From assembly GCA_944389545.1 (NCBI GenBank), contig CALXMT010000004.1, positions 72,201 through 119,954 on the forward strand: a DNA stretch of 47,754 nt, given 5' to 3'. Each line of letters begins with the position of its first letter. Position 1 is the first letter of the stretch. Made by a program: the position numbers and the translations under genes. This DNA is from an uncultured Kiritimatiellota bacterium. Lineage in GTDB: Bacteria > Verrucomicrobiota > Kiritimatiellia > RFP12 > DVOR01. This document shows, piece by piece, positions 1-47,754 of this stretch. The notes beneath the pieces are model-generated. The model saw only the letters and a list, made by a program, of their open reading frames with translations, did no database searches and was not told where the DNA came from.

Positions 1-744
1 TGGGACGCCATCTCCGGCACCTACCGCGCCATCACGCGAATCGACGCGGGGGACTTCCATTACGGTCCGCTTCTCGCCGGCGAAAGCAAGCTGCGCCTGT
101 TGCCGCCCCTGCGCCCGGGCATGGAGGCGCTGGAACTGGGCTGTGGCGAGGGCCAAAACTCCCTCTGGCTCGCCCGTCAGGGACTCCTTTGCACGGCCAT
201 CGACATCTCTGAAGGCCAGCTCGCCTACGCCCGCGCCGACGCCGCCAAGGCCGGGCTGGACGTCATCTTCCAGCGGTGCGCCATCGAGGACTTCGACACG
301 CCCGAGGCTACCTTTGACCTTATCACCAGCTCGCACGCCTTCGAGTTCCTGGACGACCCCTTCGCGCAGGTCGCCCGCGTGGCGCGGTGGCTGTGCCCCG
401 GCGGTTGGTTCGTGCTCTCCACCGTCCACCCCGTCTACAACGGCGAGTGGGTGAGCGTGGACGAGGACGACGGCTCCGAAACCTGGGGCCGTTTCCTGCC
501 CAGCTACTTCCATCCCGTCGACGACGTGCGCGAACAGCCCGAGGGCAAAGGCGCCCCCATCGCCAGCCGCGCTTGGCCCGTCAGCGCTTGGTTCAACGCC
601 TTCCGCGCCGCCGGCCTCACCGTCGAGCGTCTGGAGGAGCCGCCCGCCGACCCCGACCCGGCCTACGCCTCGGACGACTGGCTGGAGGCCTTCGACGAGT
701 GCGCCGCCATCCCCACCACCCTCATCCTCGTGGGCCGCAAATGA
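1..744 (+). CDS. SAM-dependent class I methyltransferase, 5' end outside window
   Basis: The reading frame is open from the first base and ends with TGA at 742-744, so the gene is cut by the left edge of the window and at least 247 codons are visible. About 40 residues in lies the SAM-binding motif I (ELGCGEGQNSLWLA), followed by an acidic strand end (AIDISEGQ) and a motif IV-like stretch (DLITSSHAFEFLDD). This is the Rossmann-fold layout of small-molecule or UbiE-like methyltransferases. The substrate cannot be read from the sequence. An in-frame TTG at position 100 is not the likely start, because the upstream frame (FHYGPLLAGE) continues coding-like sequence of the kind seen before motif I in such enzymes. 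The stop overlaps the next gene's start by ATGA, so the two are translationally coupled. Confidence 0.85.
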   Translation, partial: WDAISGTYRAITRIDAGDFHYGPLLAGESKLRLLPPLRPGMEALELGCGEGQNSLWLARQGLLCTAIDISEGQLAYARADAAKAGLDVIFQRCAIEDFDTPEATFDLITSSHAFEFLDDPFAQVARVARWLCPGGWFVLSTVHPVYNGEWVSVDEDDGSETWGRFLPSYFHPVDDVREQPEGKGAPIASRAWPVSAWFNAFRAAGLTVERLEEPPADPDPAYASDDWLEAFDECAAIPTTLILVGRK

Positions 745-1739
745 CCCCCGGCATCGAGGCCTGGCTCCGTGCCGCCGACCCCGCCCTCAAGGTCGGCCTT
801 CTCTCCCATCGGGCCGCGCTCCTCACCACCGGCGAGACCTCCGCCGAGGCCCTGCGCCGTGTCTTCGGCGACAACCTCCGCGCCCTCTTCGCGCCCGAAC
901 ATGGCTACTTCGGCCTTGCCGCCGCCGGCGAGCGCACCCACACGCTCCCGCACCCGCTCTGGGGCATCCCCATCCACTCCCTCTACGGCGAACTCCGCAA
1001 GCCCACGCCCGAGCTTCTGGCCGGCCTCGACCTTCTGGTCATCGACCTGCAGGACATCGGCGTCCGTTGCTACACCTACCTCGCCACGCTCAAACTCACC
1101 CTCGAGGCCTGCGCCGAAATCGGCCTCCCCTGCGTCGTCTGCGACCGTCCCATCCCCTGCCACGGTCTCCCCGACGGCCCCCCCGCCGACCCCGCGTGCT
1201 TCTCCTTCGTCGCCCCCTGCGCCCTGCCACTCGTCCACGGCCTCACCCACACCGAGGCCGCCGCCTGGCTCGGACTCCCCTACATCCCCGCGCCGCTCAC
1301 CCCTGGCCCCGAGGCCGACTTCCTCCCGCCCTCGCCCGCCATCCGTGACCGCGTCGCCGCGCGCCTCTATCCCGCCACCGTCTTCGCCGAGGCCTTGCCC
1401 CAGCTGGATGTCGACCGGGCCGGCCCCTGGGCCTGGCGCGTCCTTCGCGCACCTTGGATTGAAGGACCGGCCCTGGCCGAGGACCTCAACGCCCTTGGCC
1501 TTCCCGGCGTGCGCTTCTTCGACTTCACCCAGCCCGACCTCGGCGGCATCCGCCTCCATCTCACCGACAACGCCGCCTTCAAGCCCTGGTCCACCGCCTG
1601 TGCCATCCTCCGCGCCCTCCGCCGGCGTTATGGCGACGCCATGCTCTTCGACCATCCCCAGGCCCGCCCCGACTGGATGACCAAACTCACCGCCCTCCCC
1701 AATTGGCGCGACTGGCTCAGTGGAAGTTTGGAAGCTTAG
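741..1739 (+). CDS. DUF1343 / NamZ-like exo-beta-N-acetylmuramidase
   Basis: A 332-residue protein with the hallmarks of the DUF1343 family: an early FAPEHGYFG motif, WGIPIHSLYG, then LVIDLQDIGVRCYTY and VVCDRPIP. Characterised members (NamZ) release MurNAc from the non-reducing end of peptidoglycan fragments, so a role in wall recycling or scavenging is likely. There is no signal peptide; B. subtilis NamZ is exported, so this copy may act in the cytoplasm. It is shorter than the usual 380-420 residues. The final residues SGSLEA and the TAG stop are encoded by the GGAAGTTTGGAAGCTTAG repeat that opens the next spacer, so the native C-terminus may have been lost to a repeat insertion. The start overlaps the upstream methyltransferase stop (ATGA). 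Confidence 0.85.
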   Translation: MTPGIEAWLRAADPALKVGLLSHRAALLTTGETSAEALRRVFGDNLRALFAPEHGYFGLAAAGERTHTLPHPLWGIPIHSLYGELRKPTPELLAGLDLLVIDLQDIGVRCYTYLATLKLTLEACAEIGLPCVVCDRPIPCHGLPDGPPADPACFSFVAPCALPLVHGLTHTEAAAWLGLPYIPAPLTPGPEADFLPPSPAIRDRVAARLYPATVFAEALPQLDVDRAGPWAWRVLRAPWIEGPALAEDLNALGLPGVRFFDFTQPDLGGIRLHLTDNAAFKPWSTACAILRALRRRYGDAMLFDHPQARPDWMTKLTALPNWRDWLSGSLEA

Positions 1740-2445
1740 AGGCTTGGACAGGCCTCACGCTGCGCGGCTATCACAAAGGTCACGAAGAACCACCGTGCAG
1801 GCGCGAAGCGCCAAACCTTCCACGGCTAAGGGACACAAAGGATTTGGCTGATTAGCTGATTAGGAGATTGGCTGATTGGAAGGTATGGGGCGCTGCCCCA
1901 CACCCCGGCAGGGGGAGGGGCGCTGACGCGCCCCGGAGAACGGAGAACGGAGCGTGCAGGCCCAAAGGGCCAAACCTTCCACGGCCACGGAGAACAGAAT
2001 GCCCGACAAGCGGGCGACAGGCGAAATAGTTGTACAACGAGAAAGCCAAACTTCCAAGCATCCAAGCTTCCAAACTTCCACTTTCCCCTGCACCCCCGGC
2101 ACGTCTGCGACGTGCCATAACACGCCGCGGTAGGACCAATAGGACATATAGGACCTATAGGACGGGGCTCCATCGGAGGACTTCCAAAAACCAAAGCATG
2201 GCGTGCGAAGCCCGCCATGCCTCTACAGGCCCCCGGTCCGGACGTGCGCTTTTGCGCACGCACGGCCCGCCCCAGCGTCGCCTTCCTTTGTGTCCCTTGT
2301 GTCCCCTTGCGTTCTTTGTGGTAAATCCACACTGGCAGTCCTGCGTGCGCTAGCACGCCGCCCGTCTCTGTGACCCTCTGTATCCTCTGTGCCACTCTGT
2401 GTTCTTCCGAAATCTGCGGTTCCCTTCTGCGCCGACTTGATGGGG
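1740..2445. repeat. Composite palindromic repeat spacer
   Basis: There is no gene in this 0.7-kb spacer. It is one of the fullest copies of the composite element. In order it holds the purine tract, a CACAAAGG/GAAGAACCAC stretch, a 33-bp hairpin with GGCGC/GCGCC core (1793-1825), GCTGATTGG repeats (about 1848-1880), a GTGGGGC-type hairpin, a GGGGCGCTGACGCGCCCC palindrome, GGAGAACG 7-mers, a second core hairpin, another purine tract (about 2045-2080), a GGCACGTC/GACGTGCC hairpin (2098-2119), 9-bp AGGACCTAT repeats (about 2132-2162), a CATGGCG/CGCCATG hairpin, and a GTGCGCTAGCACGC palindrome before CTCTGTGNNN repeats. It separates convergent genes. Confidence 0.85.
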
Positions 2446-3171
2446 CTAGGCGAGGAGGCGGGGGCCGAAGAGGCGGAGGGCGTTGGCGGTGGTGAGGTCG
2501 GCGAGGGCGGGGAGGGTGAGGCCGCGGAGTTCGGCCAGGCAGGCCGCGGTGGCGGCGACGAAGGCCGGGCAATTGCGTTTGCCGCGGTGGGGCACGGGCG
2601 CGAGATAGGGCGAATCGGTCTCCACGAGCATGCGGTCGGCGGGGAGCCAGCGGGCGACCTCGCGCAGGGCATCGGCGTTGCGGAAGGTGAGGATGCCGGA
2701 GAGGGAGATGTAGTAGCCCAGGTCCAGACAGGCACGGGCGAGGGCCTTGTCGCCCGTGAAGGAGTGGATGACGCCCGTGCGGGGGAGGTCGGCCGCGCGC
2801 AGGGCCGTAAGGGTGAGGTCGTCGGCCTCGCGCGTATGGACGATGATGGGCAGGTCCCGCTCGCGGGCGAAGCCGGCCTGCAGGTCGAAGCGTTCGCGTT
2901 GGGCGTCGGCGGTCTCGGGGCCCTTCCAGTGGAAGTCGAAGCCCAGCTCACCGATGGCGACGAGACGGGGGCTTTCCGGCGGCGGGGTGGGGGGCGCGTC
3001 GTCCGACCAATCAAAGCCATACGCGAAGGGGGCGCCGGAGGCCGCGGCGGCGGCATTGAGTGCGGTCGAGCCGCCGACGGCCAGGACGCGTACGTCTGCG
3101 GCGGCGGCTTCGGCCAAGAGGGCGGCGGCATCGTCTTCGGGCTCGAAGTGGCAGTGGGTGTCGATGAGCAT
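2446..3171 (-). CDS. TatD family metal-dependent deoxyribonuclease
   Basis: This 241-residue protein has the ordered metal-binding motifs of the TatD amidohydrolase-fold nucleases: THCH at the N-terminus (residues 4-7), GELGFDFHW around residue 90, VHTREA, IHSFTG and ETDSPYL near the C-terminus. TatD enzymes are Mg-dependent 3'-5' exonucleases acting on single-stranded DNA or RNA in the cytoplasm; some homologues act on D-amino acid bonds. The length matches the family (about 250-260). The ATG is directly preceded on the minus strand by GCTGATTGG-type repeat sequence, and neither a ribosome-binding site nor a promoter is visible there. Confidence 0.92.
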   Translation of the reverse strand: MLIDTHCHFEPEDDAAALLAEAAAADVRVLAVGGSTALNAAAAASGAPFAYGFDWSDDAPPTPPPESPRLVAIGELGFDFHWKGPETADAQRERFDLQAGFARERDLPIIVHTREADDLTLTALRAADLPRTGVIHSFTGDKALARACLDLGYYISLSGILTFRNADALREVARWLPADRMLVETDSPYLAPVPHRGKRNCPAFVAATAACLAELRGLTLPALADLTTANALRLFGPRLLA

Positions 3172-3430
3172 GATTGGCTGATTGGCTGATTAGCTGATTG
3201 GCTGATTGGTGTTCTTGGTGGGGCGTGGCCCCACACCCCTACGATGGCAGATTAGCTGATTGGCTGATTGGTGTTCTTGGTGGGGCGTGGCCCCACACCC
3301 CTACGATGGCAGATTAGCTGATTGGCTGATTAGCTGATTGGAGGGGCGCTGGTGCGCCCCGAAGAACGGAAACGCTCACACGTTGGCGTTGGAGGCGTGC
3401 GCGGGGAAGCGTAACGGCAGAGGAGGCATC
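3172..3430. repeat. Repeat spacer with a 62-bp tandem duplication
   Basis: GCTGATTGG/GCTGATTAG repeats fill the start. A 62-bp unit runs from 3188 to 3249 and is repeated exactly at 3250-3311, with the first 20 bases of a third copy at 3312-3331. Each unit contains a GGGGCGTGGCCCCAC hairpin. A GGGGCGCTGGTGCGCCCC palindrome follows at about 3343-3360. The last 70 bases before the PEGA gene end are not recognised. Confidence 0.9.
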
Positions 3431-4765
3431 TTAGTGTTGCGCGCCCCAAGCCTCCAGGGCGCGCTGCAACGCCCCCTTGTCGTAGGTCGGGGCCTCGGCG
3501 GGGGTGAAGGTGCGGGTCATCCCGGGCTTCAGCTCGAGCGAGACGGTGCCGTCGCCGCCGTACTTGACGAGGACGCCGGAGTAGGTCTTGCCGTCCTTGG
3601 TGGTGAGGGTGAGGTTGGGCTTGAAGGTCAGCTTCTCGCGCAGGGTCAGGGTCTGCGCGGCGGTGATGTCGACCGTCTTGGTGAGGTCGGCGTAGCCGTA
3701 GGCCTTGAGGGTGAGGGTGTGCTTGCCGGGGGGCAACTGAACCGTGGCGAGCTGCGAGGTGTAACCGTCCTTGCCGGGCTTGGTGGTGAGGAGGCGTTCC
3801 TCGCCCTCCCAGACCTCGACGGCGCCGGGCTGGGTCTGAACGGCGAGGGTGCCGCGGATGATGCTCAGGCGAAACTCCTCGGCGCGGCTCTCGCCGGCCC
3901 CGACGGTGACGGTGCGCTCGGCCTGGGCGTAACCGTAGCGTTCCACGCGAATGGTGTGGGTGCCGGCGGGCAGGTCTTTGAGGGTGAGGTCGCTCTCGCC
4001 GCGGAAGACCCCATCGACATAGACGCGTGCGCCGATGGGCAGGGTGGTGACGGTGAGGCCGGCGGGGAGGCGTTCCAGCGGCAACGAGAGCGTCGCCTCC
4101 TGCCCGGCGTCCAGGGTGAGCGCGTGGGTGAGTGTGCGGTAACCGCTCTGGCTGAAGGTCACTTCGTGCTTGCCGGGACGGATCTTACGGAGGGTGAGCG
4201 GCGTCTGGCCCTGCGGCACGCCGTCCAGCAAGACCGTTGCGCCGGCGGGCTCGCTCGCCAGGTCCAGGGTCGCGGTGGAGGAGGTGAGCGCGGCATCCAC
4301 AACCTTCGGTTTGCCGTCGCTCAGGTCCAGGCGGAGGGTGCGCTCCAGGAAGCCCTCGGCACGGAAGGTGATGCGATAGGCCCGGGGTTCATTGAAGAAG
4401 AGGTGGCAGGGCACGGTGCCGCGTTCGGCGCCGTCGCAGAGCACCACGGCGGGCACCTCCCCGCGGAAGAGCACGGGGATGGGCGCGCGCTCCAACGCGA
4501 TCTCGATGGTCGAGCTGTCGCTCGGGGAGGGGGTGATCGTGCGCCACTGGGTCACGTAGCCCGGTTCGGAGACGCGCAGGAGGGCGGGCTTCCCGGTGGG
4601 CAGGTCGATCTGAAAGAGGTCGCTGCGGCCCTCGGGCACATGGTTCACGCTCAGCGTGGCGGTGGGCTTCACGCGGATGGTGCGGTGCTCGGTGGGCGGC
4701 GGCTCATCGGCCCGCAGGGGCACAGCGAGCGCCAGAGCGAGTGCGAGACAGGCGAGGATACGCAT
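3431..4765 (-). CDS. Secreted PEGA-domain repeat protein
   Basis: A 444-residue protein with an N-terminal signal peptide (MRILACLALALALAVPLRA) and at least three PEGA-type beta repeats, recognisable by the spaced pattern PAGATVLLDG, then PGKHEVTFSQSGY, at about residues 205-250, 250-300 and 305-365. PEGA domains are surface or periplasmic beta modules, often found next to FHA, kinase or TPR proteins; no catalytic motif is visible. The final 60 residues (LTTKDGKTYSGVLVKYGGDG) are a different beta segment. The start ATG shares one base with the stop of the upstream FHA gene (TGATG), so the two are probably translated together and may function together in the envelope. Confidence 0.85.
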   Translation of the reverse strand: MRILACLALALALAVPLRADEPPPTEHRTIRVKPTATLSVNHVPEGRSDLFQIDLPTGKPALLRVSEPGYVTQWRTITPSPSDSSTIEIALERAPIPVLFRGEVPAVVLCDGAERGTVPCHLFFNEPRAYRITFRAEGFLERTLRLDLSDGKPKVVDAALTSSTATLDLASEPAGATVLLDGVPQGQTPLTLRKIRPGKHEVTFSQSGYRTLTHALTLDAGQEATLSLPLERLPAGLTVTTLPIGARVYVDGVFRGESDLTLKDLPAGTHTIRVERYGYAQAERTVTVGAGESRAEEFRLSIIRGTLAVQTQPGAVEVWEGEERLLTTKPGKDGYTSQLATVQLPPGKHTLTLKAYGYADLTKTVDITAAQTLTLREKLTFKPNLTLTTKDGKTYSGVLVKYGGDGTVSLELKPGMTRTFTPAEAPTYDKGALQRALEAWGAQH

Positions 4766-6159
4766 CAGCGGCCCCCTTTCTTGAGGTTCTCCAGGGTCAG
4801 CAGACGGATTTGCGCGGCCTCATGGCGGGCGTCCTCGCGGTCGGGGATCAAGCGCAAAACCCGCTGCAGGAGGCGTGCGGCATCGTCCAAGCGCCCGGTG
4901 TTCTCGGCCTGTTCCACCTGGAAGCGCAGGTCGTTGTAGCGCTGATCCAGGAGGGCCTCGGCCTCGTCCAAGCCCCGCGTCAAGTCGGCCGCGAAGTCGG
5001 GCTTTGGATTCAGCGTCTCGAGGTAGGAGAGCCCCTGTCGATAGGCCTGGACGCTTTGGAAGAGTTCGTTTTCGGCGCCGTCGCGCTGTTCCCAATGGCG
5101 GCGGGCGAGCGCCAGTTGCTCCTGGGCCAGGACGCGCAACTCCTCAACGGAATACTGCGTGGCAATCGCGCCGAGCGCCGTCCGGGCGAACTCCTCCAAC
5201 TGCGCGCAGTAGGTGTCAAAGGCGCGGTTCGAGGTGTTTTCCGCCGTGCGCGTCCAGACCTCCGTGCCCACGGCCAAGGTCAGCGTGCTCCGATTTAACG
5301 TGCCGTCCGTGCTCTGCTGGGGCGTAAGGGCCGGGATGCCGGCGTAACCCGAGCCCAACACGGTGCGGCGGAGCGCCGCCTGGGCGTCCGCGTCAAGCTT
5401 CTTCTGCTTGGCGTAAGAGCGGTCGTCCATGCCCAAATCCACGATATCCAGCGCCAACGTCCCCGTGTTGTCGTAGGTCAAGATATAGCGGTAGAGGGAG
5501 GTGTCGTTGATCTTCAGCCGCTCGTAGTGGAATTCGAAGGGCTGCTCGGCCGGGGTTTGCAGGGTGCGCATCTGCTCCTCCGTGGGCGCATCCGTCGCCA
5601 TGAAGAGGCGTACGCCCACAGCCAGGCAGACGAGCGCCGCCACGCCCACGGCCAATCCCGCCAAGAGTCCCTTGCGCGGGCCGTTCGCGGCGGGCTTCTC
5701 GTCGGAGAGGCCCAGGTCGATGGGGCCCTCCGGCGCGGCCTCCTTCGGCGTGGCCTCCGCTTCCGGCGTCGGCGGCAGGGGCGAGACCGGGCTGGGCGCG
5801 GGCGGCGTTTCCGGCGTGGGCGGCGGGGTGGGGGCGGTGGTGGCCCCCGGCGCGGCGTCTTCAAGCGTCACGCGCAGGCCCGTCTCGCCCACCGTCACCA
5901 CATCCCCCGGCGCCATCGCCGTGGGTTCCGCACCCAAAGGCGTCCCATTCAAAGACGTCCCGTTCGAGGATCCCAAGTCCTGCACCATCGCCCGGTCGCC
6001 TTCCAGGAAGAACCGGCAATGGAGACGCGAGAGCATCCCATCAGACAACTTGAGGTCCGCCATGCGCGACGACCGCCCCAGCGTCGCCCCTTCGGGCGCC
6101 ACCTCCAGCCGCCGGCCCATCTCGGGCCCCGTGATGACCGTCAAAACAATCCGTTTCAT
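4765..6159 (-). CDS. FHA-domain transmembrane protein
   Basis: The 464-residue protein begins with a forkhead-associated domain (residues 5-95) with the phosphothreonine-binding signatures GRSS, SRLHCRF and DLGSSNGTSLNG. A proline-rich linker follows (about 105-150), then one membrane helix (LLAGLAVGVAALVCLAVGVR, about 165-185), and a C-terminal region of about 275 residues that ends in helical, TPR-like sequence. The FHA domain should face the cytoplasm and read Ser/Thr phosphorylation, with the remainder outside the membrane. It is co-transcribed with the PEGA gene. The ATG lies only six bases downstream of a TGGTAAACT extended -10, so the mRNA is probably leaderless. No kinase gene is present in the window. 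Confidence 0.85.
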   Translation of the reverse strand: MKRIVLTVITGPEMGRRLEVAPEGATLGRSSRMADLKLSDGMLSRLHCRFFLEGDRAMVQDLGSSNGTSLNGTPLGAEPTAMAPGDVVTVGETGLRVTLEDAAPGATTAPTPPPTPETPPAPSPVSPLPPTPEAEATPKEAAPEGPIDLGLSDEKPAANGPRKGLLAGLAVGVAALVCLAVGVRLFMATDAPTEEQMRTLQTPAEQPFEFHYERLKINDTSLYRYILTYDNTGTLALDIVDLGMDDRSYAKQKKLDADAQAALRRTVLGSGYAGIPALTPQQSTDGTLNRSTLTLAVGTEVWTRTAENTSNRAFDTYCAQLEEFARTALGAIATQYSVEELRVLAQEQLALARRHWEQRDGAENELFQSVQAYRQGLSYLETLNPKPDFAADLTRGLDEAEALLDQRYNDLRFQVEQAENTGRLDDAARLLQRVLRLIPDREDARHEAAQIRLLTLENLKKGGR

Positions 6160-6165
6160 AGAACT

Positions 6166-6194
6166 AGTTTACCATATCTTCCCCGTAACAGGAA
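6166..6194 (-). promoter_or_regulatory. Extended -10 promoter of FHA-PEGA operon
   Basis: Reading the minus strand: weak -35 TTCCTG, 17 bases, then TGG directly before -10 TAAACT (6166-6171). The ATG at 6159 begins after six more bases, which puts the expected transcription start at or next to the start codon. Confidence 0.6.
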
Positions 6195-6873
6195 GCTTGG
6201 AAGTTTGGAGGCTTGGAGGCCTGGACAGACCTCACGCTGCGCGGCTATCACGAAGGACACGAAGAACCACGAAGGGACACAAAGGAAGTCGACGCAGGGG
6301 AACCGCCGATTACGCCGATTGGAGCCGATTAGGGGCCGGCTACCGCCGGCAGGACTACCAGGAAAGGGAACCGCAGATTGCGCAGATTTTGAGCAGATTA
6401 AGGGCGTGCTAGCGCACGCTGACTGCCAGTGTGTTTTGGGAATCACAAAGGACACAAAGCACGACGCTGGGGCGGGCCGTGCGTGCGCGCAAGGCGCACG
6501 TCCGGCCCGAAGGGCCTGTAGGGCATGGCGGGCTTCGCACGCCATGCTTTGGGGAGAGGGGCGCTGACGCGCCCACGGCCCGGCACAGCGCGTTCAGGAG
6601 ATGCAGGAGATTCAGGAGATGCAGGAGCGCGGCTGACGCCGCTTTGCACAACGGTTTCGCCTGTCGCCCCGCAGGGGCGCTCCGTGGCCGTGGAAGGTTT
6701 GGCCCTTCGGGCCTGCACGCTCCGTTCTCTGTTCTCCGTTCTCCGGGGCGGCTCTGCCGCCCCTTGGCAGTCCTGCCGGCGGTAGCCGGCCCCAAATCTG
6801 CTCAAAATCTGCGCAATCTGCGGTTCCCTACGGCGTTGGTGGCCAGGTGTTTCCCCACTGTTTGTCTCAACAG
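6195..6873. repeat. Composite palindromic repeat spacer
   Basis: There is no gene. The spacer starts with the GGAAGCTTGG purine tract, then CCTCACGCTGCGCGGC, CACGAAGGACACGAAG stretches, GGAACCGC..GATT repeats, a GTGCTAGCGCAC palindrome (about 6405-6418), a GGCCCGAAGGGCC hairpin, GGCATGGCG/CGCCATG hairpin (6523-6545), the GGGGCGCTGACGCGCCC palindrome, 9-bp CAGGAGATG repeats (6595-6628), a GCGGCTGACGCCGC hairpin, TCGCCCCGCAGGGGCG (6664-6679), the 33-bp core hairpin (about 6685-6717) and GTTCTCC/GTTCTCT 7-mers. The element runs in the same module order as in other spacers. Confidence 0.8.
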
Positions 6874-6905
6874 AAAAGGGCGGGGTTGGACACCCACGCC
6901 CTTTT
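6874..6905 (-). terminator. Terminator after the small membrane-protein pair
   Basis: AAAAGGGCG (6874-6882) pairs with CGCCCTTTT (6897-6905), with an inner GGGT/ACCC extension. Read on the minus strand it ends in TTTTC. It lies 25 bases past the stop of the gene ending at 6931. Confidence 0.7.
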
Positions 6906-6930
6906 CGTGTCATGGCCGAGATTGTGTCAA

Positions 6931-7335
6931 TCAAAAGGCCCGGCGCAACAAATACTGCAGATACGAACGGTCGTCAACGAACTCGCCCTTGGGTTCGCCG
7001 TTCTTCTCCTCGACCTTGACGACCGCGGATGTGAACTCAGCCCCATTCACGCGATAGGTGACCAAGAAGTATTCCGCGTTGTCCTTGTCCTTGCCGATTT
7101 GGGTGACGTCCTCGACGGTGAAGAAGTCGCGATAGAGCTTGACGTCCGTGCTCTTGTCATCCGCCTTCTCCATCATCTTCTTGAGGTCCTTCTCCGCTTC
7201 GTCAAAGGGCTCGTAGATCAAGTTCTCGGCGACCTCGGCGTTGGAGGTGACGCACAGGTCGATCACAATCCACGCAACGATGGCCACGACGATGGCGCCA
7301 ACGATGGAACCGGCGATAATCCATGCTTTTTTCAT
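6931..7335 (-). CDS. Small single-pass membrane protein, function unknown
   Basis: A 134-residue protein of unknown family. It has one N-terminal membrane helix (about residues 4-27, MKKAWIIAGSIVGAIVVAIV) and a charged soluble domain of about 105 residues. The segment DFFTVEDVTQIGKDKDNAEY resembles DLFSVEKITPIMEGKGERGE in the gene just upstream, and both are followed by beta-strand-like sequence, so the two are diverged paralogues. A good ribosome-binding site (GGAAGGAG) precedes the ATG. The gap to the upstream gene is only 18 bases, so they form an operon. Confidence 0.75.
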   Translation of the reverse strand: MKKAWIIAGSIVGAIVVAIVAWIVIDLCVTSNAEVAENLIYEPFDEAEKDLKKMMEKADDKSTDVKLYRDFFTVEDVTQIGKDKDNAEYFLVTYRVNGAEFTSAVVKVEEKNGEPKGEFVDDRSYLQYLLRRAF

Positions 7336-7353
7336 TGCAGTGCTCCTTCCCGG

Positions 7354-7854
7354 TTACTTCAAGTTAAGCGCTTTGACTTGATCGAACAAGGCCGGCGCGT
7401 GGGAGAGCTCAATCGTGCGGCCTTTGTCGTCCTTTGTCATCATGGCTACGCCGGATTGGAGGTCGCCGCCGCAGGTGCGAATCGTGAAGACGTAAACATT
7501 GAACTCGCCTCTTTCGCCCTTGCCCTCCATGATCGGCGTGATCTTCTCGACGGAGAAGAGGTCGGTGTTGGCGTGATACTCCTCTTCCATGATGCGATAG
7601 AGCTCGTCTTCGATGCGGGTCTTGTTGTTGGGGATGAAGGCCCAGACAATCAAGCCGGCAATGAGCAGGACGATGACGCCGAGGATGGAGAGGCCGATCG
7701 CCTTGCCCTTGCTTACAGGGGCCTTGGGGGGCGTGGGGGCGCTTTGAGGGGGAGGCGTGGGGGCCGTATCGGTGGGGGCTCCGGTGGGTGCACCGCAGGC
7801 CGGGCAGGCCACGGCGCCATCAGGCACTTCTTTGCCGCATTTGCCGCAAAACAT
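7354..7854 (-). CDS. Zinc-ribbon membrane protein
   Basis: The 166-residue protein starts with a zinc ribbon (MFCGKCGKEVPDGAVACPAC: CxxC, then a second CxxC), followed by a proline-rich linker, one membrane helix (IGLSILGVIVLLIAGLIVW, about residues 60-80) and a soluble domain resembling that of the downstream gene. This start was chosen over an upstream in-frame ATG at 7980 because it has a strong ribosome-binding site (AAAGGAG), begins directly with the zinc ribbon, and because the promoter would lie inside the longer frame. Zinc-ribbon plus membrane-helix proteins of this kind are common and mostly uncharacterised. Confidence 0.78.
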   Translation of the reverse strand: MFCGKCGKEVPDGAVACPACGAPTGAPTDTAPTPPPQSAPTPPKAPVSKGKAIGLSILGVIVLLIAGLIVWAFIPNNKTRIEDELYRIMEEEYHANTDLFSVEKITPIMEGKGERGEFNVYVFTIRTCGGDLQSGVAMMTKDDKGRTIELSHAPALFDQVKALNLK

Positions 7855-7951
7855 CGTTTGCTCCTTTCGTTCTCCCATCACGTACCCTGGCGCGGCCGAC
7901 CACGCGGTCAAGTCCGTCCAAAGCCCGCAACCGGGTGCCGAAGACAATATT

Positions 7952-7980
7952 AGGATAGCATACACCCCGCCCCATTGCAA
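7952..7980 (-). promoter_or_regulatory. Promoter of zinc-ribbon operon
   Basis: Minus strand: -35 TTGCAA (7975-7980), 17 bases, -10 TATCCT (7952-7957) preceded by TGC (extended -10). It would give a 5' leader of about 90 bases before the ATG at 7854. Confidence 0.65.
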
Positions 7981-8140
7981 CTTATCTTCATGCGGCCCGG
8001 GGAGGCTTGGAAGCTTGGAGGAGCCACAGAGGTTGAAGCCCGGGCCGCCGCCCTTGGCGGCGATGAGACCGAAGGGGCGGCGTTGCTGCCGCCCCTTGTC
8101 CTAATTGCTGATTGGCTGGAAGGAGCGGGTGTTCATCGAA
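7981..8140. repeat. Short repeat spacer
   Basis: There is no gene. It contains the GGAGGCTTGGAAGCTTGG purine tract (8000-8021), a CCCGGGCCGCCGCC..GGCGGC hairpin followed by GATGAGACCGAA (found again near 28430 and 42220), a GGGGCGGC/GCCGCCCC hairpin (8077-8098) and GCTGATTGGCTGG. Confidence 0.75.
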
Positions 8141-8275
8141 ACCCTATAGGGTCGGCGATGAGACCCTATAGGGGTCCGAGGTCGACCCTTATAGTGGTCC
8201 ATGGTGAGACCCTATAGTGGTCGGTGGTCGACCCCTATAGTGGTCTGGGCGAGACCCTATAGTGGTCCGAGGGGC
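8141..8275. repeat. Six-unit ACCCTATAG.GGTC tandem array
   Basis: Six units of 22-24 bases start at 8141, 8163, 8185, 8209, 8231 and 8254. Each has an ACCC-TATA-GGGT or ACCC-TATAG-TGGTC palindromic core followed by 8-10 bases that alternate between a GAG-ending and a TCG-ending type, so the higher-order period is about 45 bases. A related five-unit array lies at 29464-29570. Its position is downstream of a minus-strand terminator and between operons. Function unknown; a protein-binding array is possible. Confidence 0.85.
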
Positions 8276-8327
8276 TTCTTAGAGGGTTTTTGGGGGAAAT
8301 GTCCCTTGATATATAAGATAAGGGTAC

Positions 8328-8353
8328 AAAAAAAGGCCCCGTGGAACGGGGCC
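8328..8353 (-). terminator. Intrinsic terminator of coaE-rho-UbiA operon
   Basis: On the minus strand GGCCCCGT (8353-8346) pairs with ACGGGGCC (8342-8335) across a three-base loop, followed by seven T. It sits about 20 bases after the stop of the UbiA-family gene. Confidence 0.88.
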
Positions 8354-8373
8354 GAAAGGAGATGGAGGTGCGC

Positions 8374-9387
8374 TCAGAGGCGGACGATGAGGGCGCAGGC
8401 GATGGCCCAGGCGAGAACGAGGCCGAGAAGGGCCGGGTCGAACAAGAGGCGTTCGGGGTTGGCGGCGCGGCGCTCGGCGTAGGTCAGGCGGAGGCAACGG
8501 CAGAGTCCCAGAAGAACCAACGGGACGGTCCAGACCAGGTGGTCGGTGCCGTAGAGCGCGATCGTCTCGGAGGCGAGGGTGTAGAGCGTGTAGGTGGCGA
8601 GGGTGGCCGCGGCGCCGAGGCCGACCGCGAGGTCGAGGATGCGGCCTTCGGCGGCGGAGGGCATCTTGGCGCCCTTCTCGAAGTGGGCCGCGCGGCGTTT
8701 ACAGAGCGCGACAAAGAAGGTCAGCAGGAAGACGCAAAGGAGCAGCCAGGGCGAGAGGCGGACGTCCACGGCGAAGGCGCCGGCGGCGGCGCGGGCGACA
8801 AAGCCGAGCGCAACGATCACGGCACCGACCTCGGCCACGCGTTTGGCCCACAGGGAGTAGAGCGGTTGTAGGGCCGCATAGGCCAGGGCCACCCAAAGCA
8901 GGGCGTGCCCACCGAAGCGGTGCCCGTGGAACCAGGCGGCGCCCAGGCCGGCGGCCAGGCAGACGACGGCCAGCGGGATGGCCGCGCCGATGGAGACGCG
9001 ACGCGCGGCGAGGGGGCGCCCCTTGCGGAGCGGGTCGCGGGCGTCGGCCTTCAGGTCGCAGACGTCGTTGACGATGTAGGCGGCGGAGGCGATGAGGGCG
9101 AAGGCGACGACGGCCAGTCCCAGGCGCTCCTGCAATTCCACGGCCCCGGGCAGGTTCTGCGCGGGGTCGAGCCAGGCGAAGAAGGTCGCGGCGAAGAGCA
9201 ACACGCACTTGAGCCACTGCAGGGGGCGCAGGCAGCGCAGGAGGTCGAGGGGCTTGTTGGCGTAGAGCCCTTCGCAACCGTGGTGGTCGGACCAATCGGC
9301 GCTTTCGCCGAAGGTGCGTGCGGGGGCCTTGACGCGGGGGCGTGCCACGCGGTGGACGGAGTTGCCGCCGGAGCGTTGGGAGGGCAT
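8374..9387 (-). CDS. UbiA-family prenyltransferase, decaprenyl-phosphate phosphoribosyltransferase-like
   Basis: A 337-residue integral membrane protein with about nine hydrophobic segments. The UbiA first aspartate motif is IVNDVCDLKADARDP with KGRP just after it (about residues 105-125). The later FFVALCKRRAAHFE segment resembles decaprenyl-phosphate phosphoribosyltransferases (Rv3806c type), which join PRPP to a polyprenyl phosphate for arabinan or related glycan precursors. That subtype call is inference; a quinone or heme-side prenyltransferase is less likely because the second Asp-rich motif is not of that type. The ATG follows the rho stop by one base (TGAGATG), with GGAGAA as ribosome-binding site inside rho. 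The first 45 residues before the membrane domain are not conserved-looking, so a later start is possible. Confidence 0.78.
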   Translation of the reverse strand: MPSQRSGGNSVHRVARPRVKAPARTFGESADWSDHHGCEGLYANKPLDLLRCLRPLQWLKCVLLFAATFFAWLDPAQNLPGAVELQERLGLAVVAFALIASAAYIVNDVCDLKADARDPLRKGRPLAARRVSIGAAIPLAVVCLAAGLGAAWFHGHRFGGHALLWVALAYAALQPLYSLWAKRVAEVGAVIVALGFVARAAAGAFAVDVRLSPWLLLCVFLLTFFVALCKRRAAHFEKGAKMPSAAEGRILDLAVGLGAAATLATYTLYTLASETIALYGTDHLVWTVPLVLLGLCRCLRLTYAERRAANPERLLFDPALLGLVLAWAIACALIVRL

Positions 9388-9388
9388 C

Positions 9389-11089
9389 TCAGTTCTCCTT
9401 GATGGACATCAAGAACTCGGCGTTGGAGCCGGTCAGGCGCATGCGCTTGAGGAGGACGTCCATGGCCTCGCTGGGGCCGACGGGGGTGAGGGCCTTGCGC
9501 AGGGCCCACACGCGGGTGAGCTCATCGGGGTGGAAGAGGAGGTCCTCGCGGCGGGTGCCGGACTGCTCGATGTTGATGGCCGGGAAGATGCGGCGGTCGG
9601 AGAGGGTGCGGTCGAGGCGGAGCTCCATGTTGCCGGTGCCCTTGAACTCCTCGAAGATCACGTCGTCCATCTTGCTGCCGGTCTCGATGAGGGCGGTGGC
9701 CAGGATGGTGAGCGAGCCGCCGTTCTCGATGTTGCGGGCGGCGCCGAAGAAGCGTTTGGGCTTGTGCATCGCGTTGGCGTCAAGGCCGCCGGAGAGGATC
9801 TTGCCGGAGTGGGGGGCGGCGGTGTTGTAGGCGCGCGCCAGGCGGGTGATGGAGTCCAGCAGGATGACGACGTCCTTGCCGCTCTCGACCTTGCGCTTGG
9901 CGACCTCGATGACCATCTCGGAGACGGCGCAGTGGCGCTGGGGCTCCTCGTCGAAGGTGGAGGAGTAGACCTGCGCCTTGGTGTTGCGCTGCATGTCGGT
10001 GACCTCCTCGGGTCGCTCGTCAATGAGGAGGATCATGAGCTCGACGTCGGGATAGTTCGCGCTGATGGCGTTGGCGATCTTCTGGAGGAGGACCGTCTTG
10101 CCGGTGCGGGGCGGGGCGACGATGAGGCCGCGCTGGCCGAAGCCCACGGGCGTCACGAGGTCCATCACGCGGGTGGCGAGCTCGTTCTTGGTGGTCTCCA
10201 GCAGGATGCGGCGGTCGGGGAAGATGGGCGTGAGGTACTCGAAGTGGGCGATGCGCTTGGCCTGCTCCACGGGGAGACCGTTGACGAGGGTGACGTTGGC
10301 CAGCGGGAAGAAACGGTCGCGGTCGCGCGGCTCGCGCAGGGGGCCCTCGACCAAGTCGCCGGAGCGGAGTCCGTGGCGGCGGATCTGCTGTTGGCTGACG
10401 TAGACGTCCTCGGGGCACTGCATGTAGTCGTTGGCCGCCGAGCGCAGGAAGCCGCAGTCGTTCAGCACCTCAAGGCAGCCGGTGGCGATGACCGTGCCGC
10501 GGCGGCGGAGCCAACTGCGGATGATGGCCATGATGACCTCGTGACGGCGCATGTTGATGGCGTCCTCGGCCTGTTCCTGCGGGAGGAGCGCGACCAACTG
10601 CTCAAAGGGCACGCCCTCGAGATTCTTCAGATAGAGCGGCGGGGTGTCGGGCGGGAGGGCGTCCGGCGGCGGAGGCTGCGGCTGTTGTTGCTGCTGACGG
10701 TTCTGGTTGCGGCGCTCCCACTTGTTCTTGCGGTTCTGCCAGCGGCGAGCCTCCTGCGGCGTGGCGTCGGTCGGCGGGGCATATTCAGGCTGAGGCTGGG
10801 GCACGAAATCCGCGGTGGGCGCCGGCATGGGCGGCGTCTCGGGCTGCGGGACCGGCTGGGGCGCGGGCGCTTCGGCCACGGGCGCAGGCTGGGGCATAGG
10901 CTCAGCCACAGGCATGGGCGGCGTTTCGGGCTGTGGCGGGGGCATGGGCTCGGCGGCAGGTTTGGCCACGGCGGGTTTGGCCGTGGAGGGCCGCGCGGCA
11001 CGGCCACGGGTGCCGGTGGTGCGAGGTTTGGCCACGCGGCGGGCCTGAATCTTCGTCTGCTGTTGCGAACCTTGCTCTTCTTCGCTCAT
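9389..11089 (-). CDS. rho: Transcription termination factor Rho
   Basis: The 566-residue protein carries the Rho domains in order: a long low-complexity N-terminus rich in Pro, Gln, Ala and Arg (about 1-195), a Rho_N/cold-shock RNA-binding part (about 200-305, including GCLEVLNDCGFLRS), and the RecA-like hexameric ATPase with Walker A APPRTGKT, MILLIDERPEEVTDM and VILLDSITRLARAYN. It unwinds RNA:DNA hybrids and ends transcription. The start at 11089 (MSEEEQGSQQQ) is preceded by AAGGA; an open frame continues upstream but only as the shadow of coaE. The N-terminal insertion is about 140 residues longer than in E. coli Rho, as in some Actinobacteria and Bacteroidota. It lies 10 bases after coaE. 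Confidence 0.95.
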   Translation of the reverse strand: MSEEEQGSQQQTKIQARRVAKPRTTGTRGRAARPSTAKPAVAKPAAEPMPPPQPETPPMPVAEPMPQPAPVAEAPAPQPVPQPETPPMPAPTADFVPQPQPEYAPPTDATPQEARRWQNRKNKWERRNQNRQQQQQPQPPPPDALPPDTPPLYLKNLEGVPFEQLVALLPQEQAEDAINMRRHEVIMAIIRSWLRRRGTVIATGCLEVLNDCGFLRSAANDYMQCPEDVYVSQQQIRRHGLRSGDLVEGPLREPRDRDRFFPLANVTLVNGLPVEQAKRIAHFEYLTPIFPDRRILLETTKNELATRVMDLVTPVGFGQRGLIVAPPRTGKTVLLQKIANAISANYPDVELMILLIDERPEEVTDMQRNTKAQVYSSTFDEEPQRHCAVSEMVIEVAKRKVESGKDVVILLDSITRLARAYNTAAPHSGKILSGGLDANAMHKPKRFFGAARNIENGGSLTILATALIETGSKMDDVIFEEFKGTGNMELRLDRTLSDRRIFPAINIEQSGTRREDLLFHPDELTRVWALRKALTPVGPSEAMDVLLKRMRLTGSNAEFLMSIKEN

Positions 11090-11099
11090 GTCTATGTCC

Positions 11100-11711
11100 T
11101 TACTGTCGCTCAAAAGCTGTTTTCCACTGGGCCACCAACGCGTCCACCTGCGCTTGCAGGGCCGCGGGGTCGTCCGTGTCGTTTTGGAGGATCCACGTGG
11201 CGCGGCGGGCCTTTTCCTCGGCGGGGAGTTGCGCGGCCAGACGGGCCTCCGCCTCCGCACGCGTCATCCCGCGCGCCTCCATCATCCGGCGGATCTGCGT
11301 CTCGCGCGAGGCCAGCACGCACACGGTGCCGTCCCAGCCGCGGTCCCATCCTTGCTCGAAGAGCGTCGCCGCCGAGAAGATCGAAATCTCCCCCGGGCGG
11401 GCCGCCGCGCGCCAAGCCGCGGTCTCTTCCCGCGCCATGGGCAGGACGATGCCCTCCAGCCGCGCACGGGCCGCCGCGTCCGCGAAGACCAGTGCGCCCA
11501 ACGCCTTGCGGTCCACCGCGCCCTCCGGCGTCACCATGGTTTCGCCGAAAGCCGCCGCGATGGGCGCCACCGCCCGGCCGCCGGGCGACTCCAGCGCGCG
11601 CACCGTCTCATCAACGTCCAGCACACGGCAACCACAGGCCCGAAAGGCCTGTTCTGCCATACTTTTGCCGCACGCGATGCCGCCGGTCAATGCAAACGCC
11701 AAAGGAACCAT
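11100..11711 (-). CDS. coaE: Dephospho-CoA kinase
   Basis: The 203-residue protein has the P-loop FALTGGIACGKS at the very N-terminus, DVDETV (the DADxIxH position of the family, with a divergent end) and later IFSAATLFEQGWD. CoaE phosphorylates the 3'-hydroxyl of dephospho-CoA, the last step of coenzyme A synthesis, in the cytoplasm. The chosen ATG at 11711 puts the P-loop at residues 8-16 as in the family. An upstream GTG at 11762 would add 17 residues. Neither has a clear ribosome-binding site. It is the first gene of the coaE-rho-UbiA operon. Confidence 0.88.
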   Translation of the reverse strand: MVPLAFALTGGIACGKSMAEQAFRACGCRVLDVDETVRALESPGGRAVAPIAAAFGETMVTPEGAVDRKALGALVFADAAARARLEGIVLPMAREETAAWRAAARPGEISIFSAATLFEQGWDRGWDGTVCVLASRETQIRRMMEARGMTRAEAEARLAAQLPAEEKARRATWILQNDTDDPAALQAQVDALVAQWKTAFERQ

Positions 11712-11806
11712 CAGCAACAAACTGGGGGTTGGAAGGGAAAACCGCGTGGAACCGCCACGCACTCACAAGGCCCGACCGGGCCAATCCACCTAAAATGAAT
11801 GAATAT

Positions 11807-11835
11807 ACTCTATCACATTCACCCCTCTCCGTCAA
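11807..11835 (-). promoter_or_regulatory. Promoter of coaE-rho operon
   Basis: Minus strand: -35 TTGACG (11830-11835), 17 bases, -10 TAGAGT (11807-11812) preceded by TGA. The implied leader is about 90 bases to the ATG and holds a GGCCCGGTCGGGCC hairpin. Confidence 0.65.
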
Positions 11836-12225
11836 TGAAATTTGGGCGCAATACTGTCCGGGAAAAATGGAAACCGCAAAGACGTAGGCGCTCCGATGGA
11901 GCGCCTGCTGATTGGCTGAATTGGCTGATTCGCTGATTGGACGGCGGCTTCGCCGCTGACCGCGACCGCCGCCCTCCGTTTCGCGCCTTGTGGCCTTTTC
12001 TAAAGAAGAAAGGTCGGGGTGTGGGGCGGAGCCCCACCAACAAAACCAAGCTTCTAAGCCTCTAAACTTCCCAATCCTCCATTGAGCGCCCCGTCAGGGG
12101 CGCGATAGCGTGGAAATCCCAAGGGCGGCGCGACCAAAGGGAGCGATGGAGCCCGCCGGGTTTCCACGCAACATCGTCTTTGCGGTCCGGAATTTCCCCG
12201 TGCACGCCTGCTTCCTCGGGCGGTT
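11836..12225. repeat. Repeat spacer between divergent operons
   Basis: There is no gene. It holds a GGCGCTCCGATGGAGCGCC hairpin (11889-11907), GCTGATTGG repeats (11910-11940), a GGCGGCTTCGCCGC hairpin, a GTGGGGCGGAGCCCCACC hairpin (about 12020-12036), a short purine tract and GCGCCCCGTCAGGGGCGC. The 62-bp hairpin module with GCGTGGAAA/TTTCCACGC ends lies at 12108-12169 just upstream of the next promoter. Confidence 0.8.
12108..12169. repeat. 62-bp hairpin module, copy 1
   Basis: GCGTGGAAA at the left end pairs with TTTCCACGC at the right end, with CCC/GGG continuing inward past one unpaired base. A copy with three differences lies at 41044-41105. Both copies end 56-88 bases upstream of a -35 element. 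Confidence 0.8.
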
Positions 12226-12256
12226 TTGGGTGGAGGTGGGGCGCTTGTGGTATACT
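12226..12256 (+). promoter_or_regulatory. Promoter of YmdB-dinG-bioA-queA operon
   Basis: -35-like TTGGGT (12226-12231), 19 bases, -10 TATACT (12251-12256) with TGG immediately before it (extended -10). The start codon follows 34 bases later. Confidence 0.65.
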
Positions 12257-12290
12257 ATCGACTTTATTAAAGTGAACAGGGAGGACTGCA

Positions 12291-13070
12291 ATGAAGGTCT
12301 TATTGGTTGGTGACATCGTGGGCTCGCCGGGGCGGGCATGGTTTAAGTCGGTGGCGCAGTGGCTGTTGGGCTCCGGGGAGGTGAACGCCATCATCGCGAA
12401 CGCGGAGAACGCGGCGGCGGGGAACGGCATCACGAAGGCGCTGGCGGAGGAACTGTTGGGCGCGGGCGCGAACCTGTTGACGTTGGGTGACCACACGTGG
12501 GGCCAGCGGGGCTTCGACGCGGAAATCGGCGGGCTCAAGCAGGTGGTGCGGCCGGCGAATTATCCCGAGGGGACGCCCGGCTTGACGGCGGCGGTGGCGG
12601 AGACGGCGTTGGGGCCGATCGGGGTGGTCTCGGTGCTGGGCCAGGTTTTCATGGCGCCGGCGGACAATCCTTTCCATGCGGTGGACCGGGCGTTGCGGCA
12701 GATCCCGGCGAACGTGCCGGTCTTCGTGGACGTGCACGCGGAGGCGACGAGCGAGAAGATCGCGTTGGGCCACTGGCTGGACGGTCGGGCGGCGTGCGTC
12801 TTCGGCACGCACACCCACGTGCAGACGAGCGACGCGACCATCCTGCCGGGCGGGACGGCCTACATCACCGACCTGGGCATGACGGGTCCGGTGGAGGGAG
12901 TTATCGGCCGCCAGCTGGCGCCGGTGCTCAAGAAGTTCACGACCGGGATCCCCGCGAAGTTCGACGTCGCGAGCGCGCCGGCGAAGCTGGAGGGCGCCAT
13001 CGTGGAGATCCCGCGCGGGGAACGCCGGGCGACCTCCATCAAGGCGGTGCGGTTCGTTCAGGAGGGCTGA
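12291..13070 (+). CDS. YmdB-family metallophosphoesterase
   Basis: The 259-residue protein matches the YmdB family (2',3'-cyclic nucleotide and related phosphodiesterases) throughout: GDIVGSPGR at residues 7-15, NAENAAAGNG, TLGDHTWG, DVHAEATSEK and FGTHTHVQTSD, which carry the dinuclear metal ligands. In Bacillus YmdB influences biofilm formation and mRNA levels. It is preceded by GGGAGGA eight bases before the ATG. It leads an operon whose next gene starts with GTG directly after this stop, with the ribosome-binding site (AGGAGG) inside this gene's last codons. Length is normal for the family (about 260). Confidence 0.93.
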   Translation: MKVLLVGDIVGSPGRAWFKSVAQWLLGSGEVNAIIANAENAAAGNGITKALAEELLGAGANLLTLGDHTWGQRGFDAEIGGLKQVVRPANYPEGTPGLTAAVAETALGPIGVVSVLGQVFMAPADNPFHAVDRALRQIPANVPVFVDVHAEATSEKIALGHWLDGRAACVFGTHTHVQTSDATILPGGTAYITDLGMTGPVEGVIGRQLAPVLKKFTTGIPAKFDVASAPAKLEGAIVEIPRGERRATSIKAVRFVQEG

Positions 13071-15521
13071 GTGGCGGCGGGGCTGGAGAGTCTGCCCACG
13101 TGGGCGCTGGACACGATGTCGGCCTGTTTGCGCGACATCGAGAGCCCCTTTGCGGACGAGGTTGAGGCGGCGCGCAAGGCGCGTCTCTTCGACGAGGCCG
13201 AGGCGTGGTACGCCAAGTTCCCGGAATGGCAGCGGGTGAAATACCGCGAGCTGACCCCGCCGAACACCTGGAAGCCGGTGCGCGGGGAGGACCTGGACGC
13301 CATCTTCGGCGCGGGGGGCGAGTTGGCGAAGGTCTTCGACCGCTATGAGCCGCGCGCGGGTCAGCAGGCGATGGCGCACGCCGTGGCCGAGGCGCTGAAC
13401 GGGCAGCGGTTTCTCTTGGCCGAGGCGGGCACGGGCGTGGGCAAGAGCCTGGCCTATCTGGTGCCCTGCGCGCTCTGGGCGTGCGCCAACAACCTGCCCA
13501 TCGTGGTCTCGACAAACACGCGCAACCTGCAGACGCAGCTGCTGACGAAAGACCTGCCCCTGGTGCGGCGCATCGTGGCGCCCTTCCTGCCGGAGGGGAC
13601 GGCCCTCGACGCGACGGTGCTGAAGGGCCGCAACAACTACCTCTGCCTCAAACGCCTCGGTTTCTACGTCGAGGGCGGTTACGAGGGTCTGCGCGAGGGC
13701 GAGGCGCCGCTCTTCGCCGACCTCGTGGCCTGGGCCTCCACCACGCGCGACGGCGACCTGGACTCCTTCCGGCCCCTCCATGCGCCGGGCGACCTGGGCT
13801 TCATCCGTCACTTCGGGTGCCGCGGCGACGAGTGCACGGGCAAGAGTTGCCGCTTCTACAAGCGCTGTTTCCTGCAGGCCGCGCGCCAGGCGGCCCTGCG
13901 TGCACACCTCGTCATCGCCAACCACGCGTTGGTCTTCGCCGAACTGGAGAACCCCGGGACGCTCCTGCCGCCCCACGCCCAGGTGGTCTTCGACGAGGCC
14001 CACAACATCGAGGGCGCCGCCACCGACTTCCTCTCCGGCGAACTCTCGCCCATCACGCTCTACGACCTCTGCCAGAAGCTCGCCCCCAGCCGCGGCCGCG
14101 AGGCGGGAAGCCTCTTCCATCAGGCGCGGGTGGACTTTGTGGACGTGGCGAAGCTCACGCCCGAGAAACGCGCCGAACTCATCGACCTGTTGGCCGACCT
14201 GCGCATGTGCGGGGCCGACCTCGCGAAGGCCGGCACGGCGCTCTTCGAGACGCTCCACGGCTTCCTTGCCCGCACCACCGAGACCACCGTGCGCTACCGT
14301 TGCGTGCCCGACGCCTCCAAGCCCGAGCTCCCCAGCGGCCAGCCGCAGCTCCGCCGCGAGGCCTGCCTGCGCGACGCGGTCTTCATCGCCGCCGAGGACG
14401 TGGTGCCCGAGGCCGAGATCCAGGCGCGCCGCGACGCCATCGCCGACAAACTCACCCACGCCCACAAACTGCTGGACAAACTCCTCACCGCCGTCGCCGA
14501 GGCCTCACCTGCGGGCGGCGGCCAGGACAATCCTTACGAGGATCTGCTCGGTCTGCTCAAGGCCACCTCCGAGGGCCTCTCCGCCTTCGGCGCGGAGATG
14601 GACGGCATCCTGGCGGGCGACGACCCCAACCGCGTCTATTGGCTGACGCGCACGGGGGCCGACCTGCGCACCTGCGCCCTCACCGCCGCCCCGCTCGACA
14701 TCGCCAAGCAGATGGAGGCCCTGCTCTACAAGGTCAAGTCCTCGCTCATCCTCTCCTCGGCCACCCTGCGCATCCACGGCTCCTTCGGCTACATCCGCGC
14801 GCGGCTGGGCCTCTCCTTCCCCGAGGTCGCCGAGCGCGTGGACGAGTTCGTGGCCGAGAGCCCCTTCGACTATCCGCGCCAGTGCTGCGTCACGGTGCCC
14901 AACTTCCTGCCCGAGGTCACCACCGGCGACGCCTACGTGCTGGAGCTCTCGCGCCTGATGTACAGCCTCTTCACCACGGCCAAGGGGCGCTCCCTCGCCC
15001 TCTTCACCTCGCACGAGATGCTCCGCGCCTGCGCCGAGCTTCTCACGCCGCACCTGGCCGCCAAGGGCATCGACCTGCTCGCGCAGTCGCCCTCGCTGGG
15101 GCGCGACGCGATGACCGAGGCCTTCCGCGCGCAGACCCGTCCCACCGTCCTCTTCGGCGCGCAGAGTTTCTGGGAGGGCGTGGACGTGGTGGGCGACGCG
15201 CTCAGCTGCGTGGTCATCGCGCGCCTGCCCTTCGGCACCTTCGGCGACCCCTTGCTCAAGGCCCGTTGCGAGAAGATCGCGCGCGAGGGCCGCTCGCCTT
15301 TCGCCGAACTCTCCCTGCCCCAAGCCGTCATCCGCTTCCGGCAGGGCTTCGGCCGCCTCATCCGCAGCCGGGGCGACCGCGGCATCGTGGTGGTCGCGGA
15401 CACCCGCATCGTCGCCAAGAGCTACGGCACCGTCTTCGCCAACTCCCTTCCCGTCAAGATTGAGGTCGCCGACAGCCGTCCCGCCCTCGTCGCCCGCCTC
15501 AGGAGCCTCCTTCAATCATGA
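13071..15521 (+). CDS. DinG-like XPD-family ATP-dependent DNA helicase
   Basis: The 816-residue superfamily 2 helicase has Walker [11 protein letters not shown] (residues 118-126), the DEAH box VVFDEAHN (306-312), and motif [16 protein letters not shown] near residue 765. Four cysteines that fit an iron-sulfur cluster (C192, C255, C260, C266) have the 5- and 6-residue spacing of the last three ligands of E. coli DinG. Such helicases unwind 5'-3' and act on D-loops, R-loops and damaged forks. About 90 residues precede the helicase core. The start is GTG with AGGAGG seven bases upstream. The end overlaps bioA by ATGA. Confidence 0.92.
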
Positions 15522-16789
15522 ACGACCTTCTCTTTGACTCCTTCGATCGCGCCCATTTGTGGCACCCCTACACCTCCACTGTCGCGCCGCAACCCACCTA
15601 CAAGGTCGACCGCGCCGAGGGGTGCGAGCTCATCCTGGCCGATGGCCGCCGCCTGGTCGAGGGTATGAGCAGCTGGTGGTGCGCCATCCACGGCTATTCC
15701 CACCCCGTGCTGGTCAAGGCCGCGCAGGAACAAGCCGCCAAGATGTGCCACGTGATGTTCGGCGGCCTCACCCACCAACCCGCCATCGACCTCGCCAAGC
15801 GCCTCCTGCGCATCGCGCCCCCCGCGATGGACAAGATCTTCTACGCCGACAGCGGCTCCGTCGCCGTCGAGGTCGCCCTCAAGATGGCCATCCAGTACAA
15901 CCCCGCCAAGACCGACTTTCTCACCATCCGCTCCGGTTACCACGGCGACACCTGGAACGCCATGAGCGTCTGCGACCCCGTCACCGGCATGCATACGCTC
16001 TTCGGCCCCGCCTTGCCCCGCCGCCTCTTCGCCCCCGCCCCCGCCCTCATCCACGACCTCGATGAACCCTGGGATCCGGCCGACTTCGCGCCCATGGCCG
16101 CCCTCATCGAGCAGCACCGCGACACCCTTGCCGCCGTCATCCTCGAGCCCGTCGTCCAAGGTGCCGGCGGCATGCGCTTCTACCACCCCGCCTACCTCCG
16201 CGCCCTCCGCGCCGCCTGCGATGCCGCCGGCATCCTCCTCATCTTCGACGAGATCGCCACCGGCTTCTGCCGCACCGGCAAGCTCTTCGCCTGGGAACAC
16301 GCCGGCGTCCAGCCCGACATCATGTGCGTGGGCAAGGCCATCACCGGCGGCATGATGACCTTCGCCGCCGTCCTCGCCACCGCCGCCGTCGCCGAGCGCG
16401 TCTGCTCCGGTGAGGCCGGCTGCTTCATGCACGGGCCCACCTTCATGGGCAACCCCCTCGCCTGCGCCCTCGCCAACGCCTCCATCGACCTCCTCCTCGC
16501 CAACCCCTGGCAGGAGAAGGTGAAGGCCATCGAGGCACAGTTCCGCGCCGAGCTCGCCCCCGCCCGCGACCTCCCCGGCGTCGCCGACGTGCGTGTCCTC
16601 GGCACCATCGGCGTCATCGAGCTCAAGCGCCCCGTCGACATCGCCCAGGCCGCCGCCTTCTTTGTCGAGCGCGGCGTCTGGCTCCGTCCCTTCGGCCGCA
16701 ACCTCTATTCCATGCCGCCTTACGTCATCACCCCCGACCGGCTCACGCGCCTCACCGACGCCATGCTCGCCTTCGCCAAACAAGCCTGA
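15518..16789 (+). CDS. bioA: Adenosylmethionine-8-amino-7-oxononanoate aminotransferase
   Basis: The 423-residue PLP enzyme shows class III aminotransferase motifs plus BioA-specific ones: LWHPYTS at residues 14-20, [34 protein letters not shown] and the lysine loop [11 protein letters not shown] that forms the PLP Schiff base. It uses S-adenosylmethionine as amino donor to make 7,8-diaminopelargonate in biotin synthesis. The other biotin genes seen here (bioG, bioC) are 17 kb away; bioF, bioD and bioB are not in the window. The start overlaps the helicase stop by four bases. Confidence 0.95.
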
Positions 16790-16798
16790 TTCACCGCC

Positions 16799-17869
16799 AT
16801 GCTGACCGCCGACTTCGATTACGACCTCCCCGAGGAACTCATCGCCCAGACCCCGCCCGCCGTCCGCGGCACCTCCCGCATGATGGTGCTCGACCGCGCC
16901 AAAGAGGGCGTCGAGCATCGCCACATCGGCGACATCGTCGACTACCTCCGCCCCGGCGACCTCCTCGTCCTCAACGACACCCGCGTCTTCCCCGCCCGCA
17001 TCCTCGGCGCGTGGGACGACACCGGCGGCGCCGCCGAACTCCTCCTCACCGACTGCGACGAAGAGGAGACCCCCGGCCGCCACGTCAGCCTCTGGCGCGC
17101 CCTCTGCCGCAGCGGCCGCCGCGCCCGCGTCGGCCACACCATCCGCCTCGCCGACGGCCACCTGCTGGCCGACGTCCTGGAGTGCGGCGAAGAGGGCCGC
17201 ACGCGCGTCCGCCTCACCGGCGACGCCCCGCTCATGGACATCCTCGCCGAGCACGGCCTCACCCCCGTCCCGCCCTACATCCACCGCGACCCCAACGACC
17301 CCGAGATGGCCCGCCTCGACCGCGAGCGCTACCAGACCGTCTACGCCCGCGAGGTCGGCGCCGTCGCCGCACCCACCGCCGGCCTCCACTTCACCGATGC
17401 CCTCCTCGCCGACCTCGAGGCCCGCGGCATCCGCCGTGCCTTCGTCACCCTTCACGTCGGCCCCGGCACCTTCCGCCCCGTCAAGGCCGAGCGCATCGAA
17501 GACCACCGCATGGACGCCGAGCGCTACCACGTCCCCCAGGCCACCGCCGACCTTATCCGCGAGACCCGCGCCCAAGGCGGCCGCGTCATCGCCGTCGGCT
17601 CCACCTCCGTTCGCACCCTTGAGACCGTCGCCGCCACCCACGGCGGTCAGGTCGTCCCCTGCTCCGGCGAAAGCACCGCCTTCATCTACCCGCCCTACCG
17701 CTTCCTCGCCGTCGATGCCATGCTCACCAACTTCCACCTCCCCCAATCCACCCTCATCATGATGGTCTCCGCCCTCGCCGGCCGCGAACGCATCCTCGCC
17801 GCCTACCGCGAAGCCGTCCGCGAACGCTACCGCTTCTTCTCCTACGGCGACTGCATGCTCATCCTCTGA
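16799..17869 (+). CDS. queA: S-adenosylmethionine:tRNA ribosyltransferase-isomerase
   Basis: A 356-residue protein that matches QueA over its full length, including FDYDLPEELIAQTP at the start, LVLNDTRVFPAR, GLHFTDALL, THHVGPGTF-type TLHVGPGTFRPVK, and LTNFHLPQSTLIMMVSAL. It transfers and isomerises the ribosyl part of SAM to preQ1 in tRNA, giving epoxyqueuosine. It lies 9 bases after bioA, in the same operon, where a shared use of SAM is the only link. A GCGGGCG/CGCCCGC hairpin directly after the stop (17870-17888) may stabilise or end the transcript but has no T run. Confidence 0.95.
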   Translation: MLTADFDYDLPEELIAQTPPAVRGTSRMMVLDRAKEGVEHRHIGDIVDYLRPGDLLVLNDTRVFPARILGAWDDTGGAAELLLTDCDEEETPGRHVSLWRALCRSGRRARVGHTIRLADGHLLADVLECGEEGRTRVRLTGDAPLMDILAEHGLTPVPPYIHRDPNDPEMARLDRERYQTVYAREVGAVAAPTAGLHFTDALLADLEARGIRRAFVTLHVGPGTFRPVKAERIEDHRMDAERYHVPQATADLIRETRAQGGRVIAVGSTSVRTLETVAATHGGQVVPCSGESTAFIYPPYRFLAVDAMLTNFHLPQSTLIMMVSALAGRERILAAYREAVRERYRFFSYGDCMLIL

Positions 17870-17975
17870 GCGGGCGCACCGCGCCCGCAGAGGACAGAAA
17901 AGAGAGCGTACGGCGAAGCCGCAATTCATCCTCGGTCACAGAACATCCCTCATCAATCTTTTAAGGAGCCTCCCC

Positions 17976-19088
<1,113 letters not shown>

Positions 19089-19723
19089 CCCCCTCTGTTT
19101 TCCACGAAGACACGAAGGAACGCAAGGGCCTGGGCACAAGGGGCGCTGACGCGCCCCGGAGAACGGAAAACGGAGCGTGCAGGCGCGAAGCGCCAAACCT
19201 TCCACGGCTACAGAGAACAGAACGCCCCTGCGGGGCGACGGACGAAGTTCCGAGGAAATCGACAAATCTCCTTTTTCCCCGCAAAGACGCCAGTGCGCGC
19301 GAAGCCTGATGGGCTAACGCCGGTCGCTTTGCGGGCTAAACGCCCGCTGATCGCTCCCTCCCGCCCATCGTCTTCGCGCCGAGAGATAAGAAGTCGGGGT
19401 GTGGGGCGAAGCCCCACCAATAAAGCCAAACTCCCAAGCCTCCAAGCTTCCAAACTTCCAATCGCGTCCTGCGTGCGGTAGCACGCCGCCCGTCTCTGTG
19501 TTCCTCTGTTACCCTCTGTGAGTCTCTGTGTTCTTCCGTAATCGGCGGTTCCCCTGGCAGTCTTGGACGACGCGGTAGGACCAATAGGACCAATAGGACT
19601 TCTAGGACGGCGGCTGTCGCCGCTCTGCACTGCGCTTCACCTGTCGCCCCGCAGGGGCGTTTCCAATCAGCCAATCAGCCAATCAGCCAATCAGCCAACA
19701 GCGGGGCGCTTCAGCGCCCCGGG
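19089..19723. repeat. Composite palindromic repeat spacer
   Basis: There is no gene. It includes the left half of the 68-bp structured module (19110-19132), GGGGCGCTGACGCGCCCC, a core hairpin GGCGCGAAGCGCC, CGCCCCTGCGGGGCG, a 101-bp module at 19279-19379 (second copy 23106-23206), GTGGGGCGAAGCCCCACC, the purine tract, CTCTGTGNNN repeats (about 19490-19530), 9-bp AGGACCAAT repeats (about 19573-19605), and CCAATCAGCC repeats (19663-19700). Confidence 0.8.
19279..19379. repeat. 101-bp dispersed module, copy 1
   Basis: Runs from CCGCAAAGACGCCAGTG to CATCGTCTTCGCGC, with an inner GCGGGCTAAACGCCCGC hairpin. The copy at 23106-23206 has the same length and about eight differences. Confidence 0.8.
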
Positions 19724-19752
19724 TTGTTTTAAGCTGTGGTTTATGGTAAGTT
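19724..19752 (+). promoter_or_regulatory. Promoter of hom-lysC operon
   Basis: -35 TTGTTT (19724-19729), 17 bases, -10 TAAGTT (19747-19752) preceded by TGG. A leader of about 25 bases with a GCGGAG ribosome-binding site leads to the ATG at 19784. Confidence 0.6.
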
Positions 19753-19783
19753 ATGGACTTGTTTTTATTGAGCGGAGAAACGC

Positions 19784-21088
19784 ATGAAAGAAGTTGGCGT
19801 TGCGATTATTGGTTTCGGCACGGTCGGCGCGGGCGTGGCGGAGGGGCTCCTGAAGGGGGCGCCGCTGATTTCGCGTCGGTGCGGGCTGAACGTGGCCCTG
19901 CGCGGGGTGGCGGATTTGGACATCACGCGCGACCGCGGGGTGGATGTGCCCCGGGCGCTCTTGACCACCGACGCGATGGCCTTGGCGACGCGCGACGACG
20001 TGGACGTGGTGGTGGAGTTGATCGGCGGCACGGGCGTGGCGCAGGACGTCATCAAGGCGGCCTTGAACGCCGGCAAGTCGGTCGTCACCGCCAACAAGAA
20101 GCTCTTGGCCGAGCATGGCGCGGCGCTCTTCTCCTTGGCGCGCGAAAAGGGGGTGGACCTCTACTTCGGCGCGAGCGTGGGCGGCGGCATCCCCATCGTG
20201 CGCTCCCTGCGCGACGGCTTGGTGGCCAACGACATCAAGGCCATGCACGGCATCCTCAACGGCACCTGCAACTATATCCTCACGCGCATGGCTGCCGAGG
20301 GCTCGGGCTTCGACGATGTGCTGGCCGACGCGCAGCGTTTGGGCTACGCCGAGGCCAATCCCTCGCTGGACATCGATGGCTTCGACACCGCGCACAAGAT
20401 TTGCATCCTCGCCTCGCTGGCCTACGGCGTCTCCGTGCCGCTGGACCGGATTTCCGTGAAGGGCATCCGTGGGCTCAATCCCGTGGACGTGCGCTACGCC
20501 GGCGAGTTGGGCTACGTCATCAAGCTTCTGGCCGTCTGCAAGGCGCATGGCGACAAGCTGGAGGTGCGCGTCAATCCCACCCTGGTGCCCAAGAGCCACA
20601 CCCTTGCGGCCGTGAACGACGTCTTCAACGCGGTGCTCGTGGATGGCTCGATGACCGGCGACACCCTTTATTATGGTCGCGGGGCCGGACGCGAGGCCAC
20701 GGCCAGCGCCGTCATCAGCGACATCGTCTCCGTGGCGCGCCACGTCTCCGTGCACACGCCCCGCGCGGCCGAGCCGCTCCCGCCCCTGGGCGAGACCTCT
20801 TATAGCCTCCTGCCGCCCGAGGATTGCGTCAGCCGCTTCTACATCCGCCTGATGGTGCGCGAGGCTTGCGGCATGGTGGGCCGTTTCGCCACCATCCTGG
20901 GCGACCACGGCGTGAGCATCTTCGCCGCCAGCCAGCACGAGGCCACCGAGGCCCAGCGCGCCGAGGGCTATGTCCCCGTCGTCATCCTCACGCAGCCGGC
21001 GCGCGCGGGCGACATCGTCGCCGCCCTCACCGAAATCACGGCGCAGGGCATTGTCCGTTCCATGCCCTTCCACCTCTGCATCCTTTGA
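19784..21088 (+). CDS. hom: Homoserine dehydrogenase
   Basis: The 434-residue enzyme has the N-terminal NAD(P)-binding motif IGFGTVGAGVA (residues 9-19), VTANKKLLAEHG, the family signature around AQRLGYAEANPSLDIDGFD and the catalytic-domain lysine segment GYVIKLLA. A C-terminal ACT domain (about 350-430, FYIRLMVREACGMVGRFATI) would give feedback control, usually by threonine. It reduces aspartate semialdehyde to homoserine for threonine and methionine. It is followed after 29 bases by aspartate kinase, so two steps of the aspartate pathway are co-transcribed. Confidence 0.95.
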   Translation: MKEVGVAIIGFGTVGAGVAEGLLKGAPLISRRCGLNVALRGVADLDITRDRGVDVPRALLTTDAMALATRDDVDVVVELIGGTGVAQDVIKAALNAGKSVVTANKKLLAEHGAALFSLAREKGVDLYFGASVGGGIPIVRSLRDGLVANDIKAMHGILNGTCNYILTRMAAEGSGFDDVLADAQRLGYAEANPSLDIDGFDTAHKICILASLAYGVSVPLDRISVKGIRGLNPVDVRYAGELGYVIKLLAVCKAHGDKLEVRVNPTLVPKSHTLAAVNDVFNAVLVDGSMTGDTLYYGRGAGREATASAVISDIVSVARHVSVHTPRAAEPLPPLGETSYSLLPPEDCVSRFYIRLMVREACGMVGRFATILGDHGVSIFAASQHEATEAQRAEGYVPVVILTQPARAGDIVAALTEITAQGIVRSMPFHLCIL

Positions 21089-21117
21089 CCTGTCCAACTG
21101 ATGGAGTCCTCACACCC

Positions 21118-22485
21118 ATGAAAGTCTGCAAGTTCGGCGGATCCTCCGTCGCCGACGCCGCCCAAGTCGCCAAAATCCGCGACATCATCGCCTCTGATCC
21201 CACCCGCCGCATCGTCGTGGTCTCCGCACCCGGCAAGCGCAACAAAGGCGACACCAAGGTCACCGACCTCCTCATTGAGTGCGCCGGCCGTTGCCTCACC
21301 CAGCGCGACCCCGCCGAGGTGCGCGACGCCATCGTCGCCCGCTACGAGGAAATCCGCGCGGGCCTGGGCCTGGAGCAGGCCGTCATGGACGAAATCTGCG
21401 CCGACCTGGACAGCCGCATCGCGGCGTACAAGGAGCTCGAGGCCGCGCGCTTCATGGATCTGATGAAGGCCGCGGGCGAGGACAACGCCGCTCGTATCGT
21501 CGCCGCCGCCTTCCGCGCCGGCGGTCTCCGCGCGGAATACGCCAACCCGCGCGAGGCGGGTCTCCTGATGTCCGATGACTTCGGCAACGCCCAGGTGCTC
21601 CCCGAGTCCTACAAGAAGCTGGCGGCCTACTTGAACGACCGCACCGAGAGCGAAATCGTCGTCTTCCCGGGCTTCTTCGGCTACACCGAGGCCGGCGACG
21701 TGGCGACCTTCCCCCGTGGCGGGTCGGACATCACCGGCTCCATCCTCGCCGCCGCCGTCAAGGCCAAGGTCTACGAGAACTTCACCGACGTCGACGCCGT
21801 CTATCCCGTCGACCCGCGCCTGGTGCCGGAGGTGACGCAGGGCATCCCCGAGATGACCTACCGCGAGATGCGCGAGCTCTCCTACGCCGGCTTCGGCGTC
21901 TTCCAGGACGAGGCCATCATCCCCGCCGTCAAGGCCGCCATCCCGATCAACATCCGCAACACCAACCACCCCGACGCCCCCGGCACGATGATCGTCCATC
22001 ACCGCCGCGCGCGCCAGGGCTCGGTCGTCGGCATCGCCTCCTCCGCCGGCTTCTGCACGCTCTACATCGACAAGTACATGATGAACCGCGAGATCGGCTT
22101 CGGCCGCCGCCTGCTGCAGATCCTCGAGGAAGAGGGCATCTCCTACGAGCACATGCCCTCGGGCATCGACAACGTCTCGGTCGTCTTCCGCGAGGAAGGC
22201 TTCACCCCCGAGGTCGAAGGCCGCGTCCGCGACCACATCATGCGCGAGCTCAAGCCCGACAACCTGCAGATTGAGCGCGGCACCGCCCTCATCATGATCG
22301 TCGGCGAAGGCCTCTACTACACCCCCGGCATGGCCGCCCACGCCACCCTGGCCCTCTTCCGCGAAGGCATCTCCCTGGACATGATGAACCAGGGCTCCTC
22401 TGAGATCTCCATGATGTTCGGCATCCAGAGCTCCCAGCGCGAGAACGCCGTCCGCGCCCTCTACCACGCCTTCTTCAAGGACTAA
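21118..22485 (+). CDS. lysC: Aspartate kinase
   Basis: The 455-residue protein begins with the kinase motif MKVCKFGGSSVAD and continues with VVVSAPGKRNKGDTKVTDLL, FPRGGSDITGS and FTDVDAVYPVDPR. Two C-terminal ACT segments (from about residue 310: CTLYIDKYMMNREIGFGRRL and TALIMIVGEGL) suggest allosteric control by lysine and/or threonine. It phosphorylates aspartate, the first step toward lysine, threonine and methionine. The insert of roughly 60 residues after the first motif is typical of the longer monofunctional kinases. The ATG was chosen because the KFGGSS motif must sit at the N-terminus; the frame stays open upstream inside hom. Confidence 0.94.
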   Translation: MKVCKFGGSSVADAAQVAKIRDIIASDPTRRIVVVSAPGKRNKGDTKVTDLLIECAGRCLTQRDPAEVRDAIVARYEEIRAGLGLEQAVMDEICADLDSRIAAYKELEAARFMDLMKAAGEDNAARIVAAAFRAGGLRAEYANPREAGLLMSDDFGNAQVLPESYKKLAAYLNDRTESEIVVFPGFFGYTEAGDVATFPRGGSDITGSILAAAVKAKVYENFTDVDAVYPVDPRLVPEVTQGIPEMTYREMRELSYAGFGVFQDEAIIPAVKAAIPINIRNTNHPDAPGTMIVHHRRARQGSVVGIASSAGFCTLYIDKYMMNREIGFGRRLLQILEEEGISYEHMPSGIDNVSVVFREEGFTPEVEGRVRDHIMRELKPDNLQIERGTALIMIVGEGLYYTPGMAAHATLALFREGISLDMMNQGSSEISMMFGIQSSQRENAVRALYHAFFKD

Positions 22486-23427
22486 GGGGCGCCTCTGGCG
22501 CCCCGGAGAACAGAGCGTGCAGGCGCGAAGCGCCAAACCTTCCACGGCTACGGAAAACGGAGCGTGCAGGCGCGAAGCGCCAAACCTTCCACGGCTACAG
22601 AACGCGCGACAAGCGCGCGACGGGCGGGGCCGCCGATAAGGTGGCCTCGCCGTTTTTGTTCTAATCGTCTTAGTGGGCCTAGTTGTCTTACCACATCGGA
22701 CGGGAACCGCAGATTTCGGAAGAACACAGAGTGGCACAGAGGATACAGAGGGTCACAGAGACGGGCGGCGTGCTAGCGCACGCTGGACTGCCAGATTGTT
22801 TTTTAGAAATCACAAAGGACACCAAGGACACAAAGAGGCGGCGCAGGGGGCGGGTCGTGCGTGCGCGCAAGGCGCACGTCCGGCCCGAAGGGCCTGTAGG
22901 GGCGTGGCGGGCTTCGCACGCCACGCTTTGGTTTTGGGAGTCCTCCGGCGACAGCCGCCGTCCTATACGTCCTATAGGTCCTACCGCGACGTGAAAGGCC
23001 GCTCAGGAGATGCAGGAGATTCAGGAGATGCAGGAGCGTCCCTGCGGGGCGATGGGTGAGCCGCCGTACAAGAATAAAAACAAATAGAAGCCAAAGAGAT
23101 GGGGGCCGCAAAGATGCCAGTGCGCGCGAAGCCAGATGGGCTAACGCCGGTCGCTTTGCGGACTAAACGCCCGCTGATTGCTCCCTTTCGCCCATCGTCT
23201 TCGCGCTTAAGTTGTCTTTTAGAACTCCTTTTGACGCAGGAAAGTGGGGCGCGGGAGGGCGCACGACCGTGCGCCCGGCGTTAGCGCCACACCTTTCCTG
23301 CAAGACTTGCGTCTTTGCGGCTCCGCCTGTCGCCCCGCAGGGGCGCTCTGTAGCCGTGGAAGGTTTGGCGCTTCGCGCCTGCACGCTCCGTTCTCCGTTC
23401 TCTGTTCTCCGGGCGGCGTAGCCGCCC
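22486..23427. repeat. Composite palindromic repeat spacer
   Basis: There is no gene in 0.94 kb between convergent lysC and clpC. Modules seen are GGGGCGCCTCTGGCGCCCC (22486-22504), two core hairpins with GGCGCGAAGCGCC, GAAGAACACAGAGTGGCACAGAGG (22719-22765), GTGCTAGCGCAC, CACAAAGGACACCAAGG, GGCCCGAAGGGCC, GGCGTGGCGGGC..GCCACGC, 9-bp CCTATACGT repeats (22962-22986), CAGGAGATG repeats (23004-23036), the 101-bp module at 23106-23206, and GTTCTCC heptamers before clpC. Apparent open frames across it encode only the repeat. Confidence 0.82.
23106..23206. repeat. 101-bp dispersed module, copy 2
   Basis: Same length and boundaries as the copy at 19279-19379, from CCGCAAAGATGCCAGTG to CATCGTCTTCGCGC. 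Confidence 0.8.
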
Positions 23428-26043
23428 TTACCGCGTGGCGGAGGAGTTCGGCAGGGCGGCCTTGGCGGCGCGGCGGCGGGTGGGGGGCTGGCGCGGGGCC
23501 TTGCGGGGGGCGGCGGCCTGTTGGGGCGCGCGGGGCGTGGCGACCAGGCGCTTCTCGCCGTCGGGACCGGGCTCGGCGGGGGAGAGCAGGTAGGGCGTCT
23601 TCCGGGGGCCGTCGCGCAGGACGGCGTCGGCCAGCGCGTCCTCCACCAGGCGCTCGATGGCGCGGCGGAGGGGGCGGGCGCCCTGCTCGGGCTTGAAGCC
23701 TTCGTCGAGGATGAGAGCGGTGGCGGCGGCGTCGAGCTCAAACTGCACGCCGGCGGCGGCCAGGCGCTTGCGGACGGCGGCGAGCTCCACGTCGAGGATC
23801 TTCGCCATGGCCTCGCGGTCGAGGGCATGGAAGACGATGATCTCGTCGAAGCGGTTGAGGAGCTCGGGCTTGAGGGTCTTGCGGACCTCGCCGAGGATCT
23901 TCGTGCGCAGCACGTCGTGGGCCATGAGGACGCCCTTGGCGGCCTCGCCGGGGAGGAAGCCCATGGTGGGGGCCTCGCCCGCGAAGTTGCAGCCGATGTT
24001 CGAGGTGAGGATGACGACCGTGTTGCGGAAGTCCACGCGGCGGCCCAGACCGTCGGTCAGGCAGCCCTCTTCCAGAATCTGCAGGAGGGTGTTCATCACG
24101 TCGGGGTGGGCCTTCTCGATTTCGTCGAAGAGGACGACGGAGTAGGGGCGGCGACGGACGCGCTCGGTGAGCTGGCCGCCCTCCTCGTGGCCGACGTAGC
24201 CGGGGGGCGAGCCGACCAGGCGGCTGACGGTGTGCTTCTCCATGTACTCCGACATATCGAGCTGGATGAGCGCCTTGGCGTCGCCGAAGAGGCTGGTGGC
24301 TAGGGCCTTGGCCAGCAGGGTCTTGCCCACGCCGCTGGGGCCCAGGAAGAAGAAGGAGCCGATGGGGCGCGTGGGGTCCTTCATCCCCGCGCGGGCACGG
24401 CGCAGGGCGCGGGCCACGGCGGCGACGGCGTCGTGCTGGCCGATGACGCGGGCGTCGAGTTCCTGCTCCAGTTCCAGCATGCGGCGGCGGTCGCCCTCGG
24501 TCATCTGATTGACGGGCACGCCGGTCATGGTCGCCACGGTCTGGGCCACGGCGTCGGCAGTGACGACGAGCTTCTTGGCGTTGTGCTTGGACTGCCACTT
24601 GGCAAGCTCGCTCTCAAAGCGCTCGGTCTTCTCGGCCTCGAGGTCGCGGAGGACGGCCGCGGTGTCGTAGTCGTCGGACTCCACGGCCTTCTCCTTCTTG
24701 GCGGTGATGGCGCGGATTTCCTGTTCCATCTTGCGCAGGTTGGTCGGGCGGACCGCCACGGAGAGGCGCAGACGCGACCCGGTCTCGTCGATGACGTCGA
24801 TGGCCTTGTCGGGCAGCTGGCGGGCGGGCATGTAGCGCGCGGTCAGGCGCACCGCGGCCTCGAGGGCGGCGGGGGAGTAACGCACGCCGTGGTGCTCGGC
24901 GTACTTCGGCGAGAGGCCTTCGAGGATGGCGATGGCCTCGGCCTGCGTGGGCTCGTCGACCATCACGGTCTGGAAACGGCGTTCCAGGGCGGCGTCCTTC
25001 TCGATGCCCTTGCGGTACTCATTGAGCGTGGTCGCGCCGATGCACTGGAACTCGCCGCGCGCGAGGGCGGGCTTGATGATGTTCGCCGCGTCCATCGCGC
25101 CTTCGGCGCCGCCGGCGCCCACGATGGTGTGCAGCTCGTCCAGGAAGAGGATGATCTTGCCGCTGGAGGAGACCTCGTTGATGACGCGCTTCAGGCGCTC
25201 CTCGAACTGCCCGCGGTACTGCGTGCCGGCCACGAGCAACGCCATGTCCAGCGCCACCACGCGCTTGCCGAGCATCGACTCCGGCACCTCGCCCGAGGCG
25301 ATGGCCTGCGCCAATCCCTCGACGACCGCCGTCTTGCCGACGCCGGCCTCGCCGATGAGCACCGCGTTGTTCTTGCTGCGGCGGCAGAGAATCTGCACCA
25401 GACGGCGCAGTTCCTTGTCGCGGCCGATCACGGGGTCGAGCTTGCCCTTCGCGGCCAGGGCCGTCAGGTCGCGCCCGAAGGTGTCCAGCGCCGGCGTCTT
25501 CTGCGGGCCCTTGCCCTCGGGTTCGCCCTCTTTCTGCTCGCGGGCCTTGGGCTTCATCGCCTCGGGGCCCTCAAACTCTTGCTCCGTGGCGTCGGTCTGC
25601 GGCATGAACTTCTCGAGCGACTCCGTGGTCACCCCGAGCTGACGCAACACCAACGCACCCAAACCGCCCTCCGTCACGATGGCGAAGAGCAGGATGGTCG
25701 TGTCCACGGATTGCTTCCCGCGCGACTCCGCGATCATCCGCGCCACGTCGCAAATCTTCCGGGCGCGTTGCGACCACGGCAGACCCGCGGGCGGGGAATC
25801 CTGCACGCCGCCGGTGGGCGCGGCCTGCGCCTCCACGCGGATGCGCAAATCCTCGCCGGACGTGTTGAACGTGCGCCGCAAAATCTGCTGTGCCCGGCAC
25901 TCCACCTCGGCCAACGCGATGGCCAGGTGCTCCGTCCCCACATGGTCATGGCCCAGACGTTGCGCCTCCATTTGCGCCTGGCGCATCACGCGCCGCGCAT
26001 TCGGGGAAAACCTCGACAGATCAGGCAAATCCATATCCTTCAA
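23428..26043 (-). CDS. clpC: ATP-dependent Clp protease ATP-binding subunit ClpC
   Basis: The 871-residue AAA+ unfoldase has two N-terminal Clp_N repeats (about 14-150), Walker A GEAGVGKT at 231-238, Walker [10 protein letters not shown], a UVR motif ([17 protein letters not shown]) in the middle domain, the second Walker [20 protein letters not shown] and a C-terminal AAA lid. The UVR motif marks ClpC rather than ClpA or ClpB. It unfolds proteins for ClpP, which is not in the window. The last 50 residues are a Pro/Arg/Ala-rich tail not found in ClpC. The start taken is TTG at 26043 with AGGAAG six bases upstream; an ATG at 26034 is the alternative and lacks spacing for a ribosome-binding site. 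The stop lies at the edge of repeat sequence. Confidence 0.94.
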
Positions 26044-26071
26044 ACCTCACTTCCTATAAACTAAGCCCCAT

Positions 26072-26101
26072 AGTTTACCACATCTCCCCACCGCGCTCCA
26101 A
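26072..26101 (-). promoter_or_regulatory. Promoter of clpC
   Basis: Minus strand: -35 TTGGAG (26096-26101), 18 bases, -10 TAAACT (26072-26077) with TGTGG before it, the same extended -10 as other promoters here. No CtsR or HrcA operator is evident. Confidence 0.62.
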
Positions 26102-26851
26102 ATTTTGAGTTTTGGGAAGCTTGGAAGTTTGGAGGCTTGGACAGGCCTCACGCTGCGCGGCTATCACGAAGGACACGAAGAACCACCGTGCAGGCGCGAA
26201 GCGCCAAACCTTCCACGGCTAAGGGACACAAAGAATTTGGCTGATTAGCTGATTGGCTGATTCGCTGATTGGAAAGGTGTGGGGCGCTGCCCCACGCCCC
26301 GGCAGGGAGAAGTTCTCCCTGCACCCCCGGCACGTCTGCGACGTGCCATAACACGTCGCGGTAGGACATATAGGACGTATAGGACCTCTAAGACGGCGGC
26401 TGACGCCGCTTTGCACAACGGCTTTGCTGTCGCCCCGCAGGGGCGCTCCTGCATCTCCTGCATCTCCTGACCCGGGTCGTGGGCGCGTCAGCGCCCCTTC
26501 CCCAAAGCATGGCGTGCGAAGCCCGCCATGCCCCTACAGGCCCTCCAGGCCGGACGTGCGCCTTGCGCGTACGCACGGCCCGCCTCTGCGTCGTGCTCTT
26601 TGTGTCCTTCGTGTCCTTTGTGATTTAAAAATATACTGGCAGTCCTGCGTGCGCTAGCACGCCGCCCGTCTCTGTGACCCTCTGTATCCTCTGTGCCACT
26701 CTGTGTTCTTCCGAAATCTGCGGTTCCCCCGGCGACGTGCTCTTTGTGTCCCTTTGTGGTCTTCGTGTTCTTTGTGAGAGCCCCGCAGGGCAAACCTTCC
26801 ACACGCTCCCAGTGGCTTCGCCTGTCGCGCGCTTGCCGCGCGCCCCTCCAA
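26102..26851. repeat. Composite palindromic repeat spacer
   Basis: There is no gene. Module order matches the spacer at 1740-2445: purine tract (26115-26142), CCTCACGCTGCGCGGC, GAAGAACCAC, core hairpin with GGCGCGAAGCGCC, GCTGATTGG repeats (26240-26272), GTGGGGCGCTGCCCCAC, GGCACGTC/GACGTGCC, AGGACATAT 9-mers (26363-26392), GGCGGCTGACGCCGC, TCGCCCCGCAGGGGCG, CTCCTGCAT repeats, GGGCGCGTCAGCGCCC, the CATGGCG/CGCCATG hairpin, ACGTGCGCCTTGCGCG, ACTGGCAGTCC, GTGCGCTAGCACGC, CTCTGTGNNN repeats and ATCTGCGGTTCCC. The end carries CCAATCAGCC repeats that run into the next gene's stop. Confidence 0.85.
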
Positions 26852-28072
26852 TCAGCCAATCAGCCAATCAGCCGCAGTAAAGGGGGTGGGGCGGCCGCGG
26901 GTGGCGGGACCGGGGAGGATACAGGAGAGGCCTTCGGCAGAATGGCCGCGCCAATGACCGTCGCGGAAGGTTTCGGGGATGACAAGGAGTTCGCGGCCGA
27001 TGAAACGGCGGAGGGCGGCTTGGCGGACTTCGGCGGCGGCTTGACGGAGGGTCGCGGCGCGGGCGGCGATGACCTCGGAGGGGAGTTGATCGGGCCAGTC
27101 GGCGGCGGGGGTGCCGGGACGACGGGAGTAGGGGAAGACGTGGGCGCCGGTGAAGGGATAGGCGCGGAGGAAGGCGAGGGTGTCGGCGGCGTCGGCCTCG
27201 GTCTCGCCGGGGAGACCGGCGATCCAGTCGGCGCCGAGGCCGCAGTAGGGGAGCGTGGCGCAGATGCGGTCGAGCAAGGCACGGATACGGTCGGCGCCGT
27301 AGGGGCGGCCGGTGCGGCGGAGGAGGGCGTCGGAACCGCTCTGGATGGGGAGGTGGAGGAAGGGACAGAGGCGGTCGGGATTGGCGGCGATGAGGCGGAG
27401 GATGGCGTCGTCGTCGGCCACGCAGGGTTCGAGGGAACCGAGACGGAAACGGCCGGGGCGGGGGAGGTCGGCTAGGCGGGCGAGGAGTTCGGGCAACCCC
27501 GCGCCGCTCTCGGGGTCGCGGTAGAGGGCCAGGTTGCAGCCGGTGAGGACGATTTCGGGGTAACCTTCGGCGAGGAGGGCGTCGGCGCGACGGAGGAGGT
27601 CGGCCATCGGCACGGAGACGGGCGCCCCGCGCATGTGCGGGACGATGCAGTAGGCGCAGAAGGCGTCGCAGCCATCCTGCGCGATGAGGGAGGCGCGGGT
27701 GCGGCGGTGGGCGGGGGCCTCGGGGCTGTCGGCGCGCTGGGGCAGGCCGAGGCGGTCGCAGACGGCGCTGAGCCAGTCGGCCTTGCGGGCGTGGGGGAGG
27801 GTGAGGTCGGCCAGTCCGGGCGGGAGGAGCGCGGCGGCGCACCCGCTGACGATGATGGGGACGGCGGGGTGTTTGGCGCGGAAGGCGCGCAGGGCGCGGA
27901 GGGCCTCGCGGGCGGCGGGGGCGGTGACGGCGCAGGTGTGGGCGCAGAGGGCGTCGACCGCCGGCGCGTCGGGCTGCACGAGGGTCGCGCCGCGGGCTTC
28001 GAGGGCCTGCCGCCAACCCTCGGCCTCGGCTTGGTTGAGGCGGCACCCGTAGACCAGAAAGGCGATGTTCAT
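26852..28072 (-). CDS. MtaB-type tRNA methylthiotransferase (radical SAM)
   Basis: The 406-residue protein has an N-terminal UPF0004 domain with three conserved cysteines (YGCRLN, HTCAVT, SGCAA), the radical SAM cluster motif DGCDAFCAYCIVPHMRG (CxxxCxxC), LGSLEPC and HLPIQSGSD, and a C-terminal TRAM-like part. It adds a methylthio group to t6A37 (MtaB) or i6A37 (MiaB) of tRNA. The MtaB subtype is inferred from NIAFLVYGCRLNQAEAE. The last residues ADWLIG and the TGA stop come from GCTGATTGG repeats, so the native end has been replaced. It starts three bases after a short peptidase-like frame, and no strong ribosome-binding site is visible. Confidence 0.87.
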   Translation of the reverse strand: MNIAFLVYGCRLNQAEAEGWRQALEARGATLVQPDAPAVDALCAHTCAVTAPAAREALRALRAFRAKHPAVPIIVSGCAAALLPPGLADLTLPHARKADWLSAVCDRLGLPQRADSPEAPAHRRTRASLIAQDGCDAFCAYCIVPHMRGAPVSVPMADLLRRADALLAEGYPEIVLTGCNLALYRDPESGAGLPELLARLADLPRPGRFRLGSLEPCVADDDAILRLIAANPDRLCPFLHLPIQSGSDALLRRTGRPYGADRIRALLDRICATLPYCGLGADWIAGLPGETEADAADTLAFLRAYPFTGAHVFPYSRRPGTPAADWPDQLPSEVIAARAATLRQAAAEVRQAALRRFIGRELLVIPETFRDGHWRGHSAEGLSCILPGPATRGRPTPFTAADWLIG

Positions 28073-28075
28073 GGG

Positions 28076-28321
28076 TCAGTTGGCGGGGGTGTCGTCATTG
28101 ACGCGGCAGGTGTTGGAGGTCTGCTCCGGGCCTTCTCCTACCTTATAATATTGGACGATGGCGGCGCCGGCGATGGCCACGCACCCGGGCGGACAGTGCT
28201 CCGGGGTGTAAGTGCGGTAGGCTTCATCCTGCGTCCAGTGGGTGGGAAAACCCTCAAGCGTCACCTCGGCCGCCGCGATCCCCGCGGCACCCAGTCCCAA
28301 ACAAAGCAACATCCATTTCAT
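28076..28321 (-). CDS. Short C10-peptidase-like fragment with signal peptide
   Basis: The 81-residue frame has a signal peptide (MKWMLLCLGLGAAGIAAAEV) and the segment CPPGCVAIAGAAIVQYYKVG, which resembles the active-site cysteine region of family C10 (streptopain) peptidases (GCVATAMAQIMKYY). C10 enzymes are several hundred residues long and need a His further on, which is absent, so this is a remnant or a diverged small secreted protein. It has its own good promoter (TTGACC, 17 bases, TGC-TAAGTT) and an ATG six bases after the -10, so it is probably expressed as a leaderless mRNA. The stop is three bases before the methylthiotransferase start, so its translation may deliver ribosomes to that gene. 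Confidence 0.6.
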   Translation of the reverse strand: MKWMLLCLGLGAAGIAAAEVTLEGFPTHWTQDEAYRTYTPEHCPPGCVAIAGAAIVQYYKVGEGPEQTSNTCRVNDDTPAN

Positions 28322-28327
28322 ATGTGC

Positions 28328-28356
28328 AACTTAGCACATCCCCGCCCCCCGGTCAA
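28328..28356 (-). promoter_or_regulatory. Promoter of C10 fragment-mtaB operon
   Basis: Minus strand: -35 TTGACC (28351-28356), 17 bases, -10 TAAGTT (28328-28333) preceded by TGC. The start codon begins six bases after the -10. Confidence 0.68.
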
Positions 28357-29463
28357 ATGGCAGTGTGGAGGCTTGGAAGTTTGGAAGCTTAGAGGCTTGG
28401 AGGAGCCACAGAGGTTGAGGCCCGGGCCGCCGCCTTTGGCGGCGATGAGACCGAACGCTGCGCGGTTATCACAAAGGACACAAAGAACCACAAAGGTACA
28501 CGAAGAGTACGACGCAGGGGAACCGCAGATTGCGGAAGAACACAGAGTGGCACAGAGGATACAGAGGGTCACAGAGACGGGCGGCGTGCTAGCGCACGCA
28601 GGACTGCCAGAATGTTTTTATCACAAAGGACACGAAGGACACAAAGAGCACGTCGCAGGGGCGGGCCGTGCGTGTGCGCAAGGCACACGTCCGGCCCGGA
28701 GGCCTGTAGGGGCGTGGCGGGCTTCGCACGCCATGCTTTGGTTTTTTGGAAGTCCTCCGGTGGAGCCCCGCAGGATTAATCTTCCACGAGAGACCATCCG
28801 TCACTTTGTCGCCCCGCAGGGGCGTTCTGTTCTCCGTTCTCTGTTCTCCGTTCTCCGGGGCGCGTCAGTGCCCCTTGTCCTACCGCGACGTGTTATGGCA
28901 CGTCGTAGACGTGCCGGGGGTGCAGGGGCAGTTGGAAGTTTGGAAGCTTGGATGCTTGGAAGTTTGGTTTCTCTGCACAACGATTGTTTTGTCGCGCGCT
29001 TGCCGCGCGCTCTGTTTTCTGTTTTCTGTGGCCGTGGAAGGTTTGGCCCTTTGGGCCTGCACGCTCTGTTCTCTGGGGCGCGCTAGCGCCCCTTCCCCTG
29101 CCGGGGCGTGGGGCAGCGCCCCACACCCTTCCAATCAGCTAATCAGCCAATCAGCTAATCAGCCAAATTCTTCGTGTCCCTTCGTGGTTCTTCGTGTCCT
29201 TCGTGTCAGCCCCGCAGGGTTAACCTTCCACATTCTCCCAACACTCCGCCCGTCGCGCGCTTGTCGCGCGTTCTGTTCTCTGTGGCCGTGGAAGGTTTGT
29301 CCCTTCGGGCCTGCACGCTCCGTTCTCTGTTCTCTTGGGTGGCGGTAGCCACCCCTCCCGTTCTCCGGGGCGCGCCGGCGCCCCTTCCCCTTACCTTATT
29401 ATATAGTACCTTCTGGAGGCCCCAAAAGGGCCTTTGGAGAGGCGCTTAAGGGGTCTTTTTGAG
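28357..29463. repeat. Composite palindromic repeat spacer, 1.1 kb
   Basis: There is no gene. The left part reads in plus orientation (purine tract, GGCGGCGATGAGACCG, CACAAAGG stretches, GAACACAGAGTGGCACAGAGG at 28538-28580, GTGCTAGCGCAC, GGCCCGGAGGCC, GGCGTGGCGGGC hairpin). From about 28800 the modules are inverted: TCGCCCCGCAGGGGCG, GTTCTCC 7-mers, GGCACGTC/GACGTGCC, purine tract, GCGCGCTTGCCGCGCGC, core hairpin, GGGGCGCGCTAGCGCCCC, GTGGGGCAGCGCCCCAC, CCAATCAGCT repeats. 28883-29139 has a near-identical inverted copy at 41520-41775, and 29185-29376 a near-identical direct copy at 32241-32432. The end (29396-29463) is AT-richer and unrecognised. Confidence 0.85.
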
Positions 29464-29570
29464 ACCCTATAAGGGTCCGAGGTCAACCACTATAGTGGTC
29501 GAGGGTGAGACCCTATAAGGGTCGGGGTCGAAACCCTTAAGGGTCCGAGGCGAGACCCTATAGGGTCTCA
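29464..29570. repeat. Five-unit ACCCTATAAGGGTC tandem array
   Basis: Units start at 29464, 29486, 29510, 29533 and 29555, 22-24 bases apart, with palindromic cores ACCCTATAAGGGT, ACCACTATAGTGGT, ACCCTTAAGGGT and ACCCTATAGGGT. In one unit both arms changed together (ACCAC/GTGGT), which preserves the palindrome. It is related to the array at 8141-8275. The 200 bases that follow (to 29770) hold no recognised feature. Confidence 0.85.
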
Positions 29571-29780
29571 GAAAGGCCCCTCTGCGGCCCCTCTGAGATC
29601 CCCTCGGAGAGCCAGGCCCGCCCCTTCGTTTCTTCGTGAAAACTTCCCCGGACAGGATGGGGCCAATAGGGGACGGTCAATCGCAAAACCGTAACAGATA
29701 AGGCGACAGGCTTACAAAAAGAGCCCGGTTGTTATCGAAATGGCCTTAAAAAGGTAAATGCATTCTCGAAGTGGCCCTTA

Positions 29781-29803
29781 AAAAGGTAAATCTGTTACCT
29801 TTT
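29781..29803. promoter_or_regulatory. Operator-like palindrome upstream of AlbA_2 gene
   Basis: AAAAGGTAA (29781-29789) and TTACCTTTT (29795-29803) form a perfect 9-bp inverted repeat around five bases. A second site, GGTAA, five bases, TTACA, is at 29839-29853, a half site GGTAAATGCATTC at 29753, and another GGTAA at 29881. The sites cover the promoter and ribosome-binding region of the gene at 29901. The first two GGTAA sites are within a direct repeat TCGAARTGGCC..TTAAAAAGGTAAAT (29735-29759 and 29767-29791). Confidence 0.7.
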
Positions 29804-29826
29804 CTTGGTTTGTTGTTATCTTTTTG

Positions 29827-29855
29827 TTGCCTAAGATAGGTAAAAGTGTTACATT
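29827..29855 (+). promoter_or_regulatory. Promoter of AlbA_2 gene
   Basis: -35 TTGCCT (29827-29832), 17 bases, -10 TACATT (29850-29855) with TGT before it. The second GGTAA palindrome lies across the spacer and -10, as expected for a repressor site. Confidence 0.55.
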
Positions 29856-29900
29856 ATTGCAGAAATGGTGTTACGTTTTAGGTAAAACAAGGAGGCTGTT

Positions 29901-31388
29901 ATGCTGGAAGAAGAGATCAAGGCTTTGATAGAAAAGGTGCGGAATCAACAGTGTGAATCCCAATACGTGGAGGTTAAATCCGCGGCCAAGGGGTGCCCGG
30001 AGCGACTCTATGACACGATTTCCGCGTTCTCCAATCAAGATGACGGCGGGGTGATTCTTTTTGGCTTGGACGAAACCCGGGGATTTGCCAAGGTCGGGGT
30101 CTATGACGCGCAGAGCCTGCAGAAGAAGTTGGCGGAAGTCGGCGAGGAGATGACGCCGATTGTGCGTCCCGTGGTCTCTATTTATGTGGAGAAGGGCAAA
30201 CAATTCGTGGTCGCGGAGATTCCCCCTTTGGATGTCTCTGAACGCCCTTGTTTCAAGACCGCACGCGGCCGAGTGAAAGGCTCCTTCATCCGCGTAGGCG
30301 AGTCCGACAAGCCGATGACGGAATACGAAGTCTATACCTATGAGGCTTATCGCCGACGAACCCATGATGAGCTTCGCCCTTTGCCGGAGGTCACGGACAT
30401 CTTGATTGATGAGACGTTGGTGGAGGCCTACTTGGCGTTGCGCCAACAGGGCCGCATCAACTTCGCGGCCTCTATGACCCGAGAGCAACTGTGGAGCACG
30501 ATGGGTTTTTTGCGCGAAGGCAAGTACACCCTGTTGGCCCTTTTGCTCTTCGGGCGCTATCCGCAGGCGACCTTCCCGCAGTTGGCCATTGTCGCTTGCC
30601 GCGTGGCGGGTGAGGAGATGGGGGAGCTTGGCGAGAATGGGGAACGTTTCCTGGACAGCGTCCGCATCGAGGGGCGTTTGCCGGAGATGCTGGAGGGCGC
30701 CTTGGCGTTCGCCAAGCGCAATATGCGCACCGCCATCCATGTCTCCCCGCAGACCGGAGCGCGTGAGGATAAGGACGAGTATCCGCTGGATGCGTTGCGC
30801 GAGTCTATCTTGAACGCCTTGGTGCACCGTGACTATAGCATCTATACGGAAAACCAACCCATCAGCTTGACCTTCTTCAGCAATCGCGTGGAAATCCAAA
30901 ATCCCGGTGGCCTCTATGGGCGTCTGACGGTCGATCAATTGGGCAAGACGCAGCCGGACACGCGCAACCCCGCACTCGTGGTCGCGATGGAGACCCTGGG
31001 GCAAACGGAAAACCGTTATTCCGGCATTCCGCGCATTCGCCGTGCGATGGCGGAGGCCGGTCTTCCGGAGCCGTGCTTCACCGACACGCGCGAGCGTTTC
31101 AAGGTCACGCTTTATAATAAGGATACGTTTTATAATCGGGTCATGGAGCCGGAACCGGATTTGGAGCCGGCCGAGAAGCGGCAAGAGCGTGCGGAAGATG
31201 CGCTTTTGGCCTTTTGTGCCACGCCGCGCACCAAGCAGGAAATCGCCGCATTCCTGGGAATCGCGTCCACCGGTTATGTCTTCAGACGCTATGTGTCTCC
31301 GCTCGTTGAAAAAGGTGCCTTGGTGATGACCATCCCGGAAACCCCACGGAGCCACAAACAGCGCTACCAAGCGCGCTTGGCCAAGTAG
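29901..31388 (+). CDS. AlbA_2 / GHKL-type ATPase putative transcriptional regulator
   Basis: The 495-residue protein has an N-terminal AlbA_2 (Schlafen-like) domain (about 10-130, ESQYVEVKSAAKG and NQDDGGVILFGLDE), a middle region, a HATPase_c_4-type segment (ESILNALVHRDYS near residue 310, then RVEIQNPGGLYG and NRYSGIPRIRRAM) and a C-terminal winged-helix-like end (TKQEIAAFLGIASTGYVFRR). Such proteins are annotated as ATP-binding or DNA-binding regulators; their targets are mostly unknown. The ribosome-binding site is AAGGAGG. Palindromic GGTAA sites upstream suggest self-repression. Its GC content is lower than that of neighbouring genes and it stands alone between repeat spacers, which suggests acquisition by transfer. 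Confidence 0.82.
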   Translation: MLEEEIKALIEKVRNQQCESQYVEVKSAAKGCPERLYDTISAFSNQDDGGVILFGLDETRGFAKVGVYDAQSLQKKLAEVGEEMTPIVRPVVSIYVEKGKQFVVAEIPPLDVSERPCFKTARGRVKGSFIRVGESDKPMTEYEVYTYEAYRRRTHDELRPLPEVTDILIDETLVEAYLALRQQGRINFAASMTREQLWSTMGFLREGKYTLLALLLFGRYPQATFPQLAIVACRVAGEEMGELGENGERFLDSVRIEGRLPEMLEGALAFAKRNMRTAIHVSPQTGAREDKDEYPLDALRESILNALVHRDYSIYTENQPISLTFFSNRVEIQNPGGLYGRLTVDQLGKTQPDTRNPALVVAMETLGQTENRYSGIPRIRRAMAEAGLPEPCFTDTRERFKVTLYNKDTFYNRVMEPEPDLEPAEKRQERAEDALLAFCATPRTKQEIAAFLGIASTGYVFRRYVSPLVEKGALVMTIPETPRSHKQRYQARLAK

Positions 31389-32430
31389 CTTCCTTTATCT
31401 GAGGAAGGTTGGAAGCTTGGAAGTTTGGACAAGTCTCACGCTGCGCGGCTATTACCGTGCAGGCCCAAAGGGCCAAACCTTCCACGGCTAAGAACACGAA
31501 GAACCACCGTGCAGGCGCGAAGCGCCAAACCTTCCACGGCTAAGGGACACAAAGGATTTGGCTGATTAGCTGATTGGCTGATTAGCTGATTGGAAGGGTG
31601 TGGGGCGCTGCCCCACGCCCCGGCAGGGGGAGGGGCGCTAGCGCGCCCCAGAGAACAGAGAACGGAGAACAGTGAACAGAGCGCCCCTACGGGGCGACGG
31701 GCGAAGCAAAGGGGTGTGGGGAGGAGCCCCACCAAGAAGGCCAAGCCTCCAAACTTCTAAACTTCCAAACTTCCACTTTCCCCTGCACCCCCGGCACGTC
31801 TGCGACGTGCCATAACACGACGCGGTAGGACCTATAGGACTACTAGGACGGCGGCTGTCGCCGCTTTGTACAACGGTTTCTTTGACGCCCCGCAGGGGCG
31901 CTCCTGCATCTCCTGAATCTCCTGCATCTCCTGCCCCAGGTCGTGTGCGCGTCAGCGCCCTTCCCCAAAGCGTGGCGTGCGAAGCCCGCCACGCCCTACA
32001 GGCCCCCGGGCCGGACGTGCGCTTTACGCGCACGCACGGCCCGCCCCCTGCGCCGCCCCTCTTTGTGTCCTTCGTGTCCTTTGTGATTTAAAATAAACTG
32101 GCAGTGCTTCTCTGTGTTCCTCTGTGCAAGCCTCTGTGCCCCTCTGTGATCTAACCCACACTGGCAGTCAGCGTGCGCTAGCACGCCCTTAATCTGCAAC
32201 AAATCTGTGCAATCTGCGGTTCCCCCTTCGTGCACCTTTGTGGTTCTTCGTGTCCTTCGTGTCTGCCCCGCAGGGTTAACCTTCCACATTCTCCCAACAC
32301 TCCGCCCGTCGCGCGCTTGTCGCGCGTTCTGTTCTCTGTGGCCGTGGAAGGTTTGTCCCTTCGGGCCTGCACGCTCCGTTCTCTGTTCTCTTGGGTGGCG
32401 GTAGCCACCCCTCCCGTTCTCCGGGGCGCG
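31389..32430. repeat. Composite palindromic repeat spacer, 1.0 kb
   Basis: There is no gene. In order: purine tract (31408-31430), CTCACGCTGCGCGGC, two core hairpins (GGCCCAAAGGGCC, GGCGCGAAGCGCC), GCTGATTGG repeats (31559-31592), GTGGGGCGCTGCCCCAC, GGGGCGCTAGCGCGCCCC, GAGAACAG 7-mers, GCGCCCCTACGGGGCG, GTGGGGAGGAGCCCCACC, purine tract, GGCACGTC/GACGTGCC, AGGACCTAT 9-mers (31826-31852), GGCGGCTGTCGCCGC, CTCCTGCAT repeats, GGCGTGGCG hairpin, ACGTGCGCTTTACGCGCACG, GTGCGCTAGCAC, then inverted modules. 32241-32432 duplicates 29185-29376. The last palindrome supplies the stop of the next gene. Confidence 0.85.
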
Positions 32431-33441
32431 CTAGCGCCCCTGTGCGATGGGGACCTTGCGGTCGGGGTTGTTGGCGCGGCGGAGGATGCGCTCGGCATAG
32501 ACGGCGTTGTAGGGGCGGCCCTTGGAGGTGAGGTCGGTGCGGCCGTTGTAGCGCAGGAGCGCGGCGTGCCAGGAGTCGAAGGTCGCGTCGGGACGGCTGG
32601 CGATGGAACGCCCGGAGACGCCGAAGCCTTTGCGGGCCAGGAACATGATGCCGGCGCGGAGGTTGCCCTCCAGGGTGCCTTCGTTGCGGCTTGTGGGCTC
32701 GGAGAGGCCGACTTCCTCCTTGGCGGGGTCCCAGTCGCCGGGCACGTTCACCTGCAGGGGGTCGACGTCCCAAGCGGCGAGGGAACGCTCCCCGTTGCCG
32801 CCGGTCTCCTCAATCATCATGGATTTGACGAGGGCGGGGTCGAGTTCGGGGATTTCGGGCGCGTCCTTGGGGTCGGCGCCGACCCACTTGGCGGGGTTGG
32901 CGTTGAAGTCGCGCACCAGGCGTTGGATCAGGTCGTCGTGGCGCTGATAGCGGTCGTCCTCGAAGCCGGCGAAGACGGGTGGGCGGGCCTCCTCGAGGTC
33001 TTCGCCGAGGGCGGCGTAGCGCGAGGCCGCCATCCGTTCGTGATAGAAGCGCTCCAGCCGCGCCAGCAGCAGACCGTCCTCGGGACGGATGAAGCGGCGG
33101 TCGATGGCCAGGCGCCCCCAGCGGTTGAAGGGGTAGGCGCGGTCCAGCCACACAAGCTCGAAACGGTTGGCCGCGTCGGAGACATAGGGCGCCGGCTGAT
33201 TGGTGACTTCCAGCCAGAGGGCATGGGCGCGCGCGTGGGTGTCCACCCGCACCATCAGCGCATCCACCGCCAGAAAGAGGTCGGCCACCTCGCCAAAGTC
33301 CTGTTGCGGCACCTCCTCGGCCACGGCGGCGGGCAGGTCCAGGCTCCGCGCCCAACCGTTTTGCGCGTAGGGCCGCAGGGTGAGGGTCTCCGCGCCGAGG
33401 GCGGCGGGCAGGGCGAACAGGGCCAGGGCGAGTCTCTTCAT
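32431..33441 (-). CDS. Secreted lysozyme-like / lytic transglycosylase-like protein
   Basis: The 336-residue protein has a signal peptide (MKRLALALFALPAALGA). Its C-terminal 130 residues resemble a lysozyme-fold domain: a helix ending in IEETGG (Glu211/Glu212, likely catalytic), DPLQVNVPGDW, NLRAGIMFLARKGFG, WHAALLRYNG and YAERILRR. This pattern suggests a peptidoglycan-cleaving enzyme in the periplasm; the middle (about 20-200) is not recognised. The start at 33441 overlaps the bioC stop (ATGA) and fits the signal peptide; the longer frame is a shadow of bioC. The final codons PIAQGR and the TAG lie in the GGGGCGCTAGCGCGCCCC palindrome of the neighbouring repeat spacer. Confidence 0.72.
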   Translation of the reverse strand: MKRLALALFALPAALGAETLTLRPYAQNGWARSLDLPAAVAEEVPQQDFGEVADLFLAVDALMVRVDTHARAHALWLEVTNQPAPYVSDAANRFELVWLDRAYPFNRWGRLAIDRRFIRPEDGLLLARLERFYHERMAASRYAALGEDLEEARPPVFAGFEDDRYQRHDDLIQRLVRDFNANPAKWVGADPKDAPEIPELDPALVKSMMIEETGGNGERSLAAWDVDPLQVNVPGDWDPAKEEVGLSEPTSRNEGTLEGNLRAGIMFLARKGFGVSGRSIASRPDATFDSWHAALLRYNGRTDLTSKGRPYNAVYAERILRRANNPDRKVPIAQGR

Positions 33442-34193
33442 CGTCGTGCTCCCAGATACCAGAGGGGTTCGTAGGTCAAGGCGAGGCCGCCGTCGGGGTG
33501 GGGGAAACGGCGCCGCCAATCGGCGTCGAGCGCCTCCAGACGGGCGCGGGTCCACGGCTCGGCGGGATTGGCGGTGGCGGTGACGCCGGTCTCGCGCAGA
33601 TGGCGGAGCGCCGCCCGCGCGTCGGGGAAGGCCAGTGTGCGCACGGCGCGGTCGCGCTCCAGGGTTTGGAAGCGCCCCTCGAAGATCGCCGCGAGCGCCT
33701 CCTCATCGGGATAACGCAGCCCCCGCCCCGTCAGCGCCCGCACCTCCCGCAACGTCTCCGGCCCGAAGGCCGAGAGCGCGAGCAGACCGCCCGGCGGCAA
33801 GGCCTCGGCGCACTGCGCCGCGAAGGCCGGCAAATCGTCGAACCACTGCACGGCTGAGGCCGAGGCGATGGCGTCGAAGGGGCCCGGCCAGGCCACCCGC
33901 CGCGCGTCTCCGGGCAGGAACCGCACCCGCGGCACGTTGGCAAAGCAGATGCCCATGTCCGGACAGAGGTCGTTGGCCACCAACTCCGCCGGGGCGAAGC
34001 GTGCCAGGAGCCGCCGCGTGAGCAGGCCCGTGCCGCAGCCCACCTCCAAAATCCGCGGCCCCAGAACATGGAAATGGCGCCCCATGAGTTCGGCGAGGCG
34101 CTCCGCGGCCTCGCGCTGCACCGTCGCCTGCGCCTCATACGTGGCGATGGCGCGCGCGAAACGGGACACCAACAACCGCTCGCGGTCGCTCAC
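33438..34193 (-). CDS. bioC: Malonyl-ACP O-methyltransferase BioC
   Basis: The 251-residue SAM methyltransferase starts with RLLVSRFARAIATYEAQATVQ, which matches the BioC N-terminus (F..A...Y...A..Q), then motif I ILEVGCGTGLLTRRL, ANDLCPDM, and SASAVQWFDDL, where the Ser-Ala-x-Gln-Trp pattern is typical of BioC. It methylates malonyl-ACP so that fatty acid synthesis can build pimeloyl-ACP for biotin. The start is GTG overlapping the bioG stop by four bases (GTGA). The partner esterase BioG lies directly upstream, which makes this assignment firm. Confidence 0.92.
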   Translation of the reverse strand: MSDRERLLVSRFARAIATYEAQATVQREAAERLAELMGRHFHVLGPRILEVGCGTGLLTRRLLARFAPAELVANDLCPDMGICFANVPRVRFLPGDARRVAWPGPFDAIASASAVQWFDDLPAFAAQCAEALPPGGLLALSAFGPETLREVRALTGRGLRYPDEEALAAIFEGRFQTLERDRAVRTLAFPDARAALRHLRETGVTATANPAEPWTRARLEALDADWRRRFPHPDGGLALTYEPLWYLGARR

Positions 34194-34822
34194 GGCGCCC
34201 TCCCCGCGAGCAACGCCGCGAAGACCTCCGGCGCCCAATGGGCCCCCGGCCGCACAAGCGCCTCCGGAAAGGCCGCCTGCTGCGCCGCCGGCGGGAAGAT
34301 GCGGTCGCCCTCGCACGCGATGGCCCGGTCCCACGCGAAGGGACGCTCTGGGCGCTCGCCGATGGCCCGGCCCAACGCCGCCAGCTCCGCCGCCAAATCC
34401 TCGGCCGACCGCTTGGGCGCGTGCGCCAGGAAGTCCGCCGTCGCCGCCGCGCCGCCGCACATCCTGCGGCGAAACTTCGCGATGCCGGCCTCCGAGAGGT
34501 TCGCCAACGTCGCCTCGAAGACCGCCGGCGGGATGCCCCGCGTCGCATCGATCGGCCAAGGCGTGCCGTTCACCGCGGTGGCCGAGGCCAACCGCTCCCG
34601 CGGCGCGACCTGCGTCGCCGCCCACACGCCCATGCTCCACGCGAGCAAGTCCACCGGCCCCTCCGGCAACGCCGGCAGACCGGTCAGTTCAGTGTAGTCC
34701 CAAACAAAAATCGTGTCCCACGCCCGCTCCATTGTCTCGAAGGGCGTCGGGTCCATCCCCCAACCAAGGAAGAAAACCATCGTGCGGCCCTGCCGCACCC
34801 CAGGATAAAACGCGCTTTGCAT
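34190..34822 (-). CDS. bioG: Pimeloyl-ACP methyl ester esterase BioG
   Basis: The 210-residue alpha/beta hydrolase belongs to the BioG (DUF452) family: MVFFLGWGMDPTPF near the start, DLLAWSMGVWAA containing the nucleophile Ser, TAVNGTPWPID, and a C-terminal GAHWAPEVF with the probable catalytic His. It removes the methyl ester from pimeloyl-ACP after BioC and the fatty acid cycle. It uses the GxSxG-like WSMG elbow. The ATG at 34822 was chosen because it lies six bases after the -10 TAGACT, giving a leaderless mRNA; a GTG two codons earlier is possible. Overlap with bioC by GTGA. Confidence 0.9.
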   Translation of the reverse strand: MQSAFYPGVRQGRTMVFFLGWGMDPTPFETMERAWDTIFVWDYTELTGLPALPEGPVDLLAWSMGVWAATQVAPRERLASATAVNGTPWPIDATRGIPPAVFEATLANLSEAGIAKFRRRMCGGAAATADFLAHAPKRSAEDLAAELAALGRAIGERPERPFAWDRAIACEGDRIFPPAAQQAAFPEALVRPGAHWAPEVFAALLAGRAP

Positions 34823-34828
34823 ACTCAC

Positions 34829-34857
34829 AGTCTAGCAAAAACCGGGTGGGAAGGTTG
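34829..34857 (-). promoter_or_regulatory. Extended -10 promoter of bioG operon
   Basis: Minus strand -10 TAGACT (34829-34834) preceded by TGC; no good -35 (CAACCT at 17 bases). The ATG is six bases downstream. No BirA-type operator is apparent. Confidence 0.55.
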
Positions 34858-35574
34858 GAAGCTTGGAAGCTTGGAGGCTTGGAGGAGCGCCCCTCTTCTC
34901 CACGAAGACACAAAGTAACGCGGGGGACTGGGCACTTCACCGTTCGGCCCTGTGGGCCTCTCTACCGTGCCCATCCCCCGCGTTTCTATCGCGTTCTTGG
35001 GAAGTTCAGGCTTCGCGGTAGGACCAATAGGACCTATAGGACCTATAGGACGGCGGCTGACGCCACTAGATTTTCCAAAACCAAAGCGTGGCGTACGAAG
35101 CCCGCCATGCCTCTACAGGCCATTCGGGCCGGACGTGCGCTTTACGCGCACGCACGGCCCGCCCCTGCGTCGTGCTTTGTGTCCTTCGTGTCCTTTGTGA
35201 TAGCCAAAACATTCTGGCAGTCCTGCGTGCGCTAGCACGCCGCCCGTCTCTGTGATCCTCTGTATCCTCTGTGCCACTCTGTGTTCTTCCGCAATCTGCG
35301 GTTCCCCCTGCGACGTGCTCTTTGTGTCCCTTAGCCGTGGAAGGTTTGGCGCTTCGCGCCTGCACGGTGGTTCTTCGTGTCCTTTGTGGGAGCCCCGCAG
35401 GGCAAACACTCCACAGTTGTCCATCCCTCACTTCGTCGCGCGCTTGTCGCGCGTTCTGTTCTCTGTTCTCCGTTCTCTGTTCTCTTGGGTGGCGGTAGCC
35501 ACCCCTCCCGTTCTCTGGGGCGCGCTAGCGTCCCTTGTGTTTTCGTGGGAAACACCCCCCGGACGCATTGCCGT
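34858..35574. repeat. Composite palindromic repeat spacer
   Basis: There is no gene. It has the purine tract (34850-34885), the 68-bp structured module (34917-34984), AGGACCTAT 9-mers (35022-35052), a GGCGGCTGACGCC hairpin, GGCGTGGCG hairpin, GGCCATTCGGGCC, GTGCGCTTTACGCGCAC, ACTGGCAG-like CTGGCAGTCC, GTGCGCTAGCACGC, CTCTGTGNNN repeats, the core hairpin with GGCGCTTCGCGCC, GCGCGCTTGTCGCGCG, GTTCTCT 7-mers, GGGTGGCGGTAGCCACCC and GGGGCGCGCTAGCGTCCC. Confidence 0.85.
34917..34984. repeat. 68-bp covarying hairpin module, copy 1
   Basis: Outer stem AACGCGGGGG / CCCCCGCGTT, middle stem GGGCAC / GTGCCC, inner hairpin GGCCC-TGT-GGGCC. Compared with the copies at 40824-40891 and 45913-45980, stem positions change on both sides and pairing is kept. 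Confidence 0.82.
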
Positions 35575-35604
35575 TTGACAGCGCGGCCTCAAATGGGGTA
35601 TTCT
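35575..35604 (+). promoter_or_regulatory. Strong promoter of structured RNA and restriction-modification genes
   Basis: -35 TTGACA (35575-35580, consensus), 18 bases, -10 TATTCT (35599-35604). Expected start near A35611. It is the only promoter of the window with a perfect -35. Confidence 0.75.
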
Positions 35605-35610
35605 GCTGGC

Positions 35611-35815
35611 ACATAGCTCATCCGGCGGGAAACCGTTGGGTGAGTGCCAACGATGCGTTCAACGCATACATTCGTCTATCGGAAACTAGCACCTTCCATG
35701 TAGAAGCGAATGTACGCGGGAGCGCGTCGGGGTCATTACACCCCGGCGTGCCCCCGTCTGTACGGTTTTCTACAGGGCAGTGCTAGGCCTCCGATGGAAC
35801 CGTCAGACGGAGGCA
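35611..35815 (+). ncRNA. Structured RNA or leader with pseudoknot, unknown class
   Basis: Six helices can be drawn by hand. H1: 35616-35628 with 35633-35645, 13 bp, GAAA loop. H2: 35653-35658 with 35662-35667. H3: ACATTCG 35668-35674 with CGAATGT 35707-35713, extended by TCTA/TAGA and GGAA/TTCC, leaving a nine-base loop. H4: 35723-35733 with 35740-35750, extended by 35714-35720 with 35751-35757. H5: 35758-35762 with 35771-35775. H6: GCCTCCG 35787-35793 with CGGAGGC 35808-35814. The H3 loop CTAGCAC (35686-35692) is complementary to GTGCTAG (35780-35786), a 7-bp pseudoknot directly before H6. H6 hides the GGAGG that is the only ribosome-binding site before the next ATG, and is followed by CCTTTCTT, so it could block translation or end transcription. 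I do not recognise the class; motifs of 6S, tmRNA, RNase P, SRP or cobalamin, SAM or TPP riboswitches are absent. Confidence 0.68.
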
Positions 35816-35825
35816 CGCCTTTCTT

Positions 35826-36749
35826 ATGCCCTTGTTGGGGGAAGTCGATATCCTCGAGGATGACCTGGTGAGGGTCGTCCCCGGCGTGCTCGACCTACTC
35901 TTGAAGGACCGGACGACGGGGCGCAACATCCTCTGGGGCACGGAAGACTACGCCGCGCTGGGCCACCACGCACAGGACGAAATCCGCCTGGAGGCCATCA
36001 CCGGCGCGAATGGCCGCGTCATCCGCCCCCGCACCGCCAAGGCCGCACATGTCCAGCGCCGTCGCTCCGTCGAGCGTGCCGAGGTCTTCACCCCCGCCTG
36101 GGTCGTCAACGCGCAGAACGACCTCATCGACGCCGCTTGGTTCGGCGCCCCCACGCCCTTCGTACTCCCCAAAGGCCGGCACTGCGACTGGGAGCCCACC
36201 CAGCGCGCCATCCCCTTCCCCGAGGGCCGCACCTGGCGCGACTACGTCCGCCTGCCCCGCCTGGAAATCACCTGCGGCGAAGCGCCCTATCTCACCACCC
36301 GCTACGACGCCACCACCGGTCTCCCCATCCCCGTCCCCGCCCGCGTCGGCATCCTCGACCGCAAACTCCGCGTCGTCTCCGAGAACACCCTCCGCGACAA
36401 GGATTGGATGAGGTGGGCGAAACACGCCCTCCGCGCCACCTACGGTTACGACTGGCAGGGCGACAACCTCCTCTTGGCCCGCGAGAACCTCCTGGCCACC
36501 CTCATCGAGGCCCGCCGCGAACGCTTCCCCAAGGCCGCCGAACTCCCCCAGCACGATTACCGCGAGCTGGCCGACATCATCTCTTGGAACCTCTGGCAGA
36601 TGGATGGCCTCCACTTCGTTCCGCCCGGCAGCGACCCCAATCCCGACCTCCTCGACAACCGCGAACCCGCCTACTGCCGCATCCTTGATTGGTCCATCCC
36701 CCGCCGCCCCAAACCCGTCTTCGTCCACACCCTCTTCAGGAAAGGATGA
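35826..36749 (+). CDS. Methyltransferase-like subunit of restriction-modification locus
   Basis: The 307-residue protein resembles proteins annotated as restriction endonuclease subunit M. Visible are LLLKDRTTGRNILWGTEDY near residue 25-43, AEVFTPAWVVNAQNDLID (the FTP motif that precedes motif I in N6-adenine methyltransferases), RLEITCGEAPYLTTRYD (motif I position), and YGYDWQGDNLLLARENLLATL. The catalytic NPPY motif is absent here; it is found in the next protein. So this may be a SAM-binding or specificity partner rather than a complete enzyme. The ATG is 12 bases after GGAGG, which lies in the 3' hairpin of the upstream RNA. GC content is as high as in host genes, unlike the next gene, which starts four bases after this stop. 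Confidence 0.8.
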   Translation: MPLLGEVDILEDDLVRVVPGVLDLLLKDRTTGRNILWGTEDYAALGHHAQDEIRLEAITGANGRVIRPRTAKAAHVQRRRSVERAEVFTPAWVVNAQNDLIDAAWFGAPTPFVLPKGRHCDWEPTQRAIPFPEGRTWRDYVRLPRLEITCGEAPYLTTRYDATTGLPIPVPARVGILDRKLRVVSENTLRDKDWMRWAKHALRATYGYDWQGDNLLLARENLLATLIEARRERFPKAAELPQHDYRELADIISWNLWQMDGLHFVPPGSDPNPDLLDNREPAYCRILDWSIPRRPKPVFVHTLFRKG

Positions 36750-36753
36750 ACCC

Positions 36754-39700
36754 ATGTCTGTGTCTGTCATCGAGAATCCCTACGCCTACAAGCTCATCTA
36801 CGTCTTTCGTTCACCGGAGGAGAAACTTAGGGGGCTTCTGAAGATAGGTGACGCGACGTTGCCCTGCACGCTTCCTCGCGAGGAGGCGATTAAAGCCTAT
36901 CCGCCCAACTGCAAAGCCTTGAACGATGCCGCGAACGCACGTATCAGTGGATATATGGGAACCGCCGGAATGGCGTGGCAACTGTTGCACACGGAGTTGG
37001 CCTTTTACGACAACATCAAAGGGGGAAAAGAGGGTTCGTTCCGAGATCTTAAAGTCCACAATATCCTGCGTTGCTCCGGCCATCCCAAGGTCATTTTGGA
37101 AGGCACTAAAGCCCGAGAGTGGTTTCGTATTCCCCTGCCGGTGGCGATTTCTGCCATTCGGACGGCAAAGGCTCGTCGTACCGTTCTTTCCGCCAAAGAG
37201 AGCAACCCGACCTTCATCCCCGTCACGCTTTGGCCCAACCAACGACAAGCGGTCGACTTGGCCAAGGCTCGCTTCGACGCCGGCGCCCCGGCGGTGTTGT
37301 GGAATGCGAAGATGCGTTTTGGCAAGACCATCTCCGCAATGACGCTCATCAAGGAGCAAAAGTACAGTAAGGTCTTGATTTGCACGCATCGCCCCGTGGT
37401 ACGTAAGGGATGGAGGACGGAATACCAAAACGTTTTTGGGGATTCTGATGCCTATGTCTTCTTGGAGGACGAAGCGGCGCTTGAGCGGGAACACCGGAAC
37501 GTCATTTATTTCGCCTCCATCCAAGATCTGCGCGGCTCATCCATCGTAAAAGGAAAGTTCTCCAAAAACGAGACCGTCTTCAATATGGACTGGGATTTGG
37601 TCATCATCGATGAGGCCCATGAAGGCACGCAGACTGAACTGGGTACCGCTGTCATCGATGCGTTGACGCATAAAAAGAAGGCCAAGGTTTTGGCGTTGTC
37701 GGGAACGCCGTACAACATCTTGGGAGACTTCCCGGTTGAAAACACCTACACGTGGGATTACGTGGCCGAGCGGAAAACCAAACAAGCGTGGGACAAAACG
37801 GAGGGGTGCGCAAACCCTTATGCCTCGCTTCCTGAAATGCATCTCCTCACCTATGCCCTTGGCGAAGAGTTTGAGGGTAACGAGGCCTTGGTGACCCTTG
37901 AGAACAGTTTCAGCTTCGGCGAATTTTTCCGTGTGAGAAAAGAGGATGGGCGGTTTGTCCATGAAGGAGATGTAAAGAAGTTTCTCGCGTTGCTGCGAGG
38001 TGCCGACCCAAAAAGCAACTACCCCTTCGCCACCGAGGAATATCGCAAGGCGCTCAAACATACGCTCTGGAAATTGCCGGGTGTGTCGGAATGTGACGCG
38101 TTAGAAGAACTGTTGAAAGACGACCCACTTTTCGGTAATTTCAAGGTCGTCAACGTGGCCGGCGAAGGGGAAGAAGGCAAAAATGCGGATTCGTCGCTGG
38201 AGGCCGTGAACGCGGCCATCGCCACGCATGAATACACCATCACCCTCTCTTGCGGGCGTCTGACCACCGGTGTGACCGTTCCGCAATGGACGGGTGTGCT
38301 CATGCTCTCGGGTGGGGATAAGATTGCGGCCGCCGCCTACCTGCAAACCATCTTCCGCGTGCAGTCTCCCTACACGGACGAGGCGGGACGCGTCAAAGAA
38401 TCGTGCTATGCATTTGACTTCGCGCCTGACCGTCTTCTTACCATTCTGCCCAAAATGTGTATCGGGAAAACGATTGTCACGGGTGGAGATAAGGGGACGG
38501 ATGAACCTTCACGGGCGGAAATTTCACAGGTGCTCAATTTCCTCTCCATCATCGCCGTCAAAGGAAGCGAACTGCATGGATTTCGCGTGGACGATGTTTT
38601 CTACGCTATCAAACGTTCGATAGCGGCCAAGGCCATCCGAGAAGGTTTCGCCGATGACAGTATCTATCGTAAGGAGATGTTGACGAACGCCAACATCAAT
38701 CCCGAAGACTTCGCGGAACTCAAGGGTATTATCGGTACACTCAACCGAAACGAAGTCCCAGGTGCCGTTCCCCTTTCCCAGACGGGCCTCAACAAACAAA
38801 AGCGCACCAAAACCACCACGCGGACTCCACGCATTCCCGATCCCGAACGCGAGAAGCGCGAAAAAGAGCGCCAGGAAAGAGAGAAGAACATCTCCATTCT
38901 ACGCGGCATCAGCATTCGTATCCCGTTGCTGATTTATGGCGCGGAAGGCCCCCATGACGAAGACGTCGGTATCCGCGACTTCATGCGGCGCGTTGACCCC
39001 ACCTCTTGGGAAGAATTCATGCCCAAGGGCGTGAACTGGGAGATATTTGAGAAGTTTATCCCCTACTACGATGACGAGGTCTTTCGTATCGCCGTCAAGG
39101 AAATCCGAGCCCGGGCCAAGGCCGCAGATTCCTACTCCCCGGAAGGGCGCGTCAAAGCCATCGCCACGATTTTCTCAGCTTTCCGCAATCCGGACAAGGA
39201 GACGGTTCTCACCCCATGGCGAACCGTCAACCGTCACCTCACCGAAACGGTCGGCGGCTGGTGCTTCTATGATGAGGACTACAAAGAACCTCTGGATACC
39301 CCACGCTATGTGGCGCATAAAGGCATCACCGAGCGACTGTTCAAGAACCCCAAGGCCAAAATCCTGGAAATCAACTCGAAGTCCGGTCTTTATCCGCTTT
39401 GGGTGGCCTTCTCCTTCTATCAAGAACGGTGCGCGGCCCTACAAGCAAAGGGCGAAACCCTGTCGCGCGAACGCCAACAGTCTATTTGGCGAGAGGTTGT
39501 CCGTGAAAACCTCTTCATCGTCTGCAAGACGAGAATGGCCCGAGCCATTACGTTGCGGACGCTCTTAGGTTATGGCTCTGGCGACATCAATCTGGAAGTC
39601 TACGAGAACCTCATCCTAGCTCTTCGCGACAAAGCGGAAAACGATAACAACATCCTCCGCCTCATCCAAAAGCCCTCCACTTGGGGCTTGAAAGGAGTCT

Positions 39701-40776
39701 CTCCCGTGCATTTTGACGCCATCGTCGGCAACCCGCCTTATCAAGCCCAGTTGGGCGGGGCAAGCCCACTGCCGGTCTATCACCACTTCGTTGAACTGGC
39801 CATCGCGGCCGCGGATTTGGTCTCGCTGATTACGCCATCGCGTTGGTTCAACACCGGGAGCGGCTTGGACGGTTTCCGTGAAGAGCGCCTCAAGGACACC
39901 CACTTCCGCGTCCTCCACGACTTCCGGAATTCCAAAATGCTCTTTGACACCGTGGACATCAAAGGCGGCGTCAACTATTTCCTCTGGGATAGGGATTGGG
40001 ATGGGAAAACCGAGCTTTTCCTCCACGAGAGCGCGACGGAAGTTCGACACTCCTGCCGTTATCTGTTGGAGCCCGGTCTGGACATCTTTGTCCGAGACGA
40101 ACAAGCGTTACCTATCCTGCGAAAAGTCTTGGCAAAGGGCGAGGAACCGTTCAGTTCAATTCTCAGCTCAAGAGATCCTTTTGGCTATGACATCCGTCTG
40201 CCCGGCAGTATGAAAGTGGCAGAACACCAATATGTGCTCAAACGTGATGAAAAGAACTGTATCGCCTTTTATTACAACAAGTGGCGTGAAGAAGGTATAG
40301 GATATGTATCTCGTCAGAGTGTCAATGACCACGCTGAATGGATAGATTCCATCAAGCTTTTTCTGCCGAAGGCGTGGGGAACCGGAGACCCTCGCAATAG
40401 TAGAATCCCCGCATTCATCGTTGAACCTCCGAGCGTCTGCACGGAGACTTACATCACGCTGACCCCGTTCAAGACGCGCGAGGAGGCAGAGCACGCGCTT
40501 GGTTATGTTGAGACCAAGTTCTTCCACTTCCTCGTCGGTATCCGCAAGACCTCCCAGAACGGGGCCAAAGGTGTCTACGGCTACGTTCCCCTGCAGGATT
40601 TTTCGCGGGAGTGGACGGACAAGGCGCTGTATGAGAAGTATGGGCTGACGGCGGAGGAGGTGGCGTTCATCGAGGCGACCATCCCGGACGCGGCGGCCAA
40701 ACAACCGAAGAAGACCGCGAAGGCAGACGCAAAGCCGCGTGGCAAGGGTCGGCGCAAGGCTGACAGTCTAGAATAG
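36754..40776 (+). CDS. GIY-YIG nuclease-helicase-adenine methyltransferase fusion (single-chain restriction-modification enzyme)
   Basis: The 1340-residue protein appears to join four parts. Residues 10-110 look like a GIY-YIG nuclease of the T5orf172/MUG113 kind (KLIYVFRS, GLLKIGDAT, ANARISGYM). Residues 165-560 are a superfamily 2 helicase (Walker A AKMRFGKT near 185, IIDEAHEGTQTE near 285, motif VI AYLQTIFRVQSPY). A methyltransferase part follows with ILEINSKSGLYPL (about 870, motif I position) and AIVGNPPYQ (about 993, catalytic NPPY of N6-adenine enzymes). Residues 1080-1300 should be target recognition. Eco57I-type and LlaGI-type single-chain enzymes are the nearest known layouts, but those use a PD-(D/E)XK nuclease. 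The start has AGGAAAGGA upstream. GC content is clearly lower than in neighbours, which suggests transfer. Confidence 0.8.
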   Translation: MSVSVIENPYAYKLIYVFRSPEEKLRGLLKIGDATLPCTLPREEAIKAYPPNCKALNDAANARISGYMGTAGMAWQLLHTELAFYDNIKGGKEGSFRDLKVHNILRCSGHPKVILEGTKAREWFRIPLPVAISAIRTAKARRTVLSAKESNPTFIPVTLWPNQRQAVDLAKARFDAGAPAVLWNAKMRFGKTISAMTLIKEQKYSKVLICTHRPVVRKGWRTEYQNVFGDSDAYVFLEDEAALEREHRNVIYFASIQDLRGSSIVKGKFSKNETVFNMDWDLVIIDEAHEGTQTELGTAVIDALTHKKKAKVLALSGTPYNILGDFPVENTYTWDYVAERKTKQAWDKTEGCANPYASLPEMHLLTYALGEEFEGNEALVTLENSFSFGEFFRVRKEDGRFVHEGDVKKFLALLRGADPKSNYPFATEEYRKALKHTLWKLPGVSECDALEELLKDDPLFGNFKVVNVAGEGEEGKNADSSLEAVNAAIATHEYTITLSCGRLTTGVTVPQWTGVLMLSGGDKIAAAAYLQTIFRVQSPYTDEAGRVKESCYAFDFAPDRLLTILPKMCIGKTIVTGGDKGTDEPSRAEISQVLNFLSIIAVKGSELHGFRVDDVFYAIKRSIAAKAIREGFADDSIYRKEMLTNANINPEDFAELKGIIGTLNRNEVPGAVPLSQTGLNKQKRTKTTTRTPRIPDPEREKREKERQEREKNISILRGISIRIPLLIYGAEGPHDEDVGIRDFMRRVDPTSWEEFMPKGVNWEIFEKFIPYYDDEVFRIAVKEIRARAKAADSYSPEGRVKAIATIFSAFRNPDKETVLTPWRTVNRHLTETVGGWCFYDEDYKEPLDTPRYVAHKGITERLFKNPKAKILEINSKSGLYPLWVAFSFYQERCAALQAKGETLSRERQQSIWREVVRENLFIVCKTRMARAITLRTLLGYGSGDINLEVYENLILALRDKAENDNNILRLIQKPSTWGLKGVSPVHFDAIVGNPPYQAQLGGASPLPVYHHFVELAIAAADLVSLITPSRWFNTGSGLDGFREERLKDTHFRVLHDFRNSKMLFDTVDIKGGVNYFLWDRDWDGKTELFLHESATEVRHSCRYLLEPGLDIFVRDEQALPILRKVLAKGEEPFSSILSSRDPFGYDIRLPGSMKVAEHQYVLKRDEKNCIAFYYNKWREEGIGYVSRQSVNDHAEWIDSIKLFLPKAWGTGDPRNSRIPAFIVEPPSVCTETYITLTPFKTREEAEHALGYVETKFFHFLVGIRKTSQNGAKGVYGYVPLQDFSREWTDKALYEKYGLTAEEVAFIEATIPDAAAKQPKKTAKADAKPRGKGRRKADSLE

Positions 40777-40823
40777 TCTATCCTGGCGCACCCGGAGGGG
40801 AAGTTTCCACGAAGACACGAAGG

Positions 40824-40891
40824 AACGCAAGGGCCTGGGCACTTCACCGTTCGGCGCGTTGCGCCTCTCTACCGTGCCCATCCCTTGCGTT
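40824..40891. repeat. 68-bp covarying hairpin module, copy 2
   Basis: Outer stem AACGCAAGGG / CCCTTGCGTT, middle stem GGGCAC / GTGCCC, inner hairpin GGCGC-GTT-GCGCC. Confidence 0.82.
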
Positions 40892-41043
40892 TCTATCGCT
40901 TTCTTGAGAAGCTCCAAGCTTCGCCGCTGACCGCGACCGCCGCCCTCCGTTTCGCGCCTACGTGGGGGTGTGGGGCAAAGCCCCACCAACAAAACCAAAC
41001 TTCCAAGCCACCAAGCTTCCAAACTTCTATTAAAAACACGATA

Positions 41044-41105
41044 GCGTGGAAATCCCAAGGGCGGCGTGACCAAAGGGAGCGACGGAGCCCGCAGGGTTTC
41101 CACGC
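41044..41105. repeat. 62-bp hairpin module, copy 2
   Basis: Same length and ends as 12108-12169 (GCGTGGAAA ... TTTCCACGC), three substitutions apart. It lies upstream of the tRNA-Leu promoter. Confidence 0.8.
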
Positions 41106-41192
41106 CAAACCGTCTTCGCGGAAAAACTGCCCCGGATACGACGGGATGAGAGGGGCTTTTTTGGGAAAAAGTAAGAATCTTGCAAAAAAGGC

Positions 41193-41221
41193 TTGCATGG
41201 CGACCGGCGATGTGCTATCTT
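41193..41221 (+). promoter_or_regulatory. Promoter of tRNA-Leu
   Basis: -35 TTGCAT (41193-41198), 17 bases, -10 TATCTT (41216-41221) preceded by TGC. The start would be near 41228, about 11 bases before the mature tRNA. Confidence 0.72.
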
Positions 41222-41238
41222 ATGTGCCGTTCTTTACC

Positions 41239-41322
41239 GCTCGGGTGGTGAAATGGCATACACGCATGCTTGAGGTGCATGTGGAGAGATCCGTGGGGGT
41301 TCGAGTCCCCCCCCGAGCACCA
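41239..41322 (+). tRNA. tRNA-Leu, anticodon GAG
   Basis: Acceptor GCTCGGG pairs with CCCGAGC, followed by discriminator A and an encoded CCA. The anticodon arm is CATGC-TTGAGGT-GCATG with GAG at positions 34-36. A long variable arm (GGA-GAGA-TCC) and a T arm GGGGG-TTCGAGT-CCCCC fit a class II tRNA-Leu of 84 bases. Confidence 0.93.
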
Positions 41323-41331
41323 TCCCAAAGA

Positions 41332-41354
41332 GGCCGCCGCAAGGCGGTCTTTTT
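41332..41354 (+). terminator. Terminator of tRNA-Leu
   Basis: GGCCGCC (41332-41338) pairs with GGCGGTC (41343-41349) across GCAA, followed by TTTTT. Confidence 0.85.
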
Positions 41355-42309
41355 GTTTTCCTGCAGCTCCTTTTCGGTTCTCCACGAAGACACGGGCGCT
41401 CTCCCGGAGCGCCTAGCTGATTGGCTGATTAGCTGATTGGAAAACGCCGCGATAGAACTGCCAGAGTATTTGGAAATCACAAAGGACACAAAGGACACAA
41501 AGGGGATTTTAGCTGATTGGCTGATTGGAGGGTGTGGGGCGCTGCCCCACGCCCCGGCAGGGGAAGGGGCGCTAGCGCGCCCCAGAGAACAGAGCGTGCA
41601 GGCCCAAAGGGCCAAACCTTCCACGGCCACAGAAAACAGAAAACAGAGCGCGCGGCAAGCGCGCGACAAAACAATCGTTGTGCAGAGAAACCAAACTTCC
41701 AAGCATCCAAGCTTCCAAACTTCCAACTGCCCCTGCACTCCCGGCACGTCTGCGACGTGCCATAACACGACGCGGTAGGACATATAGGACCTATAGGACA
41801 TATAGGACGGCGGCTTCGCCGCTCAGCAGAAAGGTTTGTTTGTCGCCCCGCAGGGGCGCTCCTGTATCTCCTGTATCTCCTGAATCTCCTGAATCTCCTG
41901 ACCTGGTCCGTGTGCGCCTCCGGCGCACCAACTCCCCAAAGCGTGGCGTGCGAAGCCCGCCACGCCCCTACAGGCCCTTCGGGCCGGACGTGCGCCTTTA
42001 GTGGAAGTTTGGAAGTTTAGAGGTTTGGAGGCTTGGCCTTTGCGGTTGCCGCCGCTTTGTGCAACGGCTTCGCCTGTCGCCCCGTAGGGGCGCTCTGTTC
42101 TCCGTTCTCCGTGGCCGTGGAAGGTTTGGCGCGTTGCGCCTGCACGCTCTGTTCTCCGGGGCGCGTCAGCGCCCCTTGGTTCTTCGTGTCCTTTGTGATA
42201 GCCGCGCAGCGTCCGGTCTCATCGCCGCCAAGGGCGGCGGCCCGGGCTTCAACCTCCGGGGCTCCTCCAAGCATCCAAGCTTCCAAACATCCAAGCTCCA
42301 AATGCCCCT
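41355..42309. repeat. Composite palindromic repeat spacer, 0.95 kb
   Basis: There is no gene. Modules: GGGCGCTCTCCCGGAGCGCC, GCTGATTGG repeats (41414-41438 and 41512-41530), CACAAAGGACACAAAGG, GTGGGGCGCTGCCCCAC, GGGGCGCTAGCGCGCCCC, core hairpin GGCCCAAAGGGCC, GCGCGCGGCAAGCGCGC, purine tract, GGCACGTC/GACGTGCC, AGGACATAT 9-mers (41778-41808), GGCGGCTTCGCCGC, TCGCCCCGCAGGGGCG, CTCCTGTAT repeats, GGCGTGGCG hairpin, then an inverted stretch with TCGCCCCGTAGGGGCG, core hairpin GGCGCGTTGCGCC (42115-42147) and GGGGCGCGTCAGCGCCCC. 41520-41775 is a near-identical inverted copy of 28883-29139. Confidence 0.85.
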
Positions 42310-42337
42310 TTGCATTTCTGCTCGGGTGTGGTAGACT
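42310..42337 (+). promoter_or_regulatory. Promoter of N-acetylhexosamine kinase operon
   Basis: -35 TTGCAT (42310-42315), 16 bases, -10 TAGACT (42332-42337) with TGTGG before it. A leader of about 34 bases with AAAGGA leads to the ATG. Confidence 0.68.
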
Positions 42338-42377
42338 AAAGGGTGTTGTTGGCAACCAAACAGAAAGGATTTGAGTC

Positions 42378-43505
42378 ATGGCAGAACTTGGCAAGGCCAC
42401 GCAGGCGGAGTTGAAGGCGATTTCCGCCGCGTTCCAGGTTTACGGCGACTTTGTGAGCGGGTGCCCCTATGGCAGCGGGCACATCAATGACACCTATCAG
42501 CTCTCCTATTCGGTGGGCGGCGCGAAGATGCACTATTTGCTTCAGCGCATCAACCATCACGTCTTTACCCAGCCGCAGGCCGTGCAGCAGAACATTCTGC
42601 GCGTGACCCGCCACATTGCCGAGAAGCTGCGCGCCCAGGGCGAGGCGGACATCTCCCGTCGCACCTTGACGCTCATCCTCACCAAGGATGGCGAGCCGGT
42701 CTATCACGACGCCAATGGCAACTGGTGGCGTATGTACGTCTTTGTCGAGGGCGCTTCCACCTACGACCAGATCCAGAGCACGCAGCAGGCGGAACTGGTG
42801 GGCGAGGCCTTCGCCGGCTTCCAGAACATGGTGGCGGACCTCACCGACCCCCGCCTCCATGAGACGATCCCCAACTTCCACAACACCGTGAAGCGCTACG
42901 AGGCGCTCCAGACCGCCATCCAGAAGGACGCCTTCAACCGCGCCAAGGACGTCAAGCCCGAGATCGACTTCGTCGTGGCGCGCGCCGACTCCTTCGGCCG
43001 TCTGCTGGAGCGTTGCGAGAAGGGCGAGATCCCCGAGCGCGTGACGCACAACGACACCAAGCTCAACAACGTGATGCTGGACGACAAGACCGGTCGCGGC
43101 ATCTGCGTGATCGACCTGGACACGGTGATGCCGGGCTTGGCGCTCTATGACTTCGGCGATATGTGCCGCACCTCCACGGCCAACGCGGCCGAGGATGAGC
43201 AGGACCTCTCCAAGGTCTATTCGCGCATGGATATGTTCGAGGCCCTTGCGCGCGGTTACTGCCGCGGCGCCAAGTTCCTCACGCCCGGCGAAAAGGAGGA
43301 GCTCGCCTTCTCCGCCCGCCTCATCACCATGACCATCGGCATCCGCTTCCTGACGGACTACCTCTCCGGCGACACCTACTTCCACATCAAGCGCCCCGGC
43401 CACAACGTTGACCGTTGCCGCACCCAGCTGAAGATGGTGCAGAGCATGGAAGAGCAGTCCGAGCAGATGGAGGCCATCATCAAGAAGGCCCTCGCCGAGG
43501 CCTAA
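42378..43505 (+). CDS. N-acetylhexosamine 1-kinase-like (NahK family), paralogue 1
   Basis: The 375-residue protein has the aminoglycoside-phosphotransferase fold with the NahK-type pattern: YGSGHINDTYQ near residue 31, LLQRINHHVF, WWRMYVFVEG, the catalytic loop THNDTKLNNVM (Asp as base, Asn for Mg) and the DFG-equivalent CVIDLDTVMPGLALYDFGD. NahK phosphorylates GlcNAc or GalNAc at C1 in the galacto-N-biose/lacto-N-biose pathway of bifidobacteria. Here the neighbour nagB supports use of amino sugars such as mucin glycans, but the exact substrate is not proven. It is cytoplasmic with no signal peptide. Full family length (about 360). Confidence 0.82.
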   Translation: MAELGKATQAELKAISAAFQVYGDFVSGCPYGSGHINDTYQLSYSVGGAKMHYLLQRINHHVFTQPQAVQQNILRVTRHIAEKLRAQGEADISRRTLTLILTKDGEPVYHDANGNWWRMYVFVEGASTYDQIQSTQQAELVGEAFAGFQNMVADLTDPRLHETIPNFHNTVKRYEALQTAIQKDAFNRAKDVKPEIDFVVARADSFGRLLERCEKGEIPERVTHNDTKLNNVMLDDKTGRGICVIDLDTVMPGLALYDFGDMCRTSTANAAEDEQDLSKVYSRMDMFEALARGYCRGAKFLTPGEKEELAFSARLITMTIGIRFLTDYLSGDTYFHIKRPGHNVDRCRTQLKMVQSMEEQSEQMEAIIKKALAEA

Positions 43506-43512
43506 GGCAACA

Positions 43513-43549
43513 CCGGCGGCCCGGCGTGTCCCGGGCCGCCGCCCTTTTT
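43513..43549 (+). terminator. Hairpin terminator between kinase genes
   Basis: CGGCGGCCCGG (43514-43524) pairs with CCGGGCCGCCG (43531-43541), 11 bp, followed by CCCTTTTT. It lies inside what is otherwise one operon, so it may reduce expression of the second kinase and nagB relative to the first. Confidence 0.75.
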
Positions 43550-43572
43550 CACGCACCCAGGGAGAAGTCCGT

Positions 43573-44676
43573 ATGGAGAAGAAGATCGAGGAGATCCTGG
43601 CCAGCTTTGCCGTCAAGGGCACGCCGGTCGAGGCCAAGCCTTACGGCAGCGGCCACATCAACGACACCTATCGCGTCACCACGGAGGAGCCCGATGGCAC
43701 GCGCCACCTCTACACCCTGCAGCGCATCAACCACGCCGTCTTCCGCAAGCCGCAGCAGGTGATGGACAACATCGAGCGCACGCTCGCCCACCTCGGCTCG
43801 AAGGCCGCGCAGTATCCCGACGTCAAGGTCCTCTCCCTGGTCCACACCCGCGAGCAGCGTAACTGCATGCGCACCTTCTCCGGCAAGTGGTGGCGGCTCT
43901 ACGACTTCATCGACGGGGTGGAGAGCTACGACAACGTGCGCGACCCGGACATCGCCTTTGAGGCCGCGCGCGGTTTCGCGCAGTTCCAGAACATGATGGC
44001 CGACCTGCCCGCCCCGCGGCTCTACGAGACCATCCCCTACTTCCACCACACCCCGATGCGCTACGCGACGCTCGAGGAGGCCGCCTATCAGGACATCCGC
44101 AACCGCGCCGATGAGGTCGCCGAGGAACTCGAGTTCGTGCGCCAGCGCCGCCACCTGGTGGCCCACCTGCTCAACCGCTACCTGCGCGGGCAGATCCCCG
44201 AGCGCATCACCCACAACGACACCAAGATCAACAACGCCCTCTTCGACCCCACCACCAAGCGGTGCGTCGCCGTCGTTGACCTGGACACCGTGATGCCCGG
44301 CCTCGCGCTCTACGACTTCGGCGACCTCTGCCGCACCACCTGCAGCACCGCCGACGAATCCGAGCCCGACCCCGACAACGTCCACTTCGACATCTCCATG
44401 TTCGAGGCCGTCACCGCCGGGTATCTCGACACCGCCCGCTTCCTCGTCCCCGCGGAAATCCAGGAGCTCGCCTTCTCCGCGTGGCTCCTCCCCTTCATGG
44501 TCGGCATCCGCTTCCTCACGGACTACCTCCAGGGCGACACCTACTTCAAGACCCACTACCCCAAACAGAACGTCGACCGCTGCCACACGCAGTTCCGTCT
44601 CGTTCAATGCATGGAAGACGCCCGCGAAGAGATGCAGGCCGTCGTCCAGCGTTGCGCCCGCGCCGTCGGGCGTTGA
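43573..44676 (+). CDS. N-acetylhexosamine 1-kinase-like (NahK family), paralogue 2
   Basis: The 367-residue paralogue of the gene just upstream shares the motifs YGSGHINDTYR, LQRINHAVF, WWRLYDFIDGVESYD, THNDTKINNALFD and VVDLDTVMPGLALYDFGDLCRT, and the C-terminal FLTDYLQGDTYFKTHYPKQN. All catalytic residues are kept, so both copies are probably active, perhaps on GlcNAc and GalNAc respectively; that division is inference. GGGAGA precedes the ATG. The gene follows a strong intergenic hairpin and is 30 bases before nagB. Confidence 0.82.
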   Translation: MEKKIEEILASFAVKGTPVEAKPYGSGHINDTYRVTTEEPDGTRHLYTLQRINHAVFRKPQQVMDNIERTLAHLGSKAAQYPDVKVLSLVHTREQRNCMRTFSGKWWRLYDFIDGVESYDNVRDPDIAFEAARGFAQFQNMMADLPAPRLYETIPYFHHTPMRYATLEEAAYQDIRNRADEVAEELEFVRQRRHLVAHLLNRYLRGQIPERITHNDTKINNALFDPTTKRCVAVVDLDTVMPGLALYDFGDLCRTTCSTADESEPDPDNVHFDISMFEAVTAGYLDTARFLVPAEIQELAFSAWLLPFMVGIRFLTDYLQGDTYFKTHYPKQNVDRCHTQFRLVQCMEDAREEMQAVVQRCARAVGR

Positions 44677-44706
44677 ACCCCTCTCTGAAAACCGAAAGGA
44701 CAAATC

Positions 44707-45492
44707 ATGAAAGTCGCAATCGTTCAGAACCCCGAAGAAGGCAGCCGCCTGGCCGCCAGCATCTTCATCGACCAGGTGAAGCAGAACCCCAAGACCGTCC
44801 TCGGCCTCGCCACCGGCTCCACTCCCGTCATGATGTACAAGCTCCTCGCCGAGGCTTGCAAGGCCGGCGTCGTCTCCTTCAAGGACTGCCAGAGCTTCAA
44901 CCTCGATGAGTACCTCGGCTTGGCCCCCGAGCACGACCAGAGCTACCACTACTTCATGAAGACCCAGCTCTTCGACCATATCGACATCGACCAGGCCAAG
45001 ACCCACGTGCCCGACGGCCTCGCCAAGGACATCGGCAAGTCCTGCCGCGCCTACGAAGAGGCCATCAAGGCCGCCGGCGGCGTCGACATCCAGCTCCTCG
45101 GCATCGGCTCCGACGGCCACATCGCCTTCAACGAGCCCGGTTGCTCCCTCGCCTGTCGCACCCACAGCCAGGTGCTCACCCAGCAGACCATCCGCGACAA
45201 CGCCCGCCTCTTCTTCCACGACAAGATCGACGAAGTGCCCACCCAGGCCGTCACCATGGGCATCGGCACCATCATGGATGCCCGCAAGGTCGTCCTCCTC
45301 GCCTTCGGCAAGGGCAAGCAAGACGCCATCCTCGGCCTCGTCGAGGGCCCCGTCACCGCCATGTGCCCCTGCTCCGCCCTGCAGTACCACAACGACTGCA
45401 TCGTCATCTGCGACGAAGAGGCCGCCGGCAAGCTCCGCAACAAGGATTACTACAAGTACATCTTCTCCCAGACCGGCACCTCCAACGTCTGA
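44707..45492 (+). CDS. nagB: Glucosamine-6-phosphate deaminase
   Basis: The 261-residue protein matches NagB: LGLATGSTPVMMY (phosphate loop), SFNLDEYLGL with the catalytic Asp, LLGIGSDGHIAFNEPG holding the Asp-His-Glu set, TMGIGTIMDARKVVLLAFG, and GPVTAMCPCSALQYH. It converts glucosamine-6-phosphate to fructose-6-phosphate and ammonia. NagA, which would feed it from GlcNAc-6-phosphate, is not in the window, and the kinases upstream make 1-phosphates, so the two branches of amino-sugar use seem to be co-regulated rather than sequential. AAAGGA precedes the ATG. Confidence 0.94.
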   Translation: MKVAIVQNPEEGSRLAASIFIDQVKQNPKTVLGLATGSTPVMMYKLLAEACKAGVVSFKDCQSFNLDEYLGLAPEHDQSYHYFMKTQLFDHIDIDQAKTHVPDGLAKDIGKSCRAYEEAIKAAGGVDIQLLGIGSDGHIAFNEPGCSLACRTHSQVLTQQTIRDNARLFFHDKIDEVPTQAVTMGIGTIMDARKVVLLAFGKGKQDAILGLVEGPVTAMCPCSALQYHNDCIVICDEEAAGKLRNKDYYKYIFSQTGTSNV

Positions 45493-45511
45493 GGCACGCC
45501 CCTGGCACTCC

Positions 45512-45538
45512 AAAAGGCGCGGTCCCCGCGCCTTTTTT
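45512..45538 (+). terminator. Terminator after nagB
   Basis: AAAAGGCGCGG pairs with CCGCGCCTTTT across TCC; stem core 45516-45522 with 45526-45532, followed by six T. Confidence 0.92.
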
Positions 45539-46015
45539 GTTGTCGTTTTACCACGAAGACACGGGCGCTCTATCGGAGCGCCCGGCTGATTGGCTGATTG
45601 GAAAGCAAAGCGTGACCGTTCGGCGCGTTGCGCCTCTCTCCCTATCCCCATCCCTTGCGTTTCTGTGACATTCTTGGAAATCGCAAAAGCCGCAGCGTAG
45701 GGAACGCAGATTGCGCAGATTGATGCAGATTTGGGGCGTGCTGGCGCACGCCGGGAGGACGCACAATTGGAAGCTTGGAAGTTTGGAGGCTTGGAGGCTT
45801 GGTTTGATTGGGAGGGGCTGCGCCCCACACCTCTTCCTCCACTCGGTCGCGCGCTTGCCGCACGCTACTGAACCATCCTGTGGGGTCTTGAGTGCTTTCA
45901 AGAAACGACAGAAGCGCAAGGGATGGGCACGGTAGAGAGGCCCACAGGGCCGAACGGTGAAGTGCCCAGGCCCTTGCGCTCCTTTGCGTTTTCGTGGAAA
46001 ACAAGGCAGCGCCCC
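45539..46015. repeat. Repeat spacer between nagB and TPR gene
   Basis: There is no gene. It has a GGGCGCTCTATCGGAGCGCCC hairpin (about 45566-45583), GCTGATTGG, the right half of the 68-bp module (45615-45665), GGAACGCAGATTGCGCAG stretches, GGCGTGCTGGCGCACGCC (45735-45752), the purine tract (45768-45805), GGGGCTGCGCCCC, GCGCGCTTGCCGCACGC and a complete inverted 68-bp module (45913-45980). Confidence 0.8.
45913..45980 (-). repeat. 68-bp covarying hairpin module, copy 3
   Basis: On the minus strand: outer stem AGCGCAAGGG / CCCTTGCGCT, middle stem GGGCAC / GTGCCC, inner hairpin GGCCC-TGT-GGGCC. The second outer pair is G-C here and A-T in the other copies. Confidence 0.82.
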
Positions 46016-46044
46016 TTGCGTAATGTGCGCGGGTGTGGCATAAT
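46016..46044 (+). promoter_or_regulatory. Promoter of TPR gene
   Basis: -35 TTGCGT (46016-46021), 17 bases, -10 CATAAT (46039-46044) with TGTGG before it. The ATG follows 35 bases later with GGAAAGGAG as ribosome-binding site. Confidence 0.7.
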
Positions 46045-46079
46045 AACGACACGTAACAGAATCGGAAAGGAGCCCTCCA

Positions 46080-47474
46080 ATGGCAGAGAGCATGGCGGAT
46101 TTGCAAAAGAAGATGAAGGCCCAGAACTTCCAGATGAAGGCGACCCAGGCGGCGGAGCGAGGGGCGCTCGATGTCGCGCTCTCGCTGTATCGCCAGGCTT
46201 TGGCGCTGAACCCGCACGATGAGAGTATCCGGCGGCAGTTCCATGAGACGCGTGTCCGCCTCTTCCTTCAGAAGAAGAAGGGCGGGCTGGGCGCGGCGTT
46301 CGCCGAGATGGGCGCGCAGATGAAGCTCTCCAAGGCGCAGGGGCTGATCAAGAAGGGCCAACTCGAGGAGGCGCTTGAGCTGGCGGAAGAGGCGATGGAC
46401 GCCAACCCGCTCTCGCCGAAACTCAACGAGCTTTACTTCGACATCGCCCAGCGCACCAACCACCCCGAGGCGATGCTCTCGGCCATGGAGGCGCTCTCCT
46501 CCTCCGCGCCCAACGACATCGACCTGATGCTCCGCCTGGGCAAGACTTATATGCAGGCGGGAGTCTATGGCCGTGCGCGCGACTGCTTCCAGAAGGCCGC
46601 GCAGGCGAAGCCCTCGGACCTCACCATCCAGAAGTTGTTGAAGGACGCGATGGCCCGCGACACCATGACGGCGGGCGGCTGGGAGGCCAACGCCGGCAAG
46701 CGCGGCGGCTTCCAGGCCCTCATCCGCGACAAGGAACTCGCCGCCAAGCTCGACCGCGAGGCCAAGGCCCAGGTGACGGGCGACGACGCCGAGGCCCTCA
46801 TCGCCGAGGCCAAGGCCAAGATTGAGCGCGAGCCCAAGAACGTCAACTACTACCGCGGCCTGGCCCGTATCTACATCCAGAACAAGCGCTTCGACGAGGC
46901 CCTCGCGACCTTCGACGCCGCCCGCAAGGTGAACCCCTCCGACCCCGAACTCGACCGCAACTGGGCCGACACCAAGATCAAGGCCTACGAGGCCGAAATC
47001 GAGGCCCTCCGCGCCGAAGGCAAGGAAGAGGAGGCCTACGATAAGGAAGTGGAGAAGGCGCAGTTCGCCTTCGACGACCTCCTCCGCCGCGTGGAGAGCT
47101 ACCCCAACGACCTGGGCCTGCGCTACGAACTCGGCGTGGTCTACTACGACAACGAGGCCTACGACGACGCCATTCAGCAGTTCCAGCTGGCCCAGAAGAG
47201 CCCCAAGCACCGTCTGGAGGCCCTCTACTACCTCGCCTGCTGCTTCAAGGCCAAGGGCCAGCCCGACATGGCCGTCATGCAGCTCGAGGCCGCCAACAGC
47301 CAGCTCCCCACCATGGACGACCTCAAGAAGCGCGTGGTCTACACCCTCGGCGTCATCGCCGAAGAGGCCGGCGACAACGCCAAGGCCTTCGACTACTACA
47401 AGGACGTCTACGCCGCCGACATCGGCTTCATGGACATCGGCGAGCGCATGCAGCGCCTTCACGCGGCTAAGTGA
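46080..47474 (+). CDS. Tetratricopeptide-repeat protein
   Basis: The 464-residue protein is helical throughout and shows several TPR-like units, for example ALSLYRQALALNPHDESI (about residues 33-50), EEALELAEEAMDANPLSP, GRARDCFQKAAQAKPSD, DEALATFDAARKVNPSD and DAIQQFQLAQKSPKH. It has no signal peptide or membrane helix, so a cytoplasmic scaffold is likely. A charged segment (EAEIEALRAEGKEEEAYDKE, about 302-321) may be coiled coil. No enzymatic domain is visible and the partner cannot be inferred from neighbours. It is a single-gene transcript with its own promoter and a strong terminator. Confidence 0.85.
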   Translation: MAESMADLQKKMKAQNFQMKATQAAERGALDVALSLYRQALALNPHDESIRRQFHETRVRLFLQKKKGGLGAAFAEMGAQMKLSKAQGLIKKGQLEEALELAEEAMDANPLSPKLNELYFDIAQRTNHPEAMLSAMEALSSSAPNDIDLMLRLGKTYMQAGVYGRARDCFQKAAQAKPSDLTIQKLLKDAMARDTMTAGGWEANAGKRGGFQALIRDKELAAKLDREAKAQVTGDDAEALIAEAKAKIEREPKNVNYYRGLARIYIQNKRFDEALATFDAARKVNPSDPELDRNWADTKIKAYEAEIEALRAEGKEEEAYDKEVEKAQFAFDDLLRRVESYPNDLGLRYELGVVYYDNEAYDDAIQQFQLAQKSPKHRLEALYYLACCFKAKGQPDMAVMQLEAANSQLPTMDDLKKRVVYTLGVIAEEAGDNAKAFDYYKDVYAADIGFMDIGERMQRLHAAK

Positions 47475-47495
47475 GCTGATTCACCGATTCGCTGA

Positions 47496-47529
47496 CAGAA
47501 AGGCTGTGGGTGCTCCCACAGCCTTTCTG
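47496..47529 (+). terminator. Long hairpin terminator of TPR gene
   Basis: CAGAAAGGCTGTGGG (47496-47510) pairs perfectly with CCCACAGCCTTTCTG (47515-47529) across TGCT, 15 bp. The T-rich stretch after it is TTGTTTG. Confidence 0.82.
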
Positions 47530-47754
47530 TTGTTTGCTCGGAGAACGAAACGCGGCTGTCACAAAGGACACGAAGAACCACCGTGCAGGCGCGAAGCGCC
47601 AAACCTTCCACGGCTAAGGAACACAAAGAAAGGCAACGCAGGGGGCGGGCTGTGCGTGCGCACAAGGCGCACGTCCGGCCTGAAGAATGCAAGTGTTTTT
47701 GCGCAGGTGTTGGGGTTAGGCTGGAAATGGCAGGAATGCGGCGTAGTTGTCGGA
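47530..47754. repeat. Start of a composite repeat spacer, cut by window edge
   Basis: CACAAAGGACACGAAGAACCAC, core hairpin GGCGCGAAGCGCC (47583-47615), CACAAAG, and GTGCGCACAAGGCGCAC are visible. The last 70 bases are not recognised and have no clear gene start. Confidence 0.7.

Follow-up and report, generated by a model that had tools for sequence, protein, structure and literature searches.

A candidate riboswitch-like leader RNA with a kissing-loop core and alternating pairings precedes restriction-modification and surface-protein genes in Verrucomicrobiota and some Bacteroidota

Upstream of two restriction-modification genes, the window (the whole stretch of 47,754 nucleotides from an uncultured Kiritimatiellota bacterium that was analysed) carries a promoter followed by some 215 nucleotides that have the appearance of a structured RNA. 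This locus raises the question of whether these nucleotides belong to a known class of RNA and whether they control the genes that follow. The minimum free energy of positions 35608–35826 (219 nt) is −118 kcal/mol, as compared with −74.2 ± 4.7 in shuffled sequences (z −9.27, 0/200). The first-pass annotation had described a consensus promoter, a GAAA-capped 13-bp hairpin and a 7-bp pseudoknot, all of which are in place (Table 1); the promoter scan found one candidate at the 10/12 level against 0.1 in shuffles, and the two strands of the pseudoknot remain complementary in nearly all relatives. It was also right that GGAGG is the only strong Shine–Dalgarno sequence before the ATG at 35826, with TTTCTT after it. 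The promoter spacing of the window copy is also visible in relatives, and transcription would start near 35611; when simple patterns were used, no more than a minority of leaders (33/103 and 19/52) showed a clear consensus. A competitor of the first helix, CGTTGG with CCAACG, can be drawn on paper but is broken in relatives of 93–96% identity (L005, L006).

Table 1. Features of the window leader RNA and of the two genes that follow it
Feature	Position	Strand	Evidence
Promoter: TTGACA 35575–35580, 18-nt spacer, TATTCT 35599–35604	35575–35604	+	consensus scan, 10/12
Leader RNA as a whole	35611–35825	+	R3 144.9 bits, E 1.4e-26; shuffle z −9.27
P1, variable 5′ hairpin, 13 bp, GAAA loop in window copy	35616–35645	+	MFE
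W, 5′ strand of P2, pairs with X; alternative local hairpin ATGCGT-TCA-ACGCAT 35653–35667	35652–35660	+	P2 pairs 87.4%
P3: TACATTCGT 35667–35675 with GCGAATGTA 35706–35714, encloses hairpin A	35667–35714	+	MFE; pair counts 75–81%
PKc: ATCGG 35678–35682 with CCGAT 35791–35795	35678–35795	+	98.8% paired, double changes in 5/5 pairs
Hairpin A: GGAA 35681–35684 / TTCC 35694–35697; loop CTAGCAC 35686–35692 kisses hairpin B	35681–35697	+	
PKb, 7-bp kissing helix: CTAGCAC 35686–35692 with GTGCTAG 35780–35786	35686–35786	+	98.7% paired, double changes in 7/7 pairs
PKa: TGTAGAA 35699–35705 with TTCTACA 35768–35774	35699–35774	+	91.6% paired, double changes in 7/7 pairs
X: GGGAGCGCGTC, pairs with W (P2) or Y (antiterminator)	35718–35728	+	held-out permutations
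P5: CGGGG 35728–35732 with CCCCG 35741–35745	35728–35745	+	98.2% paired
Y, 5′ arm of P6; GGCGTGCCCCC 35745–35755 pairs with X or X′	35745–35767	+	both alternatives supported
Hairpin B: GGC 35776–35778 / GCC 35787–35789; loop carries 3′ strand of PKb	35776–35789	+	86–99% paired
X′, 3′ arm of P6 (terminator arm), with Shine–Dalgarno GGAGG 35809–35813	35798–35819	+	outer P6 helix 97.9% paired
U-run TTTCTT after P6	35820–35825	+	T-richness across copies
First gene: 307-residue type II methyltransferase-like protein, directly after the RNA	35826–36749	+	PADLOC MTase_II E 2.4e-87, residues 7–269
Second gene: 1340-residue restriction helicase/methylase (ResIII + Eco57I)	36754–40776	+	Pfam; PADLOC type IIG

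The proposal that the RNA was an unrecognised one has held, on the grounds of the Rfam searches and of strong covariation among relatives. With Rfam 15, the window copy gave nothing at the gathering threshold and nothing at E values up to 10, while 20 relatives and 18 loci on the Bacteroidota side gave no gathering-level match; such hits as were obtained at E values up to 10 were at chance level. Weinberg (2010; PMC2864571) described other motifs from Bacteroidetes and Lentisphaerae, and those having an Rfam entry do not match the leader RNA. No such RNA is described in the literature searched, a body that excludes most subscription journals and preprints.

Plain DNA search recovered a total of 26 places, three of them in the window's genome, from 12 of the genus's 17 genomes; 23 of the places served to build a first covariance model with which the search was repeated. 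The final model, R3, finds positions 35611–35825 as the sole match of such strength in the window (the part covered by the covariance model being 35651–35825); in the genome to which the window belongs (genus Candidatus Spyradenecus) it detects 20 copies, all with E < 1e-7. Across the phylum, a match at E ≤ 1e-4 was obtained in 107 of 388 sampled Verrucomicrobiota genomes, representing 58 of 199 genera. Bacteroidota matches are scattered (20/395 genomes), although the isolate Dysgonomonas sp. 520 holds 13 copies. A DNA pattern of the two kissing hairpins returned 62 stretches in approximately 85,000 genomes, including Dysgonomonas sp. 520 and Lacihabitans sp. CCS-44, and 58 matches were confirmed by the covariance model following this search. 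In 14 genomes of a third phylum, the sole match lay in the genome already known, so that the false-positive rate appears to be low. The covariance model failed to confirm a pattern match from Gemmatimonadota (L139), and viral spread was rejected, the single pattern-matching viral contig likewise being without such confirmation. Most copies of the window's genome (L236, L238, L239, L241–L251) form a second subtype, set apart by its 5′ arm (TTTTGCTATWCTA promoter, CACGCC..GAGA hairpin), which heads type IIG, type I and EcoRI-type methylases as well as GtrA proteins. The copy L008, in the genus relative G006, is degenerate: it is devoid of a T-run, and the methyltransferase gene that follows seems to be truncated.

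What is preserved across these copies is the fold. In the 23 genus sequences, 92.6% of the cells of proposed pairs hold standard pairs, as compared with 36–54% in slid controls; in 67 aligned RNAs the values are 89.8% and 38–48%, with 637 double-change cells as against 190 in shuffles (0/500). P2, P3 and P6 were left out of the aligning structure and are thus not favoured by the alignment. Double changes occur in six of the eight pairs of P3, and the stem of hairpin B is found as GGC/GCC, GGG/UCC, GGU/ACC, GGG/CCC and GCC/GGC, each variant compensated. P1, on the other hand, differs between copies in both length and sequence. The best-conserved unpaired element is the nearly invariant AAA that precedes the loop of hairpin A. 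Covariation shows the core to be a conserved kissing-loop pseudoknot (P3, PKa, PKc and the two hairpins), with P6 as the closing helix on its 3′ side. P6 also has the form of an intrinsic terminator: the 8 nt that follow its 3′ arm include at least five T in 150 of 155 copies, as against 11 of 155 at a control position. Steric doubt remains as to whether P3, P6, PKa, PKb and PKc can all form at once. Should P3 and P6 be closed at the same time as PKa and PKc, the core would consist of two stems connected by their paired loops and would resemble the CopA–CopT extended kissing complex, in which the loops of two closed stems pair through two helices around a four-way junction. That complex, however, forms between an antisense RNA and its target, whereas the present one is proposed to form within a single leader.

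The expression platform proposed by the first-pass annotation, a hairpin of GCCTCCG with CGGAGGC, does exist on paper, but its pairing with X′ does not covary. The evidence came from a comparison of duplex energies within an RNA with those obtained after strands were swapped between RNAs, carried out on the model-building set and on a held-out set of 64 thinned RNAs that were used in no model. For the GCCTCCG hairpin, the held-out set gave −8.1 for native and −8.0 for swapped strands (z −0.6). Other pairings do covary. X, the segment between P3 and P5, resembles X′, and Y has a sequence complementary to each of them. In the RNAs from which the models were built, native strands of X:Y and Y:X′ outperformed swapped ones by a wide margin in both phyla, and native against swapped W:X gave 0/3000. 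On the held-out set the z values were −12.5 for W:X, −14.1 for X:Y and −14.3 for Y:X′ (each 0/5000 permutations), although these are too large because the permutations ignore phylogeny even in thinned sets. The control pairings W:Y (z −0.8), W:X′ (z −1.3) and X:X′ (z +1.2) were null, and these controls, obtained on the same sequences, argue against an artefact. The signal persists without the bases of P5 and in both phyla. X:Y and Y:X′ overlap by four or more bases of Y in 63 of 66 RNAs. The Verrucomicrobiota leaders contain a further segment, Z, after X′, for which X′:Z gave z −6.3 and Z:SD (the Shine–Dalgarno sequence) z −5.5, each with 0/3000 permutations and likewise overstated for want of a phylogenetic correction. 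Covariation shows that the segments of the Verrucomicrobiota leader are linked in a chain, W–X–Y–X′–Z–SD, in which each segment can pair with either of its neighbours.

Such a chain would allow two exclusive states. In the OFF state, W:X and Y:X′ (together with Z:SD) would form, so that transcription ends and/or the ribosome site is hidden; in the ON state, X:Y (together with X′:Z) would block the terminator and leave the ribosome site free. When the RNAs are folded as nested structures up to just before X′, X:Y exceeds W:X in 149 of 156 RNAs, and in the corresponding prefix of the window RNA X:Y is essentially complete. Full-length nested folding, in which the pseudoknot lies outside the scored energy, still favours X:Y in 132 of 156. 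In the window, with the pseudoknot again unscored, the terminator fold (−120.8) and the fold with X:Y forced (−118.4) are nearly equal. The default state is probably ON, since the nested model predicts X:Y before X′ is transcribed; nevertheless, the favoured state, and hence the sign of the switch, is something we infer, because the energy of the pseudoknot falls outside the folding model. A trigger would turn the gene OFF by making W:X, the core and the terminator more stable. The output may differ between lineages. In the window copy, X′ would serve as both terminator arm and ribosome site, and control is probably mainly translational, because X′ carries GGAGG and is followed by no more than TTTCTT. 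Bacteroidota make weak use of Shine–Dalgarno sequences, which would make the terminator the likelier output there. On balance, we consider it probable that the window leader is one copy of a widespread cis-regulatory, riboswitch-like attenuator that is ON by default and OFF when the pseudoknot/terminator fold is stabilised. This is close to the aptamer with expression platform envisaged by the first-pass annotation: the position in front of genes, the covariation and the mutually exclusive terminator and antiterminator pairings speak for it, while the platform helix it had drawn does not stand.

Which genes would be controlled? In nearly all copies a same-strand open reading frame comes next, usually starting 0–100 nt past the T-run, and in the window there is no gap between the T-run and the start codon. 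Reading frames were picked by a permissive rule from our own gene calls, the genomes are mostly metagenome-assembled, and about 10 of some 165 loci are followed by a short reading frame only. Among 77 first genes assigned with Pfam, BspA-type leucine-rich repeat (LRR) proteins and restriction helicases are the most frequent (8 each), and HsdM, Mrr and DNA methylases come next; PADLOC confirms many restriction-modification proteins among first genes. Restriction-modification and surface proteins are over-represented among the genes directly downstream. Seven of the 20 copies that the window's genome carries lie before restriction-modification genes, and at least six before LRR, PEP-CTERM, acyltransferase, GtrA or FrhB-type proteins; a copy heads four of the six Eco57I-type methylase loci. 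A switch that delays restriction enzyme synthesis, as had been suggested for the locus, is accordingly too narrow a description, given that the RNA also heads LRR surface proteins, glycan-pathway membrane proteins, lipoproteins and others. In further families of this class (L204, L207, L209, L210, L196, L201 and L226), the RNA repeatedly heads seemingly related large exported proteins of approximately 660 to more than 1150 residues, with an N-terminus like VDPDEYEFLM..VGDIYDLE.

Apart from the leader, short decayed tandem repeats crowd the intergenic regions and recur across the window (34849–34883, 35019–35051, 35455–35485, 41691–41726, 45767–45802 and others), with units such as TTGGAAGC, TAGGACCTA, CCAATCAG, TCTGTTC and CACAAAGGA. 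Two arrays, at 8141–8272 and 29460–29567, consist of related, partly palindromic 46-bp units based on ACCCTATAGTGGTC / ACCCTATAAGGGTC. Two adjoining related reading frames with kinase-like motifs (THNDTKLNNV), at 42378–43505 and 43573–44676, are followed by a NagB-like one at 44707–45492; the three possibly belong to an amino-sugar or N-acetylhexosamine pathway.

The attenuator might sense a protein. A trans-acting factor, either NusG-paralogue-like or an RNA-binding regulator, would then bind the kissing-loop core and shift the balance between X:Y and Y:X′. The many kinds of long surface-protein and restriction-modification operons headed by the RNA would fit such a sensor, as would the scarcity of universal unpaired bases beyond the AAA of hairpin A, which are fewer than a tight small-molecule pocket would have. 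However, no constant partner gene was seen beside the copies, and the core is compact, highly covariant and aptamer-like; we therefore regard a protein sensor as unlikely. Quite improbable is a processive antitermination element of the EAR or put kind, in which the 5′ RNA would act on RNA polymerase for read-through of downstream terminators, with the embedded hairpin as part of the element. The RNA does start near the transcription start and does head long genes, but mutual exclusion between X:Y and Y:X′, together with a link to the Shine–Dalgarno sequence, marks a local attenuator and would serve no purpose in processive antitermination.

The promoter and the terminator-like 3′ end could also belong to a stand-alone small RNA that acts in trans on many targets, an option that the first-pass annotation had left standing. 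Very little speaks for it once the relatives are considered: a stand-alone RNA would be untied to a downstream gene, whereas nearly every copy lies directly before one, X′ covaries with Z and Z with the Shine–Dalgarno region downstream, and the kissing loops find their partners inside the RNA. It is scarcely credible, finally, that the family is a repeat or mobile element (REP/MITE-like) that folds by chance. Genomes do hold up to 20 copies, and some near-identical ones travel with their gene (L002, L021, L026, L034), but others are strongly diverged with compensatory changes, are oriented towards the gene and occur in two phyla.

If the leader is a riboswitch-like attenuator, does it belong to a class already described? 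As in riboswitches generally, a conserved structured domain lies in the 5′ leader of an mRNA, and mutually exclusive pairings include a terminator or ribosome site. A T-box was rejected, since there is no Rfam match and the kissing loops vary freely by compensation, as was the RNA of a type III toxin–antitoxin system (ToxI), positions 35611–35825 being without a tandem array and the downstream genes not being ToxN. A leader peptide in P2 was also discarded: although there is an ATG, copies differ in reading frame, and those from Bacteroidota have no such ATG. The ydaO riboswitch for c-di-AMP does not fit either, for DAC was found in eight of nine carriers but is absent from G508, which has one copy, and Rfam gives no match. 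Riboswitches for c-di-GMP (the GEMM families of Rfam) occur in many copies per genome, in leaders before diverse surface-related genes, and use alternative pairings. The leader RNA shares the multiple copies, the surface-related genes and the alternative pairings, yet it has no Rfam match, and c-di-GMP is unlikely as its ligand since a search of nine carrier genomes turned up no GGDEF gene (control rings in 8/14); a c-di-GMP riboswitch was rejected on this ground. The HMP-PP (thiS) riboswitch (PMC6478431) has an aptamer embedded in the terminator, such that formation of the aptamer completes the terminator. The likeness is that the terminator hairpin would belong to the sensed fold here as well; the leader RNA differs in sequence and architecture, with its ~215 nt, kissing-loop pseudoknot and upstream antiterminator strand, adds a chain that reaches the ribosome site and has targets unrelated to thiamin. 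The leader appears to represent a previously uncatalogued, riboswitch-like class of RNA switch, notable for the unusual length of its coupled chain and for the uncommon range of genes that it heads.

Little is understood of how bacteria time the expression of their defence genes, restriction-modification genes among them, and the known regulators are mostly proteins. RptR (PMC12255303), for instance, is a protein repressor of restriction-modification genes. It resembles the present case in that a common regulator is set over such genes, but here the regulator would be a leader RNA, and surface genes are headed too. As to the trigger, a small molecule or ion common to many gene classes would be our first guess and a bound protein the second; that surface and restriction genes would share one control points to a signal of a general kind and away from a metabolite of any one pathway. 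It is tempting to speculate, although with rather less than even confidence, that the RNA is a sensor class for a global signal, perhaps a metabolite of phage infection, envelope or growth state, and that, in Verrucomicrobiota and some Bacteroidota, it places restriction-modification and surface genes under joint control by way of a chain of five links, in which alternating helices pass a single decision from the kissing-loop core to termination and the ribosome site alike. If true, this would reveal a major uncharted regulon, with seven restriction-modification and at least six envelope-related loci in a single genome and a presence in more than a quarter of the sampled Verrucomicrobiota genomes. 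The leader would be an orphan riboswitch candidate whose mechanism is unusually easy to trace, and in the cultured carrier Dysgonomonas sp. 520 its trigger may be searched for.
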